Source: Alphaproteobacteria bacterium
Lineage (GTDB): Bacteria > Pseudomonadota > Alphaproteobacteria > TMED109
Length of the DNA: 48,002 bases
Assembly: GCA_022819905.1 (NCBI GenBank)
Contig: JAJEGJ010000011.1
Span: 1-48,002 of the forward strand
Direction of reading: 5' to 3'
Under the pieces are notes generated by a model. It had not been told where the DNA came from and searched no databases. It saw only the letters and a program-made list of their open reading frames with translations. Made by a program: the position numbers and the translations under genes. Below, in pieces: positions 1 to 48,002 of the stretch; position 1 is the stretch's first letter, and each line of letters opens with the position of its first letter.

Positions 1-142
1 CGATGACGTTGAAGAGGGTGGTCTTGCCCGCACCATTCGGCCCGATCAGGCCGGTGATCGCCCCTTTCCCGATGTTCAGGTTTGCGCCATCGACCGCCCG
101 CACGCCGCCGAAATGCTTGTGCAGATCCACCACGCGGATCAT
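1..142 (-). CDS. LivG-type ABC transporter ATP-binding protein (N-terminus only)
   Basis: Only the first 47 codons lie in the window; the gene runs off the left edge. Read leftward from the ATG at 140-142 it gives a start followed by [12 protein letters not shown] and a Walker A motif GPNGAGKTT, the N-terminal pattern of the LivG class of ATPases that power branched-chain amino acid type ABC importers at the inner membrane. A GGGAAGGG ribosome-binding site lies 7 nt before the ATG. It follows the periplasmic binding protein gene (236-1417) on the same strand after 93 bp, which fits one importer operon. The permease genes would be outside the window. The ATP-binding call is firm; the transported substrate cannot be read from this fragment. 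Confidence 0.85.
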
Positions 143-202
143 CCGGATACCCTTCCCGGGGTGCGTTAGATCAGCAACGAGGCCGGGACGCCGCCAGGGC
201 GG

Positions 203-227
203 GAGGCGCCCGCGGGTCCCGCGCCTC
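203..227 (-). terminator. Hairpin between binding-protein and ATPase genes (attenuator-like)
   Basis: Seven-base arms GAGGCGC (203-209) and GCGCCTC (221-227) can pair around an 11-nt loop just downstream of the binding-protein stop codon. No T-run follows. Such stem-loops often protect or attenuate the transcript so that the binding protein is made in excess over the membrane components. This role is inferred from position only. Confidence 0.3.
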
Positions 228-235
228 GCGATCGG

Positions 236-1417
236 TCAGTGGACCCGAATGGTCGTGAACTCTCCGTCCATGACTTCATATTCCTTGTAGGGGCTCGAGG
301 CATCGCCTTCTGCAGTCAGCTCGACGTCCGTCGCACCCTGGTAATCGATCGCCTTGCCCTCGGCGAGCAGGTTCAGGCCCCTGGCCAGTTCGGTCGGACC
401 GATTTGCTCCCCCGGGGCATTGCTGACTTCGAGAATCTTTGACTGGATTGCCGCCCGATCCGTCGATCCCGCCGCCTGGGCGGCAAGGATGATCAGCGCC
501 GCCGCGTCATAGCTTTCTCCGGCAAATGCTTGGGAACCGTCGATGCCGGCTTGTGCCGCGGCCGCTTGGAACCTCTTGGCGTTCGGGGAATCGGAACCAG
601 GCGTAGTAGCTACGGACCCGTTCAGCGCCTCCCCGATGGCTTCAACCAGGGCATCGCCAACCATGCCGTCCGCGAGTAGGAACCTGTCGAAGGCGCCGGC
701 ATCAAGCGACGCCTGGATGATTCCCTTGCCGCCCTGGTCGATATAGCCGAACACGGCGAGATGCTCCGCGCCGGACGCGGCAAGCGCGCCGATCTCCGCT
801 GCGTAGTCGGCCTTGCCGTCCTCGTGCGCGGCAGACAGCACGACCGAGCCGCCGGCCGCCTCGAAAGCATTCGTGAATGAGTCCGCCAGACCCTTCCCGT
901 AGTCGTTGTTAGTATAGGTAACCGCAATGTTCTCAATGCCGCGTGCCCTGGCGATCTGAGCCAGCACCTTGCCCTGCCTCGCATCTGACGGGGCGGTGCG
1001 GAAGAGATAGCCCTGATCCTGGAGCGTGGTGATCGCCGGCGATGTGGCCGACGGCGAGATCATGGTGACGCCGTTCGGCACGCCCACGTTGTTCGCCACG
1101 GCAATGGTCGCGCCCGAACAGTTGGCGCCCACGATGGCCGCGACCCTGTCCGACGTCACCAGACGCTCGGCTGTGGCCGTCGCTGCTGCGGCATCGATGC
1201 AGGTGGAGTCGCCGCGCGCAGGAATGACCTGCTTCCCGCCCAGGAACGCGCCGGACTCCGTCGCTTCCTGCATGGCGAGTTCGGCTGCAGCCGCGATGTT
1301 GGGCGCAAGGGACTCGACCGGTCCCGTGAAACCCATCAGGACGCCGACCTTCATGTCTGCTTGCGCCGCCGATGTCGCCATCGTCAAGGTCGCGGCCGCC
1401 ATCAGAAACCGTCTCAT
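236..1417 (-). CDS. ABC transporter substrate-binding protein, LivK/amide family
   Basis: 393-residue periplasmic binding protein of the Peripla_BP_6 (LivK-like) type. Residues 1-20 form a classic signal peptide (MRRF, hydrophobic core, AAQA cleavage site), and the mature protein opens with MKVGVLMGFTGPVE, the typical first strand and ligand loop. YTNNDYGKG near residue 170 is the conserved hinge-proximal motif. The ATG at 1415-1417 has AAGGAG 7 nt upstream, so the start is secure. It is the first gene of a minus-strand operon that continues into a LivG-type ATPase. It would deliver an amino acid, urea/amide or aromatic acid to an inner-membrane permease; the ligand cannot be decided from sequence alone. 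Confidence 0.9.
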   Translation of the reverse strand: MRRFLMAAATLTMATSAAQADMKVGVLMGFTGPVESLAPNIAAAAELAMQEATESGAFLGGKQVIPARGDSTCIDAAAATATAERLVTSDRVAAIVGANCSGATIAVANNVGVPNGVTMISPSATSPAITTLQDQGYLFRTAPSDARQGKVLAQIARARGIENIAVTYTNNDYGKGLADSFTNAFEAAGGSVVLSAAHEDGKADYAAEIGALAASGAEHLAVFGYIDQGGKGIIQASLDAGAFDRFLLADGMVGDALVEAIGEALNGSVATTPGSDSPNAKRFQAAAAQAGIDGSQAFAGESYDAAALIILAAQAAGSTDRAAIQSKILEVSNAPGEQIGPTELARGLNLLAEGKAIDYQGATDVELTAEGDASSPYKEYEVMDGEFTTIRVH

Positions 1418-2144
1418 CTGCCGTCTCCTTCAGTTGCCCATGTTCATGGTCTGCCGGAAGTATCGCTGCTTTCGTGTCAATCCGGATGTCGAGTAGGTCA
1501 TCCTGGACAAGGCACCAGGCAGGATTACAGTCCGGAATTGTACCGGACGTACCAGACAACCCATAGAACTCGCCGCAGTGCGCAGGTGAGTGAGCTTTGT
1601 GCGCATCGCGAAGCACATCCCGACCGCCGCGCGATCGATAGGAACGTCTGGCTACTTCGCTAAATCAATCAGGACGTAAGTCCATCAGTACGGCGGACTG
1701 CCGGTGGCAACAGGCGAAGCGGCGCAGCCCGACCGGCTCCACTTGAAGAAACGCTTGCAGCGCAGGCAACCTGACGGGGCGTCCTTGACTCGCGCCGGGT
1801 TCGGACCGCGGGGTCACCGAAACCCCGAGGCCAACTGCGGTTCCAGCATTGGCTGCTTCGTTCAACTTGGAGCTTCCGCCGTGGTGCGGAGGACTCGGTC
1901 ACTGATCCCGACCGGCCGATAACCCCCCTCTTGAGATGCGCAGCCCGCAGTTCTCAAATCCACTGCACCGACGCCTCGTCGTGGTGAGCCGGCCGGACGT
2001 GTTCAGCCGATCGATGCCGGTGGTCCGACCGCGACCTCGTTTTGGAGGAGCCAGTCCCGACCTGCCGATCCTGACACCCAATACCGACCTACGCGGCGGG
2101 GCGCACTGACCTGATGCTCCCGAGAACGGACCCGCCCGGCGTCG
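1418..2144. other. Intergenic region without a recognisable gene
   Basis: About 730 bp between the two minus-strand genes. Several overlapping short frames are open on both strands, but none has a convincing ribosome-binding site or a family signature. A Cys-x2-Cys pattern (GCLRCKRFFKW) in one minus frame near 1730-1770 recalls a zinc finger but is too short to call. The 5' part next to 1417 must hold the importer promoter; no clear -35/-10 pair is visible. Confidence 0.4.
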
Positions 2145-3863
2145 TCACCAGCCCATCGCCCGGCTGCAGCGCCGAGGATCGGCGGCACCTTCGAGCTCGC
2201 CCGTCGCGAGGTCCTTCCGGACCGCGCATACCCCGCCTGCCCAATGGGTCCAATCCGCCATGCGTTCAATCCGGTGTCCGCGTGCGGCGAGACGGTCACA
2301 TGTGGTCTCGTCGATTCGCCCTTCGACTGTCAGCAGTCCCGGTTGGGCCGCGTGAGGGGCGAAGCTATCGGGATGGCTGTGAGTGACGAGGCGGGGCGCT
2401 TCGACCGCGTCCTGGATCTGCATTCCAAAGGCCAGATGATTGAGGAGCGATTGCAGGTTCGCCTGGATCTGGACGTCTCCGCCCGGGGTGCCGACCGGCA
2501 TGATCCAGCGTCCGGGAGACAGGACTAGGCAAGGGCTCGGGGTGAGGCGGGGACGTTTCCCGGGCGCGATGCAAGAGGGATGACCGGGCACCGCCCACGA
2601 CTGCGCCCCGCGCGCCGACACCGTGAAGCCCGTACCTGGCACCACCGGCGTGTCCCAGCTCGTGTCCGACGGGGTTGAGCAGAGCGCATTGCCCTCGCCG
2701 TCGATGACGCAGACGATCGAGGTGTCCGGCGGCGGTCCAAGCGGCGCCTCGCCAGCGGCGCATGGGGGAATGTAGGCCGTATGGCCCGGGATGCTGCCGG
2801 GCAGCGGCATGCCCGGGGACGCGGCCTTGGGATCGATGGCCTTGCGCCTCTCGGAGGCGTATGCGTTCCCGATCAGCGTGTCCAAGGGCACGTCCACGAA
2901 GTCCGGGTCGCCCAGGTAGCCCTCGCGATCCGCCAGGGTCAGCTTGAGCATCTCGGCGATGGCATGCAGGTAGGCATCCGAGCCGTGTTCCATGTCCGGA
3001 ACCCCGGCCGCCTCCGCGATGGAGAGCGCCTCGAGCAGGAACAGTCCCTGGCACCACGCGCCACAGGCGTGGACCTCGACCTCCTCACCGTTGAGACGAA
3101 GCCGGCGCGAGACTGAAGGGACCACTTGGCAGCGAAACGATTCCAGGTCCTCGGCCGCGAGCAGTCCGTCATGGGTACGTTGGTGTGCAAGAATATGGCT
3201 GGCGATGTCGCCACGGTAGAACGCCCGGCGTACCGCCTCGAGCCCCGACCTGCGGTCACCGCCAGCCGCGCGCTCCTCGTCACACAGGAACTGGAGGGTT
3301 CGGCCGAGGTCCGCCTGCACCAGCCGATCACCGGGCTCGGGAACCTCACCGCCAGGCATCCAAATGGCGACGTTGTCCGGCCAGTGACGCATGTCGTCGC
3401 TGTACTGGCGCAGGTAGTCGAGCATGACGGGATGGCGGGCGAAGCCCTCGGATGCGTAGCGCACGGCCCGTGCCGCCACATCCCGGAACGTCATGGTGCC
3501 CCACCGTTCCAGCGCCTGGAGGCAGGCATCGGGCGCGGCCGGCACGACGGTGCGCCGCACGCCGAGCGGGATGTTGCCCCGGTGCCGCGCGATGAACGCG
3601 TCGGCGTCGAGCGCACGTGGCCAGCCGCCGACTCCAGCAATCGTGATCACCTCTCCGGTTTCGGCCAGGCGGATGATCATTGGCGCGACCCCCGCAACGC
3701 TCACCTGCTCGCTGTAGACCACTTCGAGGGCTAGGATTGCGGCGACCCCCGCATCGATGGCGTTGCCGCCGTTGTCCAGCACCTCGAACGCGGCGAGTGT
3801 CGCGAGTTCGTGCCCGGAGCTGACGACGTAATGGTGACCACGGGTGACGGCCACTACGGACAT
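2145..3863 (-). CDS. Gamma-glutamyltransferase family (Ntn-hydrolase) protein
   Basis: 572 residues covering the full gamma-glutamyltranspeptidase fold. GNAIDAGVAA at residues 33-42 matches the N-terminal GGT signature. The autoprocessing and catalytic threonine is expected at T381 in PPPDTSIVCVIDG, and VGTPGGD with the following QANLQSLLNHLAFG segment matches the small-subunit oxyanion region. The family cleaves gamma-glutamyl bonds (glutathione, glutamyl-amines) or acylates related substrates such as cephalosporins. No signal peptide is visible, so this member may be cytoplasmic, unlike E. coli GGT. The usual TTH after self-cleavage is TSI here, which suggests a divergent acceptor preference. 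GGAGG lies 6 nt before the ATG. It stands alone between two intergenic regions. Confidence 0.88.
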   Translation of the reverse strand: MSVVAVTRGHHYVVSSGHELATLAAFEVLDNGGNAIDAGVAAILALEVVYSEQVSVAGVAPMIIRLAETGEVITIAGVGGWPRALDADAFIARHRGNIPLGVRRTVVPAAPDACLQALERWGTMTFRDVAARAVRYASEGFARHPVMLDYLRQYSDDMRHWPDNVAIWMPGGEVPEPGDRLVQADLGRTLQFLCDEERAAGGDRRSGLEAVRRAFYRGDIASHILAHQRTHDGLLAAEDLESFRCQVVPSVSRRLRLNGEEVEVHACGAWCQGLFLLEALSIAEAAGVPDMEHGSDAYLHAIAEMLKLTLADREGYLGDPDFVDVPLDTLIGNAYASERRKAIDPKAASPGMPLPGSIPGHTAYIPPCAAGEAPLGPPPDTSIVCVIDGEGNALCSTPSDTSWDTPVVPGTGFTVSARGAQSWAVPGHPSCIAPGKRPRLTPSPCLVLSPGRWIMPVGTPGGDVQIQANLQSLLNHLAFGMQIQDAVEAPRLVTHSHPDSFAPHAAQPGLLTVEGRIDETTCDRLAARGHRIERMADWTHWAGGVCAVRKDLATGELEGAADPRRCSRAMGW

Positions 3864-4092
3864 GGCGGCCTCCGACGGAAAGTGATGGGCGAAGTGGCAG
3901 GGCGCAGTGTAGACACCACCCGTTCGAGGTCAGACAGCCGAGAGCTGACCGGCCATCGAGTCCGACGTCGAGTTCGGCTGTCAGTGCCCGGGCAGCGCGG
4001 TACTCACCAACAGTGCCCTTGGGCCGACGACCGGCGGACTGGTGGTCGCTTGCTGAGCGAGGGTGACGCTGCCGCTTCGCTCGGGGTCACTC

Positions 4093-4389
4093 TTAACGAA
4101 GTGCGCGCGAGAAATAGTCGGTCAGGGGTTTGAAGAGGTAACTCAGCGGCGAGCGGTCCCCGGTGCGGAGATGGACTTCCGCCGGCATGCCGGGGCTGAG
4201 CGCAAAAACGCTCCCGTGCGCCGGCGCGCCGGGATCGGCCTCGCGGGCGGCGTCCTTTTCCATCAGCAGGAAGCACTGCGCATCAATCTGCGTGCCACAG
4301 TCGAGTACCAGGCTGATGCCGGAGGAGCGGATGCCTCGCTGCCGCATCCGCTGCCCGGCGTGAAGGGAAACCTCGAGCCCGTTCGTCAT
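4093..4389 (-). pseudogene. Chimeric remnant: DUF4258-like N-terminus joined to HlyD C-terminus
   Basis: A 98-codon open frame from the ATG at 4387-4389. Residues 1-55 (LHAGQRMRQRGI, then VLDCGTQID) resemble small DUF4258-type proteins, which carry an HA..RMxQRGI helix. From about residue 59 the sequence changes to LSPGMPAEVHLRTGDRSP and LSYLFKPLTDYFSRALR, the last 40 residues of type I secretion periplasmic adaptors (HlyD/PrtE family). Neither half is complete and such a fusion is not a known architecture, so a deletion most likely joined two genes at about 4218. The frame stayed open, so a product could still be made. The ATG overlaps the TGA of an upstream frame (4386-4388). Confidence 0.6.
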
Positions 4390-4577
4390 GACTGCGCCTC
4401 CTCGGCGTCGGCACCCGAAGAGGTTTTTGTGTCGGGTTTCCGGCGCTTCTCCACCGTCCCCCCGGGTTTCCGCTTCTTCCAGCTCCGAGCCGCTGACCCC
4501 TTTGTCTCCGCCAGCTTGTTCAATGGCCTCTCGTAGTCTTTTATCTCTGTCACGCCTGCGCGGGGATAGACCCGCAC
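4386..4577 (-). pseudogene. Remnant frame coupled to the DUF4258-like gene
   Basis: This minus-strand frame ends in a TGA that overlaps the ATG of the downstream DUF4258-like frame (ATGA arrangement), a sign of a once coupled gene pair. The readable part is charged (TEIKDYERPLNKLAETKG, then many Lys/Arg) and matches no family I know. Its upstream end runs into the degenerate CRISPR repeat at 4545-4572, so the nominal ATG lies inside repeat DNA and the original 5' end has been lost. A GTG at 4552-4554 has no ribosome-binding site. Confidence 0.3.
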
Positions 4578-4633
4578 GATGCCATTGCCGCCGACCTGCC
4601 AGCCCGGTTCCCCCGCCTGCGCGGGGATAGACC
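4545..4633 (+). CRISPR. Two-repeat remnant of a type I-E CRISPR array
   Basis: Two copies of a palindromic repeat start exactly 61 bp apart (4545 and 4606), the periodicity of type I-E arrays (28-29 bp repeat, 32-33 bp spacer). The intact copy at 4606-4633 begins GGTTCCCCCGCC, ends GCGGGGATAGACC, and has CCCCGC/GCGGGG arms; it closely parallels the E. coli repeat, which also has GTTCCCC and GGGGATAAACC blocks. The copy at 4545-4572 shares the last 19 bases perfectly (GCCTGCGCGGGGATAGACC) but its first nine are replaced. One spacer lies at 4573-4605. No third repeat occurs one unit downstream or upstream, and no cas gene is in the window. It is probably non-functional without a leader. Confidence 0.7.
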
Positions 4634-4815
4634 GTTTCGCTCACCAACGCCGGGTGGGCTGACGCCGGTCGCCTCTTGGCGTCCGTTCAGACGAACGTAG
4701 GGGCCGGCATCGCGCCTGATCACGTGTCATCGGGGTTTAGGCTCCGGCCCTCGATGTGCGGACGATCGAGAGTACCTGAGATATTCCTGCTGCCCTTCTG
4801 AGTCTGACCACGGTC
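4634..4815. other. Spacer-length flank and intergenic DNA after the CRISPR remnant
   Basis: The 33 bases after the intact repeat (4634-4666) could be a last spacer or unrelated DNA; the next unit position (4667) does not match the repeat. No gene is recognisable before the antitoxin stop codon. Confidence 0.4.
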
Positions 4816-5151
4816 TCAGCGTTGCAACGATCCGCCCTGTCTATCCGCGTCCGAATCGAGCGCCACTTCCGCGCGCAGCTTCAGCCCTAGAGCGCCGACA
4901 ACCCGCAGAACCGTGTCCAAGGTCGGATTGCGCTCTCCCGAAAGTGCCTTGTACAGACTTTCTCGGGACAGTCCGGCATCACCCGCGACCCGCGACATGC
5001 CCTTGGCACGCGCAATGTCCCCCAACGCCTTGGCAATGAACGCTGTGTCGCCGTCGGCCTCCTTGATCGCAGCTTCCAGATATGCGGCCATTTCTTCCGG
5101 CGTGCGGAGGTGTTCGGCAACGTCATAGCGCGAAGTGACGGTCTTGGTCAT
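4816..5151 (-). CDS. Antitoxin, HTH addiction-module antidote (HI1420/HigA-like)
   Basis: 111 residues. The N-terminus (LRTPEEMAAYLEAAIKEA) and the following helices AFIAKALGDIARAKGMSRVA are the pattern of putative addiction module antidote proteins related to HI1420. Residues about 62-95 form a helix-turn-helix (GLSRESLYKALSGERNPTLD, then VLRVVGALGLKL). The protein should bind and neutralise the upstream toxin and repress the operon. Its ATG is 9 nt downstream of the toxin stop codon, giving the toxin-first order seen in higBA-type modules. The length is about that of the family. An 18-bp palindrome upstream of the toxin is the likely operator. Confidence 0.88.
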   Translation of the reverse strand: MTKTVTSRYDVAEHLRTPEEMAAYLEAAIKEADGDTAFIAKALGDIARAKGMSRVAGDAGLSRESLYKALSGERNPTLDTVLRVVGALGLKLRAEVALDSDADRQGGSLQR

Positions 5152-5160
5152 GGTCTACAC

Positions 5161-5451
5161 CTACAAACCTCGAGCGAGGCGCAGCGCCGTCTCGATGTCC
5201 CGGCTCTGAGTCCGCTTCTCCCCGCCAGCCGGCAGAACAACGACCGTGCGCCCCTGCTTCTTGAAATACACCCGGTAACCTAGGCCGTAGTCAATTCGGA
5301 ACTCCGAGACACCCTCGCCCACGGGCCTTACATCGCCCGGATTTCCGGCTGCCAGACGCTCGGCCCGAACCAGGACGCGAGGGCAGGCGCGAACGTCCCG
5401 CAAGCTGTCCAGCCACTTTACGTCGACCTCGGTCTTGCGGAGTTCGATCAT
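5161..5451 (-). CDS. RelE/ParE-superfamily toxin (HI1419/HigB-like)
   Basis: 96 residues with the RelE/ParE fold pattern. The basic core RVLVRAERLAAGNPGDVRPV is followed by EFRIDYGLGYRVYF, KKQGRTVVVLPAGGEK and the C-terminal DIETALRLARG helix, the signature of phage-derived Gp49/HI1419-like addiction killers. The family usually inhibits translation by cutting mRNA on the ribosome. The conserved aromatic-basic motif YRVYFKK and the GGEK turn are present, so the toxin looks intact. It starts at the ATG at 5449-5451 and is followed after 9 nt by its antidote. Its position beside CRISPR and HlyD debris suggests a mobile module. Confidence 0.88.
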   Translation of the reverse strand: MIELRKTEVDVKWLDSLRDVRACPRVLVRAERLAAGNPGDVRPVGEGVSEFRIDYGLGYRVYFKKQGRTVVVLPAGGEKRTQSRDIETALRLARGL

Positions 5452-5459
5452 ACAACGCT

Positions 5460-5477
5460 TGTAGCCAACTGGCTACA
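5460..5477. promoter_or_regulatory. 18-bp palindrome, probable toxin-antitoxin operator
   Basis: Perfect inverted repeat TGTAGCCA-AC-TGGCTACA ending 8 nt upstream of the toxin start codon. Antitoxins of this type carry an HTH domain and bind such palindromes over their own promoter. The location fits autoregulation; binding is inferred. Confidence 0.65.
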
Positions 5478-5946
5478 CCATTTCAATTCTCGCGCCGCAT
5501 CCCGTGGTAAGGGTTGTCTCGCTCCGCCCGTGCCATCTTCCAACACTCGGCTCCGGGTGCCTTTGAGTGCCGCGGCTACCCCTATCCCCGCCGCAGTAAC
5601 GCTTCTTGACCTCCACCAGTCGCAGCAGGGCAGACTTTGGCGGTTCCCGCAGGAAATGCAGAAATTAGCGAACTGAGAAGCTTGTGAGGGCTTAATGTTC
5701 CCGAAGTCTCCTTGACCGGGAGGTGCGTGTCCGGTCGTCACGGACTACCGTCGTGAGTACAGGGCCCATTCACATGGCCCACCGTAATCTGACCTGTTGT
5801 CAGCCCTGTGCCGGAGGCGGCGCCACGATGCGGGCCCAACGGCGATAGGTTTGAGGGAATGATCGTGGGAAAAGTCACGACCGGAAAGACAACTAAATGT
5901 TGATTATCAATAAGCTAAGTAAACTTTTCAACGCCTTCCGCCGGCC
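5478..5946. other. Intergenic region, partly AT-rich
   Basis: About 470 bp between the MscS gene (ends 5947) and the toxin promoter. A stretch at about 5880-5935 is unusually AT-rich for this window and contains a short TTGATTATCAA inverted repeat (5898-5908). A 97-codon minus-strand frame that overlaps the operator shows no family signature and is not called. Confidence 0.4.
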
Positions 5947-7269
5947 CTAAGGTCTGGTCGGTACGAGGCCCGTCGCCAACGGCACCGCACTCGACTTGAG
6001 GTGGAGGTCGCGCTGCGGGAATGGGATCTCGATTTGGTTGGCATGAAAGCCGTCCCAAACCTTCAGCAGCACGTCATTGATAACGTTGGCGCGTCCCGCT
6101 TGCGGGTCGTCAATCCAGATCCTGAGTTCAAGGCTCACCGAACTGTCTCCGAAGCCCGTGACAAGGCACCTCGGCGGCGGGTCAGCCAGCACGCGCTCAA
6201 CGTCCCGTGCTGCCTGCAGGCACACCTCGGTAGCCTTGCGTAAATCGGACTGGTAGGAGACGCCAATCGGGACTTTCAGACGCACGACCCGGTCGCTGTG
6301 GGACCAGTTTTCCACCCGCTGCGTGATGAGTTCCTCGTTCGGGATCAGGTGCTCGGTGCCGTCGCGGGTCCGCACCGAGACATACCGGGCCCCGAGCGAT
6401 ACCACCCAGCCGTAGGTGCCGTTCACGGCGATGACGTCGTGCGGCTTGATGGACCTGTCCAGCAGCAAGAGGATGCCGCTCACCAGGTTGGCGATGACCT
6501 TTTGCAGGCCGATCCCGACGCCAAGACCTAGCGCGCCGCCGAAGACCGCGAGCGCTGTCAGGTCGACCCCGAGGCCGTTGATGACGACTAGGGCGGCGAG
6601 CGTGACGAGCGCGATCTTGAGCAGCTTCCCTATGAGCACCCGTACCGACGGGCTCAGACCGGTCGCCCGATCGATGCGCCGTTCCAGCAGACCCGAGATG
6701 AACACGGTCGCCCACAGCAGCACAGCGAGCGTCAACGTCCCCTGCACGACCATTAGCAGCGACACCCGCACCTCGCCGAGGTGCACGGCCAGGCCGTCGA
6801 GCAACCCGACCGCCGCGTCGAACAGCCCGAGGACGACGAGCGCCGCCACGCCCCACACGAACCAGGCCACGACACCGGCAATGGCCTCGTTCCGGATCGC
6901 CCGCGAGGCCAGTCGGATCACCACCCAGGCGGTCACCAGGCTGGCCGCGGTCCGCGTGATCCGGTGGCCGATCAGGTCCGTCTGTGCGGTCGCCTCGGCC
7001 GTGAGCCAGAGCAGCAGCAGGATCGCCGCCGGCGTGGCAAGGTCGGCGAGACGGGAGACCGCGCCCGAGAGGTCGGCACGCCATGAGCGGTGTTGCAGGG
7101 CCCGCAGGGTCCACGCCCGCCCGCGCGTCCCGAGCCAGCGCCCGACGAGCAGCGCCAGTGCGACCAGCCCGAGCTGAATTGCGTTGTCGAGGGACAGCAC
7201 GTGCGCATGCACCCAGGCCTCGAGAGCGTCAAGGAGTTCCTCGAGACGGATCCATTCGATCGAGTTCAT
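5947..7269 (-). CDS. Mechanosensitive ion channel, MscS family
   Basis: About 440 residues with several N-terminal membrane helices (for example AIQLGLVALALLVG, AAILLLLWL, LVTAWVVIRLA, GVAALVVLGL) followed by the MscS core: GGALGLGVGIGLQKVIANLV is the pore helix TM3 with its Gly/Ala packing pattern. The beta domain follows with LLLLDRSIKPHDVIAVNG, GWVVSLGARYVSVRTRDG and IPNEELITQRVENWS. The channel releases solutes when membrane tension rises during hypo-osmotic shock. The start is uncertain: the ATG at 7269 gives a normal cytoplasmic N-terminus, while an in-frame ATG at 7305 and a TTG at 7335 would extend it; none has a good ribosome-binding site. It is a single gene. Confidence 0.88.
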   Translation of the reverse strand: MNSIEWIRLEELLDALEAWVHAHVLSLDNAIQLGLVALALLVGRWLGTRGRAWTLRALQHRSWRADLSGAVSRLADLATPAAILLLLWLTAEATAQTDLIGHRITRTAASLVTAWVVIRLASRAIRNEAIAGVVAWFVWGVAALVVLGLFDAAVGLLDGLAVHLGEVRVSLLMVVQGTLTLAVLLWATVFISGLLERRIDRATGLSPSVRVLIGKLLKIALVTLAALVVINGLGVDLTALAVFGGALGLGVGIGLQKVIANLVSGILLLLDRSIKPHDVIAVNGTYGWVVSLGARYVSVRTRDGTEHLIPNEELITQRVENWSHSDRVVRLKVPIGVSYQSDLRKATEVCLQAARDVERVLADPPPRCLVTGFGDSSVSLELRIWIDDPQAGRANVINDVLLKVWDGFHANQIEIPFPQRDLHLKSSAVPLATGLVPTRP

Positions 7270-7964
7270 GACGGGTGGGCTGCTCTCACGACCTCCCACG
7301 ATCATAGCTTGCGCAAGTGCGGCGCCGCCCAACAAGCTTCATCTCGTCACGATTCCAGCCAGTCGAAGCAGGGCGCAGGCAGGGGTGCCGTCTGGGTCGG
7401 AGCGGGGTCGCGCGGCCGGGACGCCGCTGGGGCCGGACGGCCGATGGGCGAGGAGCTGGCCGGGGCGATCGAGGGCGTGGATGATCGTGTCTTCGCGCTC
7501 GCCCGTATCGCCCGGAACCAGAGGGCGCGCGGGGAGCCGGCAGCGGGGCGGCGGACCGGACGGACCTCCGCCCAACGCCCGTTCCCCGGCGGTTTTCGCG
7601 GGCGCATTTCGACAGCTGCCACGACGCCGACCACGGGCTTGACGATGGTTGGGATCACAGCACCGGCTTCCGGCTGGTTGACCGTCCTGCTCTGGACACT
7701 CCCCGACCTTCAACTGCCATACGTCATCGGTGCGATTGGTCCATACCCGTGAGTTTCCTGTCCATCCTCCGTAACGTGTCGGCCGCTGCTGTGGTCCTTG
7801 GGGCCCCGGCGACGGCCGCGGATACCCTCTGTAGTCAATGGAACACGGAGATCGCTCGCGCGGCACATCGCGCACTGAGCCTCCTGCTGCGTGTCTGTCC
7901 TTGAGGGAATCTCAGGGGCTTCCGGTTCGGTTGAGCGATCAGGCCCGCGCGGGAAGTCTGTCGG
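7270..7964. other. Intergenic region with no assignable gene
   Basis: About 700 bp between the MscS start and the HlyD fragment. Long overlapping frames are open on both strands because of high GC, but none shows a ribosome-binding site or a recognisable domain. A minus-strand stretch near 7590-7660 (IPTIVKPVVGVVAAVEMRP) is reminiscent of secretion or efflux adaptor proteins, but it is too short and isolated to call. Confidence 0.35.
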
Positions 7965-8212
7965 GCTTCCAGTAGCCGCTGCTGCCCGTCCATCATCGCA
8001 TGGATCTTGCAGGACTCGTTCGGGACGTCCGCGCCTTCACAAGATGCATCCTCATTTCCGGCAAGTGCCAGAAGCTCGGCGTCCCACCGGATGGTTCCGG
8101 AATCCCGGAGCTCCGCCTCAAGACGGTTCCGGCGCGCGGTCAGTTCCGCCAGCTCGGCCTCGAGAATCGCCTCTTCGGACCGGATCTGCTTGTCGTCGAG
8201 CCGGATCAGGTA
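7965..8212 (-). pseudogene. HlyD-type secretion adaptor fragment (N-terminal coiled-coil part)
   Basis: Within one minus-strand frame, about 83 codons match the part of type I secretion membrane-fusion proteins that runs from the end of the first lipoyl half into the coiled coil. LIRLDDKQIRSEEAILEAEL is followed by ARRNRLEAELRDSGTI, then WDAELLAL and GQQRLLEARQTSRAGLIAQ. HlyD/PrtE proteins have the same order (LDD.Q..A.., ARLEAE, ..ELL, Q..LF.AR....). The N-terminal cytoplasmic and membrane parts are missing, and after LIAQ the match ends in unrelated sequence. It is therefore a relic. The matching C-terminal 40 residues occur on the same strand at 4093-4218, in the order expected if one gene was broken apart. 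Confidence 0.55.
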
Positions 8213-8960
8213 ACGGCAGCGCCCGCGTGTAGCCACCGGCATTGATGAAGACATCGTCAGCCATGGTCGTTGTCTCCTTCGTGTGCCGCTCTGACACAAA
8301 CCGAGTGCAGCATGTGATGATACTATGGCCTGTAGTCCGATATATCAGATTTCCTAATCTATTTCAACGAGGCTTCAAGCTGAGATTCAACCCCGGTATC
8401 TCGTATTGAGTCCTTTAACTATTTGTGTCTGCTCTAAGTATGCACAGCCAATCCGGCCCTGTTCGATCCTCGTCGCTCGTTCCAGGCAGGCAGCGGTTCC
8501 AGCCGCAGCGGCGGAGTCGCGATGGGGTGCGGCATCCAGGGTGGCCATGTCCGTGCCGCATGACGGGCCGGCGTTGCCGAGCTGTTAGGGTGGGGCCGGG
8601 CGTCGATGCTGTGGAAGCCCGCTACCTCTGCGGCGGCATTGGCGACCACGAGTCGCCGGCGGAAAATGTCTCGATGCCGGTATTCGTGAGCAACGCGATC
8701 TTCTCGACCGCGGTCGTGGCCCGGCTCGTGCTTTGCGGGCTCTTCAACTGGGCAAGGATCCCGACGCCATCCTGATCACATGCCGCGCCGTGAGCCCATT
8801 GGCAGATTTCGAGTGGACCGTGTCCTGAGTATCATTTGTCCGATCAGGAGCGGGGCTGTGGGCGGCTGGGCTCGCCTTCATCCATTGCGCCACCCGTAGG
8901 CGGAAACATGTGAGCGCCGCTTCGGTCGCCCCGCGAGCGGCGTCACCACCCAGGCCGATC
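8213..8960. other. Intergenic region, AT-rich centre
   Basis: About 750 bp. The segment 8310-8440 is clearly richer in A and T than the surroundings and could hold promoters; none of the short frames on either strand carries a recognisable domain. The rest is GC-rich noncoding or decayed sequence. Confidence 0.4.
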
Positions 8961-10634
8961 CTACCGTCCTTCGTTCCCGAACCCGTCGTCGACCATGACG
9001 TCTAGCAGCGTCGGCCCGTTGCGTCGGGTGGACTCGCCGATAGCCGGGGCAAGGTCGTCCGGGTCGGTGATCTGCCTGGCGAACACGCCCATGGAGCGGG
9101 CAAGTCCGGTGAAGTCGATCTGCGGGTCCTTGAACTCCATGCCGGTGTATTGCTCGACGCCGTGGAACGACTTCAGTCGCTCCTTGATGATCCGGTACCC
9201 GCCGTTGTTGGCGATGACGTAGGTGATGGGGAGCTTGGCGTTGGCGGCGGTCCATAGGGCCTGAATGCTGTACATGGCGCTGCCGTCGCCGACGATGGCG
9301 ACGACGGGTCGATCCGGAAGGGCCAGCTGCACGCCGACTGCCCCTGCCATCGCAAACCCGATGCCGCCGCTGCCGAGCCCAAAGAACGACTTGGCGTCAC
9401 GGAACGGATAGAGCGCCGGCAACGTGCGCGTGCTGAGGATGCCTTCGTCGACGACAACCGCATCCTTCGGCAGCGCGTCAACGATCCGAAGCATGGCCAG
9501 GTTGGGTGCCATCGGCGTTGCGGCGGTCTGCGCCAGCGAATCGGTGCGCTGCGCGTCACGTCTGGCAGTCCAGTTGGACGGGCCGAGCGCCGCCATGGCC
9601 GCCGCTGCCTTCCGGGCTCCTGCAGGGCCTCGCTTGTTCTCGATCAAGGTAGCCAGGGCTGACAGGGTTTCCTTCACGTCGGCGCGCAACGCAATTTCCG
9701 ACGGGTAGTTCTTTCCCATCTCCCAGTCTCGCAGACCGACCTGGACCACGGCCAGGCCATCCGGCATCGGATCGGTGTCGCTGTACACGGACATGCGCAG
9801 CACGTCGGAGCCGATACAGAACATCAGGTCGTAGGGCGAGAGCGTTTCGCGGACCTCGCGCTGATCACGGGTGAGGGCGCCCATGAAGGCCGGATGCTCC
9901 GAGAGGAAGTGGGCCCCGTCGCACACCGTTTGCTGATACACCGGTGCGCCCAGCAGTTCGGCGAACGTCGCTGCTTCCCGCAGGGCGTCCGCAGTTGCGA
10001 TCTCATGCCCGGCCACGATGACCGGTCGCTGTGCCGCCAGCAGCCGGTCCGCCAGGCGGTTGAGTGCCTCGTCGCTCGGGCGGCCGGCGGCGTCGACCCG
10101 CGTAGCTTGCCCGAGATCCAGCGCATCCCGTTCATTGAGAATGTCGCCCGGCAGCGAGATGAACACGGGTCCGGTCGGCGGGGTCATCGCGACCTTGGCC
10201 GCACGGTGCACGATGCGCGGCAAGTCCTGGAGCCGATTGACCTCTACGGCCCATTTCACCAGTGGCTGCGCAATTGGTACCAGCGGGTCATACAGCAACG
10301 GCTCGGTAAGCCCGTGCCCCTGCTCCTGCTGGCCGGCGGTGATGATGATCGGCGAGCCCATCCACTTCGCGTTGTAGAGCGACCCCATGGCGTTGCCCAA
10401 GCCGGGCGCGACATGAACGTTGCAGGCGCTGAGGTCGCCGGATGCGCGCGAGTAGCCGTCCGCCATGGCCACCACGAGCGCCTCCTGCAGCGCCATGACG
10501 TAGTTGATCGCCGGCCGGTCAGGCAGCGCGGCCATGATCGGGAGTTCGGTGGTGCCGGGGTTTCCGAACAGGTGCGACACGCCTTCGCTCTCGAGCAGCG
10601 CGAGAAAGGCTTCGCGACCGAAGATGCTGTTCAT
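8961..10634 (-). CDS. Thiamine diphosphate enzyme, benzoylformate decarboxylase-like
   Basis: 557 residues with the three-domain ThDP fold. GNPGTTELP (near residue 25) and LQEALVVAMADGYSRASG with the cofactor-activating Glu lie in the PYR domain. NVHVAPGLGNAMG keeps the active-site His of benzoylformate decarboxylase (His70 equivalent). GDGSAMYSIQALW ending in VIANN (449-477) is the GDG...NN metal/diphosphate motif. Closest in style to MdlC, which decarboxylates 2-oxo acids with aromatic side chains. The Ser26 equivalent is Thr, and the region of His281 (RYHQYD in MdlC) reads RMSVYSD, so the substrate may differ. The ATG at 10632-10634 is chosen over an upstream one because homology begins there and AAGAGAGG precedes it. 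Confidence 0.85.
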   Translation of the reverse strand: MNSIFGREAFLALLESEGVSHLFGNPGTTELPIMAALPDRPAINYVMALQEALVVAMADGYSRASGDLSACNVHVAPGLGNAMGSLYNAKWMGSPIIITAGQQEQGHGLTEPLLYDPLVPIAQPLVKWAVEVNRLQDLPRIVHRAAKVAMTPPTGPVFISLPGDILNERDALDLGQATRVDAAGRPSDEALNRLADRLLAAQRPVIVAGHEIATADALREAATFAELLGAPVYQQTVCDGAHFLSEHPAFMGALTRDQREVRETLSPYDLMFCIGSDVLRMSVYSDTDPMPDGLAVVQVGLRDWEMGKNYPSEIALRADVKETLSALATLIENKRGPAGARKAAAAMAALGPSNWTARRDAQRTDSLAQTAATPMAPNLAMLRIVDALPKDAVVVDEGILSTRTLPALYPFRDAKSFFGLGSGGIGFAMAGAVGVQLALPDRPVVAIVGDGSAMYSIQALWTAANAKLPITYVIANNGGYRIIKERLKSFHGVEQYTGMEFKDPQIDFTGLARSMGVFARQITDPDDLAPAIGESTRRNGPTLLDVMVDDGFGNEGR

Positions 10635-11044
10635 GTTGGGCGTGGTGCCTCTCTTGGGACGTAGCGGAGCCAGGGGGGACGATACCGATTTCTCGATCGC
10701 TTGGTCGTGGGCGACGGACGGTCGACCTGGGCGCGGCCGCACCTATGCGGCTTCGCAGAAACTCCGCATCCTCGCGAGGCCAGTCCAGCCGAAAGTTGGC
10801 GAGAAGTCAGGCGGCGCGCCAGGGTCGGGGTGCCTGCCGTTCCATCGGACGGAACGAACGGGACTGCTCATCCGCACGAAGCGATTTAGGCCGACGAGGC
10901 CGAAGACCGGTTTCCGGAACCGGTTGCAGGACATTCTGTGGCCGGAAACCGCAGGGCACTCCTGACTTCGGGCACGACATCAGCTTTGCCGTGGCCGGCC
11001 CGAACAACTACCTGGAACGTGGCGACGACCGGTTCGGCGTCCGG
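10635..11044. other. Intergenic region
   Basis: About 410 bp between the ThDP enzyme start and the DCC-like gene stop. It should hold the promoter of the ThDP enzyme; no gene or clear box is seen. Confidence 0.4.
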
Positions 11045-11359
11045 TCAGACTTCACACGCATCACCGTTGCATCCGACTTTGTTCCGCCCCGCCATCCTCA
11101 AAAGGGGAGGCAGGAACAGAACCAGGCCCAACGGCAGCAGCAAGGGAATTTGCAGGCACACTTTGCGGGTGGCAAAAGCCCCGGTGAAGACCCGCCTGCT
11201 GTTCTTGTCGACCACGACGATTTCGCCGACCGGTACTTCCCCCAAGGGCGACTCGTCGGTCCGCGCTTCGACGCGTTTCAGCCAGTCCATGCGGCATGTG
11301 CGGGCCGCCTGCCGGGCGCAACGGGGACAATCCGCATTGTAAAACAGCAGGATCCCCAT
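11045..11359 (-). CDS. DCC/DUF393-like small thiol protein
   Basis: 104 residues. The N-terminus MGILLFYNADCPRCARQAA has the beta strand followed by a D-C-x2-C motif typical of DCC (DUF393) thiol-disulfide oxidoreductase-like proteins, which have a thioredoxin-type fold. GEIVVVDKNSRRVFTGAFA looks like the following beta-hairpin, and the C-terminus holds a hydrophobic helix (IPLLLPLGLVLFLPPLL) that could anchor it in the membrane. Two extra cysteines sit near the end (GCNGDAC). An AAGG box precedes the ATG. It has no close partner gene on the minus strand. The family assignment rests on the short motif and overall order, so it is moderate. Confidence 0.55.
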   Translation of the reverse strand: MGILLFYNADCPRCARQAARTCRMDWLKRVEARTDESPLGEVPVGEIVVVDKNSRRVFTGAFATRKVCLQIPLLLPLGLVLFLPPLLRMAGRNKVGCNGDACEV

Positions 11360-11791
11360 CTCGCCTTCTCGTTCTCCCCCGGGGCCTCCGGTGTTGTCCG
11401 GATTACCTGCATTTCACCATCTTGCGGGTACTGCCACGCATGGGGGCAGCACGATGATACGCGAGCGGAACTATGGGGCTTCCCGGATCGCGGTTCGGTC
11501 TGGTCGTGCAGGCCTGGAGCGAAAGATCTTCGAGGGTCGGGTCGGGATGCCCCGCCGTGGTGGCCCGGTGGTCGACGGCTGCTGCAAGCTTCCGTGCAAC
11601 ATCCATGTCCCGGACCCGGCACGCTCCGAATTGCGTTTGTGCTGCGTCCCGCTAGCCGCGACGACCGGATCCACGACTGATGCGGTGCTGTCCCCAGTCA
11701 TCCGGAGTGACGACGATGTTGCTTCGAGCCGGGCGGCGGATCTGCGGTGCCGACTAGTCGGCTCGGAACATTCGGGTTGGTTGGCCGTGGC
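11360..11791. other. Intergenic region
   Basis: About 430 bp between two minus-strand genes. Open frames on the plus strand are shadows without ribosome-binding sites or domains. Confidence 0.4.
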
Positions 11792-12490
11792 TCAATCGTC
11801 GTCGGTCACATGCTCCTGCGAACGTTCGAGCATCTGCCGGTCGGCCTCAATGCGGTTAATTCGATCCCGGCCTGCGGGGCCGGCCGCGAGAGCAACAAAC
11901 CCAATGAGCGTTTCGACGACGGCGAGCACCGCGACGTGGGAATCGAAGAAGGAAGGGCCTTGGCGGGGCACGGTGAGCAGGCGGTCGGAAATCCCGGCGA
12001 GCTTCGATGCGGAGCCATCGGCAATGGCGATCACCAGCGCATCGCGCTCCCGGGCGAGCTCCGCGACGCGAACCAGCGCACCTGGCGACGACGTGGCCGA
12101 CAGGCAAACGAGCGCGTCACGGTCCGTCATGTCGACGACATCTTCAACGAAGGTGTCGCCGTCCAGGTGGACAATACGGAAGGCTGGCGAGACCGTGTTC
12201 GCGACGAATTGAACGTACTGCGCCAGATGATGGGCCGCCCGTTCGCCGGCGAGGTAGACGTGATCCCGCGTGCGGAGGTCGTGCGCAACCGCAGCAACGA
12301 CATCCGGATCCAGGGTCCGGAAGACGACCGAGAGGTTGCTGAGCGCAGATCGTCTGAAGCCAACCCACATCGCCGCCTGCTCGCGGTCCACGGCAGTCAC
12401 GTCGGCAGGTCCCGCCGCGCAGGTCCGGGGCCGATGATCGGATGGCCGATGCTTGGGCGAAGAGGTCTGGCGGCCCACTTGGCCCAGCAT
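11792..12490 (-). pseudogene. RpiR-family regulator lacking its HTH domain (SIS domain only)
   Basis: The frame is open for 232 codons. From about residue 41 (MWVGFRRSALSNLSVVF) it aligns along its whole length with the complete RpiR protein encoded just upstream at 12956-13870, for example DALVCLSATSSPGALVRVAEL versus DAVICLAAAMPSGGTIRVAEL, and both end in RIxRIEADR. This is the sugar-phosphate-binding SIS domain. The first 40 residues are unlike any RpiR N-terminus and the HTH_6 DNA-binding domain is absent. The ATG at 12370 could still give a 192-residue SIS-only protein. It may be a tandem duplicate that lost its 5' end, or a small effector-binding partner of the neighbour. Confidence 0.7.
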
Positions 12491-12955
12491 TCGGCAGTGA
12501 TCATGGTTCCGGTTCCGAGCGGCTAAATCGCGAATGTTTCCTGAGACTTGTGTGGTTCATCGTCCATAATTCTGTCATCTGACGGCATGTTAAACGTACG
12601 GATGACGGCGTGTACGCAGTCGGCCGTTGATGCCGGCGGACGCCACCCGGCGCGGCACAAGGCGGGAGGGGAAGGGACAGAAGGCCGGAGGCAGTCTCGG
12701 CCCACCAGCGATCGACGTTCGCGAAGTTCGACGGATCCCGCGAAGGTTCGGGTGTGCAGGGTGCTGAAGCCTGGAGCAAAGGCAACGATGGTCGGCATCG
12801 CCAGGCGCCGCAACGGCAGGTTGAAGGCGCCGGCAAGGTGTCGGTTCGACGGACAAGTCCTCGCTGCGTCGCGTCAGGCACCGAGGTGCCGGGAAGCATC
12901 TGGGATCTGGCGGCGCGGTCCTGTGGGGAACACGGGGAGTTCGCGCGGTCGAAGG
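12491..12955. other. Intergenic region between the RpiR paralogues
   Basis: About 465 bp. If the downstream copy was once complete, its HTH-coding part should lie here, but none of the three minus-strand frames shows an RpiR HTH motif. A less GC-rich patch sits at 12535-12610. Confidence 0.45.
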
Positions 12956-13870
12956 CTACTCGTCGGCGAACCTGCGGCGGTCCGCCTCAATTCGTTCGAT
13001 GCGGTCGGTTGCTGTCTCTTCCGCGCCGAGCACGATGAAGCCGACCAGCATTTCCACAATTGCGAGTGCGCTGACATGGGAGCGGAAGAAGGACGGACTC
13101 CGGACAGGTACGATCAACAGGCGGTCAGACACGGCAGCCAACGGGGTCGTTCGGCTTTCCGTGATCCCCACGATGAGCGCCCCGCGTTCCTGCGCGAGTT
13201 CTGCCACGCGGATGGTGCCCCCGGATGGCATTGCTGCGGCCAGGCAGATCACTGCATCCCGGTTCGTGATGTCGACGAGACCGTCGCTGATGCTGCCGGA
13301 CTCGCGTCCGATCAGGCGGAATGACGGCGCCACCATGTTGCCCAGAGACTGGAGGTATCTCGCCACATGCTGTGATGCGTGGGCCGCGGCGAGGTAGATC
13401 CTGTCACGGGAGCGCAGTTCGTCGGCAAGTTCGGCGATAAGTCCGGAATCGACGTTCTCGAAGGTGGCGGCCAGATTGCCGAGAGCCGTCTGGCGGAACT
13501 GGTGCCAAAGTTCTTCCGGCCGGCGGTCGGTACCCTCGAGGGCGGCGACGTGATCCGGAACGGAGTCCCCTACCGGTTTGCCGGTGTGGATTCGATGGCG
13601 ATAGACGGCCCGCAGCCCGCTATATCCGGCAAAGCCCACCCGTTGCGCGAGCCGAGAGAAGTTGGGTGCCGCAACATTTGCCGCGCGGGCGATTTCGCGC
13701 ATTGACATCGTGACGACGTCAGCCGGATGGTCCAGCATGTACGCTGCCGCCCGACCGAGTGTCGGCGACAAGGTCGGCCGGACCCTCGTCAAGCGCTCCC
13801 GGACACGCTCGTACTCGTCCTTTGCATCGCCTGCGGCTGCGCGCAGTCCTGCGCTCACGTTGGCCGGCAT
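12956..13870 (-). CDS. MurR/RpiR family transcriptional regulator
   Basis: About 304 residues, normal for the family. The N-terminal HTH_6 domain includes LGRAAAYMLDHPADVVTMSM and REIARAANVAAPNFSRLAQR, followed by GFAGYSGLRAVYRHRI, the conserved phenylalanine-glycine-tyrosine block. The C-terminal half (about residues 130-280) is a SIS phosphosugar-binding domain with DRIYLAAAHASQHVARYL and DAVICLAAAMPSGGTIRVAE. Such proteins repress or activate sugar and amino-sugar catabolic genes in response to a phosphosugar. The ATG at 13868-13870 is used; a TTG at 13882 is possible. Its target is not obvious: no sugar operon adjoins it, only the truncated copy and UDP-glucose dehydrogenase. Confidence 0.88.
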   Translation of the reverse strand: MPANVSAGLRAAAGDAKDEYERVRERLTRVRPTLSPTLGRAAAYMLDHPADVVTMSMREIARAANVAAPNFSRLAQRVGFAGYSGLRAVYRHRIHTGKPVGDSVPDHVAALEGTDRRPEELWHQFRQTALGNLAATFENVDSGLIAELADELRSRDRIYLAAAHASQHVARYLQSLGNMVAPSFRLIGRESGSISDGLVDITNRDAVICLAAAMPSGGTIRVAELAQERGALIVGITESRTTPLAAVSDRLLIVPVRSPSFFRSHVSALAIVEMLVGFIVLGAEETATDRIERIEADRRRFADE

Positions 13871-14245
13871 CTCATCTATCAAGCTGGCGCCAGGTGAAGG
13901 GTGCCATCCAGTTTACTATCAAGGATTGCGCAAGTATTGAACCATTTTGCCCATGCGTTGACGGAATATCGGGGCACCGACCGCGACTCCAGGTCAACCA
14001 GGGAGTGCAGGCGCCTCGAGAAGTCGATAGTTAACCCGGTGAAATCGCTGGAATTAGGGCCGTATGTTGCCGTGCATTGGGGCGGTTCCTCTCGAAGCCA
14101 GGGTCCGGTTGCGGTCGGCCGACTGGGACCCGGCTAGTCCGGCAGCTTCGCAACCTCGGCGGATTCCGTAGCCCACGTCTCGGTGCGGAACGGAGCCTCA
14201 GCAGGGCTGTCCCTTCCGTTCACGCGTACAGGAAGCGGAGCGTGT
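13871..14245. other. Intergenic region
   Basis: About 375 bp upstream of the RpiR gene and downstream of the UDP-glucose dehydrogenase stop. The part at 13900-13965 is AT-richer and probably carries the RpiR promoter. No gene is seen. Confidence 0.4.
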
Positions 14246-15628
14246 TCAGTCAGGCTTTCTGCCACGGCCAGTACGGAGTGCGGGGGTCGGCCGAACCCGC
14301 CCGCGTCCGACCCCGTAGTAGTGCAGGCCGGCACTCTGCACGTCCTGCGGGTCCAGTGCATTCCGAAGGTCGACGACGATGGGTTCACGCAGGAGTGCTG
14401 CCATCCGTTGTGCCGACAGGCTGCGGAACTCGTCCCATTCCGTGAGCACCACCACCGCGTCAGCTTCCCTCATGGCTTCCTCGGCGGTCTCGGCCCAGAG
14501 CACACCTCGAAACGCCGGCACGGAGCGAGCGTTGGCAGAGGCCGCAGGATCGTACGCGACGACCGATGCTCCCATCGCTGTCAGCTCAGGAATGATGACG
14601 AGGCTCGGAGCTTCGCGGAGGTCATCGGTGTTCGGTTTGAAGGTCACCCCTAGGACCGCAATCCGTTTGCCCGCAGCGCCGCCCCCCATGACCGCACGAA
14701 TGCGCTCCGCCATGGCGTGTTTTCGTGCGTCATTCACGCGAATGGTTGCCTCGACCAGTTGGGCATCGACGCCGTGTTCCCGGGCGATTGCGACGAGTGC
14801 GTCCGCGTCCTTCGGGAAACAGCTGCCTCCGAACCCGGGGCCGGCACGCAAGAACCTCGGCCCGATGCGTTGGTCGAGCCCCAATCCGCGGGCCAAGTCC
14901 TGCACGTCCGCGTTGCACTGTTCGCACAGGTCCGCCATCTCGTTGATGAACGAGACTTTCATGGCGAGAAACGAATTGGACGTCAGCTTGATGAGTTCGG
15001 CGGTCGCGCGGTCGGTAAACATCATCGACGTGCCGCGAGCAATGAACGGGGCATAGAGTTCCCGAAGTACACGCTCCGCGTGCGCGTCGTCGGTTCCGCA
15101 AATGACACGGTCGGGATGCATGAAGTCCTCGATCGCCGACCCTTCCCGCAGGAACTCAGGGTTCGAGGCGACGTCGAAGTCGCGTCCGGGCCTCAATTCC
15201 GGCCTGGCTGCGACGACGAGTTGCTCAATGGAGCTTGCCGTGCCGACCGGTACCGTTGATTTGGTCACGATGACGGTTCGGCCCTGCTTCGGGTTGAGGC
15301 GTTCCGCGATGCCTCGGGCAGCCTGGTTCACGAAGCTGAGATCGGCTGCTTGACTGTCGCGTTGCGTCGGCGTGCCCACCGTAATGAAGACCGCATCGGC
15401 CCGCGCGATCTCGTCACCGAGGATGTCACGGAAGATCAGCCGTCCCGCTCCGGCGTTTCGCGCGACAAGGTCCTCGAGGCCGGGCTCAAAGATCGGGATG
15501 TGACCATCTTGCAGCTGGTGAATGCGCTCTGCGTTGGAATCGACGCAGGTCACATCGATACCAGCCTCCGCGAAACACGCGCTGGAAACAAGCCCGACAT
15601 AACCGGCGCCCACGATCACGATTTGCAT
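14246..15628 (-). CDS. ugd: UDP-glucose 6-dehydrogenase
   Basis: 460 residues; oxidises UDP-glucose to UDP-glucuronate with two NAD+, feeding capsule, exopolysaccharide or lipid modification. MQIVIVGAGYVGLVSSACFA is the N-terminal Rossmann dinucleotide motif (GxGYVGL). VTKSTVPVGT and NPEFLREGSAIEDF are the conserved substrate segments. GPGFGGSCFPKD holds the catalytic Cys270 with its Lys, and GVTFKPNTDDLREAPS opens the C-terminal domain. The ATG at 15626-15628 starts exactly at the Rossmann strand and has GGAG about 8 nt upstream; a longer upstream frame has no homology. Glycosyltransferase partners are not nearby, so its pathway is left open. Confidence 0.95.
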   Translation of the reverse strand: MQIVIVGAGYVGLVSSACFAEAGIDVTCVDSNAERIHQLQDGHIPIFEPGLEDLVARNAGAGRLIFRDILGDEIARADAVFITVGTPTQRDSQAADLSFVNQAARGIAERLNPKQGRTVIVTKSTVPVGTASSIEQLVVAARPELRPGRDFDVASNPEFLREGSAIEDFMHPDRVICGTDDAHAERVLRELYAPFIARGTSMMFTDRATAELIKLTSNSFLAMKVSFINEMADLCEQCNADVQDLARGLGLDQRIGPRFLRAGPGFGGSCFPKDADALVAIAREHGVDAQLVEATIRVNDARKHAMAERIRAVMGGGAAGKRIAVLGVTFKPNTDDLREAPSLVIIPELTAMGASVVAYDPAASANARSVPAFRGVLWAETAEEAMREADAVVVLTEWDEFRSLSAQRMAALLREPIVVDLRNALDPQDVQSAGLHYYGVGRGRVRPTPALRTGRGRKPD

Positions 15629-16009
15629 GGTTCGCTCCGACTGCATTTGCCTGGGGCCGCGCACCGGCGTCGCGGCGGCGGAAACGCGCCTGCTGCTCGA
15701 TCCACGACTCGTCGGGTGAGCCGTTGAAGCCACACTAACGCATATGGCTGTTGTGATTTCGTGGCAGTCTGACCCATTGTCGAAAGGCCGTGCGGCCGGG
15801 GGTCACGCGAACAACCGTTGGCTCCCGACTGGACCGGCAGGGACGGAGATTCGGCGCCACGGGACAGGGCCAATGGTGGACAACGCCGATACGGGCCCCC
15901 AATTCGCCGTTGGTCACGCGCGCTCGTGTGGCATCCCGGTGCCCCGAAGACACGGAACTTCGCTGATGGCTTCGAACGAACGCTTTCATCGAAACAGTCC
16001 CGCGATTGC
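15629..16009. other. Divergent intergenic region
   Basis: About 380 bp between ugd (minus) and the M48 protease (plus). It must hold both promoters. Open frames extend the protease upstream to 15818, but the extra residues carry no motif and are probably untranslated. Confidence 0.45.
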
Positions 16010-17704
16010 ATGCGCACGAAAGAAACTCGTACCGTGATCGGACGACCGAGACTGTATGTCGGAATTCAGAAGTTGCTGATTAAAGAGCGATCTACGGCGG
16101 GAACCGGTCCACGGGCTGGCCGGTTTCGAAGGGCACCGATCTGGTCTGGCAACCGGATACGAGTGTCGGTGTGCTTGCCGATCCTGGTTGCGATTGCCGG
16201 CTGTTCCGCGAATCCGGTCACCGGCGAAAAGGAGCTCGTACTTTTCTCGACCGAGCACGAGATCGACACGGGCGAGAACTACTACCTGCCCGCCCAGCAG
16301 GCAGGAGGGGGACGTTACACCGCGGACCCGGCGCTTTCGGCATACGTGGCGTCCGTGGGGCAGCGGATCGCCAAAGTAAGCGACCGGACCCTGCCGTTCG
16401 AGTTCGTGGTGCTGAACGACAGCACACCGAATGCGTGGGCACTGCCGGGCGGCAAGATTGCGATCAACCGCGGTCTCCTGTTGGAACTGGACAACGAGGC
16501 GGAGCTTGCCGCCGTGCTGGCCCACGAGATCGTGCACGCCGCGGCGAGGCATGGCGCGCAGGCGATGAATCGTGACTTGATCTTCAATCTGATCCAGCAG
16601 GCCGCCGTTCTATCCGGCAAGGCGTCCGATGAACTTCTGGGCATTGGCCGCATGGCGTTCCACCTCGTCGGTCAGCGGTACAGCCGCGACGCCGAGCGTG
16701 AGGCGGACTACCACGGCATCCGCTACATGCGTGCCGCCGGCTACGACGCCAGTGCCGCCGTGACCCTGCAGGAGAAGTTTCTCGCACTTGCGACGAGCGG
16801 CGAACGAGACTGGCTTTCGGGCCTGTTTGCAAGTCATCCGCCCTCCGCGGAACGGGTGGCCAACAACCGTGCGGCAAGCGCGGCGTTTCCGCCCGGCGGC
16901 GACCTTGGCCGGGCCCGTTATCAGGACCGCATGGCGTATCTGCTCGGCCGACGATCCGCCTACGAGCGGGCGGATCAAGCGAACCGCCTGTTCGAGGAGT
17001 CGCCTGCAGATGCCCTCCGACTGATCGAGGAAGCCGTGCAGGCGGAGCCCCGCGAGGCACGATTCCACGGCATCAGAGGCAAGGTGCTGGCGCGGCAGGG
17101 CCGGTTGGCCGACGCGGTCGACGCCTACGGCGCGGCGATCAGCCGCGACGCGGGTTATTTCGAGCACTATCTCGGCCGCGGATTGGCGTATCGGTTTCTT
17201 GATGATCGGTCGCGCGCCAAAGCGGATCTGGAACGCAGTATCCAGCTGCTTCCAACCGTGCTCGCAAGCTACGTGCTGGGCGACATGATGCTCGCGGAGG
17301 GCCGGCGCCCGGAGGCCAAACGTCTGTTCGAGTCCGTCGGGAACGCCAGCGGCCCGATCGGTGCCGCAGCCCGCGAGGACTTTGTCATTCTGGACATTGC
17401 GGACCGTCCGCAGCGCCACGTTTCGGCGAAGCCCTTCCTCGACAACGGGCGAATCTTGGTGGAGGTCGGAAATACGACGGCGCACACCCTGAGTCGCGTT
17501 GCACTTCGTATCGATGCCGATGTCAACGGAACTCCGATCTCCCGCCGCCTGCCGAATCTGCGCCTCGAGGCGCATGCCCGCGGCGTCGTGGACAGCGGTC
17601 TGTACTACCGCGAGACGGATGCGATCCGCGTAGCCGCCGAAGTACTTCGCGCCGTTCCGGTTACGGAGCCACGTGAGGCGCGGCCATACAGGGCGTATCC
17701 CTAG
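16010..17704 (+). CDS. M48-family zinc metalloprotease lipoprotein with TPR-like region
   Basis: Periplasmic or outer-membrane-linked protease of the BepA/LoiP type. A hydrophobic stretch ending LPILVAIAGC is a lipobox, followed by SANPVTGEKEL, the usual start of mature M48 lipoproteins. AVLAHEIVHAAARHG is the HExxH zinc site (His-Glu-x-x-His), and READYHGIRYM supplies the third zinc ligand Glu. The C-terminal third has TPR-like pairs (DALRLIEEAVQAEPREARFH, then GRLADAVDAYGAAISRD and SRAKADLERSIQLLP). Such enzymes degrade or help assemble outer-membrane proteins. The start is uncertain: ATG 16010 leaves about 64 residues before the lipobox Cys, longer than normal; a TTG or GTG further in may be used. 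Confidence 0.88.
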   Translation: MRTKETRTVIGRPRLYVGIQKLLIKERSTAGTGPRAGRFRRAPIWSGNRIRVSVCLPILVAIAGCSANPVTGEKELVLFSTEHEIDTGENYYLPAQQAGGGRYTADPALSAYVASVGQRIAKVSDRTLPFEFVVLNDSTPNAWALPGGKIAINRGLLLELDNEAELAAVLAHEIVHAAARHGAQAMNRDLIFNLIQQAAVLSGKASDELLGIGRMAFHLVGQRYSRDAEREADYHGIRYMRAAGYDASAAVTLQEKFLALATSGERDWLSGLFASHPPSAERVANNRAASAAFPPGGDLGRARYQDRMAYLLGRRSAYERADQANRLFEESPADALRLIEEAVQAEPREARFHGIRGKVLARQGRLADAVDAYGAAISRDAGYFEHYLGRGLAYRFLDDRSRAKADLERSIQLLPTVLASYVLGDMMLAEGRRPEAKRLFESVGNASGPIGAAAREDFVILDIADRPQRHVSAKPFLDNGRILVEVGNTTAHTLSRVALRIDADVNGTPISRRLPNLRLEAHARGVVDSGLYYRETDAIRVAAEVLRAVPVTEPREARPYRAYP

Positions 17705-17922
17705 CGAGCCGACGACCGTGCCATGGATTTTGGAGGGCGGTCGGCATCAGTGCGCTCGCCGGAGCGGATGCCTCTCCAAGCATTTCCTTCCATGCCGACG
17801 GCCACGTGCGGGCGGTCGATCCAAGTAACGGCTGACCGGCACCGGCTCCAATCGGCGATCAGGCCAGCCAGTGCTGGGCGTGCTGCGCTGGTGGCCGGCG
17901 CCCGTCGCCGAGCGAATCCCGG

Positions 17923-18243
17923 TCACCCGGAGGCATCCTCGAAGTGGCCGTAGCCGTAGTACCAGACGCTGCCTGCGTGGTGCGACGTCCGCAGCGTGTG
18001 TACGGCACCCGCAGGAATTTGCACGAGATCCCCGGGCACACAACGGGCGACGTCTCCCGCCACTTCAATCTCGAGCTCGCCCTCGGCCACGACGACAAAT
18101 TCGTCCGTGTCGTGGACAAAGGCCGCCCAGACTTGTCCCGGCGGATCTCGGAAGACACCGAAGGAGAATTCCGGATGATCAGCCCTTACCGTGTCGCGCG
18201 AGACGGGAACGGTGTACGCACCGTGCCGAAAGAAATCGTGCAT
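17923..18243 (-). CDS. Small cupin-domain protein
   Basis: 106 residues forming one cupin barrel. WAAFVHDTDEFVVVAEGELE is the first cupin motif with a single His and Glu, and PGDLVQIPAGAVHTLRTS is the second motif with the metal-binding His. Single-domain cupins of this size may be isomerases, dioxygenases or sugar sensors; the activity cannot be told here. The ATG at 18241-18243 is preceded by GGAAGGG about 8 nt upstream and is preferred to an ATG at 18294. It ends about 220 bp from the M48 gene and stands alone on its strand. Confidence 0.8.
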   Translation of the reverse strand: MHDFFRHGAYTVPVSRDTVRADHPEFSFGVFRDPPGQVWAAFVHDTDEFVVVAEGELEIEVAGDVARCVPGDLVQIPAGAVHTLRTSHHAGSVWYYGYGHFEDASG

Positions 18244-18619
18244 CCCCAGTTCCCTTCCGAACGGCAGTTGCCGGGACCGGCCGCAGCCGATCATCGATGG
18301 TCAAGATTGACGTCGCAGCGGCCCTGTCACCCTCTCGACCCGGCAGGAGTCATGATAGTTCCCACCTGGATCTGTCACGATGCAAAGGGGGCGATGCCGA
18401 TACGCCTTCCGCACCGAAGTCTTCGGGCGCCCGGCCTGGCGAGAGGCCGTGGCCGTGGCCGGATGGGCATAGGCTGACGTTTCCGCAGCGCCCGATGCAG
18501 TGGGTGCGTCGGCGAAGCGTGCCTTCACAGCTTGTCTCGATCAACGTGACATGTGCCTTGCGGCGCGGGCACAGCTCGAACGCCGGTGACTGCAGCTCAT
18601 CGCCCAGAGGAGCGAACCT
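18244..18619. other. Divergent intergenic region
   Basis: About 375 bp between the cupin gene and the SRPBCC gene. It carries the promoters of both; no other gene or clear motif is seen. Confidence 0.4.
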
Positions 18620-19123
18620 GTGTTGATGAAGTGGATTGTCGGAACCGTGGTCTCGCTAGCGCTGGCCCTCGTGATTCTGTTCCTTCTGGGTCGCGAGACG
18701 TTTCACGCCGAGATCACCATAGACGCCACGCCGAAGGAGGTCTGGTCGGTGCTGACCGACGTCTCCAACTATGCGGCATGGCACCCGCTGCTTGTCCCGA
18801 TCAGTGGCGAGATCCGCGAGGGTGCGGAAGTCGAGTACCGAATGACCCAGCCCGACGGCACCCGGTCCATCATGAAATCCAGAGTTGAGAAGGCGGTCGC
18901 CCTGAAGGAACTACAGCAGCGCGCCGGAATACCGGGCATCCTGACGGCCCACCACAGCTATCGGCTGGAACCGGTCCAGGGTGGAACACGCCTGATCCTG
19001 CATGAAGTCGACAATGGCGTCGCCATGCTGTTCTGGGATTCGAGCTGGGTCCAACCGACCTACGAAGCGGTGAACCAAGCGCTCAAGCTCCGTGTCGAAG
19101 GGCTGAGAGAGTCCCAGCGATAG
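18620..19123 (+). CDS. SRPBCC-family protein with N-terminal membrane anchor
   Basis: 167 residues. Residues 4-23 (KWIVGTVVSLALALVILFLL) are one membrane helix, followed by a START-like SRPBCC domain: EITIDATPKEVWSVLTDVSN and YAAWHPLL are the standard opening strand, helix and tryptophan motif of polyketide cyclase/dehydrase-like proteins. The fold makes a deep pocket for lipids or hydrophobic ligands. A GTG at 18620 with AGGAG 8 nt upstream is the best start; an in-frame ATG is at 18626. It precedes an ABM-domain gene by about 250 bp on the same strand. The ligand is unknown. Confidence 0.82.
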   Translation: MLMKWIVGTVVSLALALVILFLLGRETFHAEITIDATPKEVWSVLTDVSNYAAWHPLLVPISGEIREGAEVEYRMTQPDGTRSIMKSRVEKAVALKELQQRAGIPGILTAHHSYRLEPVQGGTRLILHEVDNGVAMLFWDSSWVQPTYEAVNQALKLRVEGLRESQR

Positions 19124-19377
19124 TCGGTCTTCGGCCGGCGAGCCTCGTTCTTGATCGGTTATCCTGGCCGTCGGTGCTCACGCTTCGCGATGGCGGCCCC
19201 CGCGCCGGACACTGGGCCGAACCCCGGATCGACCGGCGGATACTCATCGGTCCATGGTTGCCGTCAAGGGCCCCAAGTTATTGCGCTTCGGGTCCGGACA
19301 TGGTCGACTGGTGCGCGGCCGAGCACGGCGGATCGGCAATAGTGATAGCTTCACATCGGAAAGGGTGGGGTAACGAA

Positions 19378-19671
19378 ATGGCTGCAAGAGTGATTCTCGA
19401 AGTCAAGGCGAAGCCCGGCACCGGGGATGAACTGGTTGCATTTTTCAGGTCGATCCTGCCGGAAACGCGGGCTCACGATGGCTGTGCCAGCGTCGAGACG
19501 CTGCGGAACAGCGACGACCCCGACCAGGTCGTGGTGGTGGAAGTGTGGGAATCCCGCGAGCAATACGAGAAATACCTGGCCTGGCAGCGGGACAGGGGTA
19601 CCAGCGCCCGGCTGATAGGTCGCCTTGCCGAGTCACCCAGCATTCGCCATTTCGAGTTGACCGACGCCTGA
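19378..19671 (+). CDS. ABM-domain protein (putative quinol monooxygenase)
   Basis: 97 residues, a normal length for single-domain antibiotic biosynthesis monooxygenase (ABM) proteins with a dimeric ferredoxin-like fold. VILEVKAKPGTGDELVAFF and DGCASVETLRN, then VVVVEVWESREQYEKYLAW, follow the family pattern; YgiN-like relatives oxidise quinols, others are anthrone oxygenases or heme-degrading enzymes. No heme-binding His at the usual place is evident, so the reaction is open. The ATG at 19378 follows a purine-rich stretch; an ORF extension upstream lacks homology. Confidence 0.82.
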   Translation: MAARVILEVKAKPGTGDELVAFFRSILPETRAHDGCASVETLRNSDDPDQVVVVEVWESREQYEKYLAWQRDRGTSARLIGRLAESPSIRHFELTDA

Positions 19672-19817
19672 AACGGGATCGGGGCAGGGGGAGCCCAGGC
19701 CCCGGATCGTACACCGTATGCTTGGCGGGGCGACCGACAATCTCGTCGCTCAGTCCGGGGCCCATACGGTCCCAACCCGGCGACACGGCCAAACTCCGGG
19801 AAGCCTTACAGAACGCA

Positions 19818-21419
19818 CTAGCTGTAGTAGCGAAATTCCACCGTGGGATCACGCTTGATCTGCTCGAGCAGCGCCACCTCCCAGGTCAGATAATCCCGGG
19901 CGTGTTTCTCGTAATCCTCCGCACGCTGGTAAGGCCTGTACCAGATGTCATCCAGCGTCGTGGTGATTCTGTCGGTACCGGTCTCGACCGGCAGGCCTGC
20001 GTCAAACCAGCCGGAGTTTCCGCCCTCGAGCACCCTGATGCTTGCGGATGGCCAGAGTTCCGCTGCTTCGGGCGCCGCGTAATGGGCGAGCACTCCGTCA
20101 AGCGAGGTCAGCACCAGGAGCTTCACCGCCGGCAGAGTCGCGTGGGCCACATCAAGACGGGATCGCACTCCCCACCACGCCCCAGGGACGTGACCATTCC
20201 GAAAGCTAAGGCTGCTGGATAGGTCGATCACCGCGACCTCGTCACTGCCCAGCATCCGCTCAAGTTCATCTGCCTGCAGCGTCGGCCACCTCGAGAATCC
20301 GAGGCGCGTCGACCGGCGTTGACCGCGCTCTGTCGCACAGCCGGCAAATCCGTCATCGCCTTCGGGTTTCAGGACATACACATCCTTCAGTCCCATTTGG
20401 TTGAGCCAGGAGGCCGTCAGCACGGAGCGGACCCCCGCAGGGTCGATCAGCACAATCCTGGCGTTGCGCACCCCGATGTACTCGTCGGTCGCCTGAACCA
20501 GCTGCCCGCCCGGCGCATGGCGCGAGCCGGCAATCCGGCCGGCCTCAAATTCCTCCCTCGTGCGCACGTCCAGGACAAACAGCGTGCGTGTGGAGTCATG
20601 CTGCCATGCACGAACGATCTCACCGCCGACGAATTCGACCCCGAAGCGCTTGGCAATCCGGTCGGCTCCTGCCACTGCCATGGCATATCCGCGCGCGGAC
20701 GGAGGAGCAGCCACGCGTGTTGCGCCCCGCTCGCAACCGAAACCGGCAATCTCCCATCCCATGGTTCCGTTCGTCAGGGCCGCCACGCGGTTGGGAATGC
20801 CCGCATTCCGCAGCGACTGGCAACCGATGATGCTTCGCGTACGCCCGGCGCAATTCACGACCACGAGCGCATCGGTGTCGGGCACCAGATCATGCACCCG
20901 GTACACGAGCTCCGCCCCAGGTACGTCAGTGCTGCAAGGAATGGTCATTCGGTGATATTCGTCGTAGGGACGCGAGTCGAGGACCACGACTGGTTCGCCG
21001 CGATCGAACATCGCCTTGAGCTCCTCGGGACGGATTGCCGGCGTTTGGAAGCGATGCTCGATGTATTCGCCAAACGCCTTCGACGGCACGTTCACGCCGC
21101 TGAATAGCTCCCTTCCGCTCGTTTCCCACCCGGAGCATCCACCTTCAAGCACCGAGAGATCGGCGTACCCGGCGTCGGCCAGCTTGCCCGCCGCGCGATC
21201 GGCCAGGCCTTCGCCGCCGTTGTCGAGCAGGATGACCGGAACCGTACGGCGGGGTACGAGATCGGCCACCATCGTTTCCAGGTGCGAAAGTGGCGCCGAA
21301 CACGCGTGGAACGGGTGTCCCTGCGCATGCACCCCTTGCTCGCGCACGTCGAGAAACGCGAATTCGCCCGGTCCCGACAGCAACTCCCGCATGCACGCTT
21401 GCGACAGTTGCCGCGTCAC
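19818..21419 (-). CDS. Protein with four tandem rhodanese-like domains
   Basis: 533 residues made of four rhodanese (Cdc25-like) domains. Domain 1 (about 1-110, FAFLDVREQGVHAQGHP) has no catalytic Cys in its active loop (ILLDNGGEG). Domain 2 (about 125-240, VVVLDSRPYDEYHRMTIP) has the complete loop VVVNCAGRTRS. Domain 3 (about 260-365, LFVLDVRTREEFEAGRIA) reads VLIDPAGVRS, and domain 4 (about 375-480, VAVIDLSSSLSFRNGHVP) reads LVLTSLDGV. So only one domain can carry a persulfide; the others are probably structural or binding modules. Rhodaneses move sulfane sulfur to thiols or cyanide. GTG start with AGGAG 8 nt upstream. Divergent from the dioxygenase-like cupin at 21787. Confidence 0.88.
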   Translation of the reverse strand: MTRQLSQACMRELLSGPGEFAFLDVREQGVHAQGHPFHACSAPLSHLETMVADLVPRRTVPVILLDNGGEGLADRAAGKLADAGYADLSVLEGGCSGWETSGRELFSGVNVPSKAFGEYIEHRFQTPAIRPEELKAMFDRGEPVVVLDSRPYDEYHRMTIPCSTDVPGAELVYRVHDLVPDTDALVVVNCAGRTRSIIGCQSLRNAGIPNRVAALTNGTMGWEIAGFGCERGATRVAAPPSARGYAMAVAGADRIAKRFGVEFVGGEIVRAWQHDSTRTLFVLDVRTREEFEAGRIAGSRHAPGGQLVQATDEYIGVRNARIVLIDPAGVRSVLTASWLNQMGLKDVYVLKPEGDDGFAGCATERGQRRSTRLGFSRWPTLQADELERMLGSDEVAVIDLSSSLSFRNGHVPGAWWGVRSRLDVAHATLPAVKLLVLTSLDGVLAHYAAPEAAELWPSASIRVLEGGNSGWFDAGLPVETGTDRITTTLDDIWYRPYQRAEDYEKHARDYLTWEVALLEQIKRDPTVEFRYYS

Positions 21420-21786
21420 GAAGAAGCTCCTGTCCAGGTCTGGATGATCCGTCGACCCCGTGTGTGCATCAGCTTCCGGTGACCTCTCGAATGGCGGGTC
21501 CAGGGCATCTGGCGGGCGCGAGCACCCAGGCAGGAGGGCAGGTCACGGCAAGACGCGTCACCATGTGGATCATCCCGTACTCGAATGCACGCCGGAACCC
21601 CTGGCGCCACCTCGGTCAGGCGACGACCGCCAGCCCGTGCATGCCTTCCGCCGTGGTCCCGTGCCAGCGGGAGAGCCGCTGCCCGCAGTCCTGGAATTCC
21701 GCGGCGCTGGACTTGGCCTGGCTTGGCTGCCACACATACTGCGCTTTCGCCTCGGTTCGGGCGAAGCGTTCGCGGGGGAGACGGCC
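21420..21786. other. Divergent promoter region of the rhodanese and cupin genes
   Basis: About 365 bp between divergent starts, expected to hold both promoters. An open frame runs in from 21460 into the cupin gene, but it lacks a ribosome-binding site and the family begins at 21787. Confidence 0.45.
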
Positions 21787-22305
21787 ATGGCATACGCGCT
21801 TGAGCAACTCGCAGCAGATTGCCGGGAGTCACTCCGGCGGGACCCGGGCCGAACCGGGCGAGAGGACGTCCGCAAGTTCATCGAGCGGGCCTGTGCCGAT
21901 TCGGAGTTTGTGCGCGCCCACCTCGGACCAACCATGGAGGATGCGCGCAAGATTCTTTACGAGGATCCGGAGCTCGGATTCTGCATCCTGGCGCATGTGC
22001 ACGTGGGCGTTGCGAGCAGCCAACCCCACGACCACGGTCCGAGTTGGGCCGTGTATGGACAGGTTGCCGGCGAGACCGAGATGATCGAATGGCAGGAAGT
22101 GTCGCCGGGACGCGTCGAGAAGGCGCGACAGTATCGTTTGCGTCCAGGTCAGGCCGTGGTCTACCACGAGGGGGATATCCATTCACCGCGGCGCGAGGGC
22201 GCGACCCGGCTGCTGCGGGTGGAAGGCGTCAACATGGACAACGTCGGCCGTCGCCGTTTCAGTCCCGTCGACCCGCGCGACCAGCTGGCGCATTCACAGT
22301 CCTGA
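21787..22305 (+). CDS. Cupin with three-His iron site, cysteine/thiol dioxygenase-like
   Basis: 172 residues. An N-terminal helical part (EDVRKFIERACADSEFVRAH) is followed by a cupin barrel. SSQPHDHGPSWAVYGQVAGE supplies the HxH pair of cupin motif 1 and AVVYHEGDIHSPRR the third His. Three-His iron centres of this layout occur in cysteine dioxygenase and 3-mercaptopropionate dioxygenase, which oxidise thiols to sulfinic acids with O2; the Cys-Tyr crosslink cysteine of eukaryotic CDO is not seen. GGGGGAG stands about 6 nt before the ATG. Divergent from a rhodanese protein, which supports a thiol-sulfur role, but other three-His cupins cannot be excluded. Confidence 0.65.
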   Translation: MAYALEQLAADCRESLRRDPGRTGREDVRKFIERACADSEFVRAHLGPTMEDARKILYEDPELGFCILAHVHVGVASSQPHDHGPSWAVYGQVAGETEMIEWQEVSPGRVEKARQYRLRPGQAVVYHEGDIHSPRREGATRLLRVEGVNMDNVGRRRFSPVDPRDQLAHSQS

Positions 22306-22832
22306 TCGAAGCATTTCCTACAGCGGGTACCTTGCGCCCGAGCAATCGCGTTCGGCAGACAAACCACGGCGCCCGTCGCTGGCTTGGCCCGGCGCGTGAC
22401 AGCGCAGCACCGTGACTTCCGTCGGTGGCAGCCGCCCCGGTATCCGATCAGGGAGGAACGGCCCGGGCTCTGCCGGTGCAGCAGTCCCTGCGCCCGGCTT
22501 GGGTTTCTTCCTCAACGACAACGAGACTGGTGGCCGCTGTTCTCGACCGCCTCGGAAGTCCGCACGGTCGTGACCGGATCTTCGGGGCCGGAACCGCAGG
22601 CGCTCGGTGTCCCCCGCTCGTGCATGGAGGCGGATTGCCGGCATGCGGCCGGTGAGCGCAACGGCCGTCCGTCCGGCATGGTATGGTGCCGCCGCTGGAA
22701 CGCTTTCCCGTACACCTGCGGCCATCTCCGGGCACGGCGCCGAAGACGGATGCTTCATTGGACTTCCGGAACATCGGAGGCAGCGGGCGGGACCGCGCCT
22801 TGCACCAGCAGAAGTCAGTGGGGAGGTTGTGA
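22306..22832. other. Intergenic region upstream of the hydroxylase operon
   Basis: About 525 bp without a supported gene. The 3' end carries GGGGAGG directly before the GTG start of the FAD subunit. The promoter and any regulator site of the molybdenum hydroxylase operon should lie here; no palindrome stands out. Confidence 0.4.
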
Positions 22833-23696
22833 GTGCGGTATGAGGCACCCGAAACCATCGAAGGGGCGGTGAAGCTCCTCGCGGGCGGTGGCCCGCGGGG
22901 ACGAGTGCTGGCGGGAGGCACGGACCTGCTCGTCCAGCTCCGCGCCGGCATGATCGCGCCGGAACTCGTCGTCGACATCAAGCGAATCGACGAGACCCGG
23001 GAGATTCGCGAAGAAGGCGGCAGGCTCGTCATCGGCGCTGCGGTCACAGGAGCTGAGTTGGGTGAGCACGCGGCTGCCAAGGCGATGTGGCCGGGCGTGG
23101 TCGAATCGGCCGAGCTGATTGGCTCGACCCAGATCCAGGGCCGGGCCAGCCTGGCCGGCAATCTCTGCAACGCATCGCCGGCGGCAGACACCGTGCCTGC
23201 TCTGGTGGCCGCTGCCGCCCAGTGCAGGATCGCGGGCCCGGGCGGCGTGCGCCGCCTGCCCGTCGAAGAGGTCTGCACGGGACCTGGCCAGCTCTCTCTG
23301 GACGACGGCGAATTCGTCGTCGCATTCGAGTTTCCGGAACGGCGGCCGCGTTCGGCCGACGCTTACCTGCGTTTCATTCCCCGCACCGAGATGGACATCG
23401 CGGTCGTTGGCGCCGGGGTCAACCTCTCGTTTGACGACAGCGGACGTTGCGCCGCTGCCCGGGTCGCCCTCGGTGCGGTCGCCCCTACCGTGATCCTCGT
23501 TGAAGCGGCCGGTCGGGCGCTGGTCGGCACCGAATGCGACGATGCAGCCCTGCAGAACATGGCTGCCGCGGCCAGTGCGGCCTGTCGTCCGATCGACGAC
23601 AAGCGGGGCACGGTCGAGTACCGAACCAAGGTCGCGGGGGTACTGGCGACACGAGCGGCAAAGATTGCCGCGCAGCGGGCCAAGGGGGCGCGATAA
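22833..23696 (+). CDS. FAD-binding subunit of a xanthine dehydrogenase/CO dehydrogenase-type enzyme
   Basis: 287 residues, the medium subunit of a three-subunit molybdenum hydroxylase. LAGGTDLLVQLRAGMIAPEL and VVDIKRI are the first FAD-diphosphate motif (AGGTDL), and GRASLAGNLCNASPAADTVP is the second (GNL.NASP.AD). The FAD passes electrons from the 2Fe-2S subunit to an acceptor. A GTG at 22833 with GGGGAGG about 6-10 nt upstream is the start. Its TAA overlaps the next ATG by one base (TAATG), so translation of the 2Fe-2S subunit is coupled. Confidence 0.93.
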   Translation: MRYEAPETIEGAVKLLAGGGPRGRVLAGGTDLLVQLRAGMIAPELVVDIKRIDETREIREEGGRLVIGAAVTGAELGEHAAAKAMWPGVVESAELIGSTQIQGRASLAGNLCNASPAADTVPALVAAAAQCRIAGPGGVRRLPVEEVCTGPGQLSLDDGEFVVAFEFPERRPRSADAYLRFIPRTEMDIAVVGAGVNLSFDDSGRCAAARVALGAVAPTVILVEAAGRALVGTECDDAALQNMAAAASAACRPIDDKRGTVEYRTKVAGVLATRAAKIAAQRAKGAR

Positions 23697-24172
23697 TGGC
23701 CAAGGCACACGTCACGACGACCGTCAACGGGGACCCGGTCGAATTCCTCTGTGACGCCGAGCAGACCCTGCTCGATGTACTGAGAGATGAGCTCTACCTC
23801 ACCGGCAGCAAGGAAGGATGCGGTTCGGGCGACTGCGGCGCGTGCAGCGTCATCGTCGACGACCGCCTCGTGTGCGCCTGCCTGATGCTTGGCGTGGAGG
23901 CGGAGGGGCATTCCATCGAAACGATCGAAGGAATGGCCAATGGCGACCAGCTCCACCCGCTGCAGACGAAATTCCTCGAGCACGCGGCGCTTCAGTGCGG
24001 GGTCTGCACGCCCGGCATCCTTGTGGCCGCGAAGTCACTGCTCGAGCGCAACCCCGATCCGACCGAGATCGAGGTCCGGTACTGGCTGGCAGGCAATCTC
24101 TGCCGCTGCACCGGTTATGACAAGATCGTGCGTGCCGTGTTAGACACGGCGCAAGAGATGCGAGGAGGCTGA
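23696..24172 (+). CDS. 2Fe-2S subunit of the molybdenum hydroxylase
   Basis: 158 residues, normal for the small subunit. The plant-type ferredoxin cluster cysteines are in [16 protein letters not shown] with a fourth in VCAC, and the second cluster in [10 protein letters not shown] and GNLCRCTGY. It carries electrons from the molybdenum site to FAD. The start overlaps the FAD subunit stop, and the large subunit gene begins 4 nt after its stop (24173-24175 lie between). CGFC is more usual than CGVC in the second cluster; the cysteines themselves are all kept. Confidence 0.95.
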
Positions 24173-24175
24173 GCG

Positions 24176-26473
24176 ATGGCAGCTACTTCAAACGGCAAGG
24201 CAAACGGCGCTACCCGGTGGATCGGAACCCGGCCGGTGCGGCCCGACGGCGTCGACAAGGTGACCGGCCGCGCGCGGTTCGGTGCCGATGTCCATCTCCC
24301 GAACATGCTGGTGGGCAAGGTGCTTCGAAGCCCGCACGCGCATGCGCGGATCCGGTCGATCGATGCGTCCGCAGCCCTGGCGCTGCCCGGCGTCAAGACG
24401 GTGACCACCCGCGACGACTTCAACGACCTCTCTTCCGAATTCGTGCCGGCCGGAGAGATGCTGGTGAACTACCGTGACGTGGTTCGGAACGTCATGGCGC
24501 GCGAGAAGGCGCTCTTCGAAGGGCATCCGGTCGCTGCGGTGGCAGCTGTCAGCGAGAAGGTGGCGAGAGAGGCGCTGGCCCTCATCGACGTCGACTACGA
24601 GGTCCTCCCGCACGTCCTTGATGTCGTCGATGCGATGGCGCCGGACGCACCGCTGCTGCACGAGGACATGATCACCGCCGGTGTCGAACCGACCCCCACG
24701 AAGCCTTCCAACATCGCCAAGGTCGTGGAGTTCAAACTCGGCGACGTCGCCGAAGGGTTTGCGGAAGCCGACATCGTTATTGAGCGCGAGTTCAGCACGC
24801 AGCCCGTGCATCAGGGCTACATCGAACCTCACTCCTGCATCGCCAACTATTCCGAGGACGGGCAGGCCGAGCTCTGGTGCACCACCCAGGGCCACTTCGT
24901 GGTCCGGGGACACTGCGCGAAGCTTCTCGGCATGGATGTATCCAAGCTCCGCGTTACCGCCTCCGAAATCGGCGGAGGGTTCGGCGGCAAGACCGTCGTC
25001 TACCTGGAGCCGGTCGCACTGATGCTGTCGCGCAAGTCCGGCCAGCCCGTGAAGATGACCATGTCTCGCGAGGAGGTGTTCCGGGCTTCCGGTCCTGCCG
25101 CAGGTACCCGCGTGTGGGTCAAGATCGGGATGACCAACGACGGTCGGATTACGGCGGGGGAGGCCGTACTGAAATATCAGGCCGGGGCCTTCCAAGGGTC
25201 GCCGGTCCAGCCGGGCTGCATGTGCGCGTTCGCCCCGTACGACCTGAACCACGTGAAGGTCGTGGGCTACGACGTGTTGGTCAATCGGCCCAAGGTGGCC
25301 GCGTACCGTGCGCCGGGTGCTCCGCAGTCCGAATTCGCGGTCGAGTCCGTCGTCGATGAACTCGCCAAGCGGATCGGGATGGATCCTGTCGAGCTCCGGC
25401 TGAAGAACGCGGCGAAGCAAGGTACCAAGGCCGCCTATGGTCCGACGTTTGGGCCGGTCGGGCTGGTCGAGACGCTCGAGGAGGCCAAGGCCCACGAGCA
25501 CTACCGCGCGCCGCTCAAGGAGGGTCAGGGCCGAGGAGTCGCTTCCGGCTTCTGGTTCAACATCGGTGGCGAAACCTGTGCGACGCTCAATCTGGGAGAG
25601 GACGGCACCATCGCCCTCGTCGCAGGGACTCCGGATATCGGGGGCTCGCGCGCGTCGCTGTGCCTGCAGGCAGCCGAGACACTGGGTGTGGACGTTGAAC
25701 GAATCCGCCCCCTGATCGGCGACACGAGCACGCTCGGCTACACCTTCCTGACAGGCGGCAGCCGGACCGCGTTCGCCAGCGGGATGGCCGTCGTCGAGGC
25801 AGGAAAGGACATGATCCGGCAGCTGTGCGAGCGCGCAGCGAAGGTCTGGGACATTCCGGTCGACGCGGTGGAATGGGCCGATGGCGAGGCGCGTCCCGCC
25901 GGGTCCAATGCCGGAGAGTTTGACCCGCTGTCCCTGGCAGACCTTGCGAGGCTCGCCGGCAAGACCGGTGGGCCGTTCGTCGGTCGTGCACAGATCAACG
26001 CGCAAGGCGCCGGACCGAGCTTCGGAACCCATATCGTCGACGTGGACGTCGATCGCGAGACCGGCAGAGTGACGATCGAGCGCTACACGGTCATCCAGGA
26101 CGCCGGAACGGCAGTGCACCCGAGCTACGTCGAAGGGCAGTTGCAGGGTGGAGCCGTCCAGGGAATCGGGTGGGCCCTGAACGAGGAGTACATCTACGAC
26201 GACAAGGGGCGGCTGCAGAACCCCGGATTCCTCGACTACCGGATTCCCGTCTGCTCGGACGTTCCGATGATCGACACGGTCATCGTGGAAGTTCCGAACC
26301 CGACGCATCCGTACGGGGTCCGTGGCGTCGGAGAGACGCCGATCGTGCCGCCCATGGCCGCCATCGCCAACGCTGTGGAAGACGCCTTGGGAATGCGGTT
26401 CATGGACTTGCCGATGTCCCCGCCCAGAGTCCTCAAGGCGCTGGAGGATGCCCGCATCGCCGAGGCAGCCTGA
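24176..26473 (+). CDS. Molybdopterin-binding large subunit of the hydroxylase
   Basis: 765 residues, full length for the CoxL/XdhB-type catalytic subunit. VTGRARFGADVHLPNMLVGK is the common opening. SEIGGGFGGKTVVYLEP is the first molybdopterin loop, AYRAPGAPQSEFAVES the active-site stretch, and GVRGVGETPIVPP contains the catalytic base Glu (GVGE). CO dehydrogenase has an AYRCSFR loop with a copper-binding Cys; here AYRAPGA is found, so this is a carbon hydroxylase (aldehyde, purine or N-heterocycle oxidation) and not form I CO dehydrogenase. It needs molybdenum cofactor, and a MoaD-like gene follows 11 nt downstream. Confidence 0.95.
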   Translation: MAATSNGKANGATRWIGTRPVRPDGVDKVTGRARFGADVHLPNMLVGKVLRSPHAHARIRSIDASAALALPGVKTVTTRDDFNDLSSEFVPAGEMLVNYRDVVRNVMAREKALFEGHPVAAVAAVSEKVAREALALIDVDYEVLPHVLDVVDAMAPDAPLLHEDMITAGVEPTPTKPSNIAKVVEFKLGDVAEGFAEADIVIEREFSTQPVHQGYIEPHSCIANYSEDGQAELWCTTQGHFVVRGHCAKLLGMDVSKLRVTASEIGGGFGGKTVVYLEPVALMLSRKSGQPVKMTMSREEVFRASGPAAGTRVWVKIGMTNDGRITAGEAVLKYQAGAFQGSPVQPGCMCAFAPYDLNHVKVVGYDVLVNRPKVAAYRAPGAPQSEFAVESVVDELAKRIGMDPVELRLKNAAKQGTKAAYGPTFGPVGLVETLEEAKAHEHYRAPLKEGQGRGVASGFWFNIGGETCATLNLGEDGTIALVAGTPDIGGSRASLCLQAAETLGVDVERIRPLIGDTSTLGYTFLTGGSRTAFASGMAVVEAGKDMIRQLCERAAKVWDIPVDAVEWADGEARPAGSNAGEFDPLSLADLARLAGKTGGPFVGRAQINAQGAGPSFGTHIVDVDVDRETGRVTIERYTVIQDAGTAVHPSYVEGQLQGGAVQGIGWALNEEYIYDDKGRLQNPGFLDYRIPVCSDVPMIDTVIVEVPNPTHPYGVRGVGETPIVPPMAAIANAVEDALGMRFMDLPMSPPRVLKALEDARIAEAA

Positions 26474-26484
26474 CGGACGACACC

Positions 26485-26730
26485 GTGGCTCGCGTAGTCT
26501 TCACGGGCAACTTTCGGCATCTCGTCGGTGAAGATACCGAGGCGGACATTCCCGCTTCGAACGTGCGTGACCTGCTGAACCGGCTGGGCGAGCGCTACCC
26601 GGCGCTCGCCCCACACCTTGATGAAGGAATTGCGGTCGCTATCGACGGCGAGATTCACCAGGATGCGCTCTTTTCGCCTGTCGGCCCGGACAGCGAGGTG
26701 TACCTGATGCCGAAGATTGCGGGCGGCTGA
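26485..26730 (+). CDS. MoaD/ThiS-like sulfur carrier protein
   Basis: 81 residues with a ubiquitin-like beta-grasp pattern: VVFTGNFRHLVGED, then ASNVRDLLNRLGERYPAL, GIAVAIDGEI and the terminal MPKIAGG. The C-terminal Gly-Gly is what sulfur carriers such as MoaD use to bear the thiocarboxylate for molybdopterin synthesis. A GTG 11 nt after the large-subunit stop is the best start; the ribosome-binding site is weak. Being the last gene of a molybdenum hydroxylase operon, it likely supplies cofactor or has a dedicated maturation role; no MoaE partner is in the window. Confidence 0.75.
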   Translation: MARVVFTGNFRHLVGEDTEADIPASNVRDLLNRLGERYPALAPHLDEGIAVAIDGEIHQDALFSPVGPDSEVYLMPKIAGG

Positions 26731-26811
26731 CACGGGACAAGGCAGTTCGCGAGGAACGGAACCTTGCATGGAGCTCGGTCCAAACCCCTGCAGGGCGAGT
26801 TCGCTGGCCCG

Positions 26812-27630
26812 TCAACGCAGGTAACAAATGCCGTGGCCGGATCGAAGGTTTCGATGAACCCCGCTGTGGGGCGTAGCGTGCGACAGCCGGACCCAGTCTC
26901 GACCCGGCCCCCGGTTCAGCATTGAGTTCTCGAGCCTCCCGTGCTCGGGCTCCGGCGCATGGGCTGGGGCTGTTCCCGCTGTCCATGTTTCCCAGCTGGC
27001 GAGGATCGCAGGAAGTTCGCGACCCTCGCCACACCGAGGGGAGCCCGATGTGCCCCCGTCGGCGATCGGTTCCACGGAGGCACCCGCATCGTCCTTGAGC
27101 CGCCCGGGTACATGGTTGCCGCACGACGAGACTGTTGCCCGGAGCGACTTGGCCGTGGGCCCGTCCGGCTCCATGGCGACGGTAGTGTCATTGTCGATCT
27201 CGTCCTGCTCGACCGCAGCGATGCAGGGGGGTGTTTCCCGGGCTTCAAAGGCCGTCGTCTGCGGCAGCTTCAGTTGGTCGCTGTACGCCCTGATGTCGGC
27301 CAGCAGCTGACGATGGATTCCGGGATGGGCGACGACCCGGCGGGGTTCGCGCAGGAAACGACCGAGTTCCGCCTTCGTTTGGGCAGCCATCCTGGCGACG
27401 TCCTCTCCCGGGGCCTCGAGCCACGTCAAGCTCGTTGGGTTCGGTACGTTGGCTGCAGGAGAGCTCACCAGATGGGGGATCACTACCACCGCCAGCAGGG
27501 TGCACGTCAGGACTAATCGGATCGTCCAGACCGTGTTCATGAGGGCCGCGAATCGCTCCAGAGCCCTGTTGGCCCCGAAACCGGCTCGGGACGGCCCGCC
27601 GGTTTTGCTCGCCGCGTGGTTACCGGGCAT
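26812..27630 (-). CDS. Unknown protein with one N-terminal membrane helix
   Basis: 272 residues, no family recognised. Residues 36-56 (WTIRLVLTCTLLAVVVIPHL) form a single membrane helix, with a basic N-terminus. Next comes a helical part (GEDVARMAAQTKAELGRFLR and HPGIHRQLLADIRAYSDQL), and the second half is rich in small and charged residues with little secondary structure. The start is well supported: AAAGGAG lies 9 nt before the ATG at 27628-27630, one of the best ribosome-binding sites in the window. Upstream is the AT-rich stretch 27840-28090, which may contain its promoter. The low-complexity C-terminal half could mean frame decay after the first 130 residues. Confidence 0.5.
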   Translation of the reverse strand: MPGNHAASKTGGPSRAGFGANRALERFAALMNTVWTIRLVLTCTLLAVVVIPHLVSSPAANVPNPTSLTWLEAPGEDVARMAAQTKAELGRFLREPRRVVAHPGIHRQLLADIRAYSDQLKLPQTTAFEARETPPCIAAVEQDEIDNDTTVAMEPDGPTAKSLRATVSSCGNHVPGRLKDDAGASVEPIADGGTSGSPRCGEGRELPAILASWETWTAGTAPAHAPEPEHGRLENSMLNRGPGRDWVRLSHATPHSGVHRNLRSGHGICYLR

Positions 27631-28181
27631 GCGTTGTTCTCCTTTCCTGGTGCTTTGCCATTCGACGTTTCTTGCCGGCATCGGCCTGATTTCTCCGGGC
27701 ATCCGGGATCGGGTGCATGTGCGTCGGGAGCACGGGGCCAGGACGTCCCCGGGCGTGTTTGCCCGTTGGAAACAGGCGGTGCAGGCCGGGCATTGCCAGT
27801 GGACGAAAGGACTGTTCTTGATTCGTCACAAAGGATCGAACTGATTTCTCTTTAAATGTCGGCCGAAGTATACAAACAGATGTCTTTCTCATGTGTTCAA
27901 CGTAGTGCGGTTTCGGCCAGAATCACAGTCAAACGTCCATGTTGTATGCAAATACTGCATGTCTTGATATGAATTCAAGCGAGAGCTTACAGTAACGATC
28001 TTCGTTATTGTCCTTGATATAGCCTCATCCCTAATTGTTTATAAGTAAAGCTACAGGTGCGGCATAAGGTTTGTTTTGCAAGTGAGCGCAGACCAGAATT
28101 AACGGCAAAGCACTGTTTGCGCTGTCAACCGGCACCGCTGCGCCGACGGGCCGGTGCCGGCGGCGTTTGAAGATGTCGAAC
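27631..28181. other. Long AT-rich intergenic region
   Basis: About 550 bp between the TRAP operon end and the unknown membrane protein. From about 27840 to 28090 the DNA is strikingly AT-rich (TTTAAATG, TTGATATGAATTC, TTGATATAGCC, GTTTATAAG), unlike the rest of the window. It probably holds the minus-strand promoter for the downstream gene. A 90-codon minus frame across 27620-27892 shows no signature. Confidence 0.5.
28129..28160 (-). terminator. Candidate terminator of the TRAP operon
   Basis: Nine-base arms CCGGCACCG (28129-28137) and CGGTGCCGG (28152-28160) form a strong stem just past the stop codon of the large permease. A second small stem (GCAAA/TTTGC) follows at 28109-28124. There is no T-run, so termination efficiency is uncertain. 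Confidence 0.4.
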
Positions 28182-29459
28182 CTAGCCGCGAATCAGGTTG
28201 GGCAGCCAGAGCACGAGGCTGGGCCAGAGCGAGACGATTACGATGACCGCGACGTGGCTGGCGTAGAACGGCATGGAGGCCCGGATCGCGCGCTCGTAGG
28301 TCACCCCGGCCAGTTGTGACGCCGTCATCAGGGTCATCCCGACGGGCGGTGTGATGTTGGCAACGTTCAGGGTCACGATCATGACGATCGCAAAGTGAAG
28401 GGGATCGAAACCCAGGCTGAGCATCGCGGGCACCAGGACCGGCGCGACGACGATGAGGGCCGGTAGGACGTCCAGCACGGTGCCGACGGCGATCAGGAAC
28501 AGGTCCACCAGGAGGATTTGGACGGTCGGCTCGGTACTGATACTCGCGATGAAGCCCGCTGCCTCGCGGGCCACGCCCGAACGCGTAATGAACCACCCGA
28601 GCACGGTCGAGGTCGCCAGCAGGAAGAACACGACCCCGCTGAAGCGCACCGTGACGAGCAGGGCAGCGCGGATTTTCGCGAGATTGAGCGTCCGGTATCC
28701 GAAGAGACCGATCAGTAGCGCATAGACCGCGGCGAAGGCGGAGGCTTCCGTAATCGTGGTGAGTCCTCCGAGGATGCCGCCGAGGATGATCAGCGGCACC
28801 AACAGGGCGGGCACTGACGCGAAGAAGGCGACGATCGCGGTGCGAAGTGGTGCCCCCGGGTGCTTCGGGTGGTTTCCGAGGTAGGCGAGAATGCTGCTTG
28901 TCACGAGCAGCATCCCGGCCATGAGCAGCCCCGGAACCATCCCGCCCGCGAACAGGTCAAGCACGGAAACATCCCGCAGGATGGACGCGTAGACGACCAT
29001 GACGACGCTCGGCGGGATGATGGGACCGATAATCGACGAACAGGCCGTCACCGCGGCCGCATAGGCGGGGTCGTAGCCTTCCTTCTTCATGGCCGGGATC
29101 AGCAGCCGCCCGATCGCCACGGCATCGGTAATGGCCGCGCCCGTGAGTCCGGCAAAGAACACGCTGGTGGTGATGTTCACGTGGCTGAGCGCGCCGCGGA
29201 CTCGTCCGAGCAAGGCGTTGTTGAACGTCACGAGTTTCTGGGTCAGACCCGCCTGGTTCATCAGCTCTGCGGTGAAGATGAAGTACGGGACTGCGATGAG
29301 GACGAAGCCCGAGACGCCGGAGAACATCCGGTCGGCAAGCATCCCGCGCAGGTCAAGGCCGCCCAGGGAGATCGCTCCCGCGAGGCCCGAAAACGCCATT
29401 ACGAGTGCGACCGGTGCTCCCACCACGAGAAGGAACAGGAACACCGCGGCGGCGGTCAT
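28182..29459 (-). CDS. TRAP transporter large permease (DctM type)
   Basis: 425 residues, almost entirely hydrophobic, about 11-12 membrane helices. FFAGLTGAAITDAVAIGRLL and SSIIGPIIPPSVVMVVYASI are the conserved DctM segments, and TLNVANITPPVGMTL is the second repeat motif with the GxxxPP-like helix break; the inverted-repeat layout fits an elevator-type Na+-driven transporter. It imports a carboxylate or related organic acid brought by the periplasmic protein. The ATG at 29457-29459 overlaps the small permease stop by 4 bp (ATGA), so the two are co-translated. Confidence 0.95.
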   Translation of the reverse strand: MTAAAVFLFLLVVGAPVALVMAFSGLAGAISLGGLDLRGMLADRMFSGVSGFVLIAVPYFIFTAELMNQAGLTQKLVTFNNALLGRVRGALSHVNITTSVFFAGLTGAAITDAVAIGRLLIPAMKKEGYDPAYAAAVTACSSIIGPIIPPSVVMVVYASILRDVSVLDLFAGGMVPGLLMAGMLLVTSSILAYLGNHPKHPGAPLRTAIVAFFASVPALLVPLIILGGILGGLTTITEASAFAAVYALLIGLFGYRTLNLAKIRAALLVTVRFSGVVFFLLATSTVLGWFITRSGVAREAAGFIASISTEPTVQILLVDLFLIAVGTVLDVLPALIVVAPVLVPAMLSLGFDPLHFAIVMIVTLNVANITPPVGMTLMTASQLAGVTYERAIRASMPFYASHVAVIVIVSLWPSLVLWLPNLIRG

Positions 29460-29962
29460 GCGCCGTGTTCCACGTCCGGGATGTCCGGCGATGGTCGGAG
29501 GAGAACGTGCCCGTGCACCAGGTGCACGAGGATGATCACCCCCGTGATCGGGACAGCCGCCGCGACCCAGCGGTGATGCACCTGAAACTGGTCGGAGACC
29601 ATGTAGTACTGGGTGGAATTCAGGAAGAAGTCCCAACCGGTCTCGATCAACAGCAGTCCCAACAGTGCGAGGGCCGCGAGCACCAGCCACTGCATCGTCC
29701 GTGCCCACGGTCGAGGTACGTTCCTCGATACCAGCGTCATGGCAACGTGCTCTCCGTAACGGAGTGCGACCGTGGAGCTAAGGAGCCCAATCCATGGCAC
29801 GAAGAGGCGGGCAAGCGAGTAGGTCCAGCTCAGCGAATCTCCGGTGATCACCATGTAGAACGAACCCGCGAACGAGATCGCGAGCATCACGCCGACGAAG
29901 GCAACGCAGACGTAGATGACCGCGACGTTGAGCAGGTCGCTGAGGCCGCGGAGGAACTGCAT
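29456..29962 (-). CDS. TRAP transporter small permease (DctQ type)
   Basis: 168 residues with four membrane helices (for example VAVIYVCVAFVGVMLAISFA and WLVLAALALLGLLL) as in DctQ proteins. WIGLLSSTVALRYGEHVAM is close to the family's signature near helix 3. It pairs with the large permease and acts as its scaffold. The ATG at 29960-29962 is about 83 bp downstream of the binding protein gene. Confidence 0.93.
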   Translation of the reverse strand: MQFLRGLSDLLNVAVIYVCVAFVGVMLAISFAGSFYMVITGDSLSWTYSLARLFVPWIGLLSSTVALRYGEHVAMTLVSRNVPRPWARTMQWLVLAALALLGLLLIETGWDFFLNSTQYYMVSDQFQVHHRWVAAAVPITGVIILVHLVHGHVLLRPSPDIPDVEHGA

Positions 29963-30045
29963 GGGAATCCGGTTTCGGTCCCTGGCCGCAGGGGGAAACC
30001 GACGCCGACGGCAGCGGCGGACCGGGCGACGGATCTGCCGGTGGC

Positions 30046-31149
30046 CTAGTTCCCGTAGCGCTCCATGTCGCTGGCGGCAAGGGTCTGATCGATCCGGTCC
30101 ACTTCAGCCCACAGTGCGTCGACTAGCCCCGCATCGACGCCAAAATCCTCCGTGATCCACTGCCGCCACGCGGGCCGGGCGATCGCCGCCATCCTCTGCT
30201 TCTCGTCGGCGGCCAGGATGTGGCATTCCACGAACTCCTCGCACGAGGCCACCCACCCCCGCACAGCGGCAAGGGTCGCGAAACCGTGGGCCATCTGGAT
30301 AGCTTCTCGTGCCGACTGCACGACGATGCGCTGGTAGTCCTCGGGCAGCGACTGGTACCAGCGTTCGCTCACCATCCAGGAAATGGAGTTGTAGACGTGG
30401 CCGCTCCAGGTCGTGTAGTCGTTCACTTCCCACAGCTTGAATGCAAGGCTGGCCCCCGGGGCATTGAACTGGCCGTCCGCGAGGCCGGTGCTGAGGGCGG
30501 TGATGACTTCGCCCCACGGCAGCGGGGTGGCCGACGCGCCGAGCGCCTTCATGGTGGCGACGTGGGCAGGGTTTTCCTCGACCCGAATTCGCAACCCCTG
30601 GATGTCGTCCACCGTACGGATAAGGCGCTTGTTGTTGGTGAAAGCCACGAAACCGCCGCCGTCATCGAACGTGCCGAGGTAACGGAGTCCGGAGGACTCG
30701 ATAGCGCCGCGCATGAAGTTCGCGTGCCACGCTCCATCGAAGTAGGCCCTCGCCACGTGGTAGTTCGGGAACAGGAACGGGGTTGTGATGATTTGATAGT
30801 CCTTGAAGAACGAAGACATCGCCCCGGACGACATAACGGCCGACTGAACGGTCTTTCCGATCTGTGCTTCCTTGCCGTTCTCGACTTCCGAGCCCAGTTG
30901 GCCGGCTCCGAAGATCTGGACGTCGATGTCGCCGTTGGTACGCGCTTCCACCTGCGACGTGAAGTGCATGAGCGCCGGCTGAACTTCGTTGTTGGTGAGG
31001 TCCTCGGGTAGCAGGTGCGGAATTACCATGGTGTACTCCGCCGCTTCGGCGCGTGAGGCTGTCCCGAGTGCGGTGATGCACACGACGAAGGCAACCGCCA
31101 TGGCGGTCAGACGGACGCCACTCCCGGTCGTCTGGTTCGATATCGACAT
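30046..31149 (-). CDS. TRAP transporter periplasmic binding protein (DctP type)
   Basis: 367 residues. A signal peptide (residues 1-37, core MAVAFVVCITALG, cleavage near SRAEA) is followed by mature DctP sequence. DIDVQIFGAGQLGSEVENGK, KTVQSAVMSSGAMS and PFLFPNYHVARAYFDG are family motifs, and GLRIRVEENPAHVATMKALG contains the conserved Arg that binds the substrate carboxylate. ATG at 31147-31149 with GGAGAG about 6 nt upstream; a longer frame is not homologous. It is first of three genes in the order P-Q-M, the common arrangement. The bound acid cannot be told. Confidence 0.95.
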   Translation of the reverse strand: MSISNQTTGSGVRLTAMAVAFVVCITALGTASRAEAAEYTMVIPHLLPEDLTNNEVQPALMHFTSQVEARTNGDIDVQIFGAGQLGSEVENGKEAQIGKTVQSAVMSSGAMSSFFKDYQIITTPFLFPNYHVARAYFDGAWHANFMRGAIESSGLRYLGTFDDGGGFVAFTNNKRLIRTVDDIQGLRIRVEENPAHVATMKALGASATPLPWGEVITALSTGLADGQFNAPGASLAFKLWEVNDYTTWSGHVYNSISWMVSERWYQSLPEDYQRIVVQSAREAIQMAHGFATLAAVRGWVASCEEFVECHILAADEKQRMAAIARPAWRQWITEDFGVDAGLVDALWAEVDRIDQTLAASDMERYGN

Positions 31150-32001
31150 TCTGCTCTCCGTTTCCAGTGTCGCCGCCGGTTGCGAGATTGCCGGCGCGGT
31201 CGGCGTTCCCATGGTCGTGGCTGCGCGAAAGGCCGAGGTCACAAGCCGGTGGCCGCCAGGACGGATGCATCATTCACATCCCGGCACCTTCGAGACCTGA
31301 ACCAAGGACGAGCTCCGTCGGCGCGACGAATCCCGTCAAGGCCCATTCAGGATGGCTCCACGTCTCGACCGCTCCACGTACCAACACCGGGAGGATAACG
31401 AACGAGCCACGGGCCACGAGGGCCGGCGTGGAGGCGGGAAGCGTCCGGGCAGGTGACCCCCTGCTCGTCGAAGCCTCTCCTGCGTTGCAATGGTCGATCG
31501 GGGGAAGCGATGGCCGGCTTGAGAACGCGCCCGTCGATGCGGTGTCCTGGGCGGGACCGGTGTTGCCGGTCGGGTTGCGCGAAGCCCATCCGCACCGTTC
31601 CCGGCGACGCTGACGGCACCGGCCGTCCGTGCACGTCAATCGATTGCACTGGCCCGGCTGCCCGGCGCTCCGAAATTCCCGGTCTGGTCTCTCGTCAAAG
31701 GCGGCAACAAGACGACCAACAACGCCAATAGACGCCATATGTCCTACAGATACATGCAATAAGCTCATAAAACTATTGTAAAAATGAATTTCACATAACG
31801 AGACCGAGGCGTTAGATGGAAACGTTGTGGGGCCGCTTTTTCGGTACCCCACGTCGGTGTGCGCAATTCGACATTCGGGTTGGCACGAGCCCGGAAAGGC
31901 AAACGCTGTTGGCCCGAGGTCCTCCGGGTTGCCATGAGCGCTGGTGACCTGGAACACGAAACGGGAGTTCGATAGCGCGCAGTCAGAAGGAGGAGAGCAA
32001 G
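31150..32001. other. Long intergenic region with AT-rich patch
   Basis: About 850 bp between the divergent TRAP operon and the HTH gene. The part 31735-31800 is AT-rich and may be promoter DNA. A 227-codon minus-strand frame (31274-31957) and shorter plus frames show no family signature or convincing ribosome-binding site and are not called. The 3' end holds the strong AAGGAGGAG ribosome-binding site of the HTH gene. Confidence 0.4.
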
Positions 32002-32223
32002 ATGAACGAAATGCCCAGGTACCTCACGCCGCGCCAGGCGGCAGATTGGCTCGGCTTGTCTGTGCGCACGCTGGACCGATATCGGGCGTCGGGCGAAGGC
32101 CCCGTGTTTCACCGATTCGGCGGCCGGATTCGGTATCTGCGAGGGGACCTTCAAGCCTGGGCGGACGCGCGTCGACGCACGTCAACCGCCGACGACGGCA
32201 CCGACGGTAGGGGCGATTCCTGA
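32002..32223 (+). CDS. Excisionase/AlpA-like helix-turn-helix protein
   Basis: 73 residues. LTPRQAADWLGLSVRTLDRYR is a MerR/HTH_17-type winged helix, followed by GEGPVFHRFGGRIRYLRGDL, the standard wing and third helix of small excisionase-like DNA-binding proteins. Such proteins are usually parts of prophages, plasmids or integrative elements, where they regulate or direct recombination. AAGGAGGAG stands just before the ATG, so expression looks good. No recombinase or replication gene is adjacent, so it is an orphan, and its target is unknown. Confidence 0.85.
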   Translation: MNEMPRYLTPRQAADWLGLSVRTLDRYRASGEGPVFHRFGGRIRYLRGDLQAWADARRRTSTADDGTDGRGDS

Positions 32224-32446
32224 CCGCGAGGAGCGCGGGTGCCCGGTGTGCTGACTTATGCGGACGGTGATACCGACACCACGCGGATTCAAACGGAAGG
32301 GCGGGCCGGCTGCCAATGCAGATGCTCCGCCTTTCCCGGAGCTGCGTCGCACTGCTGCAAGCGTCTAGGTTCCGCAATCACTGCCGACGTGCCTTGACGG
32401 TTGGGGGCCTGGTCCGGCCTTCCTGCCCCAGCGCGAGAATTCAGCA

Positions 32447-32896
32447 ATGCTTCGCAGTCCGACCGGTTGCGGTACTTCTGTTGCTACGGCCGACCGCACG
32501 GTTGGGGAAGACAAGTTCGTTACCGAGGCCGGCGCCACCTACGCAGGGCTCCATCTGATCGCCGACTTTTGGGGTGTGTCGGCCTTGGACAGCGCCGAGG
32601 CGATCGGTACTGTCATACGGAAGGCCGCCCAGGCAGCTGGCGCCACGATCCTCCACCTTCACCTTCATCCTTTCGGCGATGAGCAGGGCGTGTCGGGTGT
32701 CGCCGTGTTGGCCGAGTCGCACATGAGCGTCCACACCTGGCCGGAACGCGGATACGTGGCGTTCGATGCGTTTCTTTGCGGAGGCACTGACGCGAGCGCT
32801 GCATTGCAGGAGCTGGAGCGGCATTTTCGTCCGACCAGCAAGCAGGTCCAGGTGCTCCGCCGCGGAAGTTTCCCTGCCACCGGCAAATCGGCGTGA
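32447..32896 (+). CDS. speD: S-adenosylmethionine decarboxylase proenzyme
   Basis: 149 residues, the bacterial class 1B (SpeH-type) enzyme that makes decarboxylated AdoMet for aminopropyl transfer. YAGLHLIADFWG opens the core. VAVLAESHMSVHTWPERGY contains the Glu90-Ser91 self-cleavage bond that creates the pyruvoyl group, and His96 is the processing His. FDAFLCGG has the catalytic Cys111. A 25-30 residue N-terminal extension before the core is normal for one proteobacterial subgroup. It precedes the ornithine decarboxylase gene with a 4-bp GTGA overlap, so the two enzymes are coupled. Confidence 0.93.
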   Translation: MLRSPTGCGTSVATADRTVGEDKFVTEAGATYAGLHLIADFWGVSALDSAEAIGTVIRKAAQAAGATILHLHLHPFGDEQGVSGVAVLAESHMSVHTWPERGYVAFDAFLCGGTDASAALQELERHFRPTSKQVQVLRRGSFPATGKSA

Positions 32897-34041
32897 GCGC
32901 GGCAGCGGAGCGGTTCCTTGATGCCCGCCGTCGCCGGACACCTTGCCTTGTCATTGACCTGGGCGAAGTCGCGGCCGCGTATCGCCGGGTTACGGACAGG
33001 TTCCCCGGAGTGCGGGTTCACTATTCGGTAAAGGCCAATCCCGCACCGGAGATTCTCAGCTGCCTTCGGTCGCTGGGCGCTTCCTTCGACGTCACGAGCC
33101 GGTCGGAAATTGGACTGTGCCTGCGTCTCGGCGTGCCGCCGGAGCGACTGGCCTACGGCAATACGGTCAAGAAGGCCGCAGACATTGCTTGGTCCTGGCG
33201 TCATGGCATCTGCAGCTTTGCCTGCGATTCGCTGCCGGAACTGCAGAAGATTGCGAAGCACGCACCGGGATCCTCCCTCGTGGTCAGACTGGCGGTGGAC
33301 AACTCGGGGGCCGCATGGCCGCTGGACCGCAAGTTCGGATGCTCTTCGGGGAGCGCCGTCGACCTGATGCGTCGGGCGGTCGCGCTGGGTCTTCGGCCGG
33401 CCGGCCTGTCGTTCCACGTGGGCTCTCAGCAGACGGATCCCGAGAGTTGGAACCGTGCCGCTGCCGTCGCGGCACGGACGGCGACGGGAATGGCCGCTGT
33501 CGGCCTGCCCGTCGAAGCGCTGAACATCGGTGGTGGCCTGCCGGTTCAGTACCACGACGGAATTCCGAGTCTGGAAGCGTGCGCCGGGGCGATCCGGAAC
33601 GCGCTGGCCCGGCACTTCGGAGACGCTGTGCCGTCCCTTGCGATTGAGCCTGGGCGTTATCTGGTTGCGACCGCCGGCGTCATCGAGTCCGAGGTTGTTC
33701 TCGTGACCCGGAGGTCGCCAGCTGACAGGCACCGCTGGGTCTTTCTCGACATCGGGCGCTTCGGTGGGCTGGCGGAGACCGAAGGTGACGCGATCCGGTA
33801 CCCCATCGCGGCCAGCGGCTCGCACGAACCATGCGGGCCGGTCGTGATTGCCGGTCCTACGTGCGACAGCGCCGACATCCTCTACGAGGCCGCCGAGTAT
33901 CAATTGCCGCTCGGGCTCACGGCCGGAGATCGGATCAGGATTCGGTGCGCTGGCGCCTACACCACGGTCTACGCATCACGGTTCAATGGATGCCCGGCTC
34001 CGCACAGCCTGTTCATCGGCCCGGGGCGGCACGCGGGCTAG
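32893..34041 (+). CDS. Ornithine decarboxylase, alanine racemase-fold (type III)
   Basis: 382 residues, normal for PLP fold-type III decarboxylases of ornithine, arginine or diaminopimelate. HYSVKANP holds the PLP lysine (K47), GLSFHVGSQQ the His that stacks on the ring, EPGRYLVA the phosphate-contact segment and GPTCDSADIL the catalytic Cys324 from the partner subunit. Short proteins with these features next to AdoMet decarboxylase are usually ornithine decarboxylases giving putrescine. The GTG start overlaps the AdoMet decarboxylase stop. Its TAG overlaps the TAG of the convergent spermidine synthase gene in a shared CTAG. Confidence 0.92.
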   Translation: MSAAAERFLDARRRRTPCLVIDLGEVAAAYRRVTDRFPGVRVHYSVKANPAPEILSCLRSLGASFDVTSRSEIGLCLRLGVPPERLAYGNTVKKAADIAWSWRHGICSFACDSLPELQKIAKHAPGSSLVVRLAVDNSGAAWPLDRKFGCSSGSAVDLMRRAVALGLRPAGLSFHVGSQQTDPESWNRAAAVAARTATGMAAVGLPVEALNIGGGLPVQYHDGIPSLEACAGAIRNALARHFGDAVPSLAIEPGRYLVATAGVIESEVVLVTRRSPADRHRWVFLDIGRFGGLAETEGDAIRYPIAASGSHEPCGPVVIAGPTCDSADILYEAAEYQLPLGLTAGDRIRIRCAGAYTTVYASRFNGCPAPHSLFIGPGRHAG

Positions 34042-34889
34042 GGGGCGTCGGTGATCGCGCGGATCCACGCGGGGAGCGCGTAGGCGGCCCGGTGCACGTC
34101 GGGCGTGTAGGTTTGGGTTTCGAGGAGATCCCGTCGGGCTCTCTCGAGCGCGGCATCGAGAACGGGTTGGGTGACCGGTCTCGGGGAGCCCCGGGTGATG
34201 GCCATCAGGCCACCCGTATACGTCGGGGTAACGGCGAGATACGTGGACACCTCGCCCCAGACGGAACGCATCTTGCGGCAGACGTCCCTGAGCTCGTCTT
34301 CCTGAAAGAACGGCACGCCGCTCTGAAACACCGCGATGCCGGCGCCCCGGAGGGCCGCCGCCACCTGCTGATAGAACGACTCTGCAAACAGGCTTTCCGC
34401 TGCCCCCACCGGATCGGGTCGGTCAGCGATGATCAGGTCGTAGGTACGCTGGTGCCGGTCCAGGAAATGGCCGGCGTCGTCGAAGTGCACCCGCAGGCGG
34501 GAATCCTCGAACGCCTTTCCGTGCACGGTACCAAGGAATTCCCGGGCGAGCTCGACCACCCGCCGGTCAATGTCCACCAGATCCACGCTTCGGACCGACG
34601 GGTGCTTGAGCACCTCTTCTGCGACGGCGCCGTCCCCGCCGCCGGCGATCATCACGCGCTCGACTCCGCCGTGTTCGAATACGGGCGGATGTACCATCAT
34701 CTCTGAGTACGTGTGCTCGTCGCGCTCGGTAATCTGGACAATTCCGTCGAGCGCGAGTACCCGGCCGAATGCCGGGTTCTCAAACAGCTGAATGTGTTGG
34801 AAGGCGCTCTGTTCGTCGGCCAACACGCGCGAAACCGCAAATATCTGCGCGTACCCCGCGTGAAGGGTCTCCGCGAATTCGCGCGTCAT
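34038..34889 (-). CDS. speE: Spermidine synthase (polyamine aminopropyltransferase)
   Basis: 283 residues; joins the aminopropyl group of decarboxylated AdoMet to putrescine. The N-terminal strand domain (LFENPAFGRVLALDGIVQIT, then RDEHTYSEMMVH) is followed by the Rossmann-like core with IAGGGDGAVAEEVLKHP and VDIDRRVVELAREF. The loop IIADRPDPVGAAESLF matches the IxDxxDPxGP loop with the two catalytic Asp residues. The ATG at 34887-34889 is the family start. It is convergent with the decarboxylase pair, so the three genes complete the route from ornithine to spermidine. Confidence 0.95.
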   Translation of the reverse strand: MTREFAETLHAGYAQIFAVSRVLADEQSAFQHIQLFENPAFGRVLALDGIVQITERDEHTYSEMMVHPPVFEHGGVERVMIAGGGDGAVAEEVLKHPSVRSVDLVDIDRRVVELAREFLGTVHGKAFEDSRLRVHFDDAGHFLDRHQRTYDLIIADRPDPVGAAESLFAESFYQQVAAALRGAGIAVFQSGVPFFQEDELRDVCRKMRSVWGEVSTYLAVTPTYTGGLMAITRGSPRPVTQPVLDAALERARRDLLETQTYTPDVHRAAYALPAWIRAITDAP

Positions 34890-34988
34890 CGTCGAGTCAA
34901 CCACCGGTGAGTCATGCTCGGGTCCTCGACACGAGTCCCGCCGATATACTGACGGCCCGAATTGACCAAGGGTTGCGCACGGGCTCTC

Positions 34989-35270
34989 ATGAACAGCCTT
35001 ATCCTGCTGATCGACAAGATTCTGAATCTGGTCATCTGGATCGTGGTGATTCAGGCGGTGTTGAGTTGGCTGATCGCGTTTGACGTGATCAACTTCCGGA
35101 ACCGGTTCGTCTTCAGCGTGCACCAGACTCTCGGCCGGCTTACCGAACCGATGCTGCGCCCCATTCGCAGAATTCTGCCCGACACCGGAACCATCGATAT
35201 CTCGCCGGTCATTCTCATCCTGGCGGTTTGGTTCGTTCGGAGCCTGCTGGTCGAACTCACGATGGGTTAG
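34989..35270 (+). CDS. YggT family membrane protein
   Basis: 93 residues with two hydrophobic segments ([19 protein letters not shown] and [14 protein letters not shown]) and [18 protein letters not shown] between them, the YggT signature. The role is not settled; relatives are linked to osmotic stress and membrane or cell-division functions. The ATG at 34989 is the family start. Its TAG overlaps the TAA of the convergent argG gene in the shared sequence TTAG, a second stop-codon overlap in this block. Confidence 0.88.
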
Positions 35271-36475
35271 CGGTCGCCCTCCACCCGACGCCGCTGCCGC
35301 AGGCGGAGCGCATTGAGGCGAATGAAGCCTTCGGCGTCTTTCTGGTCATAGACCGAATCCGCTTCGAAGGTGGCAATGCTCTCGCTGTAGAGGCTTCTCG
35401 GCGAACGGCGTCCCACGACTCGCGCAGATCCCCGGTAAAGCTTGAGGCGGGCAGTCCCGGTAACGTTGCGTTGCGATTCGTCGATCAGGGCCTGGAGCAT
35501 CTCGCGCTCGGGCGCGAACCAGAAACCGTTGTACACAAGGGAAGCGTAGCGCGGCATGATCTCGTCGCGCGTACGCATGGCGGGACCGTCCAGCGTGAGT
35601 GATTCAACGGCCCGGTGAGCGGTCTGGAGCAAGGTGCCGCCAGGCGTTTCGTAGACGCCCCGGGACTTCATGCCGACAAACCGATTCTCCACGAGGTCGA
35701 GCCGGCCGATTCCGTGGGCGCCCCCGAGTTCGTTGAGCCGTTCCAGCAGGCGGGCAGGGGACAGGCGCGTCCCGTCGACCGCGACGGGATCTCCCTCCTC
35801 GAAATCGATTTCCACGTACTGAGGCGTCTCAGGCCCGGCTTCCGGCGCAGCCGTTCGCTGGAACATTGCCTCGTCGGGCTCGTGCCAAGGATCCTCCAGC
35901 GCCTTTCCTTCGTAGGAGGTGTGGAGAAGGTTGGAATCGGTCGAATAAGGCGGCTCGCCCGCGCTCACGTTGTCGATCGGGATTTGGTGCGCTTCGGCGT
36001 AGGCGAGCAGGTCCGTCCGGGACTGCAGTTCCCAGGAGCGCCAGGGGGCGATCACCTGTATGTCGGGGTTGAGCGCGTAGTAGCTCAATTCAAAGCGGAC
36101 CTGGTCGTTGCCCTTTCCTGTCGCGCCATGCGCCACCGCATCGGCGCCGGTTTCGGCGGCGATCTCGACCTGCCGGCGTGCGATCAGCGGGCGAGCGATC
36201 GACGTTCCGAGGAGGTAGGTGCCCTCGTAGAGCGCATTGGCCCGGAACATTGGAAAGACGTAGTCGCGGACGAAGGTTTCCCGGAGGTCCTCGATGCGGA
36301 TGTCGCGAACTCCCATCTGCTCTGCCTTGGCGCGGGCACGCTCCACGCTCTCGTAGCCGAGGTCGGCTGAGAAGGCGACCACCTCGCACTGGTAGGTCTC
36401 CTGCAGCCAGCGCAGGATCACCGAGGTGTCGAGGCCGCCCGAGTAGGCGAGCACGACCTTGTTCACGTCCGACAT
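35267..36475 (-). CDS. argG: Argininosuccinate synthase
   Basis: 402 residues, full length. [19 protein letters not shown] holds the PP-loop (SGGLDTS) that binds ATP and forms the citrulline adenylate; [20 protein letters not shown] is the conserved aspartate/citrulline-binding stretch and [17 protein letters not shown] the family segment. It condenses citrulline and aspartate in arginine synthesis. ATG at 36473-36475. It overlaps the YggT stop and precedes tRNA-Ala in opposite orientation. No other arginine gene is near. Confidence 0.97.
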
Positions 36476-36665
36476 CCGGGACTCCGAAGCAGGGCTAGGG
36501 CAGCGATTGCGGGCCGCGCGAGATAGGGGCGGCCTGACGCCGTGGATATAGCACGTCGAAACGGTTTCATAGGCGATTTATGTTTTCGGGCCCGGGAAGG
36601 ATGCAGGGCGGCGGCAAGCCGGCATTTGACACCTTTCCGGTCACGTGCCAGACAGTGCCGTCGGA

Positions 36666-36741
<76 letters not shown>

Positions 36742-37215
36742 AGGCCGTCTGCTGTCCTGTACAGGTCGTGTTCAACACCACATAAATTCTCACAGTTTGT
36801 CCCTTGAAGGGGCCTTGTCCGCTAGTACCGACGAGGGTTCGGCGCCCAAGCAAGCGATTTCTGCGGCAGGCACAACGAGGCATTGTCCCGATTGATGTGG
36901 CGCCGGTTCGTCCGGGGCACATGTCGGTGCTGCCGGATCACGGCTCTCGGGCGGTCCGTCGCTGAATACCGGCAATTTCGCCGAGTTCGTCAGCTTCATC
37001 TCGTCGTCTCGTGATGTCAGGGAGTTACGAGGTTTCCGTTCTCGGAGGAACCACCCGACTGGCTTCTCCCGACCTCGGAGACAGGTCGGTTCCTTCGACT
37101 TGATCAACGTTCACATTTCCGAGAATTCTCCGGTCTAGGTTCGGGTGCAGCTTGCAGCAGCAGAGGTACAGGTATATACCGGTATTTATGTGCCTGCCAT
37201 CAGGAGGAGATTTCC
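36742..37215. other. Intergenic region after tRNA-Ala
   Basis: About 475 bp without a supported gene. No repeat of the tRNA 3' end was noticed, so an integration site is not shown. The 3' end carries AGGAGG directly before the isochorismatase gene. Confidence 0.4.
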
Positions 37216-37908
37216 ATGTCCTTCAAGAATCTTTTGATCCCTGTTCTTGCTGCTTTGTCACTGGTTGGGGTGACACGTGCTGTACCTGCTACCGACTACG
37301 ATCCGGCGAAGACCGCCATCTTGCTGGTCGATCCCTACAATGACTTCCTTTCACAGGGCGGGAAAGCCTATTTTCTAGGTCAAAGCACGATCAAAAGCGC
37401 CAATCTGATCGAGAACCTGAAGAACCTGGTGGCGGCGGCGCGCGCCACCGGTGCCAAGGTCGTCTACGTGCCTCATGCTCACTACGAGCCCGGCGTCTAC
37501 GACGAGTACCCCTTTCTCAACCCGGCCCAGCGCAGCATCGTACAATTCGCCGTCTTCGAGAAAGGCGGTTGGGGCGCCGAGTATCACCCGGATCTGCAGA
37601 AACAGCCCGGCGATCTGGAGGCGCAGCACCACCGGCTGGCCAGTGGCTTTGCCGGAACGAACCTGCAAGCGTTGCTGGAGGGTGCGGGCCTCGAGTATGT
37701 CGTCGTGGCCGGGATGCGGGCGCCGACCTGCATCGCCTCGACGGCCTACTATGCCGTCGAGCTTGGTTATCACACCACGCTCTTGTCCGATGGGATCGCC
37801 GCCTTCGGCCAGGAGGAAGTGGACGCGGTGGTTAATGTCAGCTTTCCGACCTATGGTCACAAGATCATGCGAACCGACGCTTTCATCGCTGCTCTGACCG
37901 CGAATTGA
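37216..37908 (+). CDS. Isochorismatase-like cysteine hydrolase, exported
   Basis: 230 residues. An N-terminal signal sequence (LLIPVLAALSLVGVTRA) is unusual for this mostly cytoplasmic family. AILLVDPYNDFLS holds the catalytic Asp and GMRAPTCIASTAYYAVELGY the catalytic Cys. A Lys is expected between them; a matching KVVYVPHAHYEPG stretch lies near residue 75. Family members hydrolyse isochorismate, nicotinamide, N-carbamoyl compounds or biurets. AGGAGG precedes the ATG by about 8 nt. A MarR regulator starts 31 bp downstream, so the pair is probably one transcription unit. Confidence 0.85.
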   Translation: MSFKNLLIPVLAALSLVGVTRAVPATDYDPAKTAILLVDPYNDFLSQGGKAYFLGQSTIKSANLIENLKNLVAAARATGAKVVYVPHAHYEPGVYDEYPFLNPAQRSIVQFAVFEKGGWGAEYHPDLQKQPGDLEAQHHRLASGFAGTNLQALLEGAGLEYVVVAGMRAPTCIASTAYYAVELGYHTTLLSDGIAAFGQEEVDAVVNVSFPTYGHKIMRTDAFIAALTAN

Positions 37909-37939
37909 CGGGTTGGCTGCGCGACGCTCCGCCTAGGGT

Positions 37940-38398
37940 ATGGACCAGTTCGATTGTCTCTGTATCCGGCTGCGTCGCGCTTCCCGCGCGTTGACGCGAC
38001 TCTATGACGAGGCGCTGTCCGAGACCGGTCTGAACATCGCCCAGGTGGGGCTCTTGTTCTCTGTCTGGCAGGCCCAGCCCATCGCCATCAAGGCGTTGGC
38101 CGAGAAGAACCAGCTTGATCCCAGCACGCTGGGGCGCAATCTCGGGGTGCTGGAGCGCCGTGAGTTGCTCACGCTCTCGGCGGGCAAGGACGGTCGAACC
38201 CGGATGGTCACACTGACCCAGGCTGGTATGGGGCTGCTCGTTCGAGCGGCTCCGCTCTGGGAAGGCGCCCAGTCCTGCGCCCGCGAGAGACTGACCGCAG
38301 ACGGTGAGCGCACGCTGCGGGCCCTGCTCACCCTTCTCGAGGAGGACGAATCTGATCCGGTCGCAGAAAGCCCGGAATTCCCGAGCGAGGAATCCTGA
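37940..38398 (+). CDS. MarR-family transcriptional regulator
   Basis: 152 residues. LDPSTLGRNLGVLERRELLTLS is the recognition and linker helix region of the winged helix, and GKDGRTRMVTLTQAGMGLL is the wing with the typical DxRxxxVxLTxxG motif. The N-terminal helix FDCLCIRLRRASRALTRLYD builds the dimer interface. It probably controls the isochorismatase-like gene 31 bp upstream in response to a small aromatic or phenolic ligand. Three cysteines near the N-terminus and middle could act in sensing; this is inference. Confidence 0.88.
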   Translation: MDQFDCLCIRLRRASRALTRLYDEALSETGLNIAQVGLLFSVWQAQPIAIKALAEKNQLDPSTLGRNLGVLERRELLTLSAGKDGRTRMVTLTQAGMGLLVRAAPLWEGAQSCARERLTADGERTLRALLTLLEEDESDPVAESPEFPSEES

Positions 38399-38442
38399 GA
38401 CACCGGCGGCAGAGTGTCGAGCCGCCAACCCATCCGCAGGCC

Positions 38443-38538
38443 GGGCAGCATGTAGCCCCCGTCCGTGCGCTGGTCATGCCAGTACAAGCCCTCGCAGACG
38501 CCACGTTTCGCGATCAATTGCCCGTGCGCGAGCCCGTC
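38443..38538 (-). pseudogene. C-terminal fragment of an ABC exporter ATPase
   Basis: About 32 codons in one minus frame read DGLAHGQLIAKRGVCEGLYW followed by QRTDGGYML. This resembles the end of exporter-type ABC proteins (GTHxELLAxGGVYARLWxxQ). No Walker or signature motif is open nearby, so it can only be a relic, perhaps of a secretion ABC protein like those that work with HlyD. The match is short and could be chance. Confidence 0.35.
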
Positions 38539-39458
38539 CGTTCGGCAACCTTGACAATGACGTGGCACGGATACCGGAGCACTAGTCCGCGACCCCGTCA
38601 TCCTGCTATACCCCATCGACAAGGTGCCCGGTACTGCCGTTAACCAGCCGAGACACCGCGGCCACGAAACTCATGCGCCCGGTCCGCCAAATCCTCCGAG
38701 CAGCCGTCCACGTTCGTAGCGTCCTCAGTCCATGGCCGAGAATCGCCATCGTGGTTTGCCAAGTCGCCTTTCTGCCCCTAGTTCGGCGATAGAATCAGGA
38801 TTCCGAACATGCTTCCTCACTCAGACATCTCCAAGCAGTCGGTTCTACCTGACCGAGGCCGCAGGGCGCCTCGGATGGGCGCGAGCAATGGCGGCGCGCG
38901 GAGAATCGTGTTCCGTTGCGCAAGCGATCCTGCAGTACTCATGGGCATCGGAGCGGTCTGGACGCTGGCTACGCTGATCCGACCGGCAGCCCCCGACTTG
39001 GCCAATCAGATTGATTCGGCAAAGCGAACGGTCAGGCGCCGTCCCAGAATCTCAGGCAGCATGGCAATCGATGTGCTTCAGCGGCCCAAATCCGCCGGTC
39101 GTTGGATCACCGAGAGTGAGAACCTCCCAACGCGCCCCACGGACGCCGAGCCGGCTGAGCAGATGCGCGGGTAGCCAGACCCGTTCGGCTCCAAGGAAAG
39201 CCCGCAGGGGCACATTGGCGGTTCGATCCAAGTCGGCAACACGAGGCCCCGTGCCGCAATGCCCGCGGTACTGTTGAGCGGTGAGGTTTGCTGCGGCGTC
39301 CCCGCATCCGGACGCCAATGTCCGCTGCGATCGACAGCGCTTCGCGAAATCTGGTCCTGGGGTCCAGGTTCTCTGGCCGTGGAAGCCAGTCGCCGGTCGA
39401 GGGCAGTCCAGCCCGACCGCGGCACATCCGAGGCGCCGGTTCGGACCGGCTGGGCTCG
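38539..39458. other. Long intergenic region without a supported gene
   Basis: About 920 bp. Several mid-sized open frames exist on both strands, but none begins with a proper ribosome-binding site or shows a domain. It is likely decayed coding DNA. Confidence 0.4.
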
Positions 39459-40481
39459 CTATTGGGCCAGGGCGTCTAGCTCCGCCGGGTCCATGGCTTC
39501 GTACCGTCTGTACAGCTGAAGCACAGCCCGCCCGAACGTGGGACCGGCTTCCACCATTCCGGCAAACGGTTCCGGGACTCCGGGATCAAGGACTTCAGCC
39601 GGACTCTCACCGGTCAGTACAGCCTCGAGGATCCGGCTGCGCAGAAAGCGGATCCAGTCGCGCGTGTCAGCGAACCTGGCAGGGTCGTCAAGGATGGGGC
39701 CGTGCCCGGGCACGCCTGTCGTCCAGGGCAGCGATTCAAGTCGGTCAAGGTGCATGAGCCAGACGCCGATGTCGGCGTGCGGCACGGTGGCCGCCCTCCC
39801 GACAAACAGCAGATCGCCAAAGAACGCAACCCCGGATGTCCGGTCGTGGACAACGAGGTCGCCCGAACTGTGCCCACCCTCCAGCACGAGGATGTCCACC
39901 GGCCGGTCGCCAAGGTCCACGTGGCGATCCTCCGTCAGCGTCTCCGACGGCGCTTCGATGGTGGTTCCCTGGGTCCAGGCTTCGCCCACAAGTGCGGTCA
40001 TGAACTCCAGAAGCGCCGGCCCCTCGTTGGCGAGACCTTCGGCTTCAGCGGGATGCATAAGGACGTCGATGCCGGCCTCTCGGAAGGCGCCGAGGCCGAA
40101 GGAATGATCGGGATGCCGGTGCGTAATCACGGCGTAGCGGACCGGCAGGTCCGTGACAGACCGGATGGCGGCCAACATTTCCTTGCCGTATCGCCGGGTC
40201 GGGCCGGCCTCAACCGCTAGGACCTCTCGCGATCCCACAATGAAACCGGTGTTCGCGATGTTGGCGCCATTGTCGGGAGTAAGGGCGTCCTGTGACCCGG
40301 GGAATACGTAGACGCCCGGCGCGACCGGCTGCGGACGCAATCCGTAGGACGCGCCGACTGCGTCCCACGCGACCGTGGTGAAAAGGATCAGGCAGGCGGC
40401 CGCCCGGGCGAGCCCGGCTGCACGACGACTACATGAGAGGGGCGTTCTCGAGTCCTTCAAACGACAGGCCTTCGGAGTCAT
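39459..40481 (-). CDS. Quinoprotein relay zinc metallohydrolase (MBL fold)
   Basis: 340 residues. A hydrophobic N-terminus (AACLILFTTVAWDAVGA) suggests export. AVITHRHPDHSFGLGAFREA is the HxHxDH zinc motif, with further metal residues in VLEGGHSSGDLVVH and TGVPGHGPILD. Members of this group (quinoprotein relay system metallohydrolases) occur beside SoxYZ-like carriers and PQQ alcohol dehydrogenase genes. The SoxYZ-type gene overlaps its 5' end by 53 bp, so the two are linked. The dehydrogenase itself is not in the window. An ordinary beta-lactamase-fold hydrolase is the fallback reading. Confidence 0.8.
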   Translation of the reverse strand: MTPKACRLKDSRTPLSCSRRAAGLARAAACLILFTTVAWDAVGASYGLRPQPVAPGVYVFPGSQDALTPDNGANIANTGFIVGSREVLAVEAGPTRRYGKEMLAAIRSVTDLPVRYAVITHRHPDHSFGLGAFREAGIDVLMHPAEAEGLANEGPALLEFMTALVGEAWTQGTTIEAPSETLTEDRHVDLGDRPVDILVLEGGHSSGDLVVHDRTSGVAFFGDLLFVGRAATVPHADIGVWLMHLDRLESLPWTTGVPGHGPILDDPARFADTRDWIRFLRSRILEAVLTGESPAEVLDPGVPEPFAGMVEAGPTFGRAVLQLYRRYEAMDPAELDALAQ

Positions 40482-41202
40482 TGCCCGAGACCCGCACGGA
40501 CTGGCCCTCGGTCGGAAGATCGATGGTGATGACGGGATCCCGCGACATCGCTGCCCAGGTCAGCATGTCGGCGATCACGCCCCGCTCGTCCTCAATTCGG
40601 ACCTTCTCGACGTAATAGGGCGGGACGACATCGCCATCCTCCAGGACGACGAAGCCGGTGTCCATCGGGTGATGAATGCGAACCTTGAGCCGGCTGGCGC
40701 CACCGTGCCGCTCGAACTGCTTGATATTGACGTCGCCGACTGCCGCAACCACTGCGCCATCTGGTGGCGGAGAAGAGCATCCGCCGGCGCTCATGACCAG
40801 CACCGATTTGGTGGCAACGTGCCAGATTCCCGATGGATCCAGGATGGCGGCTCGGACGGGTGTCGATTCTTCCAACCGGATGTTCATCCCGACGGACTCG
40901 AGTCGACGGTGCGGCGTGATCCGCGCAACCTGCTGAATGGGGTTGCGATCCACCAGCAGCACGAGTTCCTGCATGTCACGCAAATCGTGCGGTACCTTGA
41001 CCATGATTGGCACTTCGTGCGCGCTCTCGACCCGGTCGGCCATCATGAGGCGAATGGAATCGTTGAACGTCACCTTGGCGTCCTCGCCGAGATAGGCGCC
41101 ACTGAGGTCTTCCCAAAGCTCGGACCCGGCAGGATCCACGCCGCGGGCGTCGGCGGCCGTGATCAGCAACGCCGCGACGGCAAACAGCATCGTTGAACGC
41201 AT
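40429..41202 (-). CDS. SoxYZ-like carrier associated with quinoprotein dehydrogenases
   Basis: 257 residues, a SoxY-SoxZ fusion with a signal peptide (MLFAVAALLITAADARG). Residues about 20-150 are the SoxY-like half, ending in VLVMSAGGCSSPPP: a GGC carrier tail in the middle of the protein rather than at its end. Residues about 165-257 are the SoxZ-like half (DGDVVPPYYVEKVRIEDE). Such fusions are part of a proposed relay with zinc metallohydrolases and PQQ methanol or alcohol dehydrogenases. ATG at 41200-41202 with GGGAGA upstream; TTG at 41205 is possible. The role of the Cys is inferred from SoxY. Confidence 0.8.
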   Translation of the reverse strand: MRSTMLFAVAALLITAADARGVDPAGSELWEDLSGAYLGEDAKVTFNDSIRLMMADRVESAHEVPIMVKVPHDLRDMQELVLLVDRNPIQQVARITPHRRLESVGMNIRLEESTPVRAAILDPSGIWHVATKSVLVMSAGGCSSPPPDGAVVAAVGDVNIKQFERHGGASRLKVRIHHPMDTGFVVLEDGDVVPPYYVEKVRIEDERGVIADMLTWAAMSRDPVITIDLPTEGQSVRVSGNDSEGLSFEGLENAPLM

Positions 41203-41404
41203 CAAATTCTCCCATGCCCAGTGGCGGCACCCAGTTTAGAGGGGATGGGGCGCATTCCCAAATGCCGCTAGGCCAAGGTGAACGTGCCGCCCGAACTGCA
41301 GGTCGGCGGCACGCGATCAGAGCGGATGCGGCCGGCGCCCAGGATGTGCGGCCGGAGCGAACGTTCCGCCTGACACACTCTCCACGGTGGGCGGTTCGGG
41401 TGGG

Positions 41405-42622
41405 TTACACGACGTTCTGGGATCGAAGCTCGCCGATCTCGGTCGGCGAGAACCCGGCTTCTGCGAGAATCTCTTCGGTGTGTTCGCCTAGCAGAGGGGC
41501 CGGATGGGGTGTCCGCCCGACTTTCCGCATGCCGTGAAAGGCCACGTCAACGTATGGCCAGTGACCTTCCCCGGCCCCGTCTTGGCGTGGAACCGTCTGG
41601 AAGACGCCCCGATGGGTCAGTTGGGGATTTTCTCGCCAAACCTGCGGAATCGTCGACACGCGTGCGGCCGGAATGCCGGCTTCCGCCAGACGGTCTTCCC
41701 AGATCGCGGCGCTTTCTCGGGAGAACGCATCGCTGAGGATGACACGGAGTTCGTCGGCGTTCGCGATCCGGTCGGTCAGCGTCACGAAGCGAGGGTCGGT
41801 CGTCAGTTCCTCGCGGTCGAGCAGCGACGCCAGTGACAGAAACTGGTTCTGGGTGGCTGCGGCGATCATGACGAGGCCGTCGCTGGCCGGGTACACGTCT
41901 GCGACCGGGTTGCCGGTCTGCGACCGGTTGCCTGACAGGTTCGGGACGGTTCCGTTCACCGAGTACATCGTGAGATTTGGCGCCATGACGCCGGCTGCGG
42001 TGTCCAGCATGGAGAGGTCGAGAAAGTCGCCCTGACCCGTCCGCTCTCGGCAAAATAGCGAGGCCGAAATCGCGAAACAGGCCTGCGTCGCGGTCGTCAT
42101 GTCGATCGTCCAATGACCCGTCTTGACCGGTCCCGTCTCCGGCGTGCCGGTCACGGACATCATTCCGGACGCCGCCTGGATCGCGGCGTCGTACGCGGCG
42201 GCGGACGCGCGTGGACCGGTTTGACCGTAGCCGGAAATCGCGCAGTAGATCAGCTTCGGGTTTATCGCGCTCATGGCGCCGTAGCCAAAGCCCAGGCGGT
42301 CCATCGTTCCGGCCTTGAAGTTCTCGACGAGCACGTCCGAGCCGGCAGCCAGACGGCGAACGACTTCACCCGCGCGTTCATGCTTCAAGTCGAGGGTCAG
42401 CGAACGCTTCCCCGTGTTCACGGCCAGGAACAACGGCGAGGCACCAAGCTCCTCCAGGTCCGGATCGGTTGCCGGGAGCGTCTGGCGCGCCTGGTCGCCG
42501 CCCACACGGTTCTCCACCTTGATGACTTCGGCGCCAAGCAGCGCCAGCTGTTGCGTGCAGTACGGGCCGGCTAGAACCTGCGTGAAGTCCAGGACGCGAA
42601 CGCCTTCGAGGGTGTTGTGCAC
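41405..42622 (-). CDS. CaiB/BaiF-family (type III) CoA-transferase
   Basis: 405 residues, normal for this intertwined dimer family that moves CoA between carboxylic acids. GVRVLDFTQVLAGPYCTQQL and LGAEVIKVENRVGGDQAR open the protein; NTGKRSLTLDLKHERAGEV and GDFLDLSMLDTAAGV carry conserved and catalytic-Asp regions. Typical substrates are carnitine, oxalate, bile acids and dicarboxylates. A GTG at 42620-42622 with GGAGG before it is the best start; the frame is open further upstream without homology. A 3-hydroxyisobutyrate dehydrogenase-like gene lies divergently at 42857. Confidence 0.93.
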   Translation of the reverse strand: MHNTLEGVRVLDFTQVLAGPYCTQQLALLGAEVIKVENRVGGDQARQTLPATDPDLEELGASPLFLAVNTGKRSLTLDLKHERAGEVVRRLAAGSDVLVENFKAGTMDRLGFGYGAMSAINPKLIYCAISGYGQTGPRASAAAYDAAIQAASGMMSVTGTPETGPVKTGHWTIDMTTATQACFAISASLFCRERTGQGDFLDLSMLDTAAGVMAPNLTMYSVNGTVPNLSGNRSQTGNPVADVYPASDGLVMIAAATQNQFLSLASLLDREELTTDPRFVTLTDRIANADELRVILSDAFSRESAAIWEDRLAEAGIPAARVSTIPQVWRENPQLTHRGVFQTVPRQDGAGEGHWPYVDVAFHGMRKVGRTPHPAPLLGEHTEEILAEAGFSPTEIGELRSQNVV

Positions 42623-42856
42623 GAGCCCTCCGTATGCGGTGGAAAAGAGGCCAGCCTGACGTACCGGCGCGGAGTGTATAGAGCCTGCCGCTCCGCGCGA
42701 GCCGCGGCCTTGGCGGCAGCGTTCTCGGAGAGCCGGGGACAGTTGCGCAGATTCCTTGCAGCCGGTCTTTATGCTCCCCGGGAGCCGCGCGGGAGCGGCT
42801 GAATCGCAGCGCCGTCGACAACCCGGCTCGGACAGACGAAGCCAGGAGGGAATGCC

Positions 42857-43744
42857 ATGGGTCAGAACAAACCGAGCCTCGGATACATCGGCCTCGGCCT
42901 TATGGGAGCGCCGATGACCGCACGGCTGCTCGAGGCGGATTACGAGGTGGCGGTCTGGGGCCGTACCCCCGCCAAACTCGACCGGGTCGTCGAACTCGGT
43001 GCGGAGCGGCGGCCGACAGCGGCCGAGGTAGCTCGCTCTTCCGATCTGGTTTTCACCTGTCTCTCCGATACCGAAGCGGTGGAGGCCGTCGTGTTCGGCG
43101 AAGAGGGTATTGCCGCCGGTGCCGCGGACGGAATGTTGCTTGTCGACATGTCCTCCATCTGCCCGGACGCCTGCCGGAACATGGCGGCGCGCCTGCAGCG
43201 GGAAACGGGAATGCGCTGGATGGACGCGCCCGTTTCGGGTGGGGTGATCGGCGCGGAAACCGGGAATCTCACCGTCATGGCCGGGGGCAGCGAAGCGGAC
43301 TTCGAGCGTGCCCGCGAGGTGGTCGCCGTGCTGGCGCGCCGCTTCACGCTGATGGGGCCGATCGGCGCGGGCCAGACCACGAAGCTGATCAACCAGACGA
43401 TTGTCGGTTGCGGGGTCGCCGTTCTCGCTGAGGCGGCAGCTCTCGCTGCACGCGCAGGGATCGACGCGGGCCGGCTCCCCGAAGCTCTCGCCGGAGGCCG
43501 CGCGGACTCCCTGCTGCTGCAACAGTTCTTTCCGAAGATGGTGGCCGGCGACGTGACGGTGGAATCGCACATCAGAACGATGCTCAAGGACCTCGACACG
43601 GTGTCCGATCTTGCGCGCGCGACCGCATCATCGATGCCCATGGCCGTGACGGCCGCCGAATTGCATCGGCTGATGGTCCAGCGCGGACACGCCGGCGCCG
43701 ACAGCACTGCAATCGCGGCACTCTACCGGGGGGACCCGGTCTGA
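42857..43744 (+). CDS. 3-hydroxyisobutyrate dehydrogenase-family oxidoreductase
   Basis: 295 residues, full length. LGYIGLGLMGAPMTARLLEA is the NAD(P) Rossmann motif (GLGxMGxxM), WMDAPVSGGVIGAETGNLTV the substrate segment, and GPIGAGQTTKLINQ carries the catalytic Lys. The family oxidises beta-hydroxy acids (3-hydroxyisobutyrate, tartronate semialdehyde in reverse, 6-phosphogluconate-like). An AGGAGGG ribosome-binding site lies before the ATG. A transporter and an amidohydrolase follow on the same strand, so a small acid catabolic unit is possible. Confidence 0.92.
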   Translation: MGQNKPSLGYIGLGLMGAPMTARLLEADYEVAVWGRTPAKLDRVVELGAERRPTAAEVARSSDLVFTCLSDTEAVEAVVFGEEGIAAGAADGMLLVDMSSICPDACRNMAARLQRETGMRWMDAPVSGGVIGAETGNLTVMAGGSEADFERAREVVAVLARRFTLMGPIGAGQTTKLINQTIVGCGVAVLAEAAALAARAGIDAGRLPEALAGGRADSLLLQQFFPKMVAGDVTVESHIRTMLKDLDTVSDLARATASSMPMAVTAAELHRLMVQRGHAGADSTAIAALYRGDPV

Positions 43745-44051
43745 ACGGGGCGCGACCGTCGTGAACCACTGCCGCCGCGCATCTGCCGTCGATCGTCCTT
43801 GCTGAAGCGATTGGGCGTCGCCGCTTGGCGCCGTGGTCAGGCCGCAACGGCTGGGTGCCCAAGCCCATGCGAACAGGCAGGAAATCGATCGTGCCGGCGC
43901 AGGACAGGGTGGGGAGCAGGCGCGGTGCAGAAGTTTCGAACGAACTCCCGGTCTACTTGGCTACCTGGACGCTCGGCCTGGCTGAGGGGAACGGTGCGTG
44001 CACGAAAGCAGGCGGCGTCTGCAGCCGGCGCGACACCTGGGGCTCTTGTTG

Positions 44052-44972
44052 ATGGCGACGGATAAGACGGCAGGCGCGCAGCAGGTCGGAGTTTTCTTCT
44101 TCTTCTGCATGCTCCTGTCGTTCTCGACGATGGAGGCGTACGGGAAGTGGTTGTCGCAGACGTTTCCCGTGCTGCAGGTGGTGTGGGCCAGATACACCTT
44201 CCACTTCATTCTCATCGTCGCGGTGATGGCGGTACTCCGGGTGCTCGGACGAGGACCACGCTTCCACCGGAGTCATCGCCCACGCGCACAGATCGTCCGT
44301 TCCGTGTTCCTCTTCGGCATGACGTTCTTCTATTTCCACGCGCTTGCGCGGCTGCCCATCGCCGAGGCGACGGCGATCATCTTTACCGCCCCGCTCATCA
44401 TGTCGGTGCTGTCCGGGGTGACGTTGGGCGAGCGCGTCGGCTGGCGGGAATGGTGCGCCGCGCTGATTGGCTTTGTCGGTGTCTTGATCGTGGTGCAGCC
44501 GTTCGCGCTGATCGCTGCGATGACGGGGAATCCGGATGCGCTGCCTCCCGGTACGCTGACAGGCGTCGCGGCCGGCATCACGGGCGCGTTTCTCTTCGCG
44601 TTCTACATGCTGTCCAGCCGGTTCGTGTCCGTGGTCGACCCGCCGGAAACCGGCCTTCTCTATTCCTCGCTGGCGGGGGTCGTGGCCACCAGCGCAACCG
44701 TACCGTTCGATTGGCAGATGCCGGATGCGGCGGGCTGGGGCATGTTGGCGGTGATCGGCGGTTTCGGTGCACTTGGCCAGTACCTGGCGGGCTTTGCCTT
44801 TGCTCGGGTCCAGGCGAGCAAACTGGGCCCCTTGACGTACATCCAACTCCTGTTTGCGGTCAGCTACGGGATTCTCCTTTTCGATACGGTTCCGGGCATC
44901 AACACGCTGGCCGGAGCGGGCCTCATCGTGCTCGCGGGCGTCTACACGTACCGACGCACCGCCCGAAGCTAA
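44052..44972 (+). CDS. EamA/DMT-family permease
   Basis: 306 residues with about ten membrane helices in two EamA repeats. FFFFCMLLSFSTMEAYGKWL opens repeat 1, LPIAEATAIIFTAPLIMSVL is its conserved signature, and GPLTYIQLLFAVSYGILLFD the matching segment of repeat 2. Such carriers export or import amino acids, metabolites or drugs. The ATG at 44052 is chosen; an in-frame GTG at 43998 would add 18 residues. About 300 bp (43745-44051) upstream hold no other gene. Confidence 0.9.
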   Translation: MATDKTAGAQQVGVFFFFCMLLSFSTMEAYGKWLSQTFPVLQVVWARYTFHFILIVAVMAVLRVLGRGPRFHRSHRPRAQIVRSVFLFGMTFFYFHALARLPIAEATAIIFTAPLIMSVLSGVTLGERVGWREWCAALIGFVGVLIVVQPFALIAAMTGNPDALPPGTLTGVAAGITGAFLFAFYMLSSRFVSVVDPPETGLLYSSLAGVVATSATVPFDWQMPDAAGWGMLAVIGGFGALGQYLAGFAFARVQASKLGPLTYIQLLFAVSYGILLFDTVPGINTLAGAGLIVLAGVYTYRRTARS

Positions 44973-45194
44973 ATGGCTGAACTCACTGCCATTCGCTCCT
45001 CGCGTCTGCAGGCCGATGGTGTCGCAACGGGCCGACGCAATGTTGGTTGCGGCGGAGTTGACCGGAACGCCCTGGCAGAGCCGCAAAGGCAGCGGTGACT
45101 GTTCGTCGAATACGCTACGCTGGAACCGATCAGGCCATTGAAACCGGTGAGCAAAATTTACAACCCGACACGAGAAAAGGGGAATAGGGACCAA

Positions 45195-46394
45195 ATGGAT
45201 CTTCGAGGGAAAGTGGTCTCCGCCGACTGCCATATCGATCTCATCTGGCTGCCGCCCGACCTCTTCACGGCAATGGCGCCGGAGCGCCTCAGGGACCGCA
45301 TGCCCTACGTGGACCGGGACGAGCACGGACGGAGTGTCTGGGTGTCCAAGGGCGGTGCTTATTTCGGCCTGGTGAACGGAATGGGGTCGGCAGGGAGGGA
45401 ATACGTGCCCGGCGAGATTCACCGGTCGGACCGGATGGCTGCGCAGGGGCTGTATGAAGACGGGCAGCGGGGAGTCCGACGCCTCACGGATCCGGAACTG
45501 CGGGTCCGGGACCAGGAACTCGACGGCGTGCGCGGCGAGGTGCTCTACGGAATCCTCGGGGCAGCGAACCGGTTGAACGATCCCGAAGCCGCCGCCGAGG
45601 TGATGCGGATCTACAACTCGTGGCTCGCCGATTTCTGCGCTTCCAACCCCGACCGCTTTGCCGGCATTGCCTGCGTTCCGAATCACGATGTCGGGGCTGC
45701 CGTCGCCGAGATCGAGCGGGTTACGAAGCGGGGCATCGTTCGCGGTCTCGAGATCGCCAATACCCTCGACATGAAGCCGCTCTATCACCACCACTGGAAC
45801 CCGCTCTGGGAGGCGGTGGACGGCAGCGGACTGCCTGTTCACATCCACACCATCGGAGGCAGGCAACCGGAGCCGGAAGGCCTTACTCGGCTCGAGTGGC
45901 GGGCCGCCTTTGCCACATTCATCACCGGCTTCCAGCTCAAGATGGCCGACAAGTTGATGGAGGCGATCTACGGCGGTGTGCTCGAGCGGTATCCGGGAGT
46001 GAGGCTCGTTATCGGTGAGGCTGGGATCGGATGGATTCCGTACGTGCTCGAGCACATGGATCTTGAGTGGGAGGATCAGTTCCGGGACCTTGAACTCAAG
46101 ATGAAGCCTTCCGAATACTGGCGCCGGCAGTGCCACGCCACCTACCAGAGCGACCCCATCGGCATTCGTCTGATCGACGTGCTCGGTGAAGACAACGTGA
46201 TGTGGGGCTCGGACTTCCCGCATCCGGACGGCGTGTGGCCGGACAGCCAGGAGTTTATTGCCCGCGAGATGGCGGGGGTGGAGCCGCGGATCCAGCGCAA
46301 GGTCCTGTGGGAAAACGCGGCCCGGCTGTACGGGTTTCCGGCAGTGCGGCGCGCCCCGGTCACCGCAGGAATCGAGTCGGAAGCGGGGCGTTAA
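45195..46394 (+). CDS. Amidohydrolase-family metal-dependent hydrolase (ACMSD-like)
   Basis: 399 residues with an amidohydrolase_2 TIM barrel. VVSADCHIDLIWLPPDLF carries the first DxH-like metal site, GLPVHIHTIGG the second His pair, VIGEAGIGWIPYVLEHMD a later strand, and MWGSDFPHPDGVWPDS the catalytic Asp. Relatives are decarboxylases and hydrolases of aromatic or lactone ring compounds. The ATG at 45195 has AGGGA about 6 nt upstream and begins at the family start; an ATG at 45138 would add 19 residues without homology. It is the last clearly intact protein gene before the tRNA-like cluster. Confidence 0.9.
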   Translation: MDLRGKVVSADCHIDLIWLPPDLFTAMAPERLRDRMPYVDRDEHGRSVWVSKGGAYFGLVNGMGSAGREYVPGEIHRSDRMAAQGLYEDGQRGVRRLTDPELRVRDQELDGVRGEVLYGILGAANRLNDPEAAAEVMRIYNSWLADFCASNPDRFAGIACVPNHDVGAAVAEIERVTKRGIVRGLEIANTLDMKPLYHHHWNPLWEAVDGSGLPVHIHTIGGRQPEPEGLTRLEWRAAFATFITGFQLKMADKLMEAIYGGVLERYPGVRLVIGEAGIGWIPYVLEHMDLEWEDQFRDLELKMKPSEYWRRQCHATYQSDPIGIRLIDVLGEDNVMWGSDFPHPDGVWPDSQEFIAREMAGVEPRIQRKVLWENAARLYGFPAVRRAPVTAGIESEAGR

Positions 46395-46953
46395 TGCCCA
46401 AGGATTACCGAGGCCGCGCGGATGGCTCAGTGAACGCGGCGTCGTCACCCCGATCGGCGCAGCCGATCGCTTGAACGATCAGCGGAAGGCAGTGGGGCGA
46501 GGCCTTCGCGGCTTTCACGTTGCCGCTGGCATGCGTGCGGCCAAGTCTGGATGGAGGTGGCGGCCTGGGCACGTTTCGGATCGGCCGGAGTCCAGCCGCG
46601 CCGTGCGGTGCCCGTTGCGCGAAGGAGTGCCCCTGCACGGGTTGCTGGATGCCGGCTGTTTCGACGCCGTGATCCTCAAGGATTGGCGCCAGGGAGCCTG
46701 TTCGTGAGGAGGTGCCGGCCGCGAGACTGGCGGACGGACAGGCTCCCTGGCCGCACTGCTGTTACCGAGGCAGCTGGCGGTGTGACCCTCCCGATTCATC
46801 CAGTACCGGATACGTTCTTCGGGAATCGTGGATATTCCCACACGGACGGCCAAGGTGGCTGCTCCTAAGCGACCGTACCTGCCAACGCTCAGGAGTTACT
46901 GCCGGTCGGGGCGCAAGTCAACACCGGGCCATGACCTTACGGGGTCAATAGGT
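46395..46953. other. Intergenic region, no gene recognised
   Basis: About 560 bp with short frames on both strands and no ribosome-binding sites or domain motifs. It separates the amidohydrolase from the tRNA-like sequences. Confidence 0.4.
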
Positions 46954-47024
46954 CTCGCGTTCGTCTAGAGGTAGGGCGCCCGGACCAGACCCGGGAGACA
47001 GCAGTTCGAACCTGCGACGCCGGA
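46954..47024 (+). pseudogene. Degenerate tRNA-like sequence (Glu-like body)
   Basis: The segment has the TTCGTCTAGAGG D-arm start typical of tRNA-Glu, an anticodon stem CCCGG/CCGGG and a TTCGAAC T-loop. Defects: a C-C mismatch in the acceptor, an A-G pair at the T-stem end, and an anticodon loop ACCAGAC without the invariant T33. No encoded CCA follows. It looks like a decayed or tRNA-derived element, not a working tRNA. Confidence 0.5.
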
Positions 47025-47090
47025 CCCGAACCATGCAGGCTAACAGGTCTTGGGCAGTGCTATGGACAGCACGTTATGGGCCGGGGAAGC

Positions 47091-47163
47091 AGGCCCGTAG
47101 CTCCGTGGATAGCGCGCCAGCTTGCTAAGGCGGAGGTCGCGGGTTCGAGTCCCGCCGGGGCTG
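47091..47163 (+). pseudogene. Degenerate tRNA-like sequence, Arg-like body with GCT loop
   Basis: 73 nt with a short variable loop, a T-arm that pairs perfectly (GCGGG/CCCGC around TTCGAGT) and a GTGGATAG D-loop as in tRNA-Arg. The anticodon loop reads TTGCTAA (GCT, a serine anticodon), although tRNA-Ser has a long variable arm. Mismatches: G-G in the acceptor, T-C in the D-stem and two in the anticodon stem (CCAGC/GGCGG). No CCA follows. Either a pseudogene or a strongly deviating tRNA. Confidence 0.55.
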
Positions 47164-47256
47164 CTTCCAATGCGCCTGGCACCTGTCGAGTTGACAGGGC
47201 AAGCCGCCAAGAATCAGCTGCCGACGGGGGCGCAGGCAAAACTGTACGTAATGTCG

Positions 47257-47391
47257 CATCGAATGGACGACCAACTGCGCCTCCTGGCCCTGGAACCGAT
47301 CGAGGGTGCCGATCTGGTCGGTGAGGTCCGGCGGGGCCTCGGCGGGCGCGGAAACCAGGGCGCTGCAGGGAGCGACGACCGGGATGTCGTC
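47257..47391 (-). pseudogene. Fragment of a superfamily I helicase (AAA_12-like)
   Basis: About 45 codons in one minus frame read DIPVVAPCSALVSAPAEAPP, then QIGTLDRFQGQEAQLVVHSM. The C-terminal helicase domain of SF1 enzymes has VVAPYxAQV and GTVDKFQGQEAPVVIxSM in this order and spacing. The rest of the enzyme is missing, and the frame continues into the tRNA-like DNA. It is a relic. Confidence 0.5.
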
Positions 47392-47524
47392 CGCCGCGAG
47401 CGGCTGCACCGTGGTGACCGATTACTTGCGCCGGACCCGGCCGGCGCTGCCAACGCCGTTCGAGTGCCGCTTCCAGCTCGCACTGGGGCGGCCGCCCCAG
47501 GCCGATCGCCGCGATCCGAGTGCC

Positions 47525-47800
47525 GATCTTGACTGGAGCGCGCCTCGGCTATTCGCGGGGCTGCATCGGCGCGGTGATGCGGGCCCGGATCGCGTGTTCT
47601 CCGGGGACCTCAGCGCCGAGCGCCTCTGGACGTTCTGGCGCGGGCCCTGCGAGGACGCCGAACACCGCGGCCTCCACCTCCACGACTGCCGACGGATCCG
47701 GGCATCCCGGGGCGTCATGAACGGTGTCGGTCTCACCCTGGTCGGCCGGTTTCCTGAGCACAGGATGCGAGACACGACCGCAATTGCCGAAGCGAAGGGA
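47525..47800 (+). pseudogene. Tyrosine recombinase (phage-type integrase) fragment
   Basis: An open plus-strand frame without start codon reads RLFAGLHRRGDAGPDRVFSG, then GLHLHDCRRIRASRGVMNGV and GLTLVGRFPEHRMRDTTAI. Integrase catalytic domains have LPxxxGxxxVFPG, LHDLRHxFASRAVxxG and LPxVGxLLGHxxxxTTxRYAH at these places. The HxxR motif survives as HDCR and the box II His as PEH, but the catalytic Tyr is gone (TTAIAEA). The N-terminal part is not found. It is a decayed recombinase beside two tRNA-like sequences. Confidence 0.6.
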
Positions 47801-48002
47801 TGCCGTGCCGCGCCGCATTCGCCGCGGAGAGACAGCGTGACGCACACGGACGGTGATGCATGCCACTTCCTCATCGGTACGAGGGGCGCCATCCGGCAAC
47901 TGCGTGGAGGCGCGGCCCCCCGCGGGGCCGCCCCACCACCCGCCGGTCGGCGTGCGCGCCCCGCAAAGCGGCACTACAAACGACCCGCGCCCCCGCAACG
48001 GG
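47801..48002. other. Window end; strong GC hairpin, no gene called
   Basis: The recombinase frame stays open to the edge but shows no homology here. GCGGCCCC (47912-47919) and GGGGCCGC (47924-47931) form an 8-bp stem with a 4-nt loop and no T-run. Confidence 0.35.

Follow-up and report, generated by a model that had tools for sequence, protein, structure and literature searches.

A probable inert type I-E CRISPR array remnant in an alphaproteobacterial draft genome

A short locus at positions 4553–4633 of contig JAJEGJ010000011.1 was analysed in its context (the window, i.e. the whole 48,002-nt stretch of DNA under analysis). This 81-base piece contains a single spacer between a broken repeat and a complete one; very probably it is what is left of a type I-E CRISPR array and is inert. 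The preliminary description of the locus as a type I-E relic was essentially right, and the relic is an ordinary kind of object. This reading is supported by the repeat and the 61-nt period, both of which are shared with an array preceded by cas1e and an apparent cas2e gene, and by the flanking regions, which hold gene fragments and a dispersed element.

Anatomy of the relic

The complete 28-nt type I-E repeat (GGTTCCCCCGCCTGCGCGGGGATAGACC, hereafter repeat 2) is located at 4606–4633 on the plus strand and is the sole match to this sequence in the window at up to three mismatches, compared with no matches in 100 shuffles. Its 3′ 20 nt (4614–4633) are duplicated exactly 61 bp upstream, at 4553–4572 on the same strand, and this copy (20 of the 28 nt) represents the truncated, leader-proximal repeat 1. 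At the same threshold, these two sites are the only window matches to the 20-nt repeat end, against 0.02 expected. A single 33-nt spacer (CGCACGATGCCATTGCCGCCGACCTGCCAGCCC) occupies 4573–4605 (plus strand), the coordinates at which it had been placed before. The previously noted layout, two copies of a palindromic repeat 61 bp apart as in type I-E, was borne out by the matching within the window and by the related arrays described below, and the stretch shared by the two copies is indeed exact, with a length of 20 nt rather than the 19 nt given initially. The sequence before 4553 shows no resemblance to the repeat, so that the left edge of the relic lies inside repeat 1, in agreement with the earlier view that the leader side had been cut off by a break within this repeat near 4553.

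Repeat 2 is predicted to fold into a stem with a 4-nt loop. It is free of mutations, which counts against the remnant reading and would mean that decay was recent or that this copy was spared by chance. The relic has a GC content of 74%, compared with 65% for the window. Its 61-nt period and 33-nt spacer fit type I-E arrays, which have 32–33-nt spacers, albeit as a single unit only; such arrays comprise several repeats with distinct spacers, whereas the relic contains one spacer. Because it retains only this spacer with one whole and one broken repeat, the locus was classed as a relic and not as an array. No AT-rich leader was found upstream, where the flank has a GC content of 58%, compared with 41 and 49% in the two related arrays described below. 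Neither a promoter-like nor a terminator-like site was found near the relic, and Rfam gave no match.

Related type I-E arrays and the identity of the repeat

When about 85,000 species genomes were scanned for the 28-mer, it was found in one contig, PDZV01000056.1 of the Magnetococcales MAG WMHbinv6. The array on this contig contains 16 repeat copies, which are letter-identical to the window repeat over all 28 nt, are spaced exactly 61 nt apart, and have the same orientation, but unlike the window relic it possesses a leader and adjoining cas1e and apparent cas2e genes. The gene order is cas1e, a frame that reads by eye as Cas2e, an AT-rich leader, and the array. The Cas1 encoded upstream best matches the type I-E Cas1e (PADLOC Cas1e, E = 1e-87); it scored just below the curated cut-off of NCBIfam TIGR03638, covering the C-terminal two thirds of that model only, with a frame whose start coincides with the limit of the retrieved sequence.

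The second related array belongs to a congeneric genome (G001) and contains about 198 repeats distributed over two contigs with a 61-nt period. Its repeat shares 25 of the 28 letters with the window repeat and differs only at three positions of the loop, which reads ACAC in G001 and CTGC in the window. A Cas2e gene (over the cut-off) and what reads as the tail of a Cas1 gene lie directly upstream of this array, features that the window relic lacks, whereas the period and the 33-nt spacer length are common to both. Across the related arrays, 205 of 210 spacers measure 33 nt. The two G001 contigs (L022 and L023; G001:C93 and C18) carry similar inverted sequences at their ends (GAGCCTGTC...), and by eye the array appears to be split between them as if by an insertion sequence. 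These contigs are possibly mis-binned, a point that counts against the remnant reading.

The exact match to a 16-copy array, together with about 198 loop variants at 61-nt spacing in G001, indicates that the window sequence is a CRISPR repeat and not a dispersed palindrome. The preliminary description had named an ordinary dispersed palindrome, or the absence of arrays with this repeat from related genomes, as results that would speak against it; the search of relatives instead yielded the exact repeat in the Magnetococcales array and the loop-variant array in G001. These matches, together with the type I-E cas genes beside the two arrays, support the type I-E assignment of the window repeat. 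From the layout of both arrays, the window copy can be oriented with the leader to the left. In the genus Bombella, a genome has orphan type I-E arrays whose repeat tetraloop is not that of its canonical arrays (PMC12282179), and the three loop differences from G001 are thus no argument against a type I-E ancestor in the genus. Repeat-like matches in G002 and G004 fall within what reads by eye as an excisionase-like gene and were rejected as chance matches. A search of viral contigs for the window repeat gave no match.

The cas gene complement and the spacer

The window's genome is a draft (96% complete, 123 contigs). Searches of this draft for Cas8e, Cas7e, and Cas2e gave no match, while the cas searches did give matches in control genomes. 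The only Cas1 present is a Cas4-Cas1 fusion belonging to a type I-G operon; no Cas1e was found, nor was any type I-E cas pseudogene that could prove a former system at the site, which also counts against the remnant reading. The earlier description of an array without cas genes thus holds for the genes searched, and the accompanying search of relatives recovered cas2e in G001. The G001 draft likewise lacks Cas7e and a full Cas1 despite its cas2e gene and large array, indicating that genes of this kind do go missing at contig ends in these drafts and that their absence is no proof; a type I-E operon could be hidden in a gap of the 96% draft, a further point against the remnant reading.

The type I-G operon (L036; G000:C90, 1614–10746) encodes Cas7g, Cas5-6g, Cas3g, Cas8g, and Cas4-Cas1 and is accompanied by the first part of an array with an unrelated repeat, which is cut by the contig end. 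The presence of this system, the standard spacer length, and the intact repeat 2 would fit a functional mini-array that depends on proteins supplied in trans, either from the type I-G system or from type I-E genes missing from the assembly. Such a function is very improbable given that the type I-G repeat core (CCGGGGCGCGCGCGCCCCGG) is unrelated to the relic's repeat, the leader is missing, and none of the type I-E genes searched for was detected. The relic is most likely non-functional now, as judged from the lack of a leader, of a promoter-like site, and of any type I-E effector in our searches. Without a leader, it should gain no spacers, and without Cas6e and Cascade it should be neither processed nor used.

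Two repeat-like units flanking one spacer-like unit, with one repeat damaged, also characterize CreTA modules, in which the guide RNA CreA has a regulatory spacer and controls the toxin CreT (PMC8501985), and toxin–antitoxin genes do lie near the relic. CreA acts via a type I effector complex and the creA repeats are highly divergent (PMC8501985), whereas the window copies are identical over 20 nt and no matching effector was found: type I-E Cas8 and Cas7 gave no match and the type I-G repeat is unrelated. The region from 2.5 to 7 kb contains one spacer match of at least 10 nt, a 10-mer at 6876, which lies inside an MscS-like gene 2.3 kb from the relic and thus provides no complementarity to a neighbouring promoter. 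The neighbouring toxin–antitoxin genes (4816–5451, minus strand; TIGR02683 and TIGR02684, both over the cut-off) encode an ordinary RelE/ParE-family protein pair outside the relic. A CreA-like gene is therefore extremely improbable.

In viral contigs, phages, and plasmids, and likewise in the genomes of the family, no convincing protospacer was found. Searches of viral contigs with exact, synonymous-codon, and every-sixth-base patterns of the spacer returned nothing. A 19-nt spacer seed matched two viral contigs, in which 20 and 26 of the 33 positions were identical, and a single control with the reversed 19-mer gave no match. The better of the two (L051, 1392–1424) has 21 contiguous matches among its 26 identical positions, and the match is preceded by GAG, which is one of the type I-E PAMs of Escherichia coli; it is part of a long frame on the reverse strand, which by eye resembles a tail tape-measure protein. 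This contig may represent a target family of the spacer, but the match is suggestive only, and a single control is too slender a basis for assigning an origin. BLAST searches of the spacer against phages and plasmids, proposed earlier as a check on whether it records an old invader, gave chance-level matches only and identified no source. Elsewhere in the genomes of the family the spacer was likewise without a match, and its similarity to the 210 spacers of the related arrays was no better than that of shuffled spacers. It is highly improbable that the remaining unit has been kept by selection as an expressed guide for an unassembled or incoming type I-E system, with a spacer that still interferes with an invader.

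Flanking regions and origin of the relic

The right edge of the relic abuts a diverged copy (4629–4716, plus strand) of a repeat element that is scattered across the genus; this copy has 68–75% identity to seven others, six in G004 and one in G003. The overlap of a few bp with repeat 2 consists of shared sequence, and the homology among the copies of the element starts at about the point equivalent to the end of repeat 2. These copies (L037–L043) and the window copy are roughly 90–260 bp in length and start near CGCTTCGCTCACCACCGCCGGATGTGCTGACGTCGG.

On the left, an open frame on the minus strand (4389–4553) is cut at the repeat-1 junction and overlaps the start of a DUF4258-like gene; it is possibly the tail of a gene, and no relative was found in the genus. 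The 5′ part of the DUF4258-like gene (4240–4389, minus strand) has a weak Pfam match below the cut-off and resembles longer frames of G004 (42% identity) and G005 (37%). It is fused downstream to a C-terminal remnant of an HlyD-type secretion adaptor (4096–4215, minus strand; a 40-aa match to the HlyD C-terminus), an apparently intact relative of which occurs elsewhere in the same genome and a similar remnant of which occurs in G006. The fused pieces at 4096–4389 form a small set of gene fragments. The plasmid collection contained nothing like 4500–4700 or the left-flank frame. The region from 4.1 to 4.7 kb looks like an accumulation of fragments, as would fit a site tolerant of rearrangement.

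Further to the left, the contig matches G006 up to 4250, and up to 4079 also G001, at 80–92% identity, which anchors it in the genus. This match argues against an assembly chimera, in which an array fragment of another organism was joined to the contig. A mis-join could be expected at repeats in a draft of 123 contigs, and the GC content of the relic exceeds that of the window, but a chimera would require joins to unrelated sequence at both ends of an 81-bp piece, where only the right edge shares a few bp, and is very improbable.

A foreign type I-E array fragment may instead have been inserted by illegitimate recombination, in which case the site would never have hosted a working type I-E system. 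This account concerns the history of the relic and agrees on its inertness, and its probability, which we consider appreciable but low, overlaps with that of the remnant reading. It is consistent with the abrupt edges on both sides of a piece of only 81 bp, with the lack of any detected type I-E cas gene or pseudogene, and with the occurrence of the exact repeat only in a distant Magnetococcales MAG, G001 differing at three loop positions. The type I-E array of G001, however, shows that the lineage had access to such a system, and several deletions in place account for the edges equally well. With the exact repeat known from a distant organism and a close variant from the genus, decay in place and arrival of a fragment are indistinguishable here; the earlier proposal that this lineage once had a Cascade system is likely, with the reservation that it is inseparable from such an arrival.

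According to the remnant reading, the leader, the remaining array, and any cas operon would have been lost from the site by deletion or illegitimate recombination, the left break of which would have fallen inside repeat 1. Arrays of Escherichia and Salmonella shrink to few repeats after the loss of cas genes (Touchon and Rocha 2010, PMC2886076). The window relic resembles these cas-less arrays in the small number of repeats left and differs from them in its broken repeat and in the lack of any detected cas pseudogene.

The relic changes no known mechanism; remnants of this kind are known and ordinarily arise when CRISPR systems are lost. Even a scar that consists of a complete and a broken repeat can be assigned confidently by comparison with relatives. 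That one species of this genus now has a type I-G system and a second species a large type I-E array suggests a turnover of CRISPR types.
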